Shown in pieces: positions 1-64,000 of a stretch of 64,000 nt of DNA. Source of the DNA: Seleniivibrio woodruffii (lineage in GTDB: Bacteria; Chrysiogenota; Deferribacteres; Deferribacterales; Geovibrionaceae); NCBI RefSeq assembly GCF_004339245.1, contig NZ_SMGG01000003.1, positions 585,106 to 649,105 on the forward strand, written 5' to 3'. The notes under the pieces are model-generated. The model had not been told where the DNA came from and searched no databases. It worked only from the letters and a program-made list of their open reading frames with translations. Every line of letters begins with the position of its first letter. The first letter of the stretch is position 1. Both the position numbers and the translations under genes were made by a program.

Positions 1-326
1 ACATGATTTTCGAGTTCTCATTCCGTCTGCATTTCGAACCGAAGAACCTGATAATAGGAATCCCGCTGTATACTGCGGAGGGAACCCTTGTCACCGCCTT
101 TAACACGGACACCTCAAAATTCCATTTTGATAACGCAAATAATGTGGTAAAAGGTAGATTAAGGGTACCCTGTGTGTTCAACCCGGCGGATTATATTTCC
201 GTTATCGCCGTTGTTGACGGACGGGAGTTCCTCTACAGACAGCTCAACGGCGGCTTCTGCGTTCTGCCGCAGGAGAGGGTTTTCGGATTTGTTACTGTCG
301 GACAGAAATGGGAGACATATGAGTGA
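1..326 (+). CDS. C-terminal part of a Wzt-like polysaccharide ABC transporter ATPase (partial)
   Basis: The reading frame is open from the left edge and ends at 326, so only the last ~107 residues are present. The fragment looks like the beta-sandwich C-terminal domain of Wzt-type ATPases, which reads the finished O-antigen or similar glycan before export. It shows the usual pattern of hydrophobic strands, an NTD turn near residue 35 and a FNPADY-type turn near residue 60. No Walker motifs are visible because they would lie upstream. The stop overlaps the next gene's ATG at 319, which suggests one operon with the methyltransferase and glycosyltransferase. A free-standing carbohydrate-binding domain cannot be excluded. 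Confidence 0.6.
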   Translation, partial: MIFEFSFRLHFEPKNLIIGIPLYTAEGTLVTAFNTDTSKFHFDNANNVVKGRLRVPCVFNPADYISVIAVVDGREFLYRQLNGGFCVLPQERVFGFVTVGQKWETYE

Positions 327-1605
327 CATCAACTTTCCTCAGTTTCGTGAAATTCTTCTTGAAAAAGACAGGATCCCCAGAAAGCTTAACGAAAACGCCG
401 AACAGCAGCGTCTGCTGTTTCTTGAACATGTCCGCAGCGGGAAAATAAAGACCGAAAAGGTTTCTGCCTGCCAGTGCGGTTCAGAATCCCTTGAAAAAAT
501 AGCCGAGATAGACCGTTTCGGTCTGCCATTCGGCTCGCTGATATGCAGGGATTGCGGACTGGTGGTAACCTCGCCCCGAATCTGTGCGGAATCACTCCCA
601 GAATACTACGACAAATTCTATCATATACTTAACTACGGACATCTCCACGTCCATGAACAGCAGGCACTCTTCAGACTGTGGCAGGGCAGCAAGATATTCC
701 GCATGGTGCGCCCGTTTCTGGCTGATGTTAAAGAGATATCGGTGCTTGAGATAGGAGCAGGAACCGGAAACGTTCTGACCGAGGTTGTTGCCGAAGCGGC
801 CAAAGAGGGGATTACGGTTCATGCATCGGGCACGGAATACAGCACCGACTGCATAGAGGAATGCCGCAGATCGGGCATCAACATTGTCTACGGTGACCTG
901 AACACCATGCTTGAGCAGGGCGGCAGGTTCGATCTTATAATTCTCAGCCACGTTTTCGAGCATTTCATCGACCTGAAAGATGAACTTTCTAAAGTAAAAA
1001 AACTCCTTAACCCGCAGGGGCTTCTCTATATCGAAGTGCCGGGGTTATGCAACATAGGCAATATTGCCACTTACAATTTCGATTTCCTCGAATATGTTAT
1101 CCATGCGCACATGTATAACTTCAACAAAACTTCGCTGACTGCGATTCTGGCTTTATGCGGTTTCGAAACACTCACTGCCAACGAAAAGGCCGAGGCGGTT
1201 TTCAGACCGTCGGAAACCGCAAAAGCTGTTGATGCGAGTTCAAACTATTCATATATAATGTCATATCTGCAAGGTCTGGTTTTCAGCCGGACGTTTCTCA
1301 GAGAAGGAATAGAAAATTTCAGCACCATAAGGGCTAACCTGAAAGATGATCTGGCAACCGTTCACCGCTGGCACGACCACGAAAAAGCCGAGGCCGAGAA
1401 ATTCTCCCGCTGGCACGATGCAGAGAAGGAGAGGGGCGACATTGCCCGCCGCTGGCACGAGGGAGAAAAGAAAGTTGCAACGGAACTGATGGAGACCCTT
1501 GACGTGTACTTCAAAACGCCATATACAGATGTCCGTGCAAAAATGAAGAGCTATCGGGGCATCAGGCACATCTTTGAAAAATACTATAAGAGGTATTTCG
1601 GTTGA
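319..1605 (+). CDS. SAM-dependent methyltransferase with N-terminal zinc-type cysteines and C-terminal RWH repeats
   Basis: This 428-residue protein is a class I SAM methyltransferase, probably modifying a sugar or glycan end. An N-terminal pair of CxC and CxxC motifs (CQCGS, CRDCG) resembles the zinc knuckle of sugar C-methyltransferases. The SAM-binding glycine motif is VLEIGAGTGN, followed by an LSHVFEHF motif typical of methyltransferase 11/23 families. The C-terminus carries three 14-residue repeats starting RWH, likely an alpha-helical coiled coil. I chose ATG 319 because it overlaps the upstream stop in ATGAGTGA; a longer frame from 172 would run through the previous gene. The acceptor is unknown. 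Confidence 0.8.
   Translation: MSDINFPQFREILLEKDRIPRKLNENAEQQRLLFLEHVRSGKIKTEKVSACQCGSESLEKIAEIDRFGLPFGSLICRDCGLVVTSPRICAESLPEYYDKFYHILNYGHLHVHEQQALFRLWQGSKIFRMVRPFLADVKEISVLEIGAGTGNVLTEVVAEAAKEGITVHASGTEYSTDCIEECRRSGINIVYGDLNTMLEQGGRFDLIILSHVFEHFIDLKDELSKVKKLLNPQGLLYIEVPGLCNIGNIATYNFDFLEYVIHAHMYNFNKTSLTAILALCGFETLTANEKAEAVFRPSETAKAVDASSNYSYIMSYLQGLVFSRTFLREGIENFSTIRANLKDDLATVHRWHDHEKAEAEKFSRWHDAEKERGDIARRWHEGEKKVATELMETLDVYFKTPYTDVRAKMKSYRGIRHIFEKYYKRYFG
1366..1472 (+). repeat. Three in-frame 42-bp repeats encoding RWH(D/E)xEK units
   Basis: CGC-TGG-CAC codons start at 1366, 1408 and 1450, exactly 42 bases (14 residues) apart. The third copy is partial. The encoded unit begins RWH(D/E)xEK and is rich in E, K and A, with a period of two heptads, so it probably extends a coiled coil at the end of the methyltransferase. 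Confidence 0.8.
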
Positions 1606-2807
1606 AACTCATAATATACAGCGAGAACGACTACGGCTGCGGTGCGTCAATAGCCGCATTCCGTCTCGCCGCTGCGGCGGCAAAGACCCACGAGGTCATG
1701 TATGTTTTCGAAAAGCAGAAGAACGACTATTCGCTGTACAAAAACACGGGGATACGCCCGTGGCATCTTGGCAGAAGCTATTCGCTCCCGAAAAAAATTG
1801 TGTATAAACTCGCCCGTCTTGCCGCAAAATATACCCGTACCGAGATAAACAGGAATCTCATCTTTTCTGTTTTTCTGAGACAGGCCAGACAGTTCAGGCC
1901 GGATGTCATCCATCTGCACAACTGCTATTTCACCCAGAAACAGATAGCTCTGCTTGCTTCCGAGTTTCCGGTGGTGTGGACGATGCACGATCAGTTCGCA
2001 CTGTATAAATATAACTACAAAATAACCGCTCTGGACGGCGAAGAGGTCACCTATTGCCCTGTTGAGCCGTGGCGCAGACACCTTTATAACCCAGAGGACA
2101 TCGCAGGGGCTAAAGATGCGAAGATAGTTTTCACTCCCCCTTCGCAGTGGCTTACAGACCTTGCCGATGCTGTGCTCAAGGGGCGCAAAAAGGCTGTTAA
2201 GGTGAACAACGGCATCCCGCTCGGCTCACTTATCCATGTGGACAAGGCGGAAGCCTGCGAATATGTCGGCATCGATCCTGATAAATTCACACTGCTGTTT
2301 CTGGCGGGAACAGGCGCATGGAAACGCAAGAACGTTGACGCTGTCATAGAGGCTTTGAAACTGGTTCCCGAACTTGATCTTCAGGCGGTTGTGGTGGGCA
2401 GTGTGGCAAAGACCGACAAACGTGACCCCAGACTGGTGCTGAAAGGTTCCGTGACAGGAACCGAAGCCCTCAGCAGATATTACAGCTGTGCGGACGTGTT
2501 CTGTATCCCTTCAATTGTGGACAATCTGCCCAACACAGTTCTGGAAAGCTTTGCCTGCGGAACTCCCGTTCTGGGGGCAAAAACCGGCGGAATCCCTGAA
2601 ATGGTCATTGAAGGCCGGACTGGCTGGCTGTTCGATCCGTATGATGTCAAAGGACTTTCAGATAAGATAAAATATCTCTGCGAAAACAGAGCAGAAATAA
2701 AAACGATAGAACCCAACTGCCGTCCCTTTGTAGAAAAATATTTTGCAGAGGATGTTATGGCGGCTAACTATGAGAAGATATATAAGGAAATTGCAGGTGG
2801 CAAATGA
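1602..2807 (+). CDS. Glycosyltransferase family 4 (GT-B fold)
   Basis: The 401-residue protein is a GT4-type glycosyltransferase that should transfer a sugar from a nucleotide donor to a growing surface glycan in the cytoplasm. The N-terminal half has the DVIHLHNCYF and VWTMHDQF segments seen in GlcNAc- and colanic-acid-type transferases. The C-terminal half has the donor-binding core SIVDNLPNTVLESFACGTPV followed by a GGIPEMV loop. The start is TTG, overlapping the previous stop as TTGA, so translation is probably coupled. Sugar specificity cannot be told from sequence. Confidence 0.85.
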   Translation: MKLIIYSENDYGCGASIAAFRLAAAAAKTHEVMYVFEKQKNDYSLYKNTGIRPWHLGRSYSLPKKIVYKLARLAAKYTRTEINRNLIFSVFLRQARQFRPDVIHLHNCYFTQKQIALLASEFPVVWTMHDQFALYKYNYKITALDGEEVTYCPVEPWRRHLYNPEDIAGAKDAKIVFTPPSQWLTDLADAVLKGRKKAVKVNNGIPLGSLIHVDKAEACEYVGIDPDKFTLLFLAGTGAWKRKNVDAVIEALKLVPELDLQAVVVGSVAKTDKRDPRLVLKGSVTGTEALSRYYSCADVFCIPSIVDNLPNTVLESFACGTPVLGAKTGGIPEMVIEGRTGWLFDPYDVKGLSDKIKYLCENRAEIKTIEPNCRPFVEKYFAEDVMAANYEKIYKEIAGGK

Positions 2808-3691
2808 AAGAACTGATTAAAAATTCCCTTCCCTACAGAGCCTACAGAAAGCTGCGCTCAAAACTTATCGACGGCTACACCAGACCCTATAAGGACAAGT
2901 ATGACTCGCCCGCAATGGATCTTATGGTGGAGACCTTCGGATACAAGATGGCCGGAAGGGGAATAGGTCTCACAGAGAACCACCGCAATATTCTGAAATA
3001 TCAGAACGCACACAAGGGCAAAAGGGCTTTCCTTATAGGCAACGGCCCCAGTCTTAACAAACTTGATCTGACACTTTTGAAAGATGAAGTAACTATCGGC
3101 GTTAACAGCATATATCTGAACTATGAGAAGATGGGATTTCTGCCTACTCACTATGTCGTCGAGGACAACTTTGTGGCGGAGGACAGGGCGGACGAGATAA
3201 ACAGGCTGAAAGGAACCCAGAAATGGTTCGGAAACTACCTGCGCTACTGTCTGAAACCCGACGACTGCACAAACTGGCTGAACGTCCGTATGAGATATGA
3301 CAACTACCCCGATTTCCCCTATTTTTCAACAAATGCCGCACGTCAGGTGTTCACCGGCGGTTCGGTTACATATGTATGTATGCAGCTGGCTTACTACTTT
3401 GGAATCCGTGAGCTTTATCTCATAGGTTTCGACCACCACTACATCATTCCGCAGGAGGCGGAGGTTGAGGGGCTTAAGATAACCTCAACTGGGGACGACC
3501 CCAACCACTTCCATCCGGACTACTTCGGCAAGGGCAAGAGATGGCACGACCCGATGGTGGACAGAATGGAGCAGGGATATGCCAAAGCGGGCAAGTTCTT
3601 CGAACGTGCCGGCGGAAAAATTCGTAATGCTACGGCCGGAGGCAAGCTGGAAGTTTTTGAAAGGGTGGACTACTTCAGCCTTTTCAAATAA
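2804..3691 (+). CDS. DUF115 / MptE-like protein (Maf-related)
   Basis: The 295-residue protein has the DUF115 core, with the phosphate-loop-like GNGPSLNKLDL near residue 80 and GVNSIYLNY just after it. The C-terminal part has GGSVTYVCMQLAYYFG and LIGFDHHY. DUF115 proteins include archaeal 6-hydroxymethylpterin pyrophosphokinase MptE and the Maf flagellin glycosylation factors. In this operon of glycan genes a role in nucleotide-sugar or nonulosonate-like transfer is more likely than pterin synthesis, but that is inference. The ATG overlaps the previous stop as ATGA. The end abuts the convergent PAP2 gene with no gap. Confidence 0.72.
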   Translation: MKELIKNSLPYRAYRKLRSKLIDGYTRPYKDKYDSPAMDLMVETFGYKMAGRGIGLTENHRNILKYQNAHKGKRAFLIGNGPSLNKLDLTLLKDEVTIGVNSIYLNYEKMGFLPTHYVVEDNFVAEDRADEINRLKGTQKWFGNYLRYCLKPDDCTNWLNVRMRYDNYPDFPYFSTNAARQVFTGGSVTYVCMQLAYYFGIRELYLIGFDHHYIIPQEAEVEGLKITSTGDDPNHFHPDYFGKGKRWHDPMVDRMEQGYAKAGKFFERAGGKIRNATAGGKLEVFERVDYFSLFK

Positions 3692-4219
3692 TCACCAGCG
3701 GGCTGAGAAGCTCAGGCCGAAAGTGTGCCTGCCGATGAGCGGAAAAAGCACGGCCTTACCTGACGGTGATGTGAATATAAGTCCCGATGCGATACCCAGT
3801 GCCGCACCCACTGAAACGTCTTCGATGTCGTGTTCGTCAACGGCGAGCCTTGTCCATGAGGTGTATGCGGCCAGAGCATAAGCGGGCATGCCGTACATCC
3901 TGCCGTATCGCTCCTGAAGGAAAGACGCCGCCTGGAAAGCCATGGAAGCATGGCCGGAAGGGAAGGAATCGTCGCCGGAGCCGTCCGGTCTGTCCTTTTT
4001 TATAAACTCTTTCAGGGAATAGGTTGCGGCGATATTGGCTGAAAAAGATTTCAGAAACTCCTTCGCGCCCTCCTTATCGTTGTTTACAACCGTTGCCGAA
4101 TATGCGGCGGCAGGCAGAAGAATACGCAGAACATCGCCTGATGTTCCAGCCGTGTCGTTATCGAAAGCTAAAGCCGGAAAGGCAGTAAATACAGTCAGAA
4201 AAAATATCAGTGTTTTCAT
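3692..4219 (-). CDS. PAP2-family phosphatase, exported
   Basis: This 175-residue protein begins with a clear signal peptide ending ...FPALAFD. It carries the three-part PAP2 signature: KEFIKKDRP (K-x6-RP), PSGH, and a TRLAVDEHDIED segment in place of the usual SRxxxxxHxxxD. Family members remove phosphate from lipid phosphates such as undecaprenyl pyrophosphate or phosphatidic acid on the periplasmic side. It is shorter and less hydrophobic than the multi-spanning PgpB/BacA-replacing type, so it may be a soluble periplasmic phosphatase. A GGAG precedes the ATG. It is divergent from the sensor kinase gene. Confidence 0.82.
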   Translation of the reverse strand: MKTLIFFLTVFTAFPALAFDNDTAGTSGDVLRILLPAAAYSATVVNNDKEGAKEFLKSFSANIAATYSLKEFIKKDRPDGSGDDSFPSGHASMAFQAASFLQERYGRMYGMPAYALAAYTSWTRLAVDEHDIEDVSVGAALGIASGLIFTSPSGKAVLFPLIGRHTFGLSFSARW

Positions 4220-4287
4220 ATATACTCCGCTTATGAGAGTAGGTTTATTAAAATAAAAATGTCAAGATTTATAAACAAGGGTGGTCT

Positions 4288-6477
4288 TTGCTGAAGAAAC
4301 TGGCACGCCCTTTGCATGTTCTGCTCGGTAAAATATACGACCCGAACGGGGCCGAGATGACATTCAAAGTAAAAAATTCGTTAATAACCATGACCCTGCT
4401 TCTTGTGGGGATATTAAGCCTTATCGGTGTGACATATCACAGCACAAGGGTGATAATCGACCGCACAGTCATGAACCATCAGCAGAATATCGCCGCACAG
4501 GCCGCCGCAACCACCAGCATGTGGGTTCAGCAGCAGATAAAGATCCTGAGCTCTGCGGCAAAATCTCTGGGATCAGAACCGGAAGACAACATGGTTCAGA
4601 CCATGAATATTCTGAAAATGACCATGGAGGCCGGGGATTTCAGCGATGTTTACATAGGTCTTGCCGACGGCAAGATGATTGACGGTGCGGAGTGGATACC
4701 CCCGCAGGGATACGACCCAAGAATCCGCCCTTGGTACATGCGTGCGCAGAAGACGGAAACCATAGGATTTTCATATCCTTACATAGATATGACCACCAAA
4801 CAGATGGTCATTGCATTATCTATGCCCATCACATCCGGACGTCAAATCAAAGGGGTTCTCAGCGCAGATACCAACCTCGATATGCTTATGAAAAACGTTG
4901 TCAACGCAAGGGCAGCCAGAGGCGGCTATACTTTCGTTGTGGGGCAGGGCGGAACCATAATCATGCACCCTGACAAAAATCTGCTTATGCGGCAGAAGGT
5001 TCAGGATGCCGATCCCAGCCTTGAGAATATTCTTAAAGTTATGAAGGGCAAGGAGTCCGGCTCTTTTTCATACGCTCAGAACGGTAAGGAATACATCCTT
5101 GCTTATCAGAAGGTTGAGAACGTTGACTGGTATCTTTGCACAACTATGACCCGTGCCAACGCCTATGAACTTTCCGGTCGTGCGTCGATGCTTCTGGCTA
5201 CAGAATCGGTGCTCAAGGTGCTGGGGATTTTGGTGGTTGTTACCATGTTCGGAGTGGGTGGGAGCGCACTGGTTCTCTATCTGTATAACCGCAGGTTTGT
5301 CAATGCTATGCAGAAACAGCAGGTGCAGATCTCCGGCATGAACGAAGACCTTAAGTGGAACATTACCCGCAGGAAAGAGCTGGAAACCCACTATCAGACC
5401 CTTTTCAACGTGGCCAACGATGCCATAATGGTTCTGAAAAGCATGATATTCGTTGACTGCAATGAGAAGGCAAACGAGCTTTTCGGACTGAGCCACTACG
5501 GAATTCTGGGCAACAATATGCTCGATCTGTCCCCCGCACATCAGCCGGACGGGGTGCGCAGTCATGAAAAAGCACTGAAAATAATATCTGAGGCCGAAAA
5601 GGGCGAACAGCAGTTTTTTAACTGGAACTTCCTGCGCAGCGACGGAACTGAGTTTCCCGCCGAAGTGAGCCTAAAAAAGCTCAGACTGAACAACGAACAG
5701 CTTATTCTTTTGAGCATCAGAGATATATCAAAGCGTGTCAACGCCGAGCAGCAGCTGAGACAGGCGCAGAAGATGGCCGCAATGGGCGAGATGGTGGGAG
5801 CCATAGCCCACCAGTGGCGTCAGCCTCTGAACATCCTTTCAACCTATATCGCAAGTGTTCAGTCGGCTTACTATAACAATATGGTGAGCAGGGAGTTTGT
5901 TGACAAGGTGGTGAGCGGAGCCGACAGCCAGATTCAGTTCATGTCGAAGACTATTGACGACTTCCGGCACTTCTTCAAACCATCAAAAAGCAAGGAGCCT
6001 TTCGACTCCATCGAGGGTATTGAGAGTGCGGCACGCCTTATTTCGCCTAACTATAAAGATTGCGGCATAGAACTGACCATAATCCGCCCGCAGGAGAAAT
6101 ATCCTCTGGTTGTCAGCGGCTGCCGGAGCGAGTTCGTGCATGTGGTGCTGAACCTGCTGGCAAACGCACGGGATGCCATCATGGAGAAAAATCAGGAAAG
6201 CGACGAACCGAAGGACGTTTATATAGTTATTGAACATGACGACAGCAATGTTATTATAAAGGTGAAGGATACCGGATGTAAGATTGCGGCGCACATCATG
6301 CCGAAGATATTCAATCCGTATTTTTCAACAAAGACCTATGCATCAGGCACGGGAATCGGTCTGTATATGTCCCGAATGATAATCGAGAGCGAAATGCAGG
6401 GAACACTGACAGCCCAGAACTATGAACACGGAGCCGTGTTCACAATAACTCTGCCGAAGATAGCAAAAGAGGACTGA
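4288..6477 (+). CDS. Sensor histidine kinase with dCACHE (amino-acid type) and PAS domains
   Basis: The 729-residue membrane kinase has TM1 at about 32-51 and a periplasmic dCACHE domain at about 52-300. TM2 follows at about 308-335, then a cytoplasmic PAS domain (~365-490), a HisKA dimerisation helix with H508 in AHQWRQPLN, and an HATPase domain with an N box (LNLLANARDAI), FNPYFSTK and GTGIGLYM. In the dCACHE domain Y142, R147, W149, Y150, Y165 and D194 have the exact spacing of the amino-acid-binding motif of PctA-type sensors. It therefore probably senses an amino acid or GABA. The start is TTG after AAGGGTGG. The partner regulator follows three bases later. Confidence 0.9.
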   Translation: MLKKLARPLHVLLGKIYDPNGAEMTFKVKNSLITMTLLLVGILSLIGVTYHSTRVIIDRTVMNHQQNIAAQAAATTSMWVQQQIKILSSAAKSLGSEPEDNMVQTMNILKMTMEAGDFSDVYIGLADGKMIDGAEWIPPQGYDPRIRPWYMRAQKTETIGFSYPYIDMTTKQMVIALSMPITSGRQIKGVLSADTNLDMLMKNVVNARAARGGYTFVVGQGGTIIMHPDKNLLMRQKVQDADPSLENILKVMKGKESGSFSYAQNGKEYILAYQKVENVDWYLCTTMTRANAYELSGRASMLLATESVLKVLGILVVVTMFGVGGSALVLYLYNRRFVNAMQKQQVQISGMNEDLKWNITRRKELETHYQTLFNVANDAIMVLKSMIFVDCNEKANELFGLSHYGILGNNMLDLSPAHQPDGVRSHEKALKIISEAEKGEQQFFNWNFLRSDGTEFPAEVSLKKLRLNNEQLILLSIRDISKRVNAEQQLRQAQKMAAMGEMVGAIAHQWRQPLNILSTYIASVQSAYYNNMVSREFVDKVVSGADSQIQFMSKTIDDFRHFFKPSKSKEPFDSIEGIESAARLISPNYKDCGIELTIIRPQEKYPLVVSGCRSEFVHVVLNLLANARDAIMEKNQESDEPKDVYIVIEHDDSNVIIKVKDTGCKIAAHIMPKIFNPYFSTKTYASGTGIGLYMSRMIIESEMQGTLTAQNYEHGAVFTITLPKIAKED

Positions 6478-6480
6478 AAA

Positions 6481-7890
6481 TTGTTTGATCTGACAGGTCT
6501 TAATCCATCGATACTTATTGTTGACGACGAGAAAGAGGAACTGCACGCATATAAATTTCTCCTTGAGTCAATGGGACTTAAGGACATAACCATATTGGAC
6601 GACAGCAGGAATGTTCTGGAAACCCTTGAACAGCTTGACGCTCCCGTTGTTTTTCTCGATCTGAACATGCCGAAAAAGAGCGGAAAAGAGGTTCTGAAAG
6701 AGATAAAGGCTCAGATGCCCCATGTTCCGGTGATAATCTGCACTGCAAACAGCGACCTTGAAACAGCAGTGCAATGCCTTAAACTGGGCGCACACGACTA
6801 TCTGGTAAAACCCATCAGCATGAGCACGTTCGGCTCGGCACTCAGAAACGCCAGCGAGATAGGCTCGCTCCGCTCGGAGCTTCTGTCGCTAAAGCGGATA
6901 GGAGTGGAGACCGGACTTAAGAATCCTGAAAATTTCAAGAGCATGGTGACTCAGAACAGTACCATGGAAGGGATCTTTCATTACATAGAATCCATAGCCA
7001 AAAGCGGCCAGCCTGTGCTGGTTCTGGGAGAAACGGGAGCGGGAAAGGAACTTGTTGCCAAAGCCATCCATGATTCCAGCGGGCTTAAAGGCGAGTTTGT
7101 GGCTGTGGATGTTTCGGGTCTTGACGACTCACTCTTCTCCGACACCCTTTTCGGTCACGCCAAGGGCGCATACACAGGGGCGGATAGCAACCGTCCGGGG
7201 CTTGTGGAGCGTGCGGCGGGCGGAACCATCTTTCTGGATGAGATAGGCGATCTGAACGAAACGTCTCAGGTAAAACTGCTCCGGCTGATGCAGGAGCGGA
7301 TATATTATCCGCTGGGTTCGGACAAACCGAAACAGTGTCAGGCGAGGATAGTGGCCGCCACCAATAAAGACCTGAACGCAATGACGATCACGGGGGGAAG
7401 CTTCCGCCGTGACCTTTACTACAGACTCAGCACCCATCTTATAAAACTGCCCTCCCTGCGTGAGCGCAAAGAGGATATTCCGCTTCTGACTGAATATCTT
7501 GCGGAGGAAGCCGCCATTGGGATGGGCAAGCCCGTTCCGGTGTTCAGCCCGCAGGCGATGCGTATGCTGATGGCACATGATTTCCCCGGAAACATCAGAG
7601 AGCTTAAAACCTATATCTATGATGCGGTTGCAAGATGCAGTGGTGACATCATGGAGGACAGGTTCATTGCGGAGCGTCTGGGTGAGCTGACCCGTGAGCA
7701 GACGGTTCAGATAATCTCCGGCGAGCCTCTGGAGCAGATATTCGGTCATTTCCCCACTCTGGAGGAGATAACCCAGTATGCAGTTACATCGGCTATGAAA
7801 TCCGCCAACAATAACCAGTCGCAGGCGGCAAAACTTCTGGGTATCTCAAAACAGGCTCTTAACAAGCGTATCCAGAAGCGGGGAAGATAG
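6481..7890 (+). CDS. Sigma-54-dependent response regulator (NtrC family)
   Basis: The 469-residue protein has a receiver domain with acidic pocket D15-D16 and phospho-acceptor D60 in VVFLDLNMP. It has an AAA+ domain with Walker A GETGAGKE (from residue ~183), the sigma-54 contact loop GAYTGA at 229-234, and Walker B GTIFLDEIG. A C-terminal Fis-type helix-turn-helix (NNNQSQAAKLLGISKQAL) completes it. The loop has Tyr instead of the usual Phe in GAFTGA. It is the evident partner of the preceding kinase, with TTG as start and a GAGGA ribosome site. Two -24/-12 promoters with a shared palindrome lie just downstream and are its most likely targets. Confidence 0.93.
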   Translation: MFDLTGLNPSILIVDDEKEELHAYKFLLESMGLKDITILDDSRNVLETLEQLDAPVVFLDLNMPKKSGKEVLKEIKAQMPHVPVIICTANSDLETAVQCLKLGAHDYLVKPISMSTFGSALRNASEIGSLRSELLSLKRIGVETGLKNPENFKSMVTQNSTMEGIFHYIESIAKSGQPVLVLGETGAGKELVAKAIHDSSGLKGEFVAVDVSGLDDSLFSDTLFGHAKGAYTGADSNRPGLVERAAGGTIFLDEIGDLNETSQVKLLRLMQERIYYPLGSDKPKQCQARIVAATNKDLNAMTITGGSFRRDLYYRLSTHLIKLPSLRERKEDIPLLTEYLAEEAAIGMGKPVPVFSPQAMRMLMAHDFPGNIRELKTYIYDAVARCSGDIMEDRFIAERLGELTREQTVQIISGEPLEQIFGHFPTLEEITQYAVTSAMKSANNNQSQAAKLLGISKQALNKRIQKRGR

Positions 7891-7903
7891 AATTCTTTAC
7901 GCA

Positions 7904-7963
7904 GAGATTCTTCACTCCGTTCAGAATGACAGGGAAGTCACTCTGAGCGATGCGAAGAGTCTC
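7904..7963. repeat. Intergenic palindromic repeat, CTGAGC/GAAGAGTCTC family
   Basis: Two oppositely oriented arms, GAGATTCTTC...TCAGAATGAC and GTCACTCTGAGC...GAAGAGTCTC, are separated by AGGGAA and can fold into one long hairpin. Related copies occur at 11178, 16101, 47027 and 62653. It lies directly after the response regulator gene and may also reduce readthrough. Confidence 0.75.
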
Positions 7964-7983
7964 TTTTGTGTGTCAATCAACGT

Positions 7984-8001
7984 GGTCAACAAAAGTTGAC
8001 C
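7984..8001. promoter_or_regulatory. Upstream activator palindrome GTCAAC-N4-GTTGAC
   Basis: This is an 18-bp perfect inverted repeat (GGTCAAC-AAAA-GTTGACC), centred about 58 bp upstream of the -24 element at 8051. Half sites GTCAAT (7972-7977) and GTCAAC (8005-8010) flank it. The same palindrome occurs before the aminotransferase promoter. Its place and symmetry fit an enhancer for the sigma-54 activator encoded just upstream. Confidence 0.75.
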
Positions 8002-8049
8002 CCCGTCAACCATAACTGCCGATAATCCGTCTAAATCCATAGTATTTTC

Positions 8050-8064
8050 TGGCACTGTTCTTGC
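8050..8064 (+). promoter_or_regulatory. Sigma-54 (-24/-12) promoter of the aldehyde dehydrogenase gene
   Basis: TGGCAC at 8050-8055 and TTGC at 8061-8064 match the sigma-54 consensus, with exactly ten bases between the invariant GG and GC. Transcription would start near 8075, leaving a short leader with a GAGGTG ribosome site before ATG 8100. Confidence 0.88.
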
Positions 8065-8099
8065 GTCCGCTAAGCCCATAAGATTTCACGAGGTGAGCG

Positions 8100-9524
8100 A
8101 TGAAGCAGTATAAAACCTTGATCGGAGGGGAATGGGTCGAGTCGGCCAAGACGCTGGAGGTGAAGAACAAATACAATAACGAAGTCTTCGCCGCAGTTCC
8201 CGTTGCCGATGAAAAAGAGACGCAGAGAGCCATAGACATTGCTGAAGAGGCTTTCAAAACCTTCAGAAAATGCCCTGCGCACAAGAGATCGGAAATACTT
8301 GAAAAAACATCCGACATTATCCTCAGAAGAAAAGAGGAGATTGCCGAGATCATATCAAAAGAAGCAGGAAAAGCATGGAAATTCTCCATGAACGAGGTCT
8401 ACCGCAGTGCGGAAACCTTCAAATTTGCCGCTGAAGAGGCAAAAAGAGTGCATGGTGAAACCATTCCTGTGGATGCCAGCGCATTCGGTGAAAACCGTGT
8501 GGGCTACTACATAAAAGAGCCTCTGGGCGTTATAGGAGCCATCACTCCTTTCAACTTCCCTCTGAACCTCGTTGCTCACAAGGTTGCACCCGCAATCGCA
8601 ACAGGTAACACTGTGGTTCTGAAACCCGCATCCAGCACGCCTTTGTCTTCAATCATCCTTGCGGAGATAATGGAAGAGGCAGGGCTTCCCGCAGGCGTTC
8701 TTAATGTTGTTATAGGCTCCGGCGGAACAGTGGGCGACACCATCGTGGCGAGCCCCAAATGCAAAAAGATCACTTTTACCGGTTCACCCGGCGTGGGCGA
8801 TCAGATAATCAAAAAAGCTGGCATAAAAAAGGTCACTCTTGAACTTGGCAACAACTCCGCAACCATCATCGAAGCCGATGCGGATGTTGAAAAAGCCGCT
8901 GCAAGATGCGTTGTAAGCGCATTCTCAAACTCAGGTCAGGTATGTATCTCACTCCAGAGGATATATGTGAACAGAGCTATAGCCGATGAGTTCTCAAAGG
9001 TATTCGTTGAGAAGACAAAGGCTCTCGTTGTAGGCGACCCTATGGATCCCAAATGCGACGTTGGCCCCATGATCGACGGAAAAGAGCTTAAGCGTATCGA
9101 TGAATGGGTTCAGGAGGCTGTGGCTCAGGGCGCAGTTCTTGCCGCAGGCGGAAAAGTCGTCGGCAACGTTTTCGAACCCACTGTGCTCACGAACGTTACC
9201 GAAGACATGAAAGTTATGTGCATGGAGACGTTTGCTCCCGTTGTTTCAATCGTTGCTTACGATGATTTCAGCGAGGTTATCCAGCGTGTCAACCATTCCG
9301 ACTTCGGCCTTCAGGCTGGTGTGTACACTAAAGATATCAACAAGATACTCGAAGCGGTGGAAGACCTTGAAGTGGGCGGCGTAATGATAAACGACACAGC
9401 CACCTACAGAGTTGACCACCTTCCCTATGGCGGAAACAAACTTTCAGGTCTCGGCCGTGAGGGCGTTAAGTTCGCAATGGAAGATATGCTAAGCATCAAA
9501 ATGGTGATGATAAACAGAAACTGA
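8100..9524 (+). CDS. NAD(P)-dependent aldehyde dehydrogenase (semialdehyde type)
   Basis: The 474-residue protein is a standard-length ALDH superfamily enzyme. It has the cofactor-binding PFNFPLN and GNTVVLKPASSTP segments, catalytic C282 in SGQVCIS and general base E248 in LELGNNS, spaced 34 residues apart as in the family. It oxidises an aldehyde to a carboxylate. Next to a GABA-type aminotransferase the natural substrate may be succinate semialdehyde, but malonate semialdehyde, glutarate semialdehyde or sulfoacetaldehyde are also possible, and its sequence style resembles lactaldehyde-type ALDHs. It has its own sigma-54 promoter and is followed by a strong terminator, so it is a single-gene unit. 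Confidence 0.88.
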   Translation: MKQYKTLIGGEWVESAKTLEVKNKYNNEVFAAVPVADEKETQRAIDIAEEAFKTFRKCPAHKRSEILEKTSDIILRRKEEIAEIISKEAGKAWKFSMNEVYRSAETFKFAAEEAKRVHGETIPVDASAFGENRVGYYIKEPLGVIGAITPFNFPLNLVAHKVAPAIATGNTVVLKPASSTPLSSIILAEIMEEAGLPAGVLNVVIGSGGTVGDTIVASPKCKKITFTGSPGVGDQIIKKAGIKKVTLELGNNSATIIEADADVEKAAARCVVSAFSNSGQVCISLQRIYVNRAIADEFSKVFVEKTKALVVGDPMDPKCDVGPMIDGKELKRIDEWVQEAVAQGAVLAAGGKVVGNVFEPTVLTNVTEDMKVMCMETFAPVVSIVAYDDFSEVIQRVNHSDFGLQAGVYTKDINKILEAVEDLEVGGVMINDTATYRVDHLPYGGNKLSGLGREGVKFAMEDMLSIKMVMINRN

Positions 9525-9623
9525 TGCGTTAACGGCTGAAAAGCCGGAACGTAGATACTGCAAAAAAGATTTTATAGACTATAAAAGAGCAACTCATAAC
9601 GCACGAGTCAACCCGTGCTCCTT

Positions 9624-9651
9624 GCCCCGTACATTGTGCGGGGCTTTTTTT
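9624..9651 (+). terminator. Rho-independent terminator after the aldehyde dehydrogenase gene
   Basis: GCCCCGTAC pairs with GTGCGGGGC around a three-base loop (9624-9644), allowing one G-T pair, and is followed by seven T residues. It separates the dehydrogenase transcript from the aminotransferase transcript. Confidence 0.9.
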
Positions 9652-9681
9652 GTCAATTTTCGATTATCAGCGGATGGGAGG

Positions 9682-9719
9682 GTCAATAATTGTTGACGCT
9701 CTCTTCAATAAAAATTGAC
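9682..9719. promoter_or_regulatory. Two tandem upstream activator palindromes
   Basis: GTCAAT-AATT-GTTGAC (9682-9697) and TTCAAT-AAAA-ATTGAC (9704-9719) have the same half sites and four-base spacer as the palindrome at 7984. Their centres are 22 bp apart, about two helical turns, which suits cooperative binding of an NtrC-type activator dimer pair. Confidence 0.75.
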
Positions 9720-9769
9720 ATCCATGTTGGTTAAAAAGCAAAGGTCTTGTTTATCAGTGGTTTGTTATG

Positions 9770-9784
9770 TGGCACAGCTGTTGC
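9770..9784 (+). promoter_or_regulatory. Sigma-54 (-24/-12) promoter of the aminotransferase gene
   Basis: TGGCAC (9770-9775) and TTGC (9781-9784) fit the -24/-12 consensus with correct GG-N10-GC spacing. The predicted start is near 9795, 30 bases before ATG 9825, which has a CCGGAGG ribosome site. Confidence 0.88.
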
Positions 9785-9824
9785 TTTAAAGTGGTAAATA
9801 ACATCAAATCCCCGGAGGATAGCT

Positions 9825-11171
9825 ATGCTGAAAGGCGATGAACTGGCGCAGATATCTGCACCTCAAAGTGAAAAGACTAAAGAACTGCTTCTGAAAAAGG
9901 AAGCGTATGTTGCATCGGGAATTTCCGCATCGGTGCCGATCTTCATCAAACAGGCCAAGGGTGCTGTCATTGAAGACATCGACGGCAACCGCTACATAGA
10001 TTTTTATGCAGGGATCGGTGTCACCACAGCGGGGCACTGCCCGGAACCCGTTGTTGACGCCATAAAGGAGCAGGCTGAAAATCTGCTCCACTCATGTTTC
10101 ATGGTTTCCATGTACGATTCATACGTTGAGCTTTCCAAAAAGCTTACCGAAATAGCTCCCGGCAGCTTCGACAAGAAAGCGATGCTGGTTAACAGCGGCG
10201 CAGAGGCTGTTGAGAACGCAGTGAAAATAGCCAGAGCCTACACAGGCAGACAGGGCATCGTGTGCTTCGAATCAGGTTTCCACGGCCGTACTCTGCTGAC
10301 AATGTCTCTCACGAGCAAGGTTAAACCCTACAAATACGGTTTCGGCCCCTACGCTCCCGAAATATACAAAGTTCCCTTCCCCAACCTCTACAGAGGCCAG
10401 CTCCACGTCGGCAAAGAGGACGCTGTCAAAGCTTATCTTGACTATTTCGAAAGATTTTTCGCCGCAGAGGTCGATCCCTCTCACATAGCGGCCATCATCA
10501 TTGAACCTGTTCAGGGCGAGGGCGGCTTCAACGTTACTCCCAAAGAATACATGAAAGGCCTCAGAGAGCTTTGCGACAAACACGGCATCCTGCTTATTGC
10601 CGACGAAGTGCAGACTGGTTTCTGCCGTACGGGCAGGATGTTTGCAATGGAGCACTACGATGTGTCCGCTGACCTGATCACAATGGCGAAGTCAATCGCA
10701 TCGGGTATGCCCCTTTCCGCAGTCGTCGGCCGCAAAGAGGTTATGGATTCTGTGGGCGCAGGACGTATCGGAGGAACCTACGGCGGTAACCCCGTTGCAT
10801 GCAGGGCTGCACTGGCCACCATCAAATACATGGAAGATAATAAGCTGGCTGACAAATCCGCCGATCTCGGCGAAAAGATCGTAGCAAGAGTCGGAAAACT
10901 TCAGGCCGACTTCCCTGTTATCGGCGACATCCGCAATCTGGGCAGCATGATAGGCATCGAGTTCATCAAAGACACAGCAACAAAGGAACCCGACAAATAC
11001 AGTGTAACCGCAATCATCGAAGAGTGCCGCAAAGAGGGTCTGCTTCTTATCGGAGCAGGCATATTCGGCAACGTTATCCGTATGCTCCCTCCTGTGGTGC
11101 TGACGGATGCACAGTTTGAGCAGGCTATGGGCATTTTCGAGAGCGCAGTGCGCAAGGTCCTCAGCAAGTAA
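9825..11171 (+). CDS. gabT: 4-aminobutyrate-type (class III) aminotransferase
   Basis: The 448-residue PLP enzyme is closest in motif detail to GABA aminotransferase: MLVNSGAEAVENAVKIAR, a GFHGRT loop, LLIADEVQTGFCRTGRMFA and the Schiff-base K289 in MAKSIASGMP. It should move the amino group of an omega-amino acid to 2-oxoglutarate or pyruvate, giving a semialdehyde that the neighbouring dehydrogenase could oxidise. Ornithine, beta-alanine, 5-aminovalerate or taurine are other possible donors for this family. It has its own sigma-54 promoter. The Liv importer starts 134 bp downstream with no obvious separate promoter, so co-transcription is plausible. Confidence 0.85.
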   Translation: MLKGDELAQISAPQSEKTKELLLKKEAYVASGISASVPIFIKQAKGAVIEDIDGNRYIDFYAGIGVTTAGHCPEPVVDAIKEQAENLLHSCFMVSMYDSYVELSKKLTEIAPGSFDKKAMLVNSGAEAVENAVKIARAYTGRQGIVCFESGFHGRTLLTMSLTSKVKPYKYGFGPYAPEIYKVPFPNLYRGQLHVGKEDAVKAYLDYFERFFAAEVDPSHIAAIIIEPVQGEGGFNVTPKEYMKGLRELCDKHGILLIADEVQTGFCRTGRMFAMEHYDVSADLITMAKSIASGMPLSAVVGRKEVMDSVGAGRIGGTYGGNPVACRAALATIKYMEDNKLADKSADLGEKIVARVGKLQADFPVIGDIRNLGSMIGIEFIKDTATKEPDKYSVTAIIEECRKEGLLLIGAGIFGNVIRMLPPVVLTDAQFEQAMGIFESAVRKVLSK

Positions 11172-11177
11172 ATATTT

Positions 11178-11240
11178 GTCATTCTGAGCTTTGCAAAGAA
11201 TCTCTGAACTGAGATCCTTCGGCGAAGACCTCAGGATGAC
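11178..11240. repeat. Intergenic palindromic repeat, CTGAGC/GAAGAATCTC family
   Basis: GTCATTCTGAGC...AAAGAATCTC is followed after TGAACT by GAGATCCTTC...CTCAGGATGAC. The two inverted arms can form a long hairpin. It lies between gabT and the Liv binding-protein gene, inside what may be one transcript. Confidence 0.75.
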
Positions 11241-11305
11241 GGCAAAATAGCAATACTAAATGAAGCTCTCTGCCTAACGGCAGTGAACAATAAGGAGGGT
11301 ATTTT

Positions 11306-12544
11306 ATGAATCTGAAGAAATTCATAGTTCCTGCCATAGTTCTGGCAATGGGAACAGCATCTTTTTCCGCTTACGCTGCAGAAAAAGTTGTAAAAATCGG
11401 TAACATACTTCCCCTGTCCGGTCCCTCTGCCTCTGTGGGCATTCAGGGCAAACAGGCAAGAGAAATGGCTGTTGACGAGATCAACAAAGCCGGCGGTATC
11501 AAGGCTCTGGGCGGCGCAAAGCTGAAGCTTCTTTTTGCTGACAGCAAAGGCGACCCCACAACAGGTGTTACAGAGACAGAACGTTTCATCAACACAGAGA
11601 AAGTAAGCATCCTTACCGGTGCTTGGAACTCATCCGTAACATATCCCGCAACTCAGGTTGCAGAGAGATACGGCATTCCTTTCGTTGTTGAAGTTTCCGT
11701 TCGCGACACCATAACAGAGAGAGGATTCAAAAACGTATTCCGTATCGCTGCGAAAGATTCATGGTGGACACGTGACCAGTTCCGTTTCCTCGCCGACATG
11801 CAGAAAGAGTTTAAAACCCCCATCAAAAAAGTTGCTTTCGTTTATGAAAACGGCGACTGGGGAACAGGTTTTGCAGAAAAATGGCGCGGACTTGCAAAAG
11901 CTGCCGGCTATCAGGTAGTTCTTGACGAACCCTATCCCAGCACAGCAAGCGACCTGACTCCCGTTGTGCTGAAACTTAAAAGATCCAACCCCGACGTGGT
12001 CTTCATGACCTCCAATGCGGCGGATGCTATCCTCCTTACAAAAACAATGACAGACCTTAAGGTCAACGTTAAAGCCATCGTAACATCAGGCGGCGGCCAC
12101 GCAGATCCTTCATATCTTGAAGCTGTCGGCAAAAACGCTGAATACCTGTTCGATATCGTTGAGTGGGAAACAGACCTTAACAGACCCGGCCTTAAAGAGA
12201 CCAACGACAAGTTCAAAAAACTCTACGGCTACAACCTGACAGGTGAAGCGGTTGATGCTTATGCAGCTATGTATCTTATCAAGGATGTTCTTGAAAGAGC
12301 AAAATCAACAGACCCCAACGCTCTGCGTGCGGCTCTGGCTGCAACAAACCTGAAAGGCGGCAAAACAGGTCTGCTGGCTTATGACAGCATCCAGTTCGAC
12401 CAGACGGGACAGAACAAGAACGCAAGCCTTGTTGTTGTTCAGGTCAGAACCGGCAAAGACGGCAAAATGGACAGAATCTCCGTTTGGCCCAAGAACGTCA
12501 GAAGAGCCGGATACAAAGTGGTATTTCCCCAGCCTGGTAAATAA
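11306..12544 (+). CDS. livK: Branched-chain/small amino-acid ABC transporter substrate-binding protein
   Basis: This 412-residue periplasmic binding protein has a typical signal peptide ending SAYAAEK. The mature part starts VVKIGNILPLSGPSASVGIQGKQ..., the Peripla_BP_6 (LivJ/LivK) pattern, and later has GAWNSSVTYPATQVAERYGIP. It captures an amino acid or related compound and delivers it to the permease encoded next. A strong AAGGAGG precedes the ATG. The ligand is not evident; given the neighbouring aminotransferase and dehydrogenase it may be GABA or another non-branched amino acid. It is separated from livH by 215 bp with a repeat and a hairpin, which may keep the binding protein in excess. 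Confidence 0.9.
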   Translation: MNLKKFIVPAIVLAMGTASFSAYAAEKVVKIGNILPLSGPSASVGIQGKQAREMAVDEINKAGGIKALGGAKLKLLFADSKGDPTTGVTETERFINTEKVSILTGAWNSSVTYPATQVAERYGIPFVVEVSVRDTITERGFKNVFRIAAKDSWWTRDQFRFLADMQKEFKTPIKKVAFVYENGDWGTGFAEKWRGLAKAAGYQVVLDEPYPSTASDLTPVVLKLKRSNPDVVFMTSNAADAILLTKTMTDLKVNVKAIVTSGGGHADPSYLEAVGKNAEYLFDIVEWETDLNRPGLKETNDKFKKLYGYNLTGEAVDAYAAMYLIKDVLERAKSTDPNALRAALAATNLKGGKTGLLAYDSIQFDQTGQNKNASLVVVQVRTGKDGKMDRISVWPKNVRRAGYKVVFPQPGK

Positions 12545-12602
12545 TTAAAGCACAGCAGTCTGTGCATTGTATTTAGAAAAAAGTACAGCAGGCTTACCGG
12601 TT

Positions 12603-12665
12603 GAGACTGCCACGCTGCGCTCGCAGTGACGTCATAGCGAGGAACGAAGTGACGTGGCTATCTCA
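12603..12665. repeat. Intergenic palindromic repeat, TGCGAGG...GAAGTGACG family
   Basis: GAGACTGCCACGCTGCGCTC...GCAGTGACG is followed by an inverted arm TAGCGAGGAACGAAGTGACG...TATCTCA. This is a sister form of the CTGAGC repeats: same ends, different middle. A partial copy lies at 47101-47144 and another at 62653. Confidence 0.7.
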
Positions 12666-12711
12666 TTCTTTGGTTATCTGTTCGTACATTGGGATTTCTC
12701 AGAAAGATAAA

Positions 12712-12735
12712 GGCCGGAGGTTCAGGCTTCCGGCC
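12712..12735 (+). terminator. Strong hairpin between livK and livH (attenuator-like)
   Basis: GGCCGGAGG pairs with CTTCCGGCC around TTCAGG (nine pairs, one G-T). Only a short T run (CTCTTT) follows, so termination is probably partial. Such hairpins commonly lower permease expression relative to the binding protein or protect the upstream message. Confidence 0.6.
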
Positions 12736-12759
12736 ACTCTTTAAAAGGGAGTTATTATT

Positions 12760-13644
12760 ATGATCGGCTATATAGAATCCGTCATCAACGGCATACTCAT
12801 GGGCTCGATATACGGGCTCACTGCGGTGGGGCTTACCCTGATCTTCGGGGTGATGAAGGTGGTAAACTTTGCTCACGGCTCAATCCTCATGGTGGGGATG
12901 TTTGCTGCATACTGGTTTATTAAGCTGACAGGGTTCAACCCCTATCTGGCGCTTTTCGTTGTGGTTCCTATGCTCTATTTCTTCGGTTATTATATGCAGA
13001 AAATAGTCATCAAACCCATCTTTGAGGCTGAGAAGCATGTCAGAGAGCCTATCACTGTCATCATTGTAACAACGGGTATCTGGTATGTTCTGGATAACCT
13101 CGCACTGCTGGTTTTCGGTGCCGAGTTCCGTGTGGCTGAAACTTCCGTAACGGGAAAGATGGTTGAGATCGCAGAGATGTATTTCCCTCTGGCAAAGCTG
13201 ATCGGGCTGGGGCTGACACTGCTTCTGGGTGCATATCTCTACTGGTTCCTCAAACACTCCAGAATGGGCAAGGCGGTCAGAGCCACCAGTCTGGACAGAG
13301 AGGCGGCAACCCTTATGGGCATCAAGCAGAGCCGGATTTACAACGTGGTATTCGGAATGGGATGCGCCTGCTGCGGTGTTGCGGCATGTGTTCTTGTTCC
13401 CTTCTATTATGTTTACCCTACAGTCGGTGTGCCTTTTGACATCAAAGCGTTCGTTATCGTGGTTCTCGGGGGACTGGGAAGTATCCCCGGAGCGATTCTG
13501 GGCGGAATAATCATCGGAATCATCGAGACAGTGGGTGCGCAGTTCATGGCGGCCACCTGGACGGAAATGCTTATCTACGCATTCTTCCTCGTGGTTCTGT
13601 TTGTTAAACCATCGGGTCTTTTCGGCCTCAAACAGGACTATTAA
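12760..13644 (+). CDS. livH: Liv-type ABC transporter permease (LivH)
   Basis: The 294-residue integral membrane protein starts with the LivH-type segment INGILMGSIYGLTAVGLTLIFGVMKVVNFAHG and has about eight hydrophobic helices. The permease coupling region GKAVRATSLDREAATLMGI lies near residue 170, and LGGLGSIPGAILGG near residue 235. It forms half of the channel through the inner membrane with LivM. The ATG has a good GGGAG ribosome site. livM starts 12 bases after its stop. Confidence 0.93.
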   Translation: MIGYIESVINGILMGSIYGLTAVGLTLIFGVMKVVNFAHGSILMVGMFAAYWFIKLTGFNPYLALFVVVPMLYFFGYYMQKIVIKPIFEAEKHVREPITVIIVTTGIWYVLDNLALLVFGAEFRVAETSVTGKMVEIAEMYFPLAKLIGLGLTLLLGAYLYWFLKHSRMGKAVRATSLDREAATLMGIKQSRIYNVVFGMGCACCGVAACVLVPFYYVYPTVGVPFDIKAFVIVVLGGLGSIPGAILGGIIIGIIETVGAQFMAATWTEMLIYAFFLVVLFVKPSGLFGLKQDY

Positions 13645-13656
13645 GGGGGCTGACCA

Positions 13657-14670
13657 ATGAAATTTCTAAGCAACGTATCAACAACACATAAAGTTTTTGC
13701 GGCTCTTGTGCTCGCAGTGCTCTACGCTCTGCCGATATTCATCAAAAGCCCTGTTATGCTTCAGATATTCATCCTTATTTTCTTTTATGCGTATCTGACT
13801 TCTTCATGGAACTTTGTAGGCGGTTTCGCAGGGGTTCTGCCTCTGGGTCACTCTGCCTTTGTGGGTCTGGGAGCATACACTTCAACGCTTCTCTACCTGA
13901 CATACAACATCAGCCCGTGGATCGGTATGATAGCGGGCGGTATAGTGGCTGTGTTCTTCGGGCTTCTGATAGGTATTCCCACTCTGAAACTGCGGGGTGC
14001 GTATTTCGCACTGGCAACCATAGCCTTTGCCGAAGGTCTCAGGGTGCTTGTGGAAAACCTTGAAAAGATAGGCCCTTTCGAGATAAGAGGCCCCAAAGGT
14101 CTGCTTATCAACCTTGTGGGCAACTCTTTTGTGGATTTCCAGTTCCTCAGTAAGGTGCCTTACTACTATATAATCCTGACGATGCTTGTTCTGGTTCTGA
14201 TACTGACCTTCTTCATGATGCGCTCCAAAGTGGGCTACTATCTGGCGGCTGGCGGTGAAGAGCCGGAAGCGGCGGAAGCTCTGGGTATCAAAGTTTCAAA
14301 ATATAAGCTCATCGCAATGGCAATCAGCTGTTTCCTGACAGCTCTGGGCGGGACTTTCTACGCTCAGCTGGTGCTCTATTTCTATCCGAAATCCATCATG
14401 GGACTGGATATGTCATATGAAATAGCCTTTATAGCCCTTATCGGCGGCAGAAGCACAATTCTTGGCCCTGTGCTCGGAGCGTTTCTGCTTCGTCCCGTTG
14501 GCGAGCTTACCAGAATATATCTGGGCGACACACTGCCCGGTCTTCACCTTATCATCTTCGGTCTGGTGCTTATCATCGTAATGCGCTATCAGCCCCGTGG
14601 TCTTGTGGAGCCTGTTTCCAAGTGGCTCAAGGCTCTTTTCGACCGCATTGAGAACAGAGGGAGGGCATAA
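13657..14670 (+). CDS. livM: Liv-type ABC transporter permease (LivM)
   Basis: The 337-residue membrane protein has LivM hallmarks: NFVGGFAGVLPLGHSAFVGLGAYTS near residue 50, IGIPTLKLRGAYFALATIAFAE near residue 105, and the EAAF-like coupling helix GEEPEAAEALGIKVSKYKL near residue 205. It pairs with LivH as the translocation channel for an amino acid. The gene follows livH closely and ends two bases before the LivG start codon, so the operon is tightly packed. Confidence 0.93.
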   Translation: MKFLSNVSTTHKVFAALVLAVLYALPIFIKSPVMLQIFILIFFYAYLTSSWNFVGGFAGVLPLGHSAFVGLGAYTSTLLYLTYNISPWIGMIAGGIVAVFFGLLIGIPTLKLRGAYFALATIAFAEGLRVLVENLEKIGPFEIRGPKGLLINLVGNSFVDFQFLSKVPYYYIILTMLVLVLILTFFMMRSKVGYYLAAGGEEPEAAEALGIKVSKYKLIAMAISCFLTALGGTFYAQLVLYFYPKSIMGLDMSYEIAFIALIGGRSTILGPVLGAFLLRPVGELTRIYLGDTLPGLHLIIFGLVLIIVMRYQPRGLVEPVSKWLKALFDRIENRGRA

Positions 14671-14672
14671 GC

Positions 14673-15404
14673 ATGGCACTTTTGGAAGTTAAAAACGTAA
14701 CAAAACAGTTCGGCGGCCTGACAGCCGTGAACAGTGTGGACATGGAAGTGCACGAAGGCCAGATAGTCGGTATCATCGGCCCCAACGGTGCTGGAAAAAC
14801 CACCCTGTTCAGCTGTATTGCGGGTTCACACGTTCCCACAAAGGGCAGCATAAAATTCAACGGAACAGAAATAGCGGGCAAAAAGCCCTATGATATATGC
14901 AAACTGGGCGTAACCAGAACCTTTCAGGTGGTAAAACCCTTTGCAAACAAGACGGTGCTCTATAACACCACAGTGGGTGCATTTGCGAAGACCAACCTGC
15001 TGGACAAAGCCGAAGAGAAGGCTATGGAGGTTCTTAAGCTCATCGACCTTTATGACAAGAAGGATATTCCGGCGAAAAACCTTACCCTGCCCGAGCGCAA
15101 GAGGCTGGAACTGGCCAGAGCACTGGCCACGGAGCCAAAACTTCTGCTTCTTGACGAGGTTATGGCGGGTCTCCGCCCTTCGGAGGTTTCGGAGATGCTT
15201 CCCGTTATCCGCAAGATAAACTCCGTGGGCGTGTCGATCATCATTGTCGAGCACATCATGCAGGCCATTATGAACCTGTCTGAAAAGGTCTACGTTATCA
15301 ATTTCGGTAAAAAGATAGCCGAGGGCGACCCTCACAAGGTGGTTGCCGAGGAAGAGGTTATCAAAGCCTATCTGGGGGATGAATATGTCGCTAATAGCCA
15401 TTGA
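14673..15404 (+). CDS. livG: Liv-type ABC transporter ATPase (LivG)
   Basis: The 243-residue ATPase has Walker A GPNGAGKTT and Walker B LLLLDEVMAGL, with the LivG-type Val after DE. The signature segment reads LTLPERKRLELARALA in place of the classic LSGGQ, a substitution seen in part of the LivG family. It powers amino-acid uptake together with LivF. Its last 20 bases overlap the LivF start. Confidence 0.92.
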   Translation: MALLEVKNVTKQFGGLTAVNSVDMEVHEGQIVGIIGPNGAGKTTLFSCIAGSHVPTKGSIKFNGTEIAGKKPYDICKLGVTRTFQVVKPFANKTVLYNTTVGAFAKTNLLDKAEEKAMEVLKLIDLYDKKDIPAKNLTLPERKRLELARALATEPKLLLLDEVMAGLRPSEVSEMLPVIRKINSVGVSIIIVEHIMQAIMNLSEKVYVINFGKKIAEGDPHKVVAEEEVIKAYLGDEYVANSH

Positions 15405-16098
15405 GAATCTTAGTGCCGGATACGGCGAGATAGGCGTTCTTTTCGACGTCTCCATGCGTGTGGAGGCGGGCGAGGTGGTGAGTATCATCGGAGCAAACGG
15501 CGCAGGAAAATCAAGTCTGCTGAAAGCCATGTCCGGTCTTATCCGCCCCACAGCAGGAACAATAACCTTCAACGGCGAGAACATAACTCAGCTTCCCGCC
15601 GATGAGATAGTTGAGCGGGGACTTGTCCATGTGCCCGAAGGCAGAAGACTGTTCAGCCTTATGACGGTTTATGAGAACCTTGAGATGGGGGCATTCAGCA
15701 AACATGCTCAGAAGGATTTCAAAAAGAATCTGGAGGACGTGCATAAGCTTTTTCCCAGACTCGCAGAGCGTGGCAAACAGCTTGCGGGAACCCTTTCAGG
15801 CGGCGAACAGCAGATGGTTGCCATCGGCAGGGGCATAATGTCCAGCCCGAAGGTAATGATGTTCGACGAGCCTTCTCTTGGTCTGGCTCCGGTTCTTAAA
15901 AAGGATATCTTTGCTGCGGTGAAGAGAATCGCCGTTGAATACGGCACAACGATTGTTCTTGTTGAGCAGGACGTTATGAACTCGCTGGCAATCAGCGACA
16001 GGGCATACGTTATGGAGCAGGGGCAGATAGTTATCGAGGGAACGGCTCAGGAACTTTTGAAAGATCCCCACATCAAAGAAGCATATCTGGGCGTATAA
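15385..16098 (+). CDS. livF: Liv-type ABC transporter ATPase (LivF)
   Basis: The 237-residue ATPase has Walker A GANGAGKSS, signature LSGGEQQMVAIGR, and Walker B VMMFDEPSLGLAP followed by the switch region VLVEQDV. I chose ATG 15385 because it lies a proper distance after GGGGG (15375-15379) and gives the normal LivF length. An upstream ATG at 15379 sits directly on the purine run, and the longer frame from 15343 is inside livG. It completes a full LivKHMGF importer. Confidence 0.92.
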   Translation: MSLIAIENLSAGYGEIGVLFDVSMRVEAGEVVSIIGANGAGKSSLLKAMSGLIRPTAGTITFNGENITQLPADEIVERGLVHVPEGRRLFSLMTVYENLEMGAFSKHAQKDFKKNLEDVHKLFPRLAERGKQLAGTLSGGEQQMVAIGRGIMSSPKVMMFDEPSLGLAPVLKKDIFAAVKRIAVEYGTTIVLVEQDVMNSLAISDRAYVMEQGQIVIEGTAQELLKDPHIKEAYLGV

Positions 16099-16100
16099 TC

Positions 16101-16141
16101 GTCATACTGAGGCAGAGTCGAAGTATCGCATTCAGAATGAC
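16101..16141. repeat. Short copy of the CTGAGC-type intergenic repeat
   Basis: GTCATACTGAGG...CGAAGTATCGC is followed by TTCAGAATGAC, so the ends GTCAT...ATGAC are inverted. It lies between the convergent livF and BOF genes. Confidence 0.6.
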
Positions 16142-16177
16142 TTAAAACATATGGCGGGGGTTTTCGCTCCCGCCTTT

Positions 16178-16519
16178 TTATTCTCCGAGAACGGTCATTC
16201 CGCCGACGTCGATCTCAACCTCGTCAATTTCGTCTTTTTCAACTTCGCCCCGAATCTCGACCCGAACCATCGGATCGACCTTCACATCCGGATAGACCTC
16301 TCTGTCCACCTGAATCTTAATGTCCGCTGTTCCGTCGGAGAAAACAAAGGTACTGCTGTCCAGTTTTCTGATTATGTAGCCCTGAAAAACCACAGGCGCA
16401 TCGTCAACAGGTTTTTTGATGACAGCCGCAACGTCCGCATACTTCGGCAGAGTTGCATATGCAGATGAAAATGCTGTCAGGATACCCAGAGAAATAATTG
16501 AAAGCGTGCGTCCCTTCAT
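16178..16519 (-). CDS. BOF-family (YgiW/YdeI-like) periplasmic OB-fold protein
   Basis: The 113-residue protein has a signal peptide (ILTAFSSAYA) followed by a small OB-fold domain. It shows the BOF pattern: VVFQGYIIRKLDSSTFVFSDGTADIKIQVD and later VRVEIRGEVEKDEIDEVEIDV. Family members such as E. coli YgiW and YdeI are periplasmic stress-tolerance proteins with no known enzyme activity. On its own strand a TATAAT lies in the palindrome at 16543-16557 just upstream, a likely -10 element. It is divergent from the nickel importer. Confidence 0.82.
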   Translation of the reverse strand: MKGRTLSIISLGILTAFSSAYATLPKYADVAAVIKKPVDDAPVVFQGYIIRKLDSSTFVFSDGTADIKIQVDREVYPDVKVDPMVRVEIRGEVEKDEIDEVEIDVGGMTVLGE

Positions 16520-16598
16520 GCTGATAACCCTTGATATTTGTCTGATATATTATATCATCGAAAACTGTATATCATAAAAAGTTCGAAAAAATAAGAAC

Positions 16599-16625
16599 GT
16601 AATACTTTTTGTGTTTTATTATTAC
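16599..16625. promoter_or_regulatory. Candidate NikR-type operator before the nickel importer
   Basis: GTAATAC (16599-16605) and TTATTAC (16619-16625) form an inverted repeat with six of seven positions paired and a 13-base spacer. This is the size and spacing of known NikR sites. It would overlap the -35 region of a promoter whose -10 may be TACTAT (16637-16642). The link to NikR is inference; no nikR gene is in the window. Confidence 0.45.
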
Positions 16626-16674
16626 TTATTCTGTGCTACTATCCGTCATTGATTTCAGAATAACGGAGGGTATT

Positions 16675-17427
16675 ATGAAAAAAATTCTCACACTAATGCT
16701 TGTGCTGACAGCGTTTTGCGCTCATGCACACTTTCAGGTTCTGATGCCGAACACAGATGCGGCCACACAGCAGAACAGAAACATCAAGTTCGATATGTTC
16801 TTCACACACCCCTTTGAGCAGGGTCCCATGATGGAGATGGTGAAGCCCAAGGCGGTTGATCTCTATCTGAACGGTAAAAAAGAGAATCTCATGGGCGGCA
16901 TAAAGCAGGTTAAAAGATCGGGGAAATCCGCATGGGAGTTCTCATATCAGATGAAAAAGCCCGGCGACCATATTTTTGTGGTGACACCTGACTACTACTT
17001 CGAACCTGCGGAATCAGTGTTCATTCAGCATATAACAAAAACGGTTGTGAACGGTTTCGGCATGGAAGAGGGCTGGGACACCCCGGTCGGACTTAAGGCC
17101 GAGATAGTTCCGCTGACTCGCCCCTACGGGCTTTACACCGGCAACGTTTTCACCGGAAAGGTGCTTTACAAGGGCAAGGCGGTTCCCTATGCTGAAGTTG
17201 AGGTTGAGTATTACAACGCAGGCTCAAAGGTTAAAGCTCCCACAGGCACTCATATCACTCAGGTGGTGAAGGCCGACGGAAACGGTGTGTTCACCTATGC
17301 CATGCCTTTCACCGGATGGTGGGGTTTTGCGGCACTCATCGAGGATGATGTGAAGCTGAAAAAAGACGGAAAACAATACCCTGTTGAGCTTGGTGCTCTT
17401 ATCTGGGTAAAAACATACGGTAAGTAA
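16675..17427 (+). CDS. nikK: NikK-like periplasmic component of a nickel ECF importer (DUF4198)
   Basis: The 250-residue protein has a signal peptide (LMLVLTAFCAHAH) and the DUF4198 pattern HFQVLMPNTD near the mature N-terminus, with FFTHPFEQGPMM soon after. DUF4198 proteins linked to CbiM-type permeases are called NikK and are thought to help capture Ni(II) in the periplasm. The mature chain starts with His and carries several more. ATG 16675 follows GGAGGG; an earlier in-frame start at 16609 would run through the promoter region. The permease gene follows three bases after its stop. Confidence 0.82.
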   Translation: MKKILTLMLVLTAFCAHAHFQVLMPNTDAATQQNRNIKFDMFFTHPFEQGPMMEMVKPKAVDLYLNGKKENLMGGIKQVKRSGKSAWEFSYQMKKPGDHIFVVTPDYYFEPAESVFIQHITKTVVNGFGMEEGWDTPVGLKAEIVPLTRPYGLYTGNVFTGKVLYKGKAVPYAEVEVEYYNAGSKVKAPTGTHITQVVKADGNGVFTYAMPFTGWWGFAALIEDDVKLKKDGKQYPVELGALIWVKTYGK

Positions 17428-17430
17428 TCT

Positions 17431-18039
17431 ATGCATATCTCCGAAGGCGTACTGTCCGTTCCTGTGCTTGTTGCCACGGGAACGGCAGGAGCCGTTTTAA
17501 CAGTATACGGATTTTACAGGATGAAGGCGGACATGATGGCCAGAACGGCTCTTATGTCCAGCCTGTTTTTTGTTGGCTCTTTCATCCACATTCCCGTGGG
17601 GCCTGCCAGCGTCCACCTTGTGCTGAACGGACTGGTGGGGGCGGTTCTGGGGTTCTGCGCCTTTCCTGCGATACTCATCGCTCTGGTGCTTCAGGCGCTT
17701 CTTTTTCAGTTCGGAGGATTCACCACGCTGGGAACAAACGTTCTGGTGATGGCTCTCCCCGCACTGGCGGGATATTTTCTGTTTGCGCTCGGTTCGAAAA
17801 GCTCCGGCAGAATGAGATGGCTGCTTTACTATCTTACGGGTGCAGTACCCGTGCTTTTGTCTGCGGCTCTGCTCTCCGCCGTTCTTGCATTCAGCGGCAG
17901 CAGGCTGTATGATACAGCAAAAGCTATTTTCCTGATGAACATCCCCGTGGTTGTGACAGAGGGGCTGGTTTCGATGTATTTATTTAATTTTTTAAACAAG
18001 GTCTATCCCGACTTTTTGAGTAAAAACCATGAAAACTAA
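17431..18039 (+). CDS. nikM: Nickel ECF importer S component (NikM/CbiM)
   Basis: The 202-residue membrane protein begins MHISEG, the CbiM/NikM N-terminus whose free amino group and His2 bind the metal. FIHIPVGPASVHLVLNGLVGAVLG is the family's conserved second-helix region, and LFQFGGFTTLGTNVLVMALPA follows. It gives substrate specificity to the importer. The length is near the NikM norm. The genes around it (NikK and NikL types rather than CbiN) point to nickel more than cobalt. Confidence 0.9.
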   Translation: MHISEGVLSVPVLVATGTAGAVLTVYGFYRMKADMMARTALMSSLFFVGSFIHIPVGPASVHLVLNGLVGAVLGFCAFPAILIALVLQALLFQFGGFTTLGTNVLVMALPALAGYFLFALGSKSSGRMRWLLYYLTGAVPVLLSAALLSAVLAFSGSRLYDTAKAIFLMNIPVVVTEGLVSMYLFNFLNKVYPDFLSKNHEN

Positions 18040-18544
18040 AATTCTTTTGGCTGCGATGTTATTGATTGGGCTGACGTCTAATGCGAGTGCCCACAAGCTG
18101 AACATCCTTGGCTTTGCGGAGAACGACACCCTTTCCATAAACGCATATTTCGCCGACGGCTCGCCCTGTCAGGAGTGCGCTTTTCAGGTCATAGGCTCTG
18201 ACGGCAAAGTATTTGCCGAGGGCAGGCTGGACAAAAAGGGTGAGTTCTTTCAGGCGGGAAAAACACCTGCCGAAATGACCATCATCGTTGATGCCGGAGC
18301 CGGACACAGGGGCGAAGAGAAGATAACCGCCGCTGAGACCTCCGAAGTGAAAGCGGAGGACGAACCCGCCGCACCTGCTGACAACACACAGCTCAGGCAG
18401 ATGATCCGTGAGGAGCTTTCGAAGCAGACTGCGGAGCTTAAGGCTGAGATGGACAAGGGAAAGAGCAGACTTGATAAGATAATCGCAGGCATAGGCTATA
18501 TTCTGGGAATATTCGGAATAGCAGTGCTCGTAAGGAAGAGATGA
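18029..18544 (+). CDS. nikL: NikL-like accessory protein of the nickel importer
   Basis: The 171-residue protein has a signal peptide (MLLIGLTSNASAHKLN) and a small carboxypeptidase-regulatory-like beta domain. A helical acidic linker follows (~100-145), then one C-terminal membrane helix ending VLVRKR. This layout matches NikL, the accessory subunit that replaces CbiN in NikKMLQO systems. The mature protein again starts with Ala-His. It overlaps nikM by 11 bases and nikQ by four. Confidence 0.75.
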   Translation: MKTKILLAAMLLIGLTSNASAHKLNILGFAENDTLSINAYFADGSPCQECAFQVIGSDGKVFAEGRLDKKGEFFQAGKTPAEMTIIVDAGAGHRGEEKITAAETSEVKAEDEPAAPADNTQLRQMIREELSKQTAELKAEMDKGKSRLDKIIAGIGYILGIFGIAVLVRKR

Positions 18545-19197
18545 GATTTTCCCCTGCGGCAGGCATATTGTGCGCCGTCATATATTCTTTCGTGATCGCC
18601 TTTAAACAGAGCATAACTCCCTTCGATGCCGTTTTTGCGGCGGGGATCATGGCTCTGCGGTGGAACTGTCTGCCGAAATACGCCCTCCGCATAGCGAAGC
18701 TGAATCTTATGATAATCTTCATCAGCGCAACGGTTTACATATTCGGGCAGGATTCTGCGCACGCAATTCTGATATTCATCAGGTACAACCTGATAGTCTG
18801 CGTCACCGCCGCCATGTTCTGCGGAATGAACGCAACTGATTTCTACTACGGTTTTTATACGCTGAAACTTCCTCATAAATTCACGGTTCTGCTGTTTTTT
18901 GCGGTGAAATACATCGAAATAATCGGAAACGAATACGAAAAGATGCGGACTTCACTCAGAATACGCAACTTCAAGCCCCGAACCGACAGATTCACCTACC
19001 GCACCCTCGCCTATCTTCTGGGTATGCTTCTGGTGCGCAGTATGGACAGGGCGAATGCCCTGACCGAGGCGATGAAGATGCGGGGATTTGCGGGCAGGCT
19101 CTATCCGTTCAACTTCCGCCCGTTCTTTCCGGCGGACGTTGCGGCGGCGGCGCTGCTGGTGTTTCAGATTTTTCTTACATACGGAGTGACCCGATGA
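18541..19197 (+). CDS. nikQ: ECF transporter transmembrane T component (NikQ/CbiQ)
   Basis: The 218-residue membrane protein has the EcfT coupling motifs: RTSLRIRNFKPR near residue 140 and ALTEAMKMRGFAGRLY near residue 180 (the A-R-G type signatures that contact the ATPase). It links nickel-specific NikM to the NikO ATPase. The ATG overlaps the nikL stop, and its stop overlaps nikO as ATGA. Confidence 0.88.
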   Translation: MRFSPAAGILCAVIYSFVIAFKQSITPFDAVFAAGIMALRWNCLPKYALRIAKLNLMIIFISATVYIFGQDSAHAILIFIRYNLIVCVTAAMFCGMNATDFYYGFYTLKLPHKFTVLLFFAVKYIEIIGNEYEKMRTSLRIRNFKPRTDRFTYRTLAYLLGMLLVRSMDRANALTEAMKMRGFAGRLYPFNFRPFFPADVAAAALLVFQIFLTYGVTR

Positions 19198-19844
19198 GCT
19201 GTTCCATAACCCTGAGAGATTTGAGTCTTGCCAGAAACGGCGAAGTGCTTTTTGAAAACGTGACGCTGAGCGTCGGACATAAGGACAAGATAGCAGTCAT
19301 GGGGCACAACGGAGCGGGTAAAACGACGCTGTTAAAGTCCATCGTGGGACTTTGCAGGGTCAGGTCGGGCACAGTTGAGATATTTCACCATAAGCTTGTC
19401 ACCGAAGAGGATTTCCGCAAGGCCAGAGGACATATAGGCTTTGTTTTTCAGGACAGCGACGACCAGATAATCGCCCCTACCGTGATAGAGGAGGTGGCTT
19501 TCGGTCTGCTGAACAGCAGGATGAAGCCCGCAGAGGCAGAGGCTCAGGCGGAGGCAATGCTGAACGAGCTTGGAATCTCCCATCTGCGTGACAGGATAAC
19601 CCTGCATCTGTCCGGCGGCGAAAAGAAACTGGTGACACTGGCTTCCGTGCTGGTGATGAAGCCCGATATCCTCCTTCTGGACGAGCCTTCGGCGGGGCTG
19701 GACGAAAAATCGGTCAATCAGCTGGCATCCATTCTTGCATCCATCGACAAGAGCATGCTTATAGTCTCCCATGACTTTGAGTTTGTGAACAAAATGGGCG
19801 CACAGATAATGTATCTTACCCGTGAGGGGCTTGTCAGAGGCTGA
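19194..19844 (+). CDS. nikO: ECF transporter ATPase (NikO/CbiO)
   Basis: The 216-residue ATPase has Walker A GHNGAGKTTLL, a Q-loop GFVFQDSDDQIIAPTV typical of CbiO, signature LSGGEKKLVTLA and Walker B ILLLDEPSAGLD. It energises nickel uptake and ends the nikKMLQO operon. It is somewhat shorter than cobalt-type CbiO proteins (~270 residues) because the C-terminal extension is absent. Confidence 0.9.
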   Translation: MSCSITLRDLSLARNGEVLFENVTLSVGHKDKIAVMGHNGAGKTTLLKSIVGLCRVRSGTVEIFHHKLVTEEDFRKARGHIGFVFQDSDDQIIAPTVIEEVAFGLLNSRMKPAEAEAQAEAMLNELGISHLRDRITLHLSGGEKKLVTLASVLVMKPDILLLDEPSAGLDEKSVNQLASILASIDKSMLIVSHDFEFVNKMGAQIMYLTREGLVRG

Positions 19845-19922
19845 CAGCGGATATTTTTACAGCCTTGTAATTTTCAGTGTTTATCTATATTATTCCATCC
19901 TAACGAAACAACACGGTGAACC

Positions 19923-20465
19923 ATGATTACTTTCTACGACATTCTGGGGATAGCACTTGCCATGAGCATCGATGCATTCTGCGTGTGCATATGCGTCGGT
20001 ATGAAATATAATAAGCCAGCAAATTATATGAGACTGGGCGCTGCTTTCGGCTTCTTCCAGTTCATTATGCCTGTGGCGGGAGCCTACGCAGGCAGACTTC
20101 TTATGAAGTATACCGGAAACATAAAATATCTGGCGGCGGCGTTCCTCTTCTATGTTGCGTTCCATATGTTCCGTGAGGCATGGAAGAACAAGGAATGTAA
20201 GGTCTATCTTAGCGATCCAACTGTGGGCGTTGCACTTCTGATGCTCTCTCTTGCCACCAGCATGGACGCTCTGGGAGCAGGAATATCCCTTGCTCTGTGG
20301 GACGGCGGTATAATCTGGGCATCCTGCGTGATAGGTATAGTTTGTGCCCTTATGAGTTTTCTGGGCGTGTTCATCGGAAAACGCAGCAGAGGCTATGTCG
20401 GCCACTATGCGGAATACTTCGGCGCATTCATTCTGGCGGTGATAGGGGTCAGATTCGTCTTATAA
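19923..20465 (+). CDS. mntP: MntP-type manganese efflux pump
   Basis: The 180-residue membrane protein has the two internally repeated MntP motifs: ALAMSIDAFCVCICVG near residue 15 and LATSMDALGAGISLA near residue 110, each with the Asp used for metal passage. It exports Mn(II) from the cytoplasm. I see no yybP-ykoY manganese riboswitch in the 78 bp upstream. It lies alone between nikO and glgA. Confidence 0.9.
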   Translation: MITFYDILGIALAMSIDAFCVCICVGMKYNKPANYMRLGAAFGFFQFIMPVAGAYAGRLLMKYTGNIKYLAAAFLFYVAFHMFREAWKNKECKVYLSDPTVGVALLMLSLATSMDALGAGISLALWDGGIIWASCVIGIVCALMSFLGVFIGKRSRGYVGHYAEYFGAFILAVIGVRFVL

Positions 20466-20466
20466 T

Positions 20467-20498
20467 CATTGGACATGGCCTCATGCCCAATGTACAAT
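20467..20498 (+). promoter_or_regulatory. Promoter with overlapping palindrome before glgA
   Basis: TTGGAC (20469-20474) and TACAAT (20493-20498) are 18 bp apart and look like a sigma-70 promoter. An inverted repeat CATTGGaCATG / CATGcCCAATG (20467-20477 and 20482-20492; ten of eleven pairs) covers the -35 and spacer. It could be an operator or the 3' hairpin of mntP. Confidence 0.5.
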
Positions 20499-20516
20499 AG
20501 GGTGTGAGGTATATCT

Positions 20517-21971
20517 ATGTCAGGATTTAACATATTATTTGTAACCAGCGAAGCCGCACCCTTTTCGAAAACAGGCGGGCTGGGCGATGTCAGCGGTGCG
20601 CTTCCTGCGGCACTGGCCGACAGCAACAAGGTCATTGTCGTTTCCCCTCTCTATTCATCCATAAACAGGGAAAAATACGGAATAAAGCTTGTAACAGGCG
20701 GATGCTGTGTGCATATGGGCAACTGCGAAGAGTTCTATGCCCTGCACCACACTGTTCTTGACGGTGTGGACTTCTATTTCCTTGAGTTCGATAAATACTT
20801 TAACCGCACTGGGATATATCACACAAAGGCAGGGGAATACGGCGACAACCCGTTCCGTTTCTCGTTCCTCAGCCGGGCGGCTCTGCAGGTTGCAAAAGAC
20901 CTGAATTTCAGACCGGACATAGCCCATGTTAACGACTGGCAGACGTCTCTCGTTCCTTATTATATAAAGCGTCTGGGCGACCCTTTCTTTGCGGATACCA
21001 AAAGCATAATCACCATACATAACATAGGCTATCAGGGGATATTCGGAACTGAGTTCATGGAATATGCGGGAATAGCTAAGGATGATTTCAACGCAGGAGC
21101 GTTTGAGAACTTCGGAGCGGTTAACCTGTTGAAAGGCGGGCTTGCCTTTGCGGACAAGATAACCACCGTCAGCCCCACCTATGCGAAAGAGATCCGGGGG
21201 CCAATAGGCTCGTCAGGGCTCCATGAGCTTCTGAATGCAAGGGGAAGCGACCTTGCGGGGATACTCAACGGAATCGATACCGGCGTGTGGAATCCTGCAA
21301 AGGACACCTATATACCTTATCAGTTTGATGTGAAAAGACTTGAAAATAAAACGAAAAATAAGCTGGAACTCCAGAAGAGGTTCGGCCTGATACAGGATGA
21401 GAAGATCGCTCTGTTCGGTTTCGTAGGCAGGTTTGCAGACCAGAAGGGGCTTTACCTTCTGCGTGATGCCTGTGTGCGTGCCATGAACGAAATGGTCTGC
21501 CAGTTTGTGGTGGTGGGTTCAGGCGAACAGGAATACGAGGAGTTTTTTAGCGCTCTTCCGGCCAGATATCCGGGCGGGGTCGGTGCTTTCATCGGCTACA
21601 GCGAGGAACTGGCGCATATTGTGGAGGCGGGCAGTGATTTCTTTGTGATGCCGTCTCTCTATGAACCCTGCGGGCTGAACCAGATGTACAGTCTGGCATA
21701 CGGCACTCTGCCTGTTGTCCGTGCAACCGGAGGGCTTGACGATACTGTGGATAACTATGACGAGTCAACCGGCGGCGGAACGGGATTTAAGTTTGAGGCC
21801 ATCAGTGCGGAAGCACTTTTCAATACCATAGGCTGGGCAGTCAGCACCTACTACGACCGCCCGAAACATATAGAAGCCATGCGCAAACGTGCCATGGCAA
21901 AGGATTTCGGCTGGAAAAAATCAGCGGATGCCTACATCCACCTTTATAAAGCCGTTAAAGGGTTGGTTTAG
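20517..21971 (+). CDS. glgA: Glycogen synthase (ADP-glucose type)
   Basis: The 484-residue GT5 enzyme extends alpha-1,4-glucan from ADP-glucose. The N-terminal donor motif KTGGLGDVSGALP begins at residue 18. The C-terminal half has GFVGRFADQKGL and the acceptor/donor EPCGLNQMYSLAYGTLPVVRATGGL motif with the catalytic Glu. The length is normal for bacterial GlgA. It stands alone here with no other glycogen genes nearby. Its 3' end overlaps the convergent transporter gene by 17 bases. Confidence 0.94.
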   Translation: MSGFNILFVTSEAAPFSKTGGLGDVSGALPAALADSNKVIVVSPLYSSINREKYGIKLVTGGCCVHMGNCEEFYALHHTVLDGVDFYFLEFDKYFNRTGIYHTKAGEYGDNPFRFSFLSRAALQVAKDLNFRPDIAHVNDWQTSLVPYYIKRLGDPFFADTKSIITIHNIGYQGIFGTEFMEYAGIAKDDFNAGAFENFGAVNLLKGGLAFADKITTVSPTYAKEIRGPIGSSGLHELLNARGSDLAGILNGIDTGVWNPAKDTYIPYQFDVKRLENKTKNKLELQKRFGLIQDEKIALFGFVGRFADQKGLYLLRDACVRAMNEMVCQFVVVGSGEQEYEEFFSALPARYPGGVGAFIGYSEELAHIVEAGSDFFVMPSLYEPCGLNQMYSLAYGTLPVVRATGGLDDTVDNYDESTGGGTGFKFEAISAEALFNTIGWAVSTYYDRPKHIEAMRKRAMAKDFGWKKSADAYIHLYKAVKGLV

Positions 21972-22836
21972 GCTTTTTGTTGATGATATAGATTGCGCAG
22001 AAGGCCAGCAGACCGCCTGCTATTGTGTTTAGGTGTATCTCCTCTCCGAGAAACAGCCAGCTCATCACCAGTGCGTTCACAGGAACAAGATAAACGAACG
22101 AGCTGGTTTTTTGTGAGCCAAGGCGTGTTGCCGCAAGAAAGAAAAGGGTTGTTCCGAATGTTGTTGCCGCCACGGACAGAAGCACCATGTTGCCCCAGAA
22201 CATGAACGTGTGGGGAACAGCCGTGCTGCTGCCTTTGATCAGTACCAGCGCTCCTGCAATGAGTGTGCAGAAGAGATACATGTAAAATCCGTTGGTCAGC
22301 ACTGTAGTGTATTTTCTCACATATCCGCCGAGATAGGTCACAAATCCCCAGACAACCGAAGCCGCAAGGAAAAATATATTGCCGCTTGAAAACAGCGTAT
22401 CGATGTCAGCATTCCATATCTTCATGATTATCATTGCGCCGCACATACCCAGAACCAGTCCGAAAATATCCTTTCCGGCGGGAATTTTGCGGTTTGCCAC
22501 GCTGACTATCAGAAAGGTCATGACAGGTATAAGGGTTGTCACAAGAAGACCGCCTATGCTTGCAAGGCCGTATCTGAGACCCGTGAAGAACATTTCGTTA
22601 TAAACTATCATTACCATTGAGCACAGAAATGTGAACCCTAGCCCCTTCAGATTGATCCTGAAGGTTTCTTTCATGAAAATGACCACCGGAATGTAGCTTA
22701 TAAAGGTAAGGAGGAAGCGGTAGAACATAAGGATGTCTGTGTTGGCTGAACCTGCGACCGCTTTGGCTGAGACCCATGATTCGCCCCAGCTTACCATAGC
22801 CAGAACCATCATTATATAGAAGAGCATGTCGGACAT
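21955..22836 (-). CDS. EamA/DMT-family exporter
   Basis: The 293-residue protein has about ten hydrophobic helices and two EamA repeats, with a WGxxWV-like start (SWGESWVSAKAV) and a second repeat from about residue 145. DMT proteins export amino acids, nucleotides or sugars; the substrate here is unknown. I chose ATG at 22836 because a longer frame to 22929 would run into the initiator tRNA and its terminator. Confidence 0.82.
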   Translation of the reverse strand: MSDMLFYIMMVLAMVSWGESWVSAKAVAGSANTDILMFYRFLLTFISYIPVVIFMKETFRINLKGLGFTFLCSMVMIVYNEMFFTGLRYGLASIGGLLVTTLIPVMTFLIVSVANRKIPAGKDIFGLVLGMCGAMIIMKIWNADIDTLFSSGNIFFLAASVVWGFVTYLGGYVRKYTTVLTNGFYMYLFCTLIAGALVLIKGSSTAVPHTFMFWGNMVLLSVAATTFGTTLFFLAATRLGSQKTSSFVYLVPVNALVMSWLFLGEEIHLNTIAGGLLAFCAIYIINKKPKPTL

Positions 22837-22866
22837 AAAAATACCCCACGCAGAAACATAGGTAAA

Positions 22867-22893
22867 ACAAAAAAGCCCACCAGAAGGTGGGCT
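22867..22893 (-). terminator. Terminator of the initiator tRNA
   Basis: AGCCCACC and GGTGGGCT pair over eight bases around a four-base loop (22874-22893). On the minus strand a T-rich run follows immediately. The plus strand also has a T run after the stem, so it may act both ways. Confidence 0.85.
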
Positions 22894-22902
22894 ATATTTT
22901 TT

Positions 22903-22979
<77 letters not shown>

Positions 22980-23123
22980 TCAAGGGAAACGAACAATATC
23001 AGTTTTATATGGGTGTGTCAATGGGGAATTTAAAAAAAATTTTATCAGTACTGATTATGCTTGAATTTATGCGGAAAAAGCGGCTTAATAGCTGAAATAT
23101 AAAATGCTCCAGAGGTAGTTGAC

Positions 23124-24617
23124 ATGAAAATATCCTGTAGGAAGAAAACGGCGCTTAATTCCAAAAAGGATGCGATACTGATTCCTGTGTACCGCAATAT
23201 GCGCCCCCTGAAGTCACTGACGGGAAAAAAGATAGAGGATTCCATCAACGAAATGATCGGCTCGGACTATTTCTCTTATGATGAGAAGGAGTTCACCTCT
23301 TTCTATGTCGAGATAGGCCGCAAGCTGAAAAAAATATATCTGGTGAACATCTCCAAAGATCCTCAGGAACTCAGATATTACATGGAGCTGGGTTCTGCAT
23401 ATTCTAAACTGCTGAAAAAGGACAGGATATCCTCCTTTTCCATGATAGCCTTCGAAGACGTATACATGGACAAGAAGGATCCCCAGTACACTGCGGCATT
23501 TCTGGACGGATTTTTCTTCGGCCAGTACAGCTATGATGCATATAAGAAAGAGAAGGGATGGCAGTTTGACGAGGTTGAGGTGATCACTTCATACGCCAAG
23601 CTTAAACGCAGTATGGACGACAACGCCGCAGGGCTGAACACCCAGTTCGAAAATATCTATCTGGCTAAAGACCTTGTGAACACCCCTCCCGCCGACCTTA
23701 CGCCTGCAATATTTGCTGATAAGATAAGGGAAGCCGGAACTGAAAATCTGAAAGTGACCGTTGTTGAGGACATGGCGGAACTGGCTGAAAAATTCCCCAT
23801 GGTCTATGCGGTGGGCAAAGGCAGCAGCAATCCTCCCCGCATGGTTATGCTGGAATACAACGGAAATCCTCAGAGCGAGAAACACGTAGCGCTCGTGGGC
23901 AAAGGGGTGACCTTTGATTCCGGCGGAAACAACCTGAAACCCACAGGTTCAATAGAAGACATGAAAACCGACATGGCGGGTGCGGCGGCTGTTTATGCAG
24001 TTACAAAAACTGCGGCCGAAACCGGAATGAAGGTAAACATAAAAACATATATCCCCATGGTTGAGAACATCATCGGCACATGCTCCTATAAGCCGGGGGA
24101 TATCCTCACCAGCGCAATGGGCAAAACGGTTGAGATACTCAACACGGACGCAGAGGGCAGGCTTATCCTTGCGGATGCGCTTTACACCGCCACAAAGTCC
24201 GACCCCGAGGTCATAATCGACGTTGCGACGCTGACAGGCGCATGTATCATAGCTCTGGGCAAAAATTGTGCGGGACTTTTCTCCAACAGAAAATTCCTTG
24301 CGAAGAACATCACCGACATTTCATACGACGTTGCCGAGGACATCTGGGAGCTTCCCCTGCTTGAGTCCTATCAGAAAAGGGTTAAAAGCGACATTGCCGA
24401 TCTGCGCAACATCGCAAAGCAGAAGGGCGAGGCAGGTTCTGTCATCGCAGGTCTCTTCCTGCAGGAGTTTGTGGACAACTGGCCGTGGATACACCTTGAT
24501 ATTGCAGGCCCCTCATTCATAGAGGAAGAGCACCCCATATTCGGCAAATACGCAACGGGATTCGGCATAAGGCTGCTGAACAGATTCATAAAAGTACATT
24601 ACGCAGAGAATGCGTAA
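23124..24617 (+). CDS. pepA: Leucyl aminopeptidase (M17, PepA)
   Basis: The 497-residue cytosolic peptidase removes N-terminal residues from peptides. The C-terminal catalytic domain has the metal-binding motifs KGVTFDSGGNNLKP and the family signature NTDAEGRLILADAL, then VATLTGACIIALG. The length matches PepA hexamer subunits. The usual Ile-Ser after DSGG is Asn-Asn, a variant seen in some phyla. Its 3' end runs into a repeat element preceding the STT3-like gene. Confidence 0.92.
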   Translation: MKISCRKKTALNSKKDAILIPVYRNMRPLKSLTGKKIEDSINEMIGSDYFSYDEKEFTSFYVEIGRKLKKIYLVNISKDPQELRYYMELGSAYSKLLKKDRISSFSMIAFEDVYMDKKDPQYTAAFLDGFFFGQYSYDAYKKEKGWQFDEVEVITSYAKLKRSMDDNAAGLNTQFENIYLAKDLVNTPPADLTPAIFADKIREAGTENLKVTVVEDMAELAEKFPMVYAVGKGSSNPPRMVMLEYNGNPQSEKHVALVGKGVTFDSGGNNLKPTGSIEDMKTDMAGAAAVYAVTKTAAETGMKVNIKTYIPMVENIIGTCSYKPGDILTSAMGKTVEILNTDAEGRLILADALYTATKSDPEVIIDVATLTGACIIALGKNCAGLFSNRKFLAKNITDISYDVAEDIWELPLLESYQKRVKSDIADLRNIAKQKGEAGSVIAGLFLQEFVDNWPWIHLDIAGPSFIEEEHPIFGKYATGFGIRLLNRFIKVHYAENA

Positions 24618-24628
24618 AAGATTTCATA

Positions 24629-24718
24629 TCCCCTACTTTGGGAAAGGAGGGTTAGGGTGGATTTCCCTGTTATTGAAAGAGAATCCCTCCAGACCTCCCT
24701 TTGAGAAAGGGAGGCTTA
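24629..24718. repeat. Two half elements of the AAATCCCTCC...AAAGGGAGG intergenic repeat
   Basis: ATCCCCTACTTTGGGAAAGGAGGG...GGGTGGATTT (24629-24664) is followed by AATCCCTCC...CCTCCCTTTGAGAAAGGGAGG (24691-24716). Each half can fold on its own. Together they resemble the element at 50519-50598 but with the halves in reversed order. Confidence 0.75.
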
Positions 24719-24759
24719 ATACAGAATCGATTGGAAGAATAATTAAGGGACATCTTGCC

Positions 24760-26358
24760 ATGGATGTCCTTTTTTTTATCATCCTTCTGCTTCTGGTATA
24801 TGTGCTGAATACTGCGGTGCGATACCGTCAGCATATAGATATATCTCAGAGCATAAGCCACGAGGCGGCGGGGCACATTATTATGGCGGCTAACGACCCC
24901 TACCGATGGCTCAGATATGCGAAGGAGATGTCAGCGGGAACTTTCGTCAGCGGCAAAGATCCGCTGTCTGCAGGCACTCCGCTTCCGTTCACTCCCCCTT
25001 TAAGCTTTATGATCTGCAAGCTGTCAGGTGCGTCAGGGCTTGATATGGAAACCGCATCCAGCCTGCTCACGGTCTTTCTTTCCGGCCTGTTTGTATTTCC
25101 CCTCGGTATTCTGATGTACCGTCTGGGCATGCCTGCGGCGGGTATCGGCGGCGGCATAACCGGAGGGCTGTGTCTTGCTTATCTTCAGAGAACCACTGCA
25201 TTCCAGCCGGACACGGATATGCTGAACCTGTTTTTCCCGCTGACGATAATTCTGTTCATTCATCTGGCGGGCAGGGGGAGAACTCTGCTCTGGTCGGCGG
25301 CGGCGGGGCTTTTCTGCTGGTTTCATTACAGATGGTACGTGCACAGCGGTTTTGCTCCGGTCTGGCTCACACTTCTTATGATTTATTTGCTAATTATGGG
25401 CAAAAAAGGAAATATCATCCTGTATAGTGTTCTTGTTTTTATAATTTTCTGTTCACCGTTTCAGTTTTACAGCGGTTTTACAGGATTGTTCGATTTCTTT
25501 TCAGAAGGGGCGAAAAGCTATCCGGCGGCTGTTGACGAGCTGAGGAGAATGACCTTTGCCGAAAGTCTGCGGATGCTCACCAAAGACGGCTGGTCTGCTC
25601 TGGCGGGGCTTCTGTTGTTTGGGGCAACACTCCGGCGGACGTATCTGCTCCTGCCGCTTTTTGCGCTGGGATGCCTTATGTTTTTCAAAGGGGAAAGATT
25701 CGGGATGTATCTGGGGATGTTTGCGGGTATGGGCTTCGGTGTTCTGGCCGCTTTCGTATTCGGTCGGGTGAGGCGGTTCGGTTTTGCGCTCTCCTGCGCA
25801 GGTACACTTTTTATTTCCGTAATGCTCATTCATCCGTATTTTGTACCCGCTCCCTACGTTTCAAAACAACTCTTCGAAGAGATGGAAAAACTGAATATTC
25901 CGGCAGGTTCTGTGGTTGTTTCTCACTGGAACTACGGTTTTCTGCTCCAGTATCTGAAAAACGTGGGGACGGTTTCGGACGGAGCCAGCCAGTTCAAAGA
26001 GGGCTGGTTATTAACCCGTGAGCTTATGAGATCAGCCGATCCTAACCCTTTTGCAGGCAGAGTTGATGATGAAAAACCGCTCTGGCTGGTGCTTACGGAG
26101 GATATGAACGTTTCCGGAGGTTTGCACGGATATTTCAATGCGAACGGACTGGATTTCACTAATATTGAACATGGACTCGATTCGGATTTGAAAATTACGG
26201 AAAATGGTATGTTTTTTTCAATTTATAACAATAAAACACATGAATCATTTTTTGGGAAATCGTTTATTATTGGTACTTCCGATATAGGCTGTTTTAAGCT
26301 GGAAAATCGCAAGTACCCATATATCGCTGTGTATAAAGCAAAAGCTCACTGTCAATAA
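24760..26358 (+). CDS. STT3/PglB-like oligosaccharyltransferase-type membrane protein
   Basis: The 532-residue protein has about eleven to thirteen hydrophobic helices and a short C-terminal soluble part. It has recognisable counterparts of the GT66 active-site motifs. These are N45-D46 in NDPYRW, D151-T-D153-ML, the TIxE-like TFAE with E268, and a HWNYG motif (389-393) where PglB and STT3 have WWDYG. GT66 enzymes move a lipid-linked oligosaccharide to Asn on exported proteins. It is shorter than PglB (about 710) because the C-terminal domain is reduced. ATG 24760 follows AAGGGA; a frame from 24610 would cross the repeat. A GT39/ArnT-like relative is the main alternative. Confidence 0.68.
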   Translation: MDVLFFIILLLLVYVLNTAVRYRQHIDISQSISHEAAGHIIMAANDPYRWLRYAKEMSAGTFVSGKDPLSAGTPLPFTPPLSFMICKLSGASGLDMETASSLLTVFLSGLFVFPLGILMYRLGMPAAGIGGGITGGLCLAYLQRTTAFQPDTDMLNLFFPLTIILFIHLAGRGRTLLWSAAAGLFCWFHYRWYVHSGFAPVWLTLLMIYLLIMGKKGNIILYSVLVFIIFCSPFQFYSGFTGLFDFFSEGAKSYPAAVDELRRMTFAESLRMLTKDGWSALAGLLLFGATLRRTYLLLPLFALGCLMFFKGERFGMYLGMFAGMGFGVLAAFVFGRVRRFGFALSCAGTLFISVMLIHPYFVPAPYVSKQLFEEMEKLNIPAGSVVVSHWNYGFLLQYLKNVGTVSDGASQFKEGWLLTRELMRSADPNPFAGRVDDEKPLWLVLTEDMNVSGGLHGYFNANGLDFTNIEHGLDSDLKITENGMFFSIYNNKTHESFFGKSFIIGTSDIGCFKLENRKYPYIAVYKAKAHCQ

Positions 26359-26456
26359 AACACTTACCCCTTAAAAATTACGAAATGAACTTTTCGCCAT
26401 TGATTTTTTCTATGTTTATGCTATTTTCAACTAATATTAAACTGATGGAGTAGGAT

Positions 26457-27344
26457 ATGGATTTTAAACAGATTGAAGCTTTCGTGTTTGTTGCCAAATA
26501 CAAATCTTTTTCCCGTGCTGCCGAAAAACTGCTTTTGAGCCAGCCCGCCATATCCACGCACATCAGCACCCTTGAGGAACAGCTCGGCGTTAAACTTTTC
26601 GACAGGCTTTCAAAAGAGGTAGTGCTCACCGAGGTAGGCCAGATATTCTTCCCCTATGCGGTGGATATCCTCGACCTGAGAGAGCGTTCCCACGAAGCCG
26701 TTAAGGAGTTTTTGAACGAGGTCAGCGGAAATCTGCACATAGGCTATAGCACTGTTGCCGCAGAATTTATTCTGCCCGAGGTCATTAAAAAGTTTAAGGA
26801 GGACTACCCTAAAACCTTCTTCAACATCGACAATGCAGGAACTCAGACGATAATCCAGAGACTTTCCGACGGTATCCTCGATCTTGCCGTGGTCGCAAGG
26901 AAAATACCCAAGAAAGACCTTGAATACAAAGTTCTTACGAAAGATAAGATAGTCCTGATAGTCCACAAGAACCACAAGTTCTATACCAGAGGAAGCGTTT
27001 TCATCGAAGAGATACTTGCCGAGGAGTTCATCACCCGTGAGATAGGCTCCGGCACCAGAGCTTCCGTTGAACACGGTTTCAAGCAGAAGGGCTACGACTT
27101 TGACAGCCTGAATATTGTCGCTGTCTTAAGCTCCACCTTCTCCATTAAAAATGCGGTTAAGAAGGAGCTGGGAATCGCTTTCATGTCTGAAATGGCACTG
27201 GCAGACGAGAACGACGGCACGATAAAAGCCATCCCCGTCACCGACCTTGTGGTGGAAAAAGAGGTATACGTTGTATACAGCAAAAACAGGACAAACAAGA
27301 AACTCCTGAAACATTACATAGATACGCTTCTGAAGTTTAAGTGA
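26457..27344 (+). CDS. LysR-family regulator linked to selenium metabolism
   Basis: The 295-residue protein has an N-terminal winged helix-turn-helix (FSRAAEKLLLSQPAISTHISTLEEQLG) and a LysR effector domain from about residue 90. It is close in style to regulators found beside selenium genes, and its stop overlaps the mnmH start as GTGA. The effector is unknown. A GGAGTAGG ribosome site precedes ATG 26457. Confidence 0.85.
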   Translation: MDFKQIEAFVFVAKYKSFSRAAEKLLLSQPAISTHISTLEEQLGVKLFDRLSKEVVLTEVGQIFFPYAVDILDLRERSHEAVKEFLNEVSGNLHIGYSTVAAEFILPEVIKKFKEDYPKTFFNIDNAGTQTIIQRLSDGILDLAVVARKIPKKDLEYKVLTKDKIVLIVHKNHKFYTRGSVFIEEILAEEFITREIGSGTRASVEHGFKQKGYDFDSLNIVAVLSSTFSIKNAVKKELGIAFMSEMALADENDGTIKAIPVTDLVVEKEVYVVYSKNRTNKKLLKHYIDTLLKFK

Positions 27345-28384
27345 CCGACGGCAGAGAGATATCGTTAAGCTACATTCTGGAGAAGGGGCTCAGCCATTTT
27401 AATCTGGTTGATGTCCGCTCAGAGGGTGAGTTTGCAGAGGACTGCATCCCCACCGCTTTAAATATTCCTTTGCTGAAAAACGAAGAACGGGCGAGGGTGG
27501 GAACATGTTATGTTCAGACCGGCCCCAGAGAGGCGAAACTGCTGGGTGTTGACATTGTCAGCCCGAAACTTCCTCAGCTTATCAGGCAGTATATGGATAT
27601 CAAAGACAGCCGCATGCTGGTGGTCTACTGCTGGCGGGGCGGCCTGCGCAGCGGGAGCACGGCAGGGCTTCTCACTCTGGCGGGGCTTGTTGTCCACAGG
27701 CTTGAGGGCGGCTACAAATATTTCAGAAATCACATCAATTCATTTTTTCAGAACTTTTCACCCGACTATTCTTTCATAAATCTGTACGGCCCCACAGGAT
27801 GCGGCAAGACCGCAATTCTCCGTGCCCTTGAGAGCGGAGCCAGAGTTCTCGACCTTGAAAAGGCTGCTGCCCACAAGGGGTCAAATTTCGGCGATGTGGA
27901 CGAACCGGACTATAAAAATGTTACTCAGAAGAATTTTGAATCAAAAATCTGGTATAAATTATATAGCGGGAAAGAGGGCGTGTATCTGGCAGAAGCCGAG
28001 AGCATGAAGATAGGTAAAGTGTCAATCCCAAGAAGCCTTTTCAACAGGATGAGGGAGGGGAAAAGCGTTGTTGCCGAGGTGTCTCTGGATGCCCGCATAC
28101 GCTTTACGGTGGACAATTACAAGCCCGAACTGTATAAAGATGAGATACTGTGTTCATTACTTCGCCTGAAAAAGTACATCGGAACAGCGAAGACGGAGGA
28201 ACTGGCACGGCTTCTGAACCAGAAAGACTACGAGACCTTCACGCAGATTCTGCTTGAGTCCTATTACGACCCGCTCTACATGCGGTCAATACCCGAGAAG
28301 CCAGACTATGTCATCAGGTATGAGAACATTGAAGACGGGAGAAAACAGCTTGAACAGATTTATTTGGAAAATACTGATACTTAA
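27341..28384 (+). CDS. mnmH: tRNA 2-selenouridine synthase
   Basis: The 347-residue enzyme turns 5-methylaminomethyl-2-thiouridine at the tRNA wobble position into the selenium form using selenophosphate. It has an N-terminal rhodanese domain with C97 in YCWRGGLRSGS, and a P-loop GPTGCGKT (150-157) in the second half. The length and the W-R-G-G loop are typical of SelU/MnmH. The GTG start overlaps the LysR stop, so the two are probably co-translated. It implies that the cell makes selenophosphate. Confidence 0.93.
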   Translation: MTDGREISLSYILEKGLSHFNLVDVRSEGEFAEDCIPTALNIPLLKNEERARVGTCYVQTGPREAKLLGVDIVSPKLPQLIRQYMDIKDSRMLVVYCWRGGLRSGSTAGLLTLAGLVVHRLEGGYKYFRNHINSFFQNFSPDYSFINLYGPTGCGKTAILRALESGARVLDLEKAAAHKGSNFGDVDEPDYKNVTQKNFESKIWYKLYSGKEGVYLAEAESMKIGKVSIPRSLFNRMREGKSVVAEVSLDARIRFTVDNYKPELYKDEILCSLLRLKKYIGTAKTEELARLLNQKDYETFTQILLESYYDPLYMRSIPEKPDYVIRYENIEDGRKQLEQIYLENTDT

Positions 28385-29168
28385 TCTTCTGATCCTGAGC
28401 GCACTGCCCGCCTTTGCGGACGGAGAGACTGCTCAGCCCCAAACGCAGCCGCAGGAACAGCAGAAAGCGGCCGCCCCCGAAGACAAAAAGATGGCCTCTG
28501 CCATCGAAGAAAAAAAACCTATAGCAGTCGCAGACGCACGGACACCCGCAGGTGCGGAAATGTTCGGAGCCGTTTTCGATCGCCCCTATACAGTCAGGGG
28601 AATAACCTATTACAGAATGAAATCCGTGCAGAGCTTTAAGCAGTCGGGTCTTGCCTCGTGGTACGGCAAGGGCGACCACGGTAAAAAAACCTCCAGCGGC
28701 GAAAGATATAACATGTTCGACATGACCGCCGCACACAAACAGCTGCCGTTGGGCAGTCTTGTGCGTGTGGACTGTTCGGAGACGGGAAAGACGGTTGTTG
28801 TTCGTGTGAACGACAGAGGTCCCCACGTTCCCGGCAGAATAATAGACCTGTCCTATGCGGCGGCAAGCCAGCTTGAGCTGATAGGCAAGGGGCTTACCAA
28901 GGTTGATATAACTCTCATAAACGGAACGGAAGAGGACAACGAACCTGAGATGGGCAACTTCTCGGTTCAGCTCGCCTCCTTCTCAATCCGCCAGAACGCC
29001 GAAGAGGTTGCGGCCGGCATCGCAAACGCTGTCATTGAACCTGCCATCATAAACGGAACGGAATATTTCCGTGTGCGTGTGGTTGGGTTTACCACGAGAG
29101 AGGATGCGGTGACCTTTAAGGACTCCAAGGTCGGAACCTATCCCAATGCACTGATAATAAGCGAATAA
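28350..29168 (+). CDS. rlpA: RlpA-like septal lytic transglycosylase with SPOR domain
   Basis: The 272-residue exported protein has a hydrophobic signal ending LPAFADG and a Q/P/E-rich linker. A double-psi beta-barrel domain follows ([23 protein letters not shown] ... [18 protein letters not shown]), then a C-terminal SPOR domain that binds denuded septal peptidoglycan. It likely cleaves glycan strands at division. I chose TTG 28350, preceded by GGGAGAA, because it begins exactly at the signal peptide. A longer frame from 28254 lies inside mnmH. No lipobox Cys is present, so it is probably not a lipoprotein, unlike E. coli RlpA. Confidence 0.87.
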
Positions 29169-29176
29169 GGAATAAA

Positions 29177-29893
29177 ATGAGAACAGACAGACCCGGCGAC
29201 AGAATGCGTCCGGTAACACTTACCAGAGATTATGTTATGCACCCCGAAGGTTCGGTGCTCTGCGAATTCGGAAACACAAAAGTGCTTTGCAACGCCAGTT
29301 TCAGTCAGGGGGTTCCCCCTTTTCTGAAAGATTCCGGCAGAGGCTGGGTCACAGCGGAATATGCAATGCTTCCCAGAGCCACAAACACCCGCAACCAGAG
29401 GGAATCCAAACGGGGCAAAGAGGACGGCCGTACAATGGAGATATCCAGACTGATAGGCCGGAGCCTGCGGGCGGCGGTGGATTTTGAGAAGCTGGGCGAA
29501 AATACCATAATCATAGACTGCGATGTGCTTCAGGCTGACGGCGGAACACGCACGGCGGCCATCACAGGCGGATTCTGCGCACTTTACATAGCGGCAGAGA
29601 GGATGGTTGAAAAAGGAGTTCTGGCCGAGAACCCCGTGCAGGACTTTGTGGGTGCTGTGAGCATCGGCATAGTGGACGGGCAGTATCTACTGGATCTGCA
29701 ATATACCGAGGACAGTGCGGCTGACGTCGATTTGAACCTCGTCATGAAGAACGGAGCCGATATCATCGAAATTCAGGGATGCGCAGAGGGTGCGGCCTTT
29801 TCAAGGGACGGGCTGGACAGAATGCTCGATCTGGGTGTCAGGGGGATTGAAAACCTTCTGGCGGCACAGAAGAGACTGCTGGGGCTTGCATGA
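29177..29893 (+). CDS. rph: Ribonuclease PH
   Basis: The 238-residue phosphorolytic exonuclease trims tRNA 3' ends. It starts with the family pattern [18 protein letters not shown] and has [14 protein letters not shown], the phosphate-binding [11 protein letters not shown] loop and [16 protein letters not shown] with catalytic Asp residues. It is full length with a normal catalytic set. Its stop overlaps rdgB by four bases, a pairing common in many bacteria. Confidence 0.95.
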
Positions 29894-30480
29894 GACTCTA
29901 TGTCGCTACAAAAAATCAGCATAAACTGAAAGAGATAGGCCAGATACTGAGCGGGTTCGAGGTTGTCAGCGCATACGACTATATTGAAGAGGATATGGAC
30001 GTTGAAGAGACGGGCAGAACCTTTCTGCAGAACGCTTCAATAAAGGCTAAGGCGCTTTCAAAACTGGTTGACGGGTACGTCATTGCGGATGATTCGGGAA
30101 TTTCCGTGGATGCGCTGGACGGCGCACCTGGAGTTTTCAGCGCAAGATTTGCAGGCTCAAAGGCCACTGATGCGGACAATAACAATAAGCTTCTGGCTGT
30201 AATGGAAAGGGTTCCGGACGAAGCCAGAGGAGCGAGCTACATCTGCGTTATCGCCCTTGCTGCGGGCGGAAACGTTGAGCGAACCTTCGGCGGAATGTGC
30301 GAAGGGGCGGTTGCCAGAGACTATAAAGGCGAAGGCGGCTTCGGATACGATGTCATCTTCCTTCTGCCCGACGGCAGGCACATGGCCGAGCTGACGGACG
30401 AAGAGAAGAACGCCATCAGCCACAGAAACATGGCTCTTCAGCTTCTGAAAGAGTATCTGGATTCCAAACAGGACAAATGA
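29890..30480 (+). CDS. rdgB: dITP/XTP pyrophosphatase (RdgB/HAM1)
   Basis: The 196-residue house-cleaning enzyme hydrolyses non-canonical purine triphosphates. It shows [10 protein letters not shown] at the N-terminus, [24 protein letters not shown] near residue 65 and [15 protein letters not shown] near residue 145. The length is normal. It is sandwiched by four-base overlaps with rph and the PBP gene. Confidence 0.95.
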
Positions 30481-32408
30481 TGAGATATCTGAAACTTTTC
30501 CTGATACTGGCTGTGTTGGGTGCCGCAGGGGCGGCGGGCACGATGTGGTATCTGGAAAAGGTAAGGATAAAACTGGAACTCTATTCTCCCGATATGGGAG
30601 CGATGTTCTACTTCGACAGAAAGACCAAGACAGTTTCAATCTATTCCAAAGATAACATTCTTATGTATAAAAAGGTATACGAGCGGGCAGATGTTATGCC
30701 CTCGGTCATACCTGCGGATTTCTATGCACTCATGTCCTATGCTGGCAGAAACATCTATACCTGCGAGAGACCGGACACCGAAGATGAAATAAAACTCCTG
30801 AAAAAATATGAGATACCCGCCGGGGGGCTGGACGACTGCATAGTTATGTATCAGGCGGAGAAGGCCGCCTATATGTACAAGGACGACCCGCACTATGATC
30901 TGGTACTGTGGAAGACCGCCGCAGACCTGATAAAGATGCACGGGATGCAGGGCATATATGATGCGTATCTTCAGACTGTCTACATGCAGAGCGACCTCTG
31001 GGGGCTGGAGTCCGCTTCGCTCTTCTATTTCGGAAAGAGTGCGGAGTTTGCGGACAGGCCGCAGATACTCTGGCTTATGACAGTTATGACGCTGAACATC
31101 CTGCCGTATGAGGACATAGAGAGCTTCGTAAAGCGCACCGGTGAGTTAGCTCAGTTTATGACGAAAGACGGGAACAAGGCATATTCGGATGCTCTGCGTA
31201 CCCCTGTTGAATACAATATAACGGCAATGACGGACGAATATCCCCAGTATACGTCACTTATCCTTGAGGAGATGGAGCGCAGAGGGGTTCAGCCTTCCGG
31301 CGAGATGACAGTCACCTCCGGTCTGAGCCTTGCAACCATAAAGGCGGCGCAGGAGGCCATAGCCGAGCGGCTGCCTCTGGTGCCTGAGGGTGCGAATATC
31401 GTTCTTGCGGTGGTGAACACCGAGGACGGTTCCATAGAGGCACTGGCGGCCAGCAACCGTTTCCGCTTCCGCACAATGCAGATGAAAAGGCAGATAGGTT
31501 CAACTTTCAAACCCGTCGTCTATCTGACAGCCTTTGAGAATGGCTTCAGACCGAATCAGCTGATAAACGATAAAAGATATGAATATAAGAACCACGGCAA
31601 GCCCTACAGTCCGGTGAACTATGACGACTATTACATGGGCGTGATACCTCTGAGAAAGGGGCTTGTGTTCTCTCTGAACAACGCCACCATCCGCCTTGCC
31701 ACCCTGACAGGACTGAACAAGGTTGCAGACACCGCAAAGGATATGGGCATGGCATACGATGTTAAGCCCTATCTGGCGATGCCGCTGGGCATTTTCCCGC
31801 TGACGGCGGTGAATCTGGCTCAGGTATATTCCGTTATAGGCGCAGGGGGCATCCGGAAGGACAGCGGGCTGATACTTAACATAAGGCAGACAAACGGCGA
31901 TCCCGTTTTCTATGCCAAGCGCAGACCGACCCCCATAGTTTCTCCGGTAAGTGCCTATCAGGTCATGCATATCCTTCAGGACGGCCCCAGAATAGGAACG
32001 GCCAGAGGCTCTGGCATCCTGCTTGGAACTGCGGCAAAAACGGGAACAACGAACGAATATAAGGATGCATGGACGGCGGCCATCGCTCCGCCCTATTCCA
32101 TTGTTGCATGGGTGGGTTTCGACGACAACCGGAGCATGGGCGAGAAGGGTACGGGTGGCAGTCTTGCCGCACCCGTAGTCGCTGCATTTCAGAAAAGAAT
32201 ATGGGGCGAAGGCCAAAAAATAGATTTGAATATTCCGCAGGGTGTTGTATTTAAAGAAGCCGACAGTTACAGCGGAGTGGTGACGGGTGGTGCATGTCAG
32301 TCGAAAAAGGTCTATATTGAAGCCTTTGCCGAAGACAGCGTTCCCGAGCCGTGCGTCCGCTCGGCAGTCGAGAAAATGGAAAGCGAAAACACAACGAAGG
32401 GGCAATGA
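30477..32408 (+). CDS. Class A-like penicillin-binding protein with a degenerate glycosyltransferase domain
   Basis: The 643-residue protein has one N-terminal membrane helix and a transpeptidase domain. That domain has S342-T-F-K345, S399-L-N and K521-T-G, all the catalytic motifs for peptidoglycan cross-linking. Upstream, residues ~80-230 look like a worn GT51 domain: AYLQTVYMQSDLWGLESASLFYFGKSAEF matches its C-terminal part. However, the GGSTITQQ motif and the catalytic Glu region of active GT51 domains are not recognisable. It may therefore cross-link but not polymerise glycan. The start overlaps rdgB, and the end overlaps aroK. Confidence 0.83.
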   Translation: MMRYLKLFLILAVLGAAGAAGTMWYLEKVRIKLELYSPDMGAMFYFDRKTKTVSIYSKDNILMYKKVYERADVMPSVIPADFYALMSYAGRNIYTCERPDTEDEIKLLKKYEIPAGGLDDCIVMYQAEKAAYMYKDDPHYDLVLWKTAADLIKMHGMQGIYDAYLQTVYMQSDLWGLESASLFYFGKSAEFADRPQILWLMTVMTLNILPYEDIESFVKRTGELAQFMTKDGNKAYSDALRTPVEYNITAMTDEYPQYTSLILEEMERRGVQPSGEMTVTSGLSLATIKAAQEAIAERLPLVPEGANIVLAVVNTEDGSIEALAASNRFRFRTMQMKRQIGSTFKPVVYLTAFENGFRPNQLINDKRYEYKNHGKPYSPVNYDDYYMGVIPLRKGLVFSLNNATIRLATLTGLNKVADTAKDMGMAYDVKPYLAMPLGIFPLTAVNLAQVYSVIGAGGIRKDSGLILNIRQTNGDPVFYAKRRPTPIVSPVSAYQVMHILQDGPRIGTARGSGILLGTAAKTGTTNEYKDAWTAAIAPPYSIVAWVGFDDNRSMGEKGTGGSLAAPVVAAFQKRIWGEGQKIDLNIPQGVVFKEADSYSGVVTGGACQSKKVYIEAFAEDSVPEPCVRSAVEKMESENTTKGQ

Positions 32409-32926
32409 TGAAGAATATTTACCTGATTGGCTTCATGGGCACAGGCAAAAGCACTGTGGGAAGACTTCTTGCGGAAGACTTTAAAATGAAGTTCGTCGAT
32501 ACCGACAAAATGGTGGAAGAGATGACGGGCAGAACCATCGGCGAGATTTTTGAGGAATCTTCCGAGGCAGAGTTCCGTAAACTTGAGACCGAGGTTTTAA
32601 GGAAGATAACCGAAGAGAAGGGCATGATAGTCTCAACAGGAGGCGGCATAGTCGTCACCAGAGGCAACCTTGACCTCATGAAAAACTCCGGCCATGTTTT
32701 CACCCTTATAGCCGATGCTCACACGATCCACGAAAGACTGAAAGCGGATGATACCTGCAGGCCTCTGCTTGAAGTTGCTGAACCGCTTGATGAAATTAAA
32801 AGGCTGCTTTTTGAGAGAGCCGCTTTCTATATTAATGCTCATCATATCATAGAAACTTCCGATATTACTCCTAGGGAGGCGGCAGACCAGATAACCGCTA
32901 TCCTGAGACAGGAGATACAGGGCTGA
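32408..32926 (+). CDS. aroK: Shikimate kinase
   Basis: The 172-residue kinase phosphorylates shikimate in aromatic amino-acid synthesis. It has Walker A GFMGTGKSTVG, the shikimate-binding DTDKMVEEM and FRKLE segments, STGGGIVV, and the lid region ADDTCRPLL. I chose ATG 32408, five bases after AAGGGG; ATG 32405 is also possible but too close to it. Next come aroB and, after one gene, aroQ, so half of the shikimate pathway is clustered here. Confidence 0.92.
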   Translation: MKNIYLIGFMGTGKSTVGRLLAEDFKMKFVDTDKMVEEMTGRTIGEIFEESSEAEFRKLETEVLRKITEEKGMIVSTGGGIVVTRGNLDLMKNSGHVFTLIADAHTIHERLKADDTCRPLLEVAEPLDEIKRLLFERAAFYINAHHIIETSDITPREAADQITAILRQEIQG

Positions 32927-32948
32927 TAAGCCTTATAACGGGAGTGTC

Positions 32949-33998
32949 ATGGGCAAAGTTTTCGTTGATCTGAAAAAGCAGGTTGACTATTCCTACGAAA
33001 TAACCATCGGCAGCGGATTCGTTGCCGATGTTCTGAAATCCTTCAACACCGAAAGTGATTTCTTCATGGTGGATGACAACGTTTTCAGCCTATACAGCGG
33101 AATAATGCCTAAAGACCGTGTCTACCGTTTCCGTGCGGACGAACACAACAAAACCCATGAATCTGTTGTTGCCGTTCTCGGTTTTCTGTTTCGCGGCGAA
33201 TGCCGCAGAGACGGCAGGCTCATTCTTGTGGGCGGCGGGATAACAGGAGATGTGGGCGGTTTCGTAGCCGCAACCTACATGCGGGGCATAAGCTTTGTTC
33301 AGATACCCACAACCCTGCTTTCAATGGTGGATTCCAGTGTCGGCGGAAAGACCGGAATCAATTTCAGAGGCGCAAAGAACAATGTGGGCGCATTCTGCCA
33401 GCCTAAACACGTCTATATAGATATGGATTTCCTGAAAACCCTCACCGATGAGGAATACCTTAACGGTGTTGCGGAAGTCATAAAATACGGCGCTGTGTAC
33501 GATGCCGAGTTTCTTCAATATCTCTGTGACAACAAAGACAAAGTTCTGGCAAGGGATACCGAGGTGCTTGACTATGTGGTCACCCGCTGCTGTGCGCTGA
33601 AAGCGCAGGTGGTCAAGGTCGACGAGAAGGAGCAGGGCGAAAGGGCACTGCTTAACTTCGGGCACACCTTTGCACACGCAATAGAGACAGATTCCCACCA
33701 TGTCGTAAAACATGGCTTCGCTGTGGCCACGGGCATGTATCTGGAGACGGATTATGCCGTTAAGCACAAGCTTGCGGTTCCTGATGCTCTGTCGGAAGTC
33801 GGGAAAGTTCTCAGAATTTACGGTTTTCCGCTGGAATATAAGATAGTGGACAAAGACCTTTTCTTTACTGCAATGACAGCCGACAAGAAGGCCGACAGAA
33901 AGGGACTGACCCTTGCCATTGCACCAGCACCGGGCACAGGAAGAATTGTGAAAAACATTAGCCTGCAATCGGTTATAGAATACTTCGAAAGTATCTGA
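32949..33998 (+). CDS. aroB: 3-dehydroquinate synthase
   Basis: The 349-residue NAD- and metal-dependent enzyme forms the first ring of the shikimate pathway. Motifs include GGGITGDVGGFVAATYMRGI, the QIPTTLLSMVDSSVGGKTGIN substrate segment and the metal-binding LNFGHTFAHAIE and KHGFAVATGM. The length is typical. A GGGAG precedes the ATG 22 bases after aroK. Confidence 0.95.
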   Translation: MGKVFVDLKKQVDYSYEITIGSGFVADVLKSFNTESDFFMVDDNVFSLYSGIMPKDRVYRFRADEHNKTHESVVAVLGFLFRGECRRDGRLILVGGGITGDVGGFVAATYMRGISFVQIPTTLLSMVDSSVGGKTGINFRGAKNNVGAFCQPKHVYIDMDFLKTLTDEEYLNGVAEVIKYGAVYDAEFLQYLCDNKDKVLARDTEVLDYVVTRCCALKAQVVKVDEKEQGERALLNFGHTFAHAIETDSHHVVKHGFAVATGMYLETDYAVKHKLAVPDALSEVGKVLRIYGFPLEYKIVDKDLFFTAMTADKKADRKGLTLAIAPAPGTGRIVKNISLQSVIEYFESI

Positions 33999-34021
33999 CC
34001 CACCGCACAAAGTCTTATCCT

Positions 34022-34049
34022 TTGACTTTTTTCTAATTCAGGGTAACAT
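34022..34049 (+). promoter_or_regulatory. Candidate promoter of the acidic TPR gene
   Basis: TTGACT (34022-34027) and TAACAT (34044-34049) are 16 bp apart. Transcription would begin within a few bases of ATG 34058, and no Shine-Dalgarno-like purine run is seen before that ATG. The message may be leaderless. Confidence 0.45.
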
Positions 34050-34057
34050 ATCTCCAT

Positions 34058-36073
34058 ATGGACGATAAAACCAAAGCCGGACTTTTGGGCGACATCGAAT
34101 ATTTTTCTGCCAAGATGGAGGCAGACCATACCTCCATGCTTTTTCTGCCCCTGGCGAAGGCCTACGTTGAGCTGACCCGCTTTGATGAAGCGGCGAACGT
34201 TCTGATGAAAGGGCTGGACGCCAATCCGGATATCGCTACAGCAAAAACTCTTCTGGCTCAGTGCTATATAGGAATGGGACGGGTTGAGGAGGCCAAAGGC
34301 CTGCTCACCGAAATAAGAGTGCTGGATCAGAACAACTACCTTGCCGAAAAACTCCTCGGAAAAATCTACCAGTCTGAAGGCGAAAATAAAAAAGCTATAG
34401 TTTCATATAAAAACGCATACTTTACGGCTCCGGAAGATCTTGAACTGAAAGAGACCATTGAGGAACTTCTGTCCGAAAGCGGAATGCAGTTCTCCGACCT
34501 GCGTGACGAACGCAACCTTATGGAAGATGAAGAGCTTCTGGATACCATCGGACAGGAACTTGCGGACGAGGTTCGCAACGAACTCGGTGCGTCCGCAGAA
34601 CGTCCCGATCTGTCGGATATGGATGTTAAGGATGCCGTTGAGGATATCATAGGCCAGTCACCCGACTTCGGAGCTGACAGCCTGGATAGATTCACAGAGG
34701 ATGATTCTCCTGCGGAGGCGGCAGACGAGATTGAAGAGGAGATGCTGGCCGATGCCGACGAAAGAGTTGTTCCCACCGAAAGCCACGAATCCATCGCAAA
34801 GGTTGTTCAGGAACAGCAGAACGATTACTTCTCCGCTCTGGACGACATGCCGGAGGAGACTGCGCCTTCTGCGGATATAGGCGATCTGGCGGCTGAACTC
34901 TCTGCCGATTTCGGTCTGGAAGGGCTTAAATCCGAGGCGGAGGTCTTTGCCGAAGATTCCACCGATGAATCTACTCACGAGGCTGAATGGCATGCAGAGC
35001 AGGGAGAGGACGAGTTCCTTGCCAGTGCTGAAGACAGCATAGTTGTTGAGCAGGACGTATTTGATGAATCAGGAGATGTTGAGGAGATAGCCGAAGAACA
35101 TCTCGCATCCATAGATGATCTTTTCGATTTTGTTCCGGTGACGGAGGACGGACAGGACATGGCTCCTGTTGTCATAGCTCCTGCACCTGTTGTTGAAGAG
35201 GAAGAGGCTGAGACTGCCGTATCCGAAGAACCTGAACAGGTTGACGAGCCTGAAGAGATTCAGCCGGAAGAGTTTGAGTCCGAAGCCCTTGCGGAGGCCA
35301 TGGCGGATATTCTGTCAGAAGTGTCCGCAGATGAACCTGAAAAGATGCCCGAAACGGCTGAGGAAGAGGTTCAGGAGATTGAAGACGAACCTGAACCTGA
35401 AATTCAGGAAACGGCTGAAGAGAATGAAGTTCCTGCCGCTGAGGAAGCCGCTGAAACTGATGATATTATCGAACCGGAAGCGGAAATGCCGGAAGACGAA
35501 CCGGAGCCTGAGGCTGATCTGGCAGAAGAGATATATGATGAGATAATCACCGATGAAAGAATAGATGAGGCGCTTAAGGACGTTCTGGAACAACAGCCTG
35601 TTGAAGAAGAAACAGCAGAAATGCCTGATGAGGCCGCCACAGAAGAGATAACCGATGCGGTTGAGGTTGAAAGTGCGGACGAGATAATCGCCCACAGAGA
35701 CTTCATGCGCCCTGTTATAGAGATAAGCGAGGCGGAAGAACATACCCGGGCTGAAACATTTGCGGATACTGCAGAGGACACGGGAGAGATTCCCGCTGAC
35801 ATTATTGCGGATGAGAAAGAGCTTGTTTCAGAGATCCAGCAGGAGATAGCAAAAGACGTTGCCCTTGAAGACGAGCTTGCTACCCTGTTCGCTCTGGATG
35901 CCATGGAGGACAGGGAAACCGCTTCGGACACGGATGAATACATGAGCATTGATGCAGATGAAAATGCCCCGTCTGAAAAAGAAATAGGGTATGCGCATCT
36001 GGATGATGAGACATATGAACAAGTGAACAGGCTTGAAAACCTATTGGAGCTTATAAAAAATAATTCAAAATAG
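34058..36073 (+). CDS. TPR protein with a very long acidic low-complexity region
   Basis: The 671-residue protein has N-terminal tetratricopeptide-like repeats (about 1-140; FDEAANVLMKGLDANPDIATAKTLLAQCYIGMGRVEEA is one unit). After about 140 it is dominated by Glu, Asp, Ala and Pro, with EPE/EEP runs around 380-500. A short less acidic end has AHLDDETYEQVNRLENLLELI. No signal peptide or membrane segment is visible, so it is probably cytoplasmic. The layout recalls the acidic part of FimV, but LysM and membrane parts are absent. Function is unknown. It sits between aroB and aroQ. Confidence 0.75.
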   Translation: MDDKTKAGLLGDIEYFSAKMEADHTSMLFLPLAKAYVELTRFDEAANVLMKGLDANPDIATAKTLLAQCYIGMGRVEEAKGLLTEIRVLDQNNYLAEKLLGKIYQSEGENKKAIVSYKNAYFTAPEDLELKETIEELLSESGMQFSDLRDERNLMEDEELLDTIGQELADEVRNELGASAERPDLSDMDVKDAVEDIIGQSPDFGADSLDRFTEDDSPAEAADEIEEEMLADADERVVPTESHESIAKVVQEQQNDYFSALDDMPEETAPSADIGDLAAELSADFGLEGLKSEAEVFAEDSTDESTHEAEWHAEQGEDEFLASAEDSIVVEQDVFDESGDVEEIAEEHLASIDDLFDFVPVTEDGQDMAPVVIAPAPVVEEEEAETAVSEEPEQVDEPEEIQPEEFESEALAEAMADILSEVSADEPEKMPETAEEEVQEIEDEPEPEIQETAEENEVPAAEEAAETDDIIEPEAEMPEDEPEPEADLAEEIYDEIITDERIDEALKDVLEQQPVEEETAEMPDEAATEEITDAVEVESADEIIAHRDFMRPVIEISEAEEHTRAETFADTAEDTGEIPADIIADEKELVSEIQQEIAKDVALEDELATLFALDAMEDRETASDTDEYMSIDADENAPSEKEIGYAHLDDETYEQVNRLENLLELIKNNSK

Positions 36074-36077
36074 GGTC

Positions 36078-36097
36078 AAACGGCTCCTTTGCCGTTT
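36078..36097 (+). terminator. Hairpin after the acidic TPR gene
   Basis: AAACGGC and GCCGTTT pair perfectly over seven bases around TCCTTT. Only ATAAT follows rather than a T run, so it is a weak terminator or a message-stabilising hairpin. Confidence 0.45.
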
Positions 36098-36138
36098 ATA
36101 ATAGCTGGATTTGCAGATACTAATTGATATAATAGCTG
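36097..36138 (+). promoter_or_regulatory. Two 11-bp direct repeats TATAATAGCTG upstream of aroQ
   Basis: Identical copies lie at 36097-36107 and 36128-36138, 31 bp apart (about three helical turns). Each contains a perfect TATAAT. They could be tandem -10 elements or binding sites; clear -35 boxes are missing. Confidence 0.5.
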
Positions 36139-36160
36139 AATTATTTTGCAGGAGACGGAT

Positions 36161-36583
36161 ATGAAGATTCTGGTTGTCAACGGCCCGAACCTGAATATGC
36201 TCGGGCGCAGGGAGAAGGGGATATACGGCGACGTTACTCTGGATTCTATCTGCGAACAGATGCGTGCGCTGGCGGACGGCAGATGTGAACTGGAATTTTT
36301 TCAGTCGAACCACGAAGGCGACATTATAGATATGATACACAGAACTGATGCCTCAGGGATAATCATCAACGCAGGAGCCTACACGCACACCAGCATCGCA
36401 ATCCGTGATGCTCTGCTTTCGGTCTCACTGCCTATTGTTGAGGTTCATCTTTCAAACGTTTATGCCAGAGAAAGCTTCAGGCACAAATCATACATATCGG
36501 ACATCGCCAAAGGCGTTATCGCCGGGTTCGGCGCAAAATCATACCTTCTTGCACTTGACTGGTTTCTCGGAGAGCTTGCTTGA
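36161..36583 (+). CDS. aroQ: Type II 3-dehydroquinate dehydratase
   Basis: The 140-residue enzyme forms 3-dehydroshikimate. It shows the family pattern [18 protein letters not shown] with the catalytic Arg and Tyr, [26 protein letters not shown] and [21 protein letters not shown] 36161 follows AGGAG; an upstream in-frame TTG at 36146 is less well placed. It completes the aroK-aroB-aroQ cluster. The next gene's TTG overlaps its stop. Confidence 0.95.
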
Positions 36584-37635
36584 CGGACAGAATCGGAAAA
36601 CTGCAGAGCCTCATTGCGAAGAGCGGCATAGACTGCCTGTTCATCAGCTCCCTTTCGGATATATATTATCTGACAGGCTTCACAGGAAGCACTGCCCTTC
36701 TGTTTGCGGACAGACAGTCCGCTGTTTTCCTTACCGACGGCAGATACGAAGAGCAGATAAGATCCGAACTGCCGGAAAATATTGACACAATCATCGTAAC
36801 AAGCTATCAGGAAGCGGTTGCCGCTGTGGGCGGACGCTATAAAAAGATACATGTGACCTATGCGTGCAGTCTTCTGGACTACGAAACCCTTAAAGGGGCG
36901 GGATGCGAGGTCGATGTGGACAGGGCTAATCTCGTCGGTTCGCTGAGGATAATAAAAAGTCCCGAAGAGACGGCGCAGATAAGGGCTATGTATGACGCTG
37001 CCTATGCGGGGTTTGTAAACTCCCTGTCGGTGTTCGTTTCAGGCAACACCGAAGATCACTGGGCGGCGGAGCTTGAAAAGCAGATGAAACTTTCCGGTGC
37101 CAGAACTGTCTCATTTGACACCATAGTGGCATCCGGAGCCAGAGGCGCACTGCCCCATGGAATAGCCACCCGCAAGGTCGTTGAAAAGAACGACGCTGTG
37201 GTGGTGGACTACGGGTGCAGGCTGAACTATTGCAGCGACGTCACCAGATTAGTTATCACAGGCGATAATGCCGAAGCCGAAAAGATAGCGGACATCGTCT
37301 ACACTGCGCTGAAAAAGGCTTCTGACTTTATCAGAGAGGGCGTCACCGCAAAAGAGGCGGACGCTGTGGCCAGAGACTATATTGAGTCAAAGGGCTACGG
37401 AAAATATTTTAACCACAGTCTGGGGCACGGCGTGGGCATCGACGTTCACGAGAAACCCAGTCTGAACAAACGGGACGAAACTGTGCTTAAAGCCGGAATG
37501 ATAGTCACTGTGGAGCCGGGCATATATCTGCCGGGCAGCCTCGGTGTCAGGCTTGAGGACACTGTGCTGGTCACCGAAAACGGATGCGAGAACCTTACAG
37601 CGGTTTTTGACAGATACATTTACAAAACTATATGA
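36580..37635 (+). CDS. Xaa-Pro aminopeptidase (M24B)
   Basis: The 351-residue enzyme cleaves N-terminal residues before proline. The N-terminal creatinase-like domain ([12 protein letters not shown]) is followed by the pita-bread catalytic domain. That domain has [16 protein letters not shown] for metal binding, [15 protein letters not shown] with catalytic His, TVEPGIYL and [10 protein letters not shown]. The TTG start overlaps aroQ as TTGA. An aminopeptidase directly before efp is a widespread gene order. Confidence 0.92.
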
Positions 37636-37648
37636 GGTGTTTTTTTTT

Positions 37649-38224
37649 ATGAGCGTTATCACTCCCAACCAGTTTAAGAGAGGAGCAAAAATCGAACTCG
37701 ACGGTGAACCCTATGCAGTTGTCGAGTATCTTCATATTAAATGCGGAAGAGGCGGAGCAAACGTCCGCACAAAGGTTAAGAGCCTTCGCACAGGAGCTGT
37801 AATCGAAAGAACCTTCAAGTCTGACGAAAAGATCAAACAGCCCGACTTTGAAGAAAAAGAGATGCAGTATATGTACAGCGACGGCGAGAAGTTCTACTTC
37901 ATGGACACACAGAGCTACGAGCAGATAGAGATAGGCACTGACGGCGTCGGCGACAACTACCTCTTCATGCCTGAGAACATCATGGTCAGCGTACAGATAT
38001 TCAACGGCCAGCCCATCGGCATAGACCTGCCCAACTTTGTTGAGCTTGAAGTCACCGAAACAGACCCCGGTCTTAAAGGCGACACCGTTTCCGGCGGCAG
38101 CAAACCCGCAACCGTCAGCACAGGCGGAACAGTTAACGTGCCCCTGTTCATAAACATAGGCGACGTGCTTAAGATCGACACAAGAGAACAGATATACATG
38201 GAAAGAGTCAGAACCGCCAGATAA
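37649..38224 (+). CDS. efp: Translation elongation factor P
   Basis: The 191-residue protein relieves ribosomes stalled at polyproline. It has the three EF-P beta-barrel domains and the C-terminal GDVLKIDTREQIYMERV signature. At the tip loop it reads KCGRGGA, so Arg34 stands where E. coli has modified Lys34. That residue type is rhamnosylated by EarP in some bacteria, but no earP is visible here. ATG 37649 follows a GAGGTG site with a long T run between. The longer frame from 37544 lies inside the aminopeptidase gene. Confidence 0.94.
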   Translation: MSVITPNQFKRGAKIELDGEPYAVVEYLHIKCGRGGANVRTKVKSLRTGAVIERTFKSDEKIKQPDFEEKEMQYMYSDGEKFYFMDTQSYEQIEIGTDGVGDNYLFMPENIMVSVQIFNGQPIGIDLPNFVELEVTETDPGLKGDTVSGGSKPATVSTGGTVNVPLFINIGDVLKIDTREQIYMERVRTAR

Positions 38225-38236
38225 GGAGGGTGGAAA

Positions 38237-38710
38237 ATGGACATCAGAGAGATTAAAGAACTTATCAAGTTTATTGAAAAATCAGACATCAAAGAATTTC
38301 AGTATGAAAACGAAACCGAGAGCCTTTTTATATCAAAGAACGGTGACGTTCCCCAGATAATACAGGGCGCACCCATGCAGTATGCGGCTGCTCCCGCTGT
38401 TGCCGCCGCTCCCGCCGCAGCACCCGCTGTTGCCGCTGCGCCTGCCGCTGCCGCTGCTCCCGCTGTGTCCGGCACAGAGGTAAAATCTCCCATCGTGGGG
38501 ACATTCTATGAGGCAGCTTCACCCGGCGCCGCTCCTTTTGCTTCCGAAGGTGAAACAGTGAAAAAGGGCCAGACACTCTGCATCATCGAAGCCATGAAGA
38601 TCATGAACGAGATCGAGGCTGAGTTTGACTGCGTTATTAAAAAGAGAGTCGGCATGAACGGCAAACCCGTTGAATACGGAGAGACGATCTTCATAGTCGA
38701 ACCCATATAA
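38237..38710 (+). CDS. accB: Biotin carboxyl carrier protein of acetyl-CoA carboxylase
   Basis: The 157-residue carrier holds biotin on K121 in EAMKIM. An N-terminal region (MDIREIKELIKFIEKSDIKEF) binds AccC, and an Ala/Pro-rich swinging linker spans about 50-78. The C-terminal biotinyl domain starts KSPIVGTFYEAASPG. It acts with AccC in the first step of fatty-acid synthesis. GGAGG precedes the ATG. accC begins nine bases after its stop. Confidence 0.95.
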   Translation: MDIREIKELIKFIEKSDIKEFQYENETESLFISKNGDVPQIIQGAPMQYAAAPAVAAAPAAAPAVAAAPAAAAAPAVSGTEVKSPIVGTFYEAASPGAAPFASEGETVKKGQTLCIIEAMKIMNEIEAEFDCVIKKRVGMNGKPVEYGETIFIVEPI

Positions 38711-38719
38711 GGGCGTGTC

Positions 38720-40054
38720 ATGTTTAATAAGGTACTGATAGCAAACAGGGGCGAAATCGCCCTCAGAATTATAAGAGCCTGTAAGGAACTGGGAATCAAA
38801 ACGGTTGCCGTATATTCAGACGTAGACCGTGACAGCCTCCATGTTGCAATGGCCGATGAGGCCGTGTGCATCGGACCTGCCCAGTCCAGAGCCAGCTATC
38901 TGAACGTGAAGAGCATCATGGCAGCGGCGGAGATCGCCGATGCAGACGCAATTCACCCCGGATACGGCTTTCTGGCTGAAAACGAAGACTTTGCCGCAAT
39001 CTGCGAAGAGAGCGGATTTAAGTTCATAGGCCCCAGCTCAAAGCACATCGCAATGATGGGTAACAAGTCCGCCGCAAAGGATGCCATGAAGGCGTTCGGC
39101 GTTCCTGTTGTTCCCGGCAGTGACGGTTCCGTTGCGGATGTGAAAGAGGGACTGGAGATCGCCAAGTCCATCGGCTTCCCCGTTATAATCAAGGCGGCGG
39201 CCGGAGGCGGCGGAAAGGGTATGCGTGTTGCCCACAACGAAATGAGCTTCATGAACGCATTCGAAATGGCCAGAGCTGAGGGAGCGAACGCTTTCGGCTC
39301 CGACGAGGTCTATATTGAGAAGTTCATCGAAGAGCCCAGACACGTCGAGATTCAGGTTTTCGGCGACGGAAAGGGAAAGGGACTCCATTTCTACGAGAGG
39401 GAGTGCTCCATTCAGCGCCGCCACCAGAAACTTCTGGAAGAAGCTCCCAGCACCGGAATCAGTGCTGAAACAAGGAGAAAAATGGGCGAAACCTCCGTTA
39501 AGGCGGTTCAGTCTCTGCAGTATGAAAATGCAGGAACCATAGAATACCTTGTGGACAAGTATGAAAACTTCTATTTTATGGAGATGAACACCCGTATTCA
39601 GGTGGAACACCCTGTAACGGAGATGATGACCAACATCGACCTCCTTCAGCTTCAGCTGAGGATCGCCGCAGGCGAACCCCTCACCCTGAATCAGGAGGAC
39701 ATCCGTATCGTAGGTCATGCCATAGAATGCAGAATAAATGCTGAAGACCCCGAAACCTTCCGCCCCTGTCCCGGCACAATAACCGGATACAACATCCCCG
39801 GCGGATTCGGAACAAGAGTGGATTCGGCATGCTATGACGGCTACACGGTTCTCCCCTATTATGACAGCATGATAGCAAAGCTCATCGTGTTCGGCAAAAA
39901 CAGGGAGATGGCCATCGCCAGAATGCAGAGAGCGCTGGACGAATTTGTTGTTGAGGGTATCAAAACCACGATCCCGCTCCACAAACGCATCCTTGAGCAC
40001 CATGCGTTTATCAAGGGCGAAATAAGCACGGCATTTATAGAAAGGTATTTCTGA
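38720..40054 (+). CDS. accC: Biotin carboxylase (AccC)
   Basis: The 444-residue ATP-grasp enzyme carboxylates the biotin on AccB. It starts [24 protein letters not shown] and has the glycine-rich lid [12 protein letters not shown], the [19 protein letters not shown] segment and the catalytic [15 protein letters not shown]. It is full length. The next gene's ATG overlaps its stop. Confidence 0.96.
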
Positions 40055-41646
40055 TGCGAAAAAAACTCATTATCCTGCTGGCGGGTCTGTTTCTCACCAG
40101 TCTGATGTCCTCTGCGGACACCAACATCACCGACCTGACAAACGATGCACTCTATCTGCGTGCGTCCATGTATGATAATGAGGGGAAATATGAGGAAGCC
40201 GCTGAGATATATGAGCACCTGCTGGCATCTGACAACAATGCGCACATATATCTCAAGCTTGCTCAGGCCTACATAAAGATGAACGACCTTCAGTCCGTTA
40301 AGATAACCGTTGAGAAGGGGCTTAAAAAAAACCCCGACTTTGTGGAGCTTATCGGTCTGATGGGCGACATCTACCGCATGAGCAAAGACACTCTTCCCAA
40401 ATCCCTTGAGCTTTATAAAAAAGCTTACGATATTTCCAAAGACCAGAAATATCTGGAATCCATCGCCTCTGTCTATGAGGACACGCAGGATTTCAACAGC
40501 GCCATAAGCACCTATAACCAGCTTATAGCCACCGAAAAAAAATCAGAGTATTACGTCGGACGGGCGAAAATGTATGCCCGTCTGGGGCTGGACAAAGAAT
40601 CACTCAGCGACTATCACACCGCCGCAGACATTGACAGCAACTTCTTTGCGGCCTCAAGACTGGCCGACTATTATCTCGGCAAAAACGACACTGAAAACGC
40701 TGTCAAATATCTGAAAATGATAATTCAGGTGAACCCCGGCAACATAATCGCCCAGTTCCGCCTTGCAGAGATATTGAAAAGGCAGGGACAGGAAGGGGAC
40801 GCCTACCCGCTCTATGAGAGCATACTAACCAACCTTGAAGGGAACGAAAAGCTCTATGTGCTCAAACAGCTGGGCAGTCTGAGCTATAATGCAAGAAAAT
40901 TCGACAGGGCATATGATTATTTCAAACGTGCCTATGAGATAGACAAGGACATCCAGACGGGCTACTCAATGGCTCTGATGGCCGAAGCCGCAAAAATGGA
41001 TATGGAGGCCGAGGCCGCCTATAAATCCATTCTTGCAAAAAGACCCGATTTTGCTGATGCCAGAAAGCGTCTGGCGATAATCTATATCCGTGAAAAGAAA
41101 GCCGATGCCGCTGTGGAAGTTCTGAAGGGTGTCGACAGAAAATATGCCGATGTGGATTTTTACAGGATACTTGCTGAGGCCTATTCCCAGCAGGAAAACT
41201 TTGAAGCCGCAGAGGACACTCTGGTAAAGGCGCTGGCGGAGAACGACAAGGACATAAAGCTCAGGCTCGACCTTGCGGTGCTCTACGACGGTCAGAAAGA
41301 GAAGGCAAAAGCCGTTGAGGTGGTGAAACAGGGGCTTAAGATATACCCTGACAACGAATCGTTCCTCAACTTCCTCGGCTACATGTATGCAGAAATGGGC
41401 ATCAACCTGAAAGAGGGTGAAAAACTCATCAGAAAGGCTCTGGCAGCAAAACCCAACGAGCCTGCATATCTGGACAGCCTCGGCTGGATACTCTACAAAC
41501 AGGGCAAGTACAAAGATGCATACGTCTATCAGAAAAAAGCGGTCAAACTCGCTCCCGAAGAGCAGGAGATAGTCGAGCACATGAAAGCCATAATGAAAAA
41601 ACTTGGCATCAAGAAAACCATAGATGAAGTCATTAAAGAGAATTAG
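40054..41646 (+). CDS. Exported TPR-repeat protein
   Basis: The 530-residue protein has an N-terminal signal ([22 protein letters not shown]) and is then almost entirely tetratricopeptide repeats, about a dozen. Clear units include SMYDNEGKYEEAAEIYEHLL near residue 38 and EPAYLDSLGWILYKQGKYKDAYVY near 475. No lipobox or enzyme motif is seen. It probably scaffolds proteins in the periplasm. It precedes a LolB-like lipoprotein with a 23-base overlap, so outer-membrane biogenesis is a fair guess only. Confidence 0.82.
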   Translation: MRKKLIILLAGLFLTSLMSSADTNITDLTNDALYLRASMYDNEGKYEEAAEIYEHLLASDNNAHIYLKLAQAYIKMNDLQSVKITVEKGLKKNPDFVELIGLMGDIYRMSKDTLPKSLELYKKAYDISKDQKYLESIASVYEDTQDFNSAISTYNQLIATEKKSEYYVGRAKMYARLGLDKESLSDYHTAADIDSNFFAASRLADYYLGKNDTENAVKYLKMIIQVNPGNIIAQFRLAEILKRQGQEGDAYPLYESILTNLEGNEKLYVLKQLGSLSYNARKFDRAYDYFKRAYEIDKDIQTGYSMALMAEAAKMDMEAEAAYKSILAKRPDFADARKRLAIIYIREKKADAAVEVLKGVDRKYADVDFYRILAEAYSQQENFEAAEDTLVKALAENDKDIKLRLDLAVLYDGQKEKAKAVEVVKQGLKIYPDNESFLNFLGYMYAEMGINLKEGEKLIRKALAAKPNEPAYLDSLGWILYKQGKYKDAYVYQKKAVKLAPEEQEIVEHMKAIMKKLGIKKTIDEVIKEN

Positions 41647-42226
41647 TCTCTGCCTCCTTCTGCTGCTTGCGGCGACAGGCTGTGTAAGCAAATCGCTGGT
41701 AACTGATTATGACAGCGACACCCTCCGTCTTATAGAAGAGGCCAACCGTGTGGTCTGTGAATATAAGGGCAAAGTGGTTGTGCGCTATGTCTATAAAGAG
41801 CAGGACCTGCGGTTTAAAGGCTATCTGGACAAACAATGCAGCAACGACCTCACCATTACCCTTCTCGGTCCGTTAGGCATAACCCTTGCGAGGGTTGAGT
41901 ACAAAGACGGCAAGATATCCGCAATGGACGGAACGGGCGATATCTCACTTCTGGCTCAGTACATCAGCAAACAGAAAGGCCTTGAGACAATGGTGGAGCT
42001 TATCCGATACCCATACGTCAACGTTGACCGGAGCTATAAGCTGGAAGTTAAGAACGGCGAATATGTCATGACCAAAGACGATGTGGTGGTGACGGCAGGA
42101 GCCGACTACCTCATAAAATCAATAAAGACACCCGAAGGAACCTATAACTATAAATACAGCGGCGGCAAAGCGGAACAGCTGGAATATGTTACGCCGAAGC
42201 AGTCGATCTACATAGGCCTGCAATGA
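41624..42226 (+). CDS. Lipoprotein, probable LolB-type outer-membrane lipoprotein receptor
   Basis: The 200-residue protein has a lipoprotein signal with lipidation Cys20 (LLAATGC). The mature part is a mostly beta chain, with GYLDKQCSNDLTITLLGPLGITLARVEYKDG near residue 70. It resembles the LolB/LolA half-barrel in length and strand order. Its place just before ispE, prs, pth and ychF is exactly where lolB sits in many proteobacteria. Direct sequence identity with LolB is not obvious by eye, so the role rests partly on gene order. Its stop overlaps ispE as ATGA. Confidence 0.65.
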   Translation: MKSLKRISLCLLLLLAATGCVSKSLVTDYDSDTLRLIEEANRVVCEYKGKVVVRYVYKEQDLRFKGYLDKQCSNDLTITLLGPLGITLARVEYKDGKISAMDGTGDISLLAQYISKQKGLETMVELIRYPYVNVDRSYKLEVKNGEYVMTKDDVVVTAGADYLIKSIKTPEGTYNYKYSGGKAEQLEYVTPKQSIYIGLQ

Positions 42227-43062
42227 CCTCCCTGACCCTTGAGAGCAGAGCAAAAATCAATATTTTTCTCCATGTGCTCGGCAAAAGGGCGGACGGCTTT
42301 CACGAACTCTACACACTTTTTGCTCCAATAGGCATCTCCGATACAATCACCGTAACAAAATCCGGTAAATTTGAGATCACATGCACTAACCCCGACATAC
42401 CCACGGACGAACGCAATATCGTAAGCAAGGTGAAAAAGATACTCGCTGAATACGGTATCAAAACGAACCACACTGTGGATATAGTCAAAAGAATACCTGA
42501 CGGCGGCGGACTGGGCGGCGGAAGCTCCAACGGAGCCGTCTATCTGAAAGCTGTGCTGGAACTTGAAAACGTGGAAATGCCCCTTGAAGAGCAGGTCAGG
42601 ATAATGGCTCAGGTCGGTTCCGACACTGCGTTCTTCCTGTATGACCAGCCGATGACAGGCGAAGGCAGGGGCGAGATACTCACTCCATACGGAAACCTTC
42701 CGGAGGCTTACGTTCTGCTTGTTAACCCTGCGGTGCACGTTTCAACCGCACAAGTTTTTACATCGGGTAATTTGCAGTTGACTGACAGGGCGGAAGTGAA
42801 TAGAATCCCGCACATAGCAAAATTTGATGAATACAGCAAAGTGCTGTACAATGGGCTTGAGCCTGCGGTGCTTCCTTTTTATCCGGAAGTGGCGAAGGCA
42901 AAAGAGACCGTTATGCGCTCAGGGGCGGATTTTGCTCTGATGAGCGGCAGCGGGGCAACCGTTTTCGGGTTGTTCAGGGACTTTGACAGGGCACAGCATG
43001 CCCTTTCTGAAATTGCGGGTGCAAATCCGCACTGGAAATGCTTTTTAACCAAATTATTATAA
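42223..43062 (+). CDS. ispE: 4-diphosphocytidyl-2-C-methyl-D-erythritol kinase
   Basis: The 279-residue GHMP kinase acts in the non-mevalonate isoprenoid pathway. It has AKINIFLHVLGKRADGFHEL at the N-terminus, the ATP loop PDGGGLGGGSSNGAVYL near residue 90 and MSGSGATVFGLF near the end. The length is normal. It overlaps the upstream lipoprotein gene, and prs follows 15 bases later. Confidence 0.95.
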   Translation: MTSLTLESRAKINIFLHVLGKRADGFHELYTLFAPIGISDTITVTKSGKFEITCTNPDIPTDERNIVSKVKKILAEYGIKTNHTVDIVKRIPDGGGLGGGSSNGAVYLKAVLELENVEMPLEEQVRIMAQVGSDTAFFLYDQPMTGEGRGEILTPYGNLPEAYVLLVNPAVHVSTAQVFTSGNLQLTDRAEVNRIPHIAKFDEYSKVLYNGLEPAVLPFYPEVAKAKETVMRSGADFALMSGSGATVFGLFRDFDRAQHALSEIAGANPHWKCFLTKLL

Positions 43063-43077
43063 CAGCAGGAGCACACA

Positions 43078-44028
43078 ATGGATTATCTTGTTTTTTCCGG
43101 GACGTCCAACCGTCCGCTGGCACAGGAGATAGTATCTAAGCTGGGGATGAGACTCGGCGATGCGGACATCCGCAAATTCAGCGACGGCGAAATTTTCGTC
43201 AGGATCAACGAGAGCGTAAGGGGACGTGACGTATTCGTTGTTCAGTCCACCTGCAAACCCGCCGAAGAGAACCTCATGGAGCTTATGATCATGGTGGATG
43301 CACTGAAAAGAGCATCTGCAAACAGCGTAACAGCCATCATGCCCTACTTCGGCTATGCCAGACAGGACAGAACAAGCGAACCCCGTGTGCCCATCACTGC
43401 CAAACTGGTGGCAAACCTGCTCACAAAATCCGGCATCGACAGAGTGGTAACCATGAACCTCCACGCCGGACAGATTCAGGGATTCTTCGATATCCCCGTG
43501 GACAACCTCTATTCCTCTCCCGTTTTTGAAAAATATTTTAACATCAATAAAATGATGGGCGACGAATACATCGTGGTATCACCCGATGCGGGCGGTGTTG
43601 CCAGAGCCAGAGCCTACAGCAAGATTCTGGAAACAAACCTCGCCATCGTTGACAAACGCCGTGAGAAAGCGAACGTTGCTCAGGCAATGAACGTGATCGG
43701 CGACGTTTCCGGCAAAAAAGTCATCATCGTTGACGACATGATAGACACGGCGGGAACCCTGACTCAGGCCGCAGTTGCCTGTATCAACCACGGGGCAAAA
43801 TCCGTTATAGCGGCCGCTCCCCACGGTATCCTCTCCGGCCCCGCCATAGAAAGGATAATCCAGTCTCCCCTTGAAAAAGTGCTCGTAACTGATTCCGTTC
43901 CCTTCGCAAAGGAGAAGGCTGTCAGCAAGATAGAGGTTCTTTCGGTGGCAGGTCTCTTTGCCGAGGCCATCACAAGGATCTGGCAGAAAGAATCCATCAG
44001 CTCGCTGTTTGCAAAAGGACAGGTATAA
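43078..44028 (+). CDS. prs: Ribose-phosphate pyrophosphokinase
   Basis: The 316-residue enzyme makes PRPP for nucleotide, His and Trp synthesis. It shows KFSDGEIFVRINESVRGRDVFVVQST, the FGYARQDRTSEPR flexible loop region, the VSPDAGGVARA segment and the PRPP-binding VIIVDDMIDTAGTL. The length is typical of class I enzymes. A GGAG precedes the ATG, and pth starts directly after its stop. Confidence 0.96.
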   Translation: MDYLVFSGTSNRPLAQEIVSKLGMRLGDADIRKFSDGEIFVRINESVRGRDVFVVQSTCKPAEENLMELMIMVDALKRASANSVTAIMPYFGYARQDRTSEPRVPITAKLVANLLTKSGIDRVVTMNLHAGQIQGFFDIPVDNLYSSPVFEKYFNINKMMGDEYIVVSPDAGGVARARAYSKILETNLAIVDKRREKANVAQAMNVIGDVSGKKVIIVDDMIDTAGTLTQAAVACINHGAKSVIAAAPHGILSGPAIERIIQSPLEKVLVTDSVPFAKEKAVSKIEVLSVAGLFAEAITRIWQKESISSLFAKGQV

Positions 44029-44589
44029 GTGCTTATTGTCGGACTTGGCAACCCGGGCGAAAAATATGACCGCACACGCCACAACCTCGGTTTCATGGTT
44101 GCGGACTATCTGGCGGACAAGCTGGGCGGAAGTTTCAGGGACGGTTTCAAAGGTCAGTTCTGCGATGTCACCATCGACGGCAGCAAGCATTACATCCTGA
44201 AACCAATGACCTACATGAACCTCAGCGGAGAGAGCGTTCAGCCGCTCTGCGCATTTTATAAGATCCCCCTTTCCGATGTCATAGCAGTCCACGACGATCT
44301 GGACATGGACTTCGGCAAGCTGAAGATACGCAGGGGCGGAAGCTCCGGCGGACACAACGGGATAAAATCCATCGTCCAGCATATGGGCGGCGAGGAGTTT
44401 CCGAGGGTCAAGATGGGCATCGGCAAGGATATGCGGAAGGAGACAGTGGGGCACGTTCTGGGCAAGTTTGCACCCGACGAGGCCGAAAAGCTGGATCATT
44501 TCATAAAGCTGGCTGCGGAAGCGGCGATGTGCATCGCCAAAGAAGGGCTGCAAAAAGCCATGAACGGGTACAACAACCGCTGCGTTTGA
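44029..44589 (+). CDS. pth: Peptidyl-tRNA hydrolase
   Basis: The 186-residue enzyme frees tRNA from prematurely released peptidyl-tRNA. It begins LIVGLGNPGEKYDRTRHNLGFMV, which holds the catalytic His, then KPMTYMNLSGESV and HDDLDMDFGKLKIRRGGSSGGHNGIKSI. The start is GTG, immediately after the prs stop (TAAGTG). A strong terminator follows. Confidence 0.95.
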   Translation: MLIVGLGNPGEKYDRTRHNLGFMVADYLADKLGGSFRDGFKGQFCDVTIDGSKHYILKPMTYMNLSGESVQPLCAFYKIPLSDVIAVHDDLDMDFGKLKIRRGGSSGGHNGIKSIVQHMGGEEFPRVKMGIGKDMRKETVGHVLGKFAPDEAEKLDHFIKLAAEAAMCIAKEGLQKAMNGYNNRCV

Positions 44590-44598
44590 AAAAAAATG

Positions 44599-44633
44599 AA
44601 GGCGGACACTTGCGTGTCTGCCTTTTTTGTTTT
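44599..44633 (+). terminator. Rho-independent terminator after pth
   Basis: AAGGCGGACAC pairs with GTGTCTGCCTT (44599-44624; eleven pairs with one G-T) around TTGC, followed by a T-rich run. It ends the long housekeeping transcript before ychF. Confidence 0.92.
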
Positions 44634-44645
44634 AGAGTGAACCGG

Positions 44646-44669
44646 AGGTCTCCGCATCACAGGAGACCT
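44646..44669 (+). other. Hairpin in the ychF leader
   Basis: AGGTCTCC and GGAGACCT pair perfectly over eight bases around GCATCACA, followed by TTATTTTATAA and the ychF ribosome site. It may be a second terminator or a 5' leader structure. Confidence 0.5.
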
Positions 44670-44692
44670 TTATTTTATAAACGGAGATTTTA

Positions 44693-45787
44693 ATGGGATT
44701 CAACTGCGGAATAGTGGGACTGCCCAACGTCGGCAAATCCACAATTTTTAACGCTCTTACAAAAGCCGGAGCGGAGAGTGCGAACTATCCGTTCTGCACC
44801 ATCGACCCCAACAAGGGAATCGTGCCTGTTCTGGACGAAAGACAGGACTATATCATACAGTTCATCAAACCGAAATCCGTGGTAAGAACCACTGTTGAGT
44901 TTGTTGACATTGCCGGACTTGTTAAAGGCGCAAGCAAGGGCGAGGGTCTGGGTAACCAGTTCCTCACCAACATCCGTCAGGTGGACGCAGTGGCACACGT
45001 TGTCCGCTGTTTCGACAGCAACGACATCACCCACGTTGAAGGCGGCGTAGACCCAGAGCGTGACATCGACATCATCAACACCGAGCTTCTCTTAAGCGAC
45101 ATGGAGATTATCGACCGTGCCGTTGAAAGAACGTCCAAAGGAAGCAAGGGCGGCGACAAGGAACTTCTGAAAAAGCTGGAAAACCTGAAGATCCTTCAGG
45201 CGGAAGTGGCAAAAGGCACGCTCATCAGGAATATTGAAGGTTATAAAGAGATAACCGCCGAACTTTCCGAATATTCATTCATCACTGCTAAACCTGTGAT
45301 GTATGTTATGAACGTTGACGAGGACAATATTCTCGAAGACAACGAATATGCCGCAAGAGTGCGCAAAATTGCCGAGAAAGAGGGCGCAGTGTGCGTCCGC
45401 ATCTGCGGAAAGATAGAGCAGGAAATTTCTGAGTTGGACGAAGAGGAAGCGAGAGAGTTTCTCGACAGTCTCGGGCTGACACGCTCAGGACTTTCCGAAA
45501 TGACCGAACAGGGCTATAAACTGCTGGATCTTATAACATATTTCACAGCAGGCGAAAAAGAGGTCCGTGCATGGACCATAACCCGTGGAACCACAGCACA
45601 GAAAGCCGCCGGAAAAATCCACAGCGATATCGAAAGAGGCTTTATCCGTGCCGAGGTGACGGGGTATAATGACTTTAAAGAGTTCAACTCGCTGGTGAAG
45701 GCCAAAGAGATGGGCAAAATGCGTCTTGAAGGTAAGGAATATATCGTTCAGGACGGAGACATAATCTATTTCAGGTTTAATGTTTAA
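44693..45787 (+). CDS. ychF: YchF-type ribosome-associated ATPase
   Basis: The 364-residue OBG-family nucleotidase has the P-loop GLPNVGKSTIFNAL and the switch region VDIAGLVKGASKGEGLGNQFL. The specificity loop (MNVDED where GTPases have NKxD) indicates ATP use. A C-terminal TGS domain ends it (ARAWTITRGTTAQKAAGKIHSDIERGFIRAEV in part). It is a stress-linked translation factor. It follows pth as in many Gram-negatives, though after a terminator. Confidence 0.95.
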   Translation: MGFNCGIVGLPNVGKSTIFNALTKAGAESANYPFCTIDPNKGIVPVLDERQDYIIQFIKPKSVVRTTVEFVDIAGLVKGASKGEGLGNQFLTNIRQVDAVAHVVRCFDSNDITHVEGGVDPERDIDIINTELLLSDMEIIDRAVERTSKGSKGGDKELLKKLENLKILQAEVAKGTLIRNIEGYKEITAELSEYSFITAKPVMYVMNVDEDNILEDNEYAARVRKIAEKEGAVCVRICGKIEQEISELDEEEAREFLDSLGLTRSGLSEMTEQGYKLLDLITYFTAGEKEVRAWTITRGTTAQKAAGKIHSDIERGFIRAEVTGYNDFKEFNSLVKAKEMGKMRLEGKEYIVQDGDIIYFRFNV

Positions 45788-46532
45788 TAAAACTGTAATA
45801 ATTCTGACCCTGCTTTTTGTGCTTCTTTGCGGCTCGGCCTTTGCAAAGGCCACCTACGGAAGCGTGACCTCATCGAAACTGAACATCTATGCCAAGGCAT
45901 CCTCAAAATCTGAGGTTGTTGGTCTGCTGGGCAGGGGTTCATCCGTTGAGATTCTGTCCACCAGAAGCGGCTGGCACAAAATAAAGCTGCTTGAGGGCGG
46001 AACGGGCTATGTTAAAGCCAGCGGAGTCAGAACGTCGAAAGATAAACCGAAAGAGACCGAAGAAAAAGCAAAAACCGGGGATACGGGAAAGGATATTGAC
46101 CGTATCCTCGATAAATTCAACAGCACAGTAGAAAAATCGAATTTTGCGAAGAAAGAGAAGGTCTATCCGAAGCTGAAACTCATTTCAGCAAAGGGTTCTC
46201 AGGAGGTTGTCCTGAGATATTCCGCAGTGGATGAGAACGGAGACGAAATTCCGTCTCTGAAGAAAAATCCTCTGGCTAAGAACATGCGGGAGCTCATCAG
46301 CCTGATTTTCAGGAAGATGATAGTAACATCCGCACCGGAATATAAGATTACCGTTATGGTGCCTTCATACGGAATGGGCGGAAAGGTTGCGGGAGAGGCC
46401 GTTTATGCCGACCTTGTGATGAAGCCCTCGGCTCAGGAGCTTCTGGAGATAAAAGAGGGAACGACATCCCTCTGGACTGTTGTCCGCTCCACAAGAAAAC
46501 TGGGCGATGTTTTCGCAGAATATCCGAGATAG
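45780..46532 (+). CDS. Exported SH3-domain protein
   Basis: The 250-residue protein has a signal peptide (LLFVLLCGSAFAKA). A bacterial SH3 domain follows (SKLNIYAKASSKSEVVGLLGRGSSVEILSTRSGWHKIKLLEGGTGYV) that may bind the cell wall. After a Lys/Glu-rich linker comes an unassigned C-terminal domain (~125-250). It overlaps ychF by eight bases. The role of the C-terminal domain is unknown. Confidence 0.8.
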   Translation: MFNKTVIILTLLFVLLCGSAFAKATYGSVTSSKLNIYAKASSKSEVVGLLGRGSSVEILSTRSGWHKIKLLEGGTGYVKASGVRTSKDKPKETEEKAKTGDTGKDIDRILDKFNSTVEKSNFAKKEKVYPKLKLISAKGSQEVVLRYSAVDENGDEIPSLKKNPLAKNMRELISLIFRKMIVTSAPEYKITVMVPSYGMGGKVAGEAVYADLVMKPSAQELLEIKEGTTSLWTVVRSTRKLGDVFAEYPR

Positions 46533-46542
46533 GGGGGAATAC

Positions 46543-47022
46543 GTGTCGCTGACTCATTTTGACGAAGAGGGCAGAAGCCGGATGGTGGATGTCACCGATA
46601 AGAACGAAACCGTGCGGGAAGCAATCGCCGCAGGATTCATAAAAATGAAGCCCGAAACCATGGATCTGCTCATTGAGGGCAAAATGGCTAAGGGCAGAAA
46701 CGTTTTCGAGGTTGCCCGTGTGGCCGCAGTGATGGGGGTTAAAAGGACATCCGACCTCATCCCCATGTGCCATCCGCTGTTCATCACAAAGGTGGACGTG
46801 TATTTTGAAACGGACAGAGCCAACTCTCAGGTGGACATTCAGGTTGTTGTGAAAATGGCCGGAAAGACCGGAGTTGAGATGGAAGCTCTTACGGGTGTTT
46901 CCGTTGCCGCTCTCACCATCTACGACATGTGCAAGGCTGTGGACAAAGACATGCTCATCGGCGGAATCAGGGTAATGAAAAAAACGGGCGGCAAGAGCGG
47001 GACTTATATCAGGGAAGAGTAG
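46543..47022 (+). CDS. moaC: Cyclic pyranopterin monophosphate synthase
   Basis: The 159-residue enzyme acts in the first stage of molybdenum cofactor synthesis. It has RMVDVTDKNETVREA, GVKRTSDLIPMCHPLFITKVDV and the C-terminal GVEMEALTGVSVAALTIYDMCKAVDKDM with catalytic Lys/Asp residues. I chose GTG 46543 because AGGGGGG precedes it and the protein then has the normal MoaC length. A longer frame from 46480 lies inside the SH3 gene. It serves molybdoenzymes such as the nitrate reductase encoded about 10 kb away. Confidence 0.94.
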   Translation: MSLTHFDEEGRSRMVDVTDKNETVREAIAAGFIKMKPETMDLLIEGKMAKGRNVFEVARVAAVMGVKRTSDLIPMCHPLFITKVDVYFETDRANSQVDIQVVVKMAGKTGVEMEALTGVSVAALTIYDMCKAVDKDMLIGGIRVMKKTGGKSGTYIREE

Positions 47023-47026
47023 TATT

Positions 47027-47144
47027 GTCATCCTGAGGCTTTAGCCGAAGGATCTCATAAGAGAGACTCTTCGTTGCACTCAGAGTTACGGTGTATTTAT
47101 GAGCCGTCACTGCGAGGAAGCCTTCAGGCTGACGCGGCAGTCTC
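47027..47144. repeat. Two adjacent intergenic repeat copies (CTGAGG and TGCGAGG types)
   Basis: GTCATCCTGAGG...CCGAAGGATCTC with an inverted arm GAGACTCTTCG...CTCAGAGTTAC spans 47027-47090. It is followed by the sister form GTCACTGCGAGG...GCAGTCTC at 47106-47144. This is the only gap where both sub-types and the next family sit together. Confidence 0.7.
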
Positions 47145-47167
47145 ATCACGTTGGAACGATAGAATGT

Positions 47168-47202
47168 AAATCCCCCCCAGTCCCCCTTTATTAAAGGGGG
47201 AT
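47168..47202. repeat. Solo half element AAATCCCCC...CCCCCTTTATTAAAGGGGG
   Basis: The element begins AAATCCCCCCC and folds by CCCCCTTTA / TAAAGGGGG. It is the left half of the element seen at 50519-50598 and 24691-24716. The gap 47023-47250 holds nothing else recognisable apart from an AGAGG site near the next gene. Confidence 0.75.
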
Positions 47203-47250
47203 GTAAGAGTTACTCAGGTTAAAAGGGTGGATTTTCTTATAGAGGCGTTT

Positions 47251-48087
47251 ATGAAAGTACATCTGGCGCAGATGAAACCCGTTCTGGGCAATCTGGAAAA
47301 GAATGCCCAGAAGCATTTTGAGATAATTGAGCAGGCTGTGAGCGAGGGCTGCGACCTTGTTGTTTTTCCCGAACTCTCACTCACAGGTTACTATCTTCTC
47401 GACCTTGTCTATGACGTTGCGATGGATGAAAACCATCCGGTCTACCAGAAGTTTCTGGACTATTCCAACGAAATAGCCATCGTTTTCGGCTACGTTTACG
47501 AATCCAGAGAGAAACTCTTTTATAATGCTGCCTCGTTTGTGCACAGGGGAAAAACCGTACACACACACAAAAAGGTCTATCTGCCGGACTACACCCTTTT
47601 TGAAGAGGGCAGATATTTTGCGGCTGGCAGCAGCATTCAGGCTTTCGACACAGAGTTCGGCCGATGCGGACTGCTCATCTGCGAAGACGTTTTCCATTTA
47701 AGCTCGCTTTATATTCTTTCCCAGTCCGGCGCACAGAACATCATCATCCCTTCAAACAGTCCTGCCAGAGGCAACCTTGAGCTTGGACACGACGCTTCAA
47801 ACGCATGGCAGACCTCGAACAGATACATTGCCGGAGTGCTCACGGTAAACCTTGTTTTCGTGAACAGGGTAGGCGTTGAGGACGGCGTATCCTTCTGGGG
47901 CGGCTCCGAGGCATACGACGCCAGAGGGCGCAGGCTTGCGGCGGCGGATATGTTCAAAGAGACCGGAGTCACTGTGGATATCGATATCGACAGTGTGCGC
48001 AGGGCAAGGATAGAAACACCTTTTCTTAGAGATGAGAAGAGCTTTCTGGTCAGAAACTTTCTGAACGAGGAAGGAGGCAGGAAATGA
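47251..48087 (+). CDS. Nitrilase-superfamily amidohydrolase paired with NadE
   Basis: The 278-residue protein has the Glu-Lys-Cys triad: E41 in [12 protein letters not shown]108 in [10 protein letters not shown] and C144 in LLICEDVFH. The C-terminal [14 protein letters not shown] resembles the linker region of fused NAD synthetases. ATG 47251 is favoured by AGAGG upstream and the start pattern [14 protein letters not shown]. The stop overlaps nadE as ATGA. In fused enzymes this domain releases ammonia from glutamine for NAD synthesis. Here it may do so as a separate subunit, which is inference. Confidence 0.85.
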
Positions 48088-48896
48088 AGCTTGACCTTGA
48101 CCTCACGGTTGATATACTCACGAACTTTATAAAGGAAGAGACCGAAAAGATAGGGCTGAAACACGTCGTGCTCGGTCTTTCCGGCGGAATAGATTCGGCG
48201 CTCAGTGCGGCTCTGGCCGCAAAGGCGCTGGGCGGCAACAGGGTTTTTGCCTACTGCATGCCCTATAAACTCAGCAGCGAGGAGAGCCTTAAGGATGCCA
48301 TCAAGGTGGCTGAGACCTTCAGGCTGAATTTTGATGTACTTGAGATAACCCCTATGGTGGATCCGTACTTCGAGATGCAGGAGGATATCAGCAAACTCCG
48401 CATGGGCAACGTTATGGCACGCCAGAGGATGATATGTCTGTTCGATATGTCTGCGAAGGTAGCGGGACTGGTTCTGGGAACAAGCAACAAAACGGAGCTT
48501 CTGCTGGGCTACGGAACATGGTACGGCGACCTTGCAAGTGCCATAAACCCCATAGGCGATCTTTACAAGACGCAGGTGTGGGAGCTTTCGGAATATCTGG
48601 GCATCCCCCAGTCGGTGGTGGACAAACCGCCCACCGCAGGCCTCTGGGTCGGCCAGACCGACGAACAGGAACTCGGCTTCACCTACAGAGAGGCGGACGA
48701 CCTGCTCTATGCCATGGTGGACGAGCGCAGGCGGATCCCTGAGCTTATTTCCATGGGATTTGAAGAGGAATTTGTTAAAAAGGTTGCGGAGCGTATCCGC
48801 AGAAACCAGTTTAAGAGGAATATGACCGTCATTGCAAAGGTGAGCCAGCGGACGATAGGCCGCGACTTCCGCTATTGCAGGGACTGGGGATATTGA
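48084..48896 (+). CDS. nadE: NAD+ synthase
   Basis: The 270-residue enzyme amidates nicotinic acid adenine dinucleotide. It has the PP-loop [14 protein letters not shown], then [19 protein letters not shown] and [14 protein letters not shown]. The length is that of ammonia-dependent NadE (no fused glutaminase). The four-base overlap with the nitrilase gene upstream suggests they act together. A small hairpin (48912-48929) follows. Confidence 0.94.
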
Positions 48897-48911
48897 TTCC
48901 ATAAATATGCG

Positions 48912-48932
48912 AGGCACATCCCTGTGCCTTTA
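48912..48932 (+). terminator. Small hairpin after nadE
   Basis: AGGCACA and TGTGCCT pair around TCCC, followed by only a few T residues. It is a weak terminator candidate before guaB. Confidence 0.5.
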
Positions 48933-48975
48933 TGCTGTACTGAACAATTAGTCATAACACTATAGAGGTGATTGA

Positions 48976-50445
<1,470 letters not shown>

Positions 50446-50518
50446 TAAAATAAAACTTCAGGATGAAGTTCTCGAAGTGAGTTACAACATAACAGAATAA
50501 AGTACGGTTAAAGATAAT

Positions 50519-50598
50519 GTAAATCCCTCCAAACCTCCCTTTATAAAAGGGAGGCTTAAAACTCCCTCCTTTATCAAAGGAGGGTCGGGGTGGATTTT
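50519..50598. repeat. Complete two-hairpin intergenic element between guaB and guaA
   Basis: The element is bounded by AAATCCCTCC and GGGGTGGATTTT, which are inverted ends. Inside, CCTCCCTTT/AAAGGGAGG and CCCTCCTTT/AAAGGAGGG form two separate hairpins. It is the only whole copy in the window; halves occur at 24629-24718 and 47168-47202. An unrelated small palindrome (AACTTC...GAAGTT) is at 50454-50470. Confidence 0.8.
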
Positions 50599-50623
50599 CC
50601 AAAATATACTGAGGTACGCTAAA

Positions 50624-52171
50624 TTGGACATACACAGCCAGAAGGTATTGATACTTGATTTCGGCTCACAGTACACCCAGCTCATCGCAAGGCGTGTGCG
50701 TGAGGCGAACGTTTACTGCGAAATCTTTCCCTGCAACGCCGATTTCGAAAAGATTAGAAATTTCGGCGCAAAGGGTATAATTCTGTCGGGCGGCCCCGCA
50801 TCTGTTTATGATGAGGATGCTCCCACAGTTTCCAGAGAGATATATGACCTCGGAGCACCTGTTCTGGGCATCTGCTACGGACACCAGCTCACAGGTGAAT
50901 ACTTCGGCGGAAAGGTTGCCGCCGCAGACCACAGGGAATACGGCAGAGCCGAGCTTTTCATCGGCAAAAAAGATCCCTTCTTTGAGGGAATAGACACGGA
51001 ATCCTTCACAGTCTGGATGAGCCACGGCGACAGACTGGAGAAGATGCCCGAAGGGTTCGATGTGATAGCCTACACCAAAAACGCACCTGTTGCGGCGATG
51101 AAGCATCACACAAGACCCATATACACCATCCAGTTCCACCCCGAAGTGGCACACACCGACAACGGTGCGGCTATCCTTAAAAACTTCGTTGTGGGGATCT
51201 GCGGATGCCAGCAGATATGGACGCCTGCAAACTTTGTTGAGGCTGAAATTGAGCGTATCCGTGAGCTTGTGGGAGACAAAAGAGTGCTTTGCGGTCTTTC
51301 CGGCGGCGTGGATTCATCCGTTGCGGCGGTGCTTATTCACAGAGCCATCGGCGACAGGCTGACATGCGTTTTCGTGGACAACGGACTTCTGCGCAAGGAC
51401 GAGGGAAAGCAGGTTGAGGAGGCATTCCGCAACCACTTCCACATGAACCTTATCGCCGTGAACGCCGAGGACAGATTCCTTGAGGCTCTGAAAGGCGTTT
51501 CCGATCCTGAGAAAAAGAGAAAGGCCATAGGAAACCTGTTCGTAAGAATATTTGAAGAGGAGTCCAAAAAACTGGGCGACTTCGATTTCCTCGCACAGGG
51601 GACACTCTATCCCGATGTTATCGAATCCGTATCATTCCGTGGGCCCTCTGTCACCATAAAGACACACCACAACGTCGGCGGTCTGCCCGAGGACATGAAG
51701 TTCAAACTTCTTGAGCCTCTGCGTGAACTGTTCAAGGACGAGGTTCGTGCTGTCGGTGCGGCGTTGGGCATTCCGGATAACTTCATCTGGAGACACCCCT
51801 TCCCCGGCCCCGGTCTGGGCGTGCGTGTGCTCGGCGAGGTAACTAAAGAGAGATGCGACGTTCTGCGTGAAGCGGACGCAATATACATGGAAGAACTGCA
51901 TAAGGCAGGGCTTTACAGAAGGATATGGCAGGCTTTCACAGTTCTGCTCCCCGTAAACACCGTCGGTGTCATGGGTGACAACAGAACATATGAGAACGCA
52001 GTGGCAATCCGTGCGGTGGAATCAACCGACGGCATGACCGCCGACTGGGCGCACATCCCTTATGAGGTGCTGGGCAGGATATCCAACAGGATAATCAACG
52101 AGGTCAGAGGCATCAACCGTGTGGCCTACGACATAAGCTCAAAGCCGCCGGCAACCATCGAGTGGGAGTAA
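50624..52171 (+). CDS. guaA: GMP synthase (glutamine-hydrolysing)
   Basis: The 515-residue enzyme makes GMP from XMP. The N-terminal glutaminase domain has [18 protein letters not shown], the nucleophile motif LGICYGHQL, and a His-Glu pair in QFHPEVAHT. The synthetase domain has the PP-loop [14 protein letters not shown] and [15 protein letters not shown]. The C-terminal dimerisation domain ends [10 protein letters not shown]. The start is TTG after GAGG, giving the usual length. Confidence 0.96.
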
Positions 52172-52177
52172 TTTTAC

Positions 52178-53404
52178 TTGAACTTTGAACGCTTTATAGC
52201 GAAAAGATATCTGAAATCCAGAAAGTCCAACCGTATACTCTCGTTCATTTCGGGAGTATCGGTTCTGGGCATAGTTCTCGGCGTCGCCACGCTTATCGTG
52301 GTCATCAGCGTCATGAACGGGTTTTCGGACAACCTGAAAAACAGGATTCTGGGAGCCAACGCACACATAGTGATAAACCGTGTGGACGTCAGCCCCATCG
52401 AGAACTGGCGGGATGTTCAGAAGGAGATAGCCTCCGTAAGGAACGTCACCGGAGTGTCTCCGTTCATCATCAGTCAGGTGCTTCTCACCAGCCCCAACAA
52501 CGTTTCAGGCGTTGTTATCAGAGGTGTCAACGCACAGGATGAGATGAAGGTCACCACCATATCCAAGTTCATGAAAGAGGGTTCTTTCGCCGACCTGAGC
52601 AAAAAAGGCAGTGCTCCGCAGATTGCTCTGGGCAAGGAACTTGCGGCTAATCTCGGTGTTCTCAGCGGTGATATGGTGACAATGGTCTCGCCTCTGGGCA
52701 AGAAAGGCCCCTTCGGCATCACCCCCAAGATGAAGTATTTTCAGGTATGCGGTGTTTTCGACACCGGAATGTATGAATACAACAACACACTGGCGTATAT
52801 AGACATTAAGGCGGCTCAGGAGTTTTTCGGGCTGTCTGACGTTGTTTCCGGATTCAGTGTGGGAACGAGCAATTTCGACCTTGCTGTGGACATCTCAAAA
52901 GAGATTCAGCATAAACTTGATTTTCCTTTCTGGGCAAGGGACTGGATAAGCATGAACCAGAACCTTTTTTCGGCTCTCAAGCTTGAAAAATATGCTATGT
53001 TCATAATCCTGACACTGATAATCATAGTGGCTTCTTTCAACGTTATCAGCATGATAACCGTTACAGTCAAGGATAAGAAGCGGGATATAGCCATCCTTCG
53101 TGCCATGGGCGCATCCGAAAGCTCAATTTCCGGGATATTCAAGCGTCAGGGTATGATAATCGGCATCACAGGAACCCTTATCGGGAACATTCTGGGGCTT
53201 GCAATCTGCCTTATACTGGCTAATTTTAAAATAATCTCACTGCCTGCGGACGTGTATTTTATGGACAGGATACCCGTTAAGATAGAGGTCATGACGTTCG
53301 TGGTCATAACCGTCTGTTCACTGGTGATAACATATCTGGCTGGGCTTTATCCGTCACGTCAGTCGGCAAAACTCGACCCTGTGGAAGCTCTCAGAAGGGA
53401 TTGA
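52178..53404 (+). CDS. lolC: Lipoprotein-releasing ABC transporter permease (LolC/LolE type)
   Basis: The 408-residue inner-membrane protein has one N-terminal helix after FERFIAKRYLKSRKS, a large periplasmic domain (~50-270) and three C-terminal helices. The FtsX-type coupling helix IAILRAMGASESSISGIFKRQGMIIG lies between them. It extracts mature lipoproteins from the inner membrane with a LolD ATPase not seen here. A single LolC/E gene suggests a homodimeric LolF-like permease, or the partner is elsewhere. The start is TTG. With the LolB-like gene it indicates an outer-membrane lipoprotein route. Confidence 0.87.
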   Translation: MNFERFIAKRYLKSRKSNRILSFISGVSVLGIVLGVATLIVVISVMNGFSDNLKNRILGANAHIVINRVDVSPIENWRDVQKEIASVRNVTGVSPFIISQVLLTSPNNVSGVVIRGVNAQDEMKVTTISKFMKEGSFADLSKKGSAPQIALGKELAANLGVLSGDMVTMVSPLGKKGPFGITPKMKYFQVCGVFDTGMYEYNNTLAYIDIKAAQEFFGLSDVVSGFSVGTSNFDLAVDISKEIQHKLDFPFWARDWISMNQNLFSALKLEKYAMFIILTLIIIVASFNVISMITVTVKDKKRDIAILRAMGASESSISGIFKRQGMIIGITGTLIGNILGLAICLILANFKIISLPADVYFMDRIPVKIEVMTFVVITVCSLVITYLAGLYPSRQSAKLDPVEALRRD

Positions 53405-53658
53405 TGAAACTGTCGATATATGTTCAGCCGGGCGCAAAGAAGACCGAACATTCCGGAATGCATGACGGCAGGCCGAAAATAAGGCTGAACGCACCCCCTG
53501 TGGACGGGGCGGCGAACGAAGAGCTTATACGGTTCGTCGCAAAAACTCTGGGGCTGTCAAAATCCTCTGTAAGGCTTGTTTCGGGTCATGCATCAAGGCT
53601 GAAAACACTTGAAATAGATGCCGAAGAGTCGGCAGTCAAAGATATATTTGGTGAATAA
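53404..53658 (+). CDS. YggU/DUF167 family protein
   Basis: The 84-residue protein has the full DUF167 pattern: VQPGAKKTEHSG, KIRLNAPPVDGAANEELIRFVAKTLG and VRLVSGHASRLKTLEI. The family is common and structurally known but has no settled function. ATG 53404 overlaps the stop of the permease gene, and its own stop overlaps the next start (TAATG). Confidence 0.88.
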   Translation: MKLSIYVQPGAKKTEHSGMHDGRPKIRLNAPPVDGAANEELIRFVAKTLGLSKSSVRLVSGHASRLKTLEIDAEESAVKDIFGE

Positions 53659-54275
53659 TGAGATACAGAGCGGCATTGCTGGATTTTGACAACACTATCC
53701 TCGGCACGGAGCAGGGCAACTTCAAAGCTTTCCACGATGTGCTGCACGACATCTACGGCCACGGCATGCGTGTGGATGATTTCATATATTTCACCGGAAA
53801 TTCATGGAAAGATATTTTCAAATACATATCAAACAAATACGGCAAAGTTTCACCCGAATACATCCATAAGAGGTTTATAACCATTAAAGGTGATTTCTTC
53901 TCAAAGCACGGTGTGCGTATCGCTGACGGATTTCACGAGCTTATGGAAAGGGTTGAGATTAAGGCAATCGTAACCGGAAGCAGTTGGGCGGAGATCGAAG
54001 TGTTTTCGGATATTGTGGACTTTTCAAGGTTCGATACCATCGTGACATGCGATGATTTCCTGAACGGAAAGCCTCATCCTGAGCCATATCTGTTAGCGCA
54101 GAACAGGCTTAACATTGAAGCCGCAGAATGTTTTGCTGTTGAGGATTCCAGAGTGGGTATAACATCCGCCAGATCGGCAGGCGTTTTCACCTATTTCCTG
54201 AAAGAGTTCGCCGACGAAGACCATACGGCAATAGCCGACGGTGCGGTGGATTCCATGCGTGAGATTTTTTTATAG
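53658..54275 (+). CDS. HAD-family phosphatase
   Basis: The 205-residue protein has HAD motif I as LLDFDNTILG, where the usual DxDxT is D-F-D-N-T. Motif II is VTGSSW, and the late acidic motif is AVEDSRVGITSARSAGVF, where the DS replaces DD/DxxxD. The overall pattern suits beta-phosphoglucomutase or phosphoglycolate-type hydrolases. The substrate is unknown. It ends a four-gene overlapping run from lolC. Confidence 0.82.
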   Translation: MRYRAALLDFDNTILGTEQGNFKAFHDVLHDIYGHGMRVDDFIYFTGNSWKDIFKYISNKYGKVSPEYIHKRFITIKGDFFSKHGVRIADGFHELMERVEIKAIVTGSSWAEIEVFSDIVDFSRFDTIVTCDDFLNGKPHPEPYLLAQNRLNIEAAECFAVEDSRVGITSARSAGVFTYFLKEFADEDHTAIADGAVDSMREIFL

Positions 54276-54299
54276 TCAGCGTTTCTGAATGGAAAATTC

Positions 54300-54333
54300 A
54301 GAGGGATCAACATTAAAAAATGCCAATCCCTCT
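54300..54333. terminator. Hairpin between convergent HAD and flavoprotein genes
   Basis: AGAGGGAT and ATCCCTCT pair perfectly over eight bases, with ACATT/AATG able to pair further in. No strong T run is present on either side, so its terminator role is uncertain. Confidence 0.45.
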
Positions 54334-54347
54334 CGTATCAAGTCAAA

Positions 54348-54965
54348 TCAGTCTGCGCAGGATGCTCCTGTCAGCGGGTAGCTATCGAGAACAGGTTTAA
54401 CTGCTCTTCCCAGCCAGTCGGTGACGGCTGCCAGATGATCCATATTCGCCAGACCTTCCTCATCGCCCTCAACCTCGCCTTTGTTGCGTCCGTAGACCAT
54501 GTTCCAGTAGGTCGAGCCGGGCATTATCATGCGTGAAAGGTGCATGAAATGGTTGATGGTATCTATAACGTGGATAGAGCCGCCCCTGCGGACAGCGGAA
54601 ACAGCCATGCCTATTTTGCCTTTCAGGAGGTGGCCGTTTGCAATGGCGACGTAGCCCGCTCTGTCCAGCAGTGCTTTTGTTTCGGAGGTAACGTCTGCAA
54701 AATAGGTTGGTGAACCGATGATTATCGCATCGGCCTCAGTCATTTTAGCGAAAACCTCGTTGAATCTGTCCTCTTTAATGGTGCATTTGCCGTCCTGATT
54801 CTTAAAACAGCCTCCACAGGCTATGCATCCTCTGAAAACCTGTCCGCCTATCTGTGCGTAGTCGGTCTCCCAGCCTCTTTTTTTAAGCCCGTCAAGAACT
54901 CTGTTGATGATTATTTCGGTGTTGCCGCCCTTTCTGGGACTTCCGTTGATACCTAAAACTTTCAT
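54348..54965 (-). CDS. NADPH-dependent FMN reductase / iron-sulfur flavoprotein
   Basis: The 205-residue protein has the flavodoxin-like FMN site GINGSPRKGGNTE and IIIGSPTYFADVTSETKALLDR. A Cys group GCIACGGCFKNQDGKC near residue 50 resembles the [4Fe-4S] site of archaeal and anaerobe iron-sulfur flavoproteins. It may reduce quinones, oxygen or other acceptors. Its ATG overlaps the stop of the upstream monooxygenase-like gene, so they form an operon divergent from the HxlR regulator. Confidence 0.87.
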   Translation of the reverse strand: MKVLGINGSPRKGGNTEIIINRVLDGLKKRGWETDYAQIGGQVFRGCIACGGCFKNQDGKCTIKEDRFNEVFAKMTEADAIIIGSPTYFADVTSETKALLDRAGYVAIANGHLLKGKIGMAVSAVRRGGSIHVIDTINHFMHLSRMIMPGSTYWNMVYGRNKGEVEGDEEGLANMDHLAAVTDWLGRAVKPVLDSYPLTGASCAD

Positions 54966-55240
54966 TGAGCCACCTCATATTTTTTAATTTCTATATCTTT
55001 TTCGTGCCAGTCTTTTGACTTTTCAAAGAACTCAACCATATATGGCTGTTTCATGTGGGCATCAAGGTGCGCATCGCTCTCCCATATTTCAAAACAGAAG
55101 ACCTGGTCGCCCAGAATTGTTATGGTATATTCCCTGCAGCCGTCCTCTTTCAGAACATCGGGGCGGACATTGAGCAGTCCGTTCAGGAATTTTTCGGCGT
55201 AACCCTCTTTCAGTGTGGCCTTAACATGAATTATGAACAT
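54962..55240 (-). CDS. Antibiotic biosynthesis monooxygenase (ABM) domain protein
   Basis: The 92-residue protein is a single ABM/YgiN-like ferredoxin-fold domain: FIIHVKATLKEGYAEKFL, EDGCREYTITI, FCFEIWESDAHLDAHM and PYMVEFFEKSKDW. YgiN-type proteins act on quinols. GGAGGAGG precedes the ATG. The pairing with a flavoprotein and an HxlR regulator suggests a response to quinones or other electrophiles. Confidence 0.85.
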   Translation of the reverse strand: MFIIHVKATLKEGYAEKFLNGLLNVRPDVLKEDGCREYTITILGDQVFCFEIWESDAHLDAHMKQPYMVEFFEKSKDWHEKDIEIKKYEVAQ

Positions 55241-55274
55241 TTTTCCTCCTCCTGTTGCTTAAATCATAAACGCA

Positions 55275-55326
55275 TACTATAGTAAACGCAAGAACGGTAA
55301 AAAAATACATGTACTTACAAAAAGTA
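55275..55326. promoter_or_regulatory. Two candidate HxlR operators in the divergent gap
   Basis: TACTATAGTA (55275-55284) is a perfect 10-bp palindrome. TACTT-ACAAA-AAGTA (55312-55326) is a 15-bp inverted repeat. Both share TACT...AGTA ends and lie between the ABM gene and hxlR, where they could control both directions. Confidence 0.55.
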
Positions 55327-55339
55327 TAGTGAGGCATCC

Positions 55340-55741
55340 ATGGGCAACTGCAAGACAAAAGAGATATGCGGCAAATCGTACAACTGCTATTTCGAGCTTA
55401 CCATGACTGTGTTTTCCGGCAAATGGAAAGCTATCATACTGTATCACATCGCACGGGAAGAGGTTCTGCGTTTCAGCGAGATACGCAAAGGGATGAACGG
55501 CATAACCGAGAGGATGCTGGCAAAACAGCTTCGTGAGCTTGAGGCTGACGGGGTTGTCAGCCGCCATATTTACAACCAGATACCGCCCAAGGTGGAATAC
55601 CGCCTGACTGACATCGGCAAAAAGCTGATACCTATTCTGAACATGATGAAGGACTGGGGAATTGAGTATGAAGAATTCCTCGGCGGAAGAGAGATCTTCG
55701 CCTCCGCCGAGTATGAACAGCCTGATAATTCTATGGTTTAG
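55340..55741 (+). CDS. HxlR-family transcriptional regulator
   Basis: The 133-residue protein is a winged helix-turn-helix of the HxlR type: FSGKWKAIILYHI, RFSEIRKGMNGITERMLAKQLRELEADGVVSR and KVEYRLTDIGKKL. Cysteines at 4, 10 and 16 precede the domain. C16 is at the place of the redox-sensing Cys of YodB and HypR, so it may sense quinones or disulfide stress. It is divergent from the ABM-flavoprotein operon, and its end overlaps the convergent FAD oxidoreductase gene by four bases. Confidence 0.9.
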   Translation: MGNCKTKEICGKSYNCYFELTMTVFSGKWKAIILYHIAREEVLRFSEIRKGMNGITERMLAKQLRELEADGVVSRHIYNQIPPKVEYRLTDIGKKLIPILNMMKDWGIEYEEFLGGREIFASAEYEQPDNSMV

Positions 55742-56916
55742 AAAGCCCTGTTGGCTTCCGCCGTGCTTCTGAATGCGCAGTCCTCTATTGCAAGCCCTGT
55801 GAACCAGTTGCCTGTGACATAAAGTCCTTTGACCTTTTGGATTATTTCGTCCAGCCTGTCCATGCGCTCCTCGTGTCCCAGTTTAAGGGTGGGGCAGAAG
55901 TGAACCGTTTCGGCAACGTGTGCAAATTTTGACTTATCGGTCTTCAAAACCTTTTCCGCTACAGCGATTTTTTGTTCATAAGTGAGTCTGTCCGGTTTGA
56001 AATGGAATGCGAAGCCTCTGTATTTCGAATCTTCGGCAACGTCACGGGAGACAACGGAGGTGAACTCGCTGTCTGCGGCTATGATGAAGCTCAGCTCCTC
56101 CACCGCAACGTCCTCTTTTTTGATTATAACGCCCATGCTCTCAACCTTTGCGGAAGAGATGGGGATGAGTATCTCTGATGCTTCGGGGGCAACGTCCGCA
56201 AGGAGTCTGCCCGCTTCCGCAGGATAAACTGCCGATACGAAGTTGTCGGAGGTGAAGGTCTCGCCGCCCGCCACGATAGAATATACTCCGCCGGAGAGCG
56301 ACACGCTCTCAACCCCGCATGAGGTCTTGAGGTTTATGTTGCCGTGTTTTGCGGCCTTGTTTATGAATTCCGTCATTCCGCCTTTCAGGGTGAAGCTGCG
56401 GGGGAGTGATTTATCTTTGGGTCTGCTTTTCAGCATCATGTCAGCGGGAAAGTCCGAACCTTCCTGCGAAATAACCGCCGCTATCATGGGTCTGAACATC
56501 TTTTCGTAGTTGCCCCTGCCCAGAATTTTCGTGTAATACTCACGCACGGTCTTTCCGGCCTTTTTTGTAAAGAAGGCGGAGGGAACGTTCAGCGCAAGCT
56601 CAAGTTTGTTGAGGCATTTTGTGATGGGCACAAGTCCTGCGGATGTGAGCATCCGGAACGGAACCTTTTTGCGGGGCAGAAAGTTCTCTTCAAGCCCTGC
56701 GTGTTTCATTGCGCTTATGTATGAGGCATATGAAGCATAGACGGTGTGTCCTCCCAGCTCCAGCCAGAAATTGTCATATGTTGCAGATGCGAGGCATCCG
56801 CCCGCTCTTTCGGATTTTTCGAGCACCAGAACTTTTTTCCCCTCTGCCGCCATTATCTGGGCAAACACCATGCCGCTCACGCCGCTGCCCGCAACAATAA
56901 AGTCAAAATGAGCCAT
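55738..56916 (-). CDS. FAD-dependent amine-oxidase-like oxidoreductase
   Basis: The 392-residue protein begins with the Rossmann FAD motif VAGSGVSGMVFAQIMAAEGKKVLVLEKSERAGG. It also has the family motif FWLELGGHTVYA and a C-terminal flavin-binding segment GLYVTGNWFTGLAIEDCAFRSTAEA. It belongs to the protoporphyrinogen oxidase/amine oxidase/UDP-galactopyranose mutase-like group. It is shorter than HemG (~450), and no other heme genes are near, so the substrate is open. It is divergent from the nitrate reductase cluster. Confidence 0.8.
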   Translation of the reverse strand: MAHFDFIVAGSGVSGMVFAQIMAAEGKKVLVLEKSERAGGCLASATYDNFWLELGGHTVYASYASYISAMKHAGLEENFLPRKKVPFRMLTSAGLVPITKCLNKLELALNVPSAFFTKKAGKTVREYYTKILGRGNYEKMFRPMIAAVISQEGSDFPADMMLKSRPKDKSLPRSFTLKGGMTEFINKAAKHGNINLKTSCGVESVSLSGGVYSIVAGGETFTSDNFVSAVYPAEAGRLLADVAPEASEILIPISSAKVESMGVIIKKEDVAVEELSFIIAADSEFTSVVSRDVAEDSKYRGFAFHFKPDRLTYEQKIAVAEKVLKTDKSKFAHVAETVHFCPTLKLGHEERMDRLDEIIQKVKGLYVTGNWFTGLAIEDCAFRSTAEANRAF

Positions 56917-57008
56917 GACATCCTCCTGATGTTTTATAACACACTATACCCCTGTCTAACTCCATAATCAATAAATCAAAATGCAGAAATACCGGCTGTT
57001 GACTGCAT

Positions 57009-57053
57009 TTACATAATTTACAGTACGCTTACAACCTTAATCCCGCTTTTACA
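57009..57053 (+). promoter_or_regulatory. Four TTACA direct repeats in the nap upstream region
   Basis: TTACA occurs at 57009, 57018, 57029 and 57049. Three of them are exactly 20 bp apart. They lie in the 259-bp gap before napM and could be binding sites for a response regulator. No clear FNR box is seen here. Confidence 0.35.
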
Positions 57054-57108
57054 AAAATAGCGTTAACCTTGAAGGGTGAATAACCGCCGCAGACAATACT
57101 AACCCCAG

Positions 57109-57129
57109 AGGCCGCGCAGAAAGCGGCCT
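57109..57129 (+). other. Hairpin in the napM leader
   Basis: AGGCCGC and GCGGCCT pair perfectly around GCAGAAA, 47 bases before the napM ATG. A GAACCGGAGG ribosome site follows. No known riboswitch class is recognised. Confidence 0.5.
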
Positions 57130-57175
57130 GAGTGCGTCTTCGGCAGAGATATAAAAGAACCGGAGGTAATTTATT

Positions 57176-57553
57176 ATGGGCAAGAGGCTCGCAGTTTTTA
57201 TTCTGGTGCTGACGCTTGCGGCATTCGGCGCAGCATCGGCTAAGGGTTCGAAAGTGAAAGGGCATCCCGAAAAAATGGGTGATACGGACTGTCTCACCTG
57301 CCATCAGGATGTGACGCCCGATCTTGTAGCTCAGTGGGAGCTCAGCGCACACAGCTTTACAGGCGTTAAATGTCAGGTATGCCACGGCGACGAGAAGAAC
57401 TTCAGAAAAGTTCCTCTCACAATAACCTGCGTCGGCTGTCACGACCATCAGGCCGAAGTGAACGCAGCACCCAAAACATCCTGCGCAAGCTGTCATAAGG
57501 CACACACTTTCACTGTACACAAAAAGGGTTACACCCCCACCGATGTTAAGTAA
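57176..57553 (+). CDS. napM: Tetraheme cytochrome c (NapM)
   Basis: The 125-residue periplasmic protein has a signal peptide ending FGAASAKG and four CxxCH haem sites at 39-43, 66-70, 85-89 and 103-107. It has further His residues for bis-His ligation. NapM-type cytochromes occur next to napA in Desulfovibrio-like nap clusters and are thought to pass electrons to NapA in place of the usual NapB. No napB is present in the window. It precedes napA by 15 bases. Confidence 0.85.
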   Translation: MGKRLAVFILVLTLAAFGAASAKGSKVKGHPEKMGDTDCLTCHQDVTPDLVAQWELSAHSFTGVKCQVCHGDEKNFRKVPLTITCVGCHDHQAEVNAAPKTSCASCHKAHTFTVHKKGYTPTDVK

Positions 57554-57568
57554 GGAAGGACTGAGACT

Positions 57569-59959
57569 ATGATGAATTTAACCAGAAGAAATTTTATAAA
57601 AGCAGCAATGGCAACCGCCGCCGCCGCATCTGTCGGCGTGACACTCCCCAAAGAGGTTGAAGCGGCCGAAGCGGTTGATAAATGGGTAAAGGGCACCTGC
57701 CGCTTCTGTGGAACAGGCTGCGGTGTTTATGTGGGCGTTAAGGGCGGCAAGGCAGTTGCCATGAAGGGTAACCCCGATGCGAAGACAAACTTCGGATTCC
57801 TCTGCGTAAAGGGTTTCCTTGCGTATAAATGCATGTATCACCCCGACAGACTGAAAGCCCCCATGATCCGCCAGAAGGACGGCAAGTTCAAAGAGGTTTC
57901 ATGGGATACAGCTCTCGACTATGTGACCGACAAATTCAAGTATTTAAGACAGACCTACGGCAAGGACGCAGTGGCCTACTACGGTTCAGGCCAGTGTACC
58001 ACCGAGGAAACATACACTTTCAACAAGCTGTTCAAAGGCGGTTTCCGTTCGAACATGGTTGAAGGAAACCCCCGTCTCTGCATGGCTTCAGCGGTTGCAG
58101 GCTACATCAGCACATACGGTTCCGATGAACCCGTCGGCTCATATGCGGACATTGAGAAATCAAAGTGTCTCTTCATTACCGGTTCAAACACCAGCGAGTG
58201 CCACCCTGTTCTGTTCCGCAGAATCATGCGCCACAAGCTGACCAATCCCGATGTTAAGATAATCGTATGCGAACCCAGAAAAACCTCCACAACCAAGATT
58301 GCCGACCTGTGGCTCCCCTGCGACCCCGGAACGGATCTTGCGGTGTTCAACGCAATGATAAAATACATTCTGGACAACGATCTCTATGATGAGAAGTTTG
58401 TAGCCCAGAATGCAAGGATAACCAACGGAAAAGAGGTCAAGACCATTGCGGAATACAAAGAGTTCCTTAAGGACTTCACCCTTGAGAAGGTCGAGAAACT
58501 CACACGCTGCCCCGCAGAGAACATCAAAAAGGCGGCTGAGTGGTTCGCAAACAGCCCCGCAACAATGTCTCTGTGGTGCATGGGACTTAACCAGCGTGTT
58601 AAGGGCGTATGGGCGAACAACCTCGTTCACAACCTCCACCTGCTCACAGGCCAGATATGCAGACCCGGCGCAGAGCCTTTCTCGCTGACAGGTCAGCCCA
58701 ACGCATGCGGCGGTGTTCGTGAGACTGGTGCACTTTCTCACCTGCTCCCCGGAACAAAACCCGTTGCAAACGATGGTTGGAGAGCCCACGTTGAGAAATG
58801 CTGGGGTGTTGAACCCGGCACCATCGATCCCAAACCCGGCTTCCATACAATGAAAATGTTCGATGCTCTCGGCGGCGAGGCGGATGCATCCAAACCCATA
58901 AAGGCTATGCTGGTCTCCACTACAAACCCCGCACAGTCCCTCCCCAACCTCCACAAGTATATAAAGGGTATGCAGGACAGCTTCCTTGTGGTGCTGGATA
59001 TTTTCCCCACCAGAACAACACAGCTTGCAGACGTTATTCTGCCCGCCGCTTTCATTTATGAGAAGGGCGGTATTTACGGATGTTCCGAGCGCAGAAGCCA
59101 GCTTACTGAAAAAGCAGTTGAACCCGTTGGTCAGGCAAAACCCGACCTCTGGATCGCCGCTCAGATAGCGAAGCGCATGGGCATGGAAAAACTCATCCCC
59201 TGGAACGGAAACGATTCCATGAAGGCCAACGAAATGGCTTGGGACGACTATCGTGAGATAATCAAAGACACAGACCACACCCTTGCCGGAGCTACCTATT
59301 CCAGACTTAAGAAGGAGAAGGCAGGTCTTCAGTGGCCCATTCCTTCACTTGACCACCCCGGCACAGAGAGAAGATATGTCAGAGGCTCTGACCCCATGTT
59401 CAACCATGAGGGATTCAAGGCGAAATTCGGCATAACCTTCGACCCCGCCAGAAAGATAAACTTCTACAACGATGCGAAGAAAGAGGGCAAGGCAAACATA
59501 TTCATGCGTCCCTTCGCAGGTGCGGCAGAGGTTCCGGATGCGGACTATCCGTTCTATCTGACAACCGGCCGTGTTATCGAGCAGTGGCACACCGGAACAA
59601 TGACAATGCGTATTCCTGAGATCGCAAGGGCGCACTCACACGCATACCTTGAGATCCACCCAGAAGATGCCAAAAAAGCGGGAATCACATCCGGCGATAT
59701 GGTTGAAGTTGCCAGCAAGAGGGGCAAGTGCGTAATGCCCGCCCATATCGTAAGCGGCACTCTTCCCGGCGTTCTGTTCGTTCCTTGGCACGATCAGGCA
59801 TTTGTCCGTATGATCAACTTCGTGTGCAACGATGCTGTGGACGACACGTCTTTCGAGCCTGAGTTCAAGATTGCGGCCGTAAAGATCAAAAAGGTCTCCG
59901 GTCCCAAGAACGTGGCAGAGAAATTCATCATCAGAGACGTAAACTCTAAATTCTCCTAA
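57569..59959 (+). CDS. napA: Periplasmic nitrate reductase catalytic subunit
   Basis: The 796-residue molybdoenzyme reduces nitrate to nitrite. It has a Tat signal (TRRNFIKAAMA, R6-R7) and a [4Fe-4S] site C44-x2-C47-x3-C51-x27-C79. The Mo ligand is C171 in EGNPRLCMASAV, followed by molybdopterin-binding segments such as GSNTSECHPV and the C-terminal TTGRVIEQWHTGTMT. The length suits the monomeric Desulfovibrio-type NapA. Nitrate activity is inferred from C171 and the nap gene context; a related molybdoenzyme is possible but less likely. Confidence 0.93.
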   Translation: MMNLTRRNFIKAAMATAAAASVGVTLPKEVEAAEAVDKWVKGTCRFCGTGCGVYVGVKGGKAVAMKGNPDAKTNFGFLCVKGFLAYKCMYHPDRLKAPMIRQKDGKFKEVSWDTALDYVTDKFKYLRQTYGKDAVAYYGSGQCTTEETYTFNKLFKGGFRSNMVEGNPRLCMASAVAGYISTYGSDEPVGSYADIEKSKCLFITGSNTSECHPVLFRRIMRHKLTNPDVKIIVCEPRKTSTTKIADLWLPCDPGTDLAVFNAMIKYILDNDLYDEKFVAQNARITNGKEVKTIAEYKEFLKDFTLEKVEKLTRCPAENIKKAAEWFANSPATMSLWCMGLNQRVKGVWANNLVHNLHLLTGQICRPGAEPFSLTGQPNACGGVRETGALSHLLPGTKPVANDGWRAHVEKCWGVEPGTIDPKPGFHTMKMFDALGGEADASKPIKAMLVSTTNPAQSLPNLHKYIKGMQDSFLVVLDIFPTRTTQLADVILPAAFIYEKGGIYGCSERRSQLTEKAVEPVGQAKPDLWIAAQIAKRMGMEKLIPWNGNDSMKANEMAWDDYREIIKDTDHTLAGATYSRLKKEKAGLQWPIPSLDHPGTERRYVRGSDPMFNHEGFKAKFGITFDPARKINFYNDAKKEGKANIFMRPFAGAAEVPDADYPFYLTTGRVIEQWHTGTMTMRIPEIARAHSHAYLEIHPEDAKKAGITSGDMVEVASKRGKCVMPAHIVSGTLPGVLFVPWHDQAFVRMINFVCNDAVDDTSFEPEFKIAAVKIKKVSGPKNVAEKFIIRDVNSKFS

Positions 59960-59983
59960 GACGGAGCGACATACACCTCTTGG

Positions 59984-60014
59984 CGCCCTGCTTTAAGGCG
60001 GGGCGTCTTTTTTT
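59984..60014 (+). terminator. Strong terminator between napA and napD
   Basis: CGCCCTGCT pairs with GGCGGGGCG around TTAA (59984-60005; nine pairs, some G-T), followed by TC and seven T. It sits inside what would be one nap operon. Confidence 0.9.
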
Positions 60015-60035
60015 ATTAAACAAGGAAGGTCAGCT

Positions 60036-60359
60036 ATGATTTATTCAGGAAGCGTTGTTTACACTCAGGCGGAGGATCTGGAAAAAGCAAGAACCATAAT
60101 ATCTGCCGTTGAGAACATAGAGATATTTGCCGTCAGCGACGACAAAACCCAGATAATAGTGGCAATAGAGGCCGACGATGAAGAGCATCTGAAACAGATA
60201 TGCGCAGGTCTGCGTGAGTATCCGGAGATACTTGAGGTTGCCCACCATATTTTCCATTTCGAGGACGATGTCGAGGATATCCTCTCCGGACGCAAAGTAC
60301 CTTCGATGGAAGGATTTTTCAAAAGTAAAAAGAAGGAAGAGCGCAAGTTAAATGGCTAG
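60036..60359 (+). CDS. napD: NapD chaperone for NapA
   Basis: The 107-residue cytoplasmic protein has the NapD ferredoxin-like pattern: YSGSVVYTQAEDLEKARTIISAVENIEIFAVSDDKTQIIVAIEADDEE. In other bacteria NapD binds the NapA Tat signal and holds it back until the cofactor is loaded. It has an AAGGAGG-like site (AAGGAAGG) before the ATG. The chain runs about 20 residues past usual NapD (~87). It overlaps napG by eight bases. Confidence 0.87.
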   Translation: MIYSGSVVYTQAEDLEKARTIISAVENIEIFAVSDDKTQIIVAIEADDEEHLKQICAGLREYPEILEVAHHIFHFEDDVEDILSGRKVPSMEGFFKSKKKEERKLNG

Positions 60360-61110
60360 GAACAGGCTGACGGAGCTGTTTGAAGGGCTTCTGAACAGCA
60401 ACCCGTTCAAGAATTTCTACAAAAAGAACAGACTGAGGCCCCCCGGCGCCGCAACGGAGGAGACCTTTATGGAGCTGTGCATCCGCTGTGCACGCTGCAT
60501 AGAGGTTTGTCCGTACGATTCCATCGAACGTGCCGACCTTTTCGAGAAACTTCAGATAGGCACACCCTATGTATTTCCCGATACAAAAGCCTGCTATCTC
60601 TGCATGCGCTGTATGAAGGTCTGCCCCACGGGAGCACTTGACCCGAAACTTACCGACGGCAGAAAAGTTCGTATGGGCATAGCGGTCATAAACGAAAAGA
60701 CCTGCCTCAACTTCCTCTACTACAAGGATGAGATGCTCGGTGTATCCGCCACAGGAACCGCCCAGCTCTGCGGAACCTGCTACAACGTCTGCCCCTACAC
60801 GGATGAAGCGATAGTAATGGAAAAATTCATCCTGCCCGTGGTGACGGACAGATGCACCGGCTGCGGAATCTGCGCCGAAAAGTGCCCCGCAACTCCCGAA
60901 AAGGCGATGTCCATCTATCCTGAAGGAATGCCCGTTGACAAGAACGAGGGTTATTTCGGCAGACGAAGCAAAATACACGGCGAGGAACGCAAAAAGGGCA
61001 ATGATATCCTGAAAGGTGAAAAACTCCTTGAGGAGAAGCAGAAGATAGACTCCTCGGATGTTAAGCCCGATTTCCAATACAACACCGAAACCTACGACAC
61101 CGAGTGGTAA
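60352..61110 (+). CDS. napG: NapG-type four-cluster ferredoxin without a Tat signal
   Basis: The 252-residue protein has four cysteine groups for [4Fe-4S] clusters: CIRCARCIEVCP, CYLCMRCMKVCP, CGTCYNVCP (with an upstream Cys) and CTGCGICAEKCP. The segment RLRPPGA before the first cluster is the same one that follows the Tat signal in E. coli NapG. Here the protein starts directly with MARNRLTELFEGL and has no twin-Arg or hydrophobic signal. It may therefore act on the cytoplasmic side with NapH, or be carried out by a partner. Confidence 0.9.
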   Translation: MARNRLTELFEGLLNSNPFKNFYKKNRLRPPGAATEETFMELCIRCARCIEVCPYDSIERADLFEKLQIGTPYVFPDTKACYLCMRCMKVCPTGALDPKLTDGRKVRMGIAVINEKTCLNFLYYKDEMLGVSATGTAQLCGTCYNVCPYTDEAIVMEKFILPVVTDRCTGCGICAEKCPATPEKAMSIYPEGMPVDKNEGYFGRRSKIHGEERKKGNDILKGEKLLEEKQKIDSSDVKPDFQYNTETYDTEW

Positions 61111-61113
61111 GCC

Positions 61114-61914
61114 ATGAAGATCAAAACATACAGACGCACGGCGCAGATACTCACCGTGTTTGCAATATTTTTCATACCGCTTTTAAACGTTTACGAGCTG
61201 TATTTCGTTAAGGGAACTTTCATCTCCATGGATATAGGCGATGCCGCAATGGCAGACCCGCTGGCTGTTTTTCAGTCCATGCTGGCCGCAGGCAGAGTCA
61301 ACGAATATATGCTCGGTTCCGTTATAATTCCTGTTGTGCTGATGCTCCTTCTGGGGCGTGTGTGGTGCAGCTGGTTCTGCCCTTATTATCTCTGCGCCGA
61401 GCTTATGACATGGCTCAGAAAAAAGCTGAAGATGAAGCCCTACAAGCCTGTTTATAAGGATACGGTGCCTGTCCGCCAGTCGAAGTTCAGATATATCTTT
61501 CTGTTCATAGGGCTTGTGCTGATGTGTATTGCCGGAGTGCCTATTCTGAACCTGATCTCCGCACCGGGGATAATCTCCACGCAGGCCATGCTTATAGTGA
61601 AATTTCATTATGTAACCTTCGAACTGGTCTTCGTTCTGGTTCTGCTTGTTCTGGAACTGTTTTATTTCAGGTTCTGGTGCAGGCTCTTCTGTCCCACAGG
61701 AACCTTTCTGTCGTTCTTCCGCTGGAAAAAGGGCATGACTGTTGAAAAAGTCCGTTCCGAGTGCTCGGACTGCCTCTCCTGCGTTCGCTCCTGTCCCATG
61801 ATGATAAACCCCATGACCATGGGGGCATCCAGCCACTGCAACAACTGCGGCGACTGTGTGGATATCTGCCCCGACAACAGAAAAGAGGACACCCTGAAAT
61901 TTACTTTTAAATAG
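61114..61914 (+). CDS. napH: NapH membrane ferredoxin (quinol dehydrogenase)
   Basis: The 266-residue protein has about four membrane helices, a CSWFCPYYLC motif after helix 2 and CRLFCP after helix 4. Two C-terminal [4Fe-4S] sites follow: CSDCLSCVRSCPMM and CNNCGDCVDICP. With NapG it takes electrons from menaquinol for nitrate reduction. It follows napG by three bases. Confidence 0.92.
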   Translation: MKIKTYRRTAQILTVFAIFFIPLLNVYELYFVKGTFISMDIGDAAMADPLAVFQSMLAAGRVNEYMLGSVIIPVVLMLLLGRVWCSWFCPYYLCAELMTWLRKKLKMKPYKPVYKDTVPVRQSKFRYIFLFIGLVLMCIAGVPILNLISAPGIISTQAMLIVKFHYVTFELVFVLVLLVLELFYFRFWCRLFCPTGTFLSFFRWKKGMTVEKVRSECSDCLSCVRSCPMMINPMTMGASSHCNNCGDCVDICPDNRKEDTLKFTFK

Positions 61915-61934
61915 TTTATGTGTATAATGCAGGT

Positions 61935-62585
61935 ATGAACAAACAGGAAGCAGTAAAACTATTCGCAACAGGGTTCTTCGGCTCAGCCGATCCCGAACTT
62001 TTAAAGGTGCTGGACACCATCTGCCGTCACAGAACAGTGGAGAAAAAATCCATTCTGTTCGTTGAAGGGCAGGAGGGCAGCACGGTATATTTCCTTGTGA
62101 AAGGCAGTATAAAACTTTTCAGAACAAATGACGAAGGCAGAGAGGCCGTCGTTCATTTCGTGCGTTCCGGCGAAATATTCGCCGAGATTCTTCTTCAGCT
62201 GGGGCTGAAATATCCCGTGACATCCATGACACTGGAGGAGTGCGACCTTCTGGAGATGGACGCAATGAAGCTTGAGGAGGTCATTTCAAAAGACCCCAAG
62301 GTGTCCATGCGGCTCATCGGAGCACTTGCCAAACGTATAAAATATTTCGTTAATCTCATAGAGAGCCTTACTGTGAACGATGTCCGTGCGAGGCTTGTGA
62401 ACTGGCTGAGAAATCAGAAAAAGAAAGAATCCGCCGTGGTCAGGCTCCCTGTGCCGAAGGGCGAGCTTGCGCTCCTGCTCGGAACCACAGCCGAAACCTT
62501 TTCCAGAGTGCTTAAGAAGTTGCAGGAAGAGGGGTATATAGAGGTGCAGGGGAGAGATATCAAGATACTGAAAAATCTGGATTGA
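61935..62585 (+). CDS. Crp/Fnr-family regulator beside the nap cluster
   Basis: The protein (216 residues from ATG 61935) has a cyclic-nucleotide-binding-type sensor domain (SILFVEGQEGSTVYFLVKGSIKLFRTNDEGREAVVHFVRSGEIFAE) and a C-terminal helix-turn-helix (PVPKGELALLLGTTAETFSRVLKKLQEEGYIEV). It lacks the N-terminal Cys cluster of oxygen-sensing FNR, so a haem, nitric oxide or nitrate-linked signal as in DNR/NnrR is more likely. A TATAAT lies only eight bases before the ATG. A start at 61920 is possible. It may control nap. Confidence 0.85.
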   Translation: MNKQEAVKLFATGFFGSADPELLKVLDTICRHRTVEKKSILFVEGQEGSTVYFLVKGSIKLFRTNDEGREAVVHFVRSGEIFAEILLQLGLKYPVTSMTLEECDLLEMDAMKLEEVISKDPKVSMRLIGALAKRIKYFVNLIESLTVNDVRARLVNWLRNQKKKESAVVRLPVPKGELALLLGTTAETFSRVLKKLQEEGYIEVQGRDIKILKNLD

Positions 62586-62652
62586 GTTTGGTTTTTATAA
62601 CGCTTCGCATTACCCACATAGAATTTGCCGAGCGGCGGGTTGACTTGAGTGG

Positions 62653-62723
62653 GAAGACTGCCACGGGCTAAAGCCCTCGCAGTGACCTGTAGCTGTCACT
62701 CTGAGCGGAGCGAAGAGTCTCAT
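62653..62723. repeat. Intergenic repeat pair at the end of the nap region
   Basis: GAAGACTGCCACGGGC...CTCGCAGTGAC is followed after CTGTAGCT by GTCACTCTGAGCGGAGCGAAGAGTCTC. This joins one arm of each repeat sub-type into a single inverted structure. It lies between the regulator gene and the convergent csrA; no gene is seen in 62586-62739. Confidence 0.75.
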
Positions 62724-62739
62724 CCTGTATTTTGTATGT

Positions 62740-62970
62740 TTATTTGTTCTGCTGTTTGAAGAAATCCACAAGTGAGACGAGGTTCTCTTTTTTAACGGCC
62801 TGAAGGTTCTCTTCCTTGATAGCCTCGTAGACCTCTTTCCGGTGAACGCTCACATCTTTGGGCGCATCTATCCCTATCTTAACGTTGCGCCCGGCGACCT
62901 CGACTATGGTCACTTCGATATTGTCACCGATTATTATGCTTTCGTTTATCTTCCTTGATAATACAAGCAT
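62740..62970 (-). CDS. csrA: CsrA RNA-binding carbon storage/motility regulator
   Basis: The 76-residue protein is Csr[50 protein letters not shown] is the full family core, with the Arg near residue 44-45 used for GGA recognition. It blocks or stabilises mRNAs, notably for flagellin. The ribosome site sits in ACAGGAAGG, itself close to a CsrA-binding GGA motif, so it may repress itself. fliW, its antagonist, is 14 bases upstream in the same operon. Confidence 0.96.
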
Positions 62971-62984
62971 TTGCCTTCCTGTGG

Positions 62985-63455
62985 TTATTTATTGAAAAGG
63001 GGCGTTTTAATCTGCCATTTATCTTCTTCCAGAATCACCTGTTTTGCAAGTTTTTTCTCGGTGTTCATAACCAGCGGCGCACGAAGGTTCATCGTGGCGT
63101 TTTTGGGCTGGTCGGGAACAACAACAATGCAGAACAGTTTCAGCTTTGCGTCCTCTTCCGCTCCGAGAATCTTCATCTCACGTTTGTTGAGCTTGGGGTT
63201 ATAATCTGTAGCGAAAAGCTCAGGCTCAACAAGAATGAAGCACACATCGCTATCCTGAACAGACTGGAACCAAAGGAAAGGGTATGACTTTTCATTTGAT
63301 ATAATAATAAAGTCGTTCAGGTCGGGAAAGCCCAGCATAGGGGACGACAGAGTTACTATGTCGCTCTCATTGAAGGTTATTTCCCCGAGTTTAGCGGATA
63401 CTATTTTTTTGACTTCCATTGTATCCTCACATATTTTAACGGAATTTGCTCCCAT
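62985..63455 (-). CDS. fliW: FliW flagellar assembly factor / CsrA antagonist
   Basis: The 156-residue protein shows the FliW pattern: [42 protein letters not shown] and later [33 protein letters not shown]. It binds CsrA and flagellin to tie flagellin synthesis to secretion. The ATG follows AGAGGAG. It lies between flgL and csrA, a common flagellar arrangement. Confidence 0.95.
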
Positions 63456-63502
63456 GTGTTTCTCCTCTGTTCTGTCGGCGTCATATACTTAATCGGCACT
63501 TT

Positions 63503-64000
63503 TTACAGATAATCAAGCAGACTTACATTTAAAAGCAAAGAAGTTGTTTTCAATGCATACTGGTAAGCTGTCTCGGCTACCGTAAGATCCGCCGCCGCCT
63601 TTGTCTGGTCGATGGTGGTTGAGCCTGTATATTTGGCTTTCATCTCTTCCGTGGTCAGCTTCAGATTTGCGTTAAAGGTCACGGCCGATTCTGTTTTGCT
63701 GGTGTTGTTGCCCACTGTTGTAAGCGAAGTGAGCACCTGCGATTCGGCCTTCTGAAGCACGTCCAGTTCATATTCTATCCCCGAGCCTACCGCCGCAGAG
63801 AATGAATCCGTTGCGTAGAGGAAGCCGGGATCATAGTATTGGTACACACCGTCGGCCACATAATATTTTTCGCCGGCAGTGTCCATGGAGTAGCTGTTGA
63901 CCAGTTCGCCGTCTGTTCCGGTAACTTTTATCTTAACTGCATCTCCGGCCTTTGAGAAACCGAGTGTGCTGTTATAATCGCCTGAAACCGCCGTTCCCGT
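63503..64000 (-). CDS. flgL: Flagellar hook-associated protein 3 (partial, C-terminal)
   Basis: The frame is open to the right edge of the window, so the N-terminus lies outside; about 165 residues are present. The end reads AETAYQYALKTTSLLLNVSLLDYL, the hallmark C-terminal helix of FlgL, preceded by a helical TTIDQTKAAADLTV region. FlgL joins hook to filament. fliW follows 47 bases downstream on the same strand. Confidence 0.9.
   Translation of the reverse strand, partial: TGTAVSGDYNSTLGFSKAGDAVKIKVTGTDGELVNSYSMDTAGEKYYVADGVYQYYDPGFLYATDSFSAAVGSGIEYELDVLQKAESQVLTSLTTVGNNTSKTESAVTFNANLKLTTEEMKAKYTGSTTIDQTKAAADLTVAETAYQYALKTTSLLLNVSLLDYL

Follow-up and report, generated by a model that had tools for sequence, protein, structure and literature searches.

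The signals of most bacterial sensor kinases are unknown. The dCache_1AA subfamily of sensor domains, described as a 'universal amino acid sensor', counts more than 10,000 sequences, and the validated members named in the two papers that describe it are mostly chemoreceptors (PMC10104139, PMC11237719); the kinase presented here is a predicted member. PctA, PctB and PctC of Pseudomonas aeruginosa and CtaA of P. fluorescens are chemoreceptors too; they have the dCache_1 fold and the full amino-acid motif, with identical spacing, in common with our protein, whose output is instead a histidine kinase. In the PctC crystal, Ser101 contacts GABA, and Asp149 is one of the two acidic residues at the amino group of the ligand (PMC6974571). 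Regarding two-component systems, the sensor domain of AgtS bound no ligand despite the neighbouring GABA/5-aminovalerate transporter, which calls for caution when a signal is deduced from neighbouring genes (PMC11113362).

We analysed a stretch of 64,000 nucleotides from Seleniivibrio woodruffii (hereafter the window), in which the parts of the gene cluster described below, from the kinase to the LivF-like ATPase, lie on the + strand. It carries what we consider a probable two-component system, where a dCache_1AA kinase senses a periplasmic amino acid and its NtrC-type partner activates an aldehyde dehydrogenase gene and the gabT-liv genes. The open reading frame of the sensor histidine kinase spans 4288-6477 and, according to Pfam, encodes a first transmembrane helix, a periplasmic dCache_1 domain (residues ~54-304), a second transmembrane helix, and PAS, HisKA and HATPase_c domains. 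TTG 4288 is only the mechanical start of the frame. Since a sigma-54 -24/-12 element (TGGCACGCCCTTTGCA, 4301-4316, exact match) sits within this mechanical 5' end, the true start is probably ATG 4357, which in the alignment of orthologues lies directly 5' of a conserved (M)T-FKVKNSL / (M)I-IKLRNSL segment followed by the first transmembrane helix. The element, which we assign as the promoter of the kinase-regulator pair, is equivalently placed in four relatives (L009, L010, L043 and L044). Residues are numbered here from 4288; with the start at 4357, all numbers decrease by 23 (Y142 becomes Y119).

A preliminary description of this DNA had assigned the sensor to the dCACHE family, and the Pfam profile search confirmed it: dCache_1 (PF02743) matched residues 57-285 with 100.3 bits against a gathering score of 45 (E 1.6e-28). 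The nearest solved structures, by sequence (phmmer) and by fold (Foldseek), were all amino-acid receptors. Sequence matches to PctA, PctB, PctC and CtaA had E values of 1e-24 to 1e-20, with identities of only 22-26%. An AlphaFold2 model of the sensor domain, built from an alignment of 24 relatives (A1), reached a mean pLDDT of 85 and a pTM of 0.81, and showed one long helix (2-43) followed by two beta-modules, as expected for dCache_1. Foldseek gave TM-scores of 0.7-0.84 to PctA, CtaA and Mlp24, and E values of about 1e-19 to 1e-15 for PctA, PctB, PctC and CtaA. The best 50 PDB fold matches were dCache-type receptors, led by PctA (with Met, Trp or Ile), CtaA (with Ile, Leu or Ala), Mlp24 and Mlp37, and they included PctC with GABA; none of these 50 was recognised as an amine (AM)- or purine-binding structure.

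The ligand motif, dCache_1AA residues Y142, R147, W149, Y150, Y165, D167 and D194, is encoded at 4711-4869. Translation of 4288-6474 reproduced the six residues and the spacing given in the preliminary description (Y-x4-R-x-W-Y, then Tyr at +15 and Asp at +44), with codons at 4711 (Y142), 4726 (R147), 4732 (W149), 4735 (Y150), 4780 (Y165) and 4867-4869 (D194). PctA has the same spacing in Y121/R126/W128/Y129/Y144/D173, and phmmer aligned the two stretches without gaps, GYDPRIRPWY...PYIDMTTKQMVIALSMP...GVLSAD of the kinase facing GYDPRSRPWY...PYVDAATQELIITAATP...GVVGGD of PctA. Besides, the domain agrees at every position with the published dCache_1AA pattern, [YFWL]x4[RK]xW[YFW]x13-17[YFW]x27-34D (PMC11237719). 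All six residues had been described as matching those that hold the ligand in PctA-type sensors. The match to the PctA class stood; the contact role did not extend to Y150, whose counterpart PctA Y129 is structural and makes no ligand contact (PMC10104139). A seventh ligand residue absent from that description, D167 (PctA D146, PctC D149), is present and invariant among orthologues.

In a six-frame translation of the window (58,134 residues), the loose and the strict forms of the motif each gave a single match, that of the kinase itself, and of 200,000 shuffled versions of the sensor domain, 81 showed the loose pattern. Among the eight best dCache_1 loci of the genome, three have the loose pattern and five lack it, so the motif is not automatic for the dCache_1 fold, and the signature is genuine. 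By secondary structure of the model and by alignment with PctA, the motif occupies domain positions 89-141, in the membrane-distal module. A position outside the membrane-distal pocket, which the preliminary description had named as evidence against its claim, is thus not what the model suggests. Together, the motif, the dCache_1 match and the amino-acid receptors found as structural neighbours support the proposed amino-acid ligand class. Another dCache protein encoded in this genome (L003, G000:C3:441137-441667) likewise has the amino-acid motif, as YDPRVRPWY...PYVD...D, and has relatives in sister species.

To describe the side-chain pocket we compared six orthologues, 42-83% identical to the sensor domain of the window. 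At residues 117-150, 23 of 34 positions were invariant; the proximal module had 23 invariant positions out of 93, and the long helix 12 out of 62. Alignments A1 and A2 delimit an invariant pocket segment, FSDVYIG..DG.(M/I)IDGA.W.PP (residues 118-139, 4639-4704), in which D120, Y122, I131, D132, G133, A134, W136, P138 and P139 never vary; neither do the motif residues Y142, R147, W149, Y165, D167 and D194. D120, D132, G133, A134 and W136 differ from PctA, PctB and PctC, with the IDGAxW stretch and D120 distinguishing the kinase; D120 aligns with F99 of PctA and S101 of PctC. Judged from these alignments, the pocket is one of a single fixed specificity, unlike those of PctA, PctB and PctC, and could accommodate GABA or another omega-amino acid, or else an amino acid whose side chain is polar or basic. 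Because the side-chain pocket is unlike those of the three receptors, the motif indicates the class of the ligand only, and their specificities are not transferable. Nor can the motif separate an alpha-amino acid from GABA, since PctC holds GABA with the same residues (PMC6974571).

Downstream of the kinase, 6481-7890 encodes an NtrC-family response regulator with receiver, sigma-54 AAA+ and Fis-type HTH domains (Pfam). Its AtoC/NtrC-like NCBIfam matches fell below cut-off; the architecture is that of the NtrC family (receiver, AAA+ and Fis HTH, with -24/-12 targets and upstream operators), with the GAFTGA loop reading GAYTGA. Profile matches identify 8100-9524 as an NAD(P)-dependent aldehyde dehydrogenase, SSADH-like; we dropped a firm SSADH name for it, with a TIGR01780 score of 414.9 against the subfamily cut-off of 646.35. 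The next gene (9825-11171) encodes a 4-aminobutyrate--2-oxoglutarate transaminase (GabT) that scored above the TIGR00700 equivalog cut-off (572.8 bits vs 506.65). It is followed by a Liv-type periplasmic amino-acid-binding protein (11306-12544, Pfam) and, from Pfam and NCBIfam matches, by Liv-type LivH-like (12760-13644) and LivM-like (13657-14670) permeases and LivG-like (14673-15404) and LivF-like (15343-16098) ATPases. The mechanical start of the LivF-like frame overlaps LivG, and the real one is probably some 40 bp further downstream. The PDB relatives of the binding protein include 3ip5 (Atu2422, the Agrobacterium GABA/Ala/Pro binder); 8wch and 4n0q score higher. After the transporter, 16609-19844 holds genes of the cobalt/nickel uptake type (DUF4198, CbiM and CbiQ).

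Two further sigma-54 elements precede the putative target genes. TGGCACTGTTCTTGCG (8050-8065) lies before the dehydrogenase gene and has equivalents in relatives, and TGGCACAGCTGTTGCT (9770-9785, exact match), conserved in relatives, is the candidate gabT-liv promoter. Weak sigma-54-like matches in the window were not above chance (22 found vs 34 expected); the argument rests on the near-perfect sites, their position and their conservation, and not on the total count. Upstream of both promoters we found a predicted operator, the palindrome GTCAA-N6-TTGAC. An exact palindrome (GTCAACAAAAGTTGAC, 7985-8000) lies 65 bp upstream of the dehydrogenase element, while gabT has a pair: an exact copy 88 bp upstream of its element (GTCAATAATTGTTGAC, 9682-9697) and a second copy with one mismatch 66 bp upstream (TTCAATAAAAATTGAC, 9704-9719). 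These offsets (65; 88 and 66) are repeated within a base in L009 and L010, the nearest named relatives. Each lineage has an operator 65-120 bp upstream of the dehydrogenase promoter, of the gabT promoter or of both: G012 has an exact one 91 bp upstream of its gabT sigma-54 element, and G018 and G016 have one- and two-mismatch variants at 78-120 bp. The gabT operator pair is also found at L081, the second gabT locus of G022.

The 2.9 Mb genome contains four exact operators, of which the two besides 7985 and 9682 are within coding sequence; perfect operators are not enriched as such (4 vs 2 for a reversed-pattern control). The predicted operator is likely the binding site of the 6481-7890 regulator, and the layout is what one would expect if an NtrC-type activator governed a small regulon close to its own gene. 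No convincing operator was found upstream of the kinase sigma-54 element in the window or in any relative. Autoregulation of the kinase through the same operator was consequently dropped, and because the kinase promoter has no operator, the kinase-regulator pair may answer to a different activator or be expressed constitutively at the sigma-54 level. Near the operators, at about 7885-7970 and upstream of gabT in L009, L010 and L043, there is a short repeat-like GCGAAGCAGTCTC-type sequence, variable among relatives; these intergenic repeats are possibly REP/MITE-like elements.

Sensor orthologues were detected in 6 of the 51 Deferribacterota genomes. When all GTDB contigs were scanned for the sensor domain by nucleotide pattern, the two Seleniivibrio orthologues were the only matches, and a plasmid protein search gave, among the matches listed, chemoreceptor-level relatives only, with less than 32% identity. 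The order kinase, regulator, dehydrogenase, gabT, binding protein and livHM is kept in G022, G023 and G018, and in G016 the cluster is divided between two contig ends. In G012, from another family, kinase, regulator, gabT, binding protein and livHM keep their order without the dehydrogenase, and an aldehyde:ferredoxin oxidoreductase (L045:3822-5591) lies between gabT and the binding-protein gene. The dehydrogenase has apparently been swapped there for an unrelated aldehyde-oxidising enzyme, which is consistent with a semialdehyde intermediate.

A close GabT (E < 1e-130 to the window copy) is encoded in eight of the 51 genomes: all six with the kinase and only 2 of the 45 others (hypergeometric 1.6e-6, computed by hand and ignoring relatedness between genomes). 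G020 and G021, of the same genus, have neither the kinase nor a close GabT. Two second gabT loci were also observed. L081 (G022:C7) repeats the dehydrogenase-gabT-liv arrangement with the same operator, and L082 (G018:C1:915000-930000) has other neighbours and a GabT 77% identical to that of the window, against 70% for the kinase-linked copy of G018. The tie between the sensor and a degradative pathway, put forward before from the window, gains support from the synteny in two families, the co-occurrence of kinase and transaminase, the conserved sigma-54 promoters and the shared operators.

The domain, the motif, the synteny and the promoter and operator motifs with their conservation are read from the sequences themselves. 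In the mechanism that we infer for ligand binding, signal direction and operator occupancy, Arg147, Tyr142 and Trp149 would hold the carboxylate of the ligand, Tyr165, Asp167 and Asp194 would hold its amino group, and residues 118-139 would set the specificity. Binding in the membrane-distal module would change the activity of the kinase and lead to phosphorylation of the partner NtrC-type regulator, which, on tandem GTCAA-N6-TTGAC operators located 65-120 bp upstream of the sigma-54 promoters, would turn on the dehydrogenase and gabT-liv genes. The cell would then import and degrade the sensed compound or a close relative, so that the kinase probably activates the pathway in response to extracellular substrate.

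As for the ligand, the most likely candidate is GABA or an omega-amino acid like it (5-aminovalerate, beta-alanine), to which we give slightly less than an even chance; GABA or a homologue is favoured because the linked transaminase is of the GABA type and PctC shows that the motif can hold GABA. The main alternative, a close one, is also quite conceivable, if short of probable: that the kinase senses a proteinogenic L-alpha-amino acid as a general supply signal, for example one whose basic or polar side chain lies on D120/D132, and that the transaminase-transporter operon serves several amino acids and not GABA. The verified dCache_1AA domains in PMC11237719 all bound L-amino acids, in PctB, Gln and Arg are held by side-chain hydrogen bonds that involve 109-116 (PMC6974571), the acidic D120 and D132 could pair with a side-chain amino group, and the binding protein comes from the broad Leu/Ile/Val family. 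Yet the metabolic gene in tight linkage encodes an equivalog-level GABA transaminase, the replacement by an aldehyde:ferredoxin oxidoreductase in G012 likewise suggests a semialdehyde product, and D120 takes the position of the GABA-contacting Ser101 of PctC.

The other explanations seem much less probable to us. It is quite unlikely that the dCache domain binds no small molecule directly and either responds to the Liv-type binding protein in its ligand-loaded state or, having lost binding, persists as a structural relic. There is precedent for binding-protein-activated kinases, and no ligand was found for AgtS (PMC11113362); but six orthologues keep every ligand-contacting residue unchanged although their proximal module has drifted, and a relic or a docking surface would not retain its inner pocket in this way. 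It appears very improbable that the domain merely resembles the amino-acid class and senses amines (dCache_1AM), purines or some other non-amino-acid ligand. Although dCache_1AM domains have the equivalents of W128, Y144 and D173 in common with the amino-acid motif (PMC10104139), the positions separating the two classes, R147 and Y142, are both present and invariant, and the best 50 fold matches contained no AM- or purine-binding structure. We rejected dCache_1AM membership, which needs loss of the carboxylate Arg and the first aromatic, both retained here. Similarly, we see very little chance that the kinase-regulator pair has other targets and stands beside the gab/liv genes by accident: the kinase's own sigma-54 promoter, without an operator copy, fits that idea, but the gene order is kept across two families, kinase and GabT co-occur in six genomes, and conserved operators precede the target promoters.

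The proposed two-component system can be compared with known ones. Like those of the AtoSC/NtrBC type, it combines a PAS-HisKA-HATPase kinase, a receiver-AAA+-Fis regulator and -24/-12 promoters with upstream operators, but it scores far below the equivalog cut-offs and has a different sensor domain, operator and targets. The binding protein (11306-12544) belongs to the same family as Atu2422 (3ip5), though this is not its nearest relative; Atu2422 gives a precedent for a Liv-type transporter that carries GABA. AgtSR-AgtABCD, for GABA/5-aminovalerate uptake in P. aeruginosa, is likewise a two-component system beside a GABA-type ABC transporter and follows the same physiological logic; it differs in the SBP_bac_3 sensor domain of AgtS, for which no ligand was found, in the transporter family and in having no gabT in the cluster as described (PMC11113362). 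In the literature searched, we found no GABA-sensing dCache histidine kinase. As a tentative proposal, the kinase could be a dCache_1 kinase dedicated to GABA or an omega-amino acid, with a D-x-Y ... IDGAxW pocket unlike that of PctC, and could stand at the head of a self-contained sigma-54 regulon of Deferribacterota for sensing, import and degradation. Both a ligand class and a target regulon are indicated by the motif, the conserved pocket, the gene order and the regulatory sites, promoters as well as operators. Should GABA or 5-aminovalerate be the ligand, the kinase would sense a GABA-type compound directly, whereas AgtS, the candidate studied best, gave no ligand, and the pocket of the kinase would offer a second solution to compare with that of PctC.
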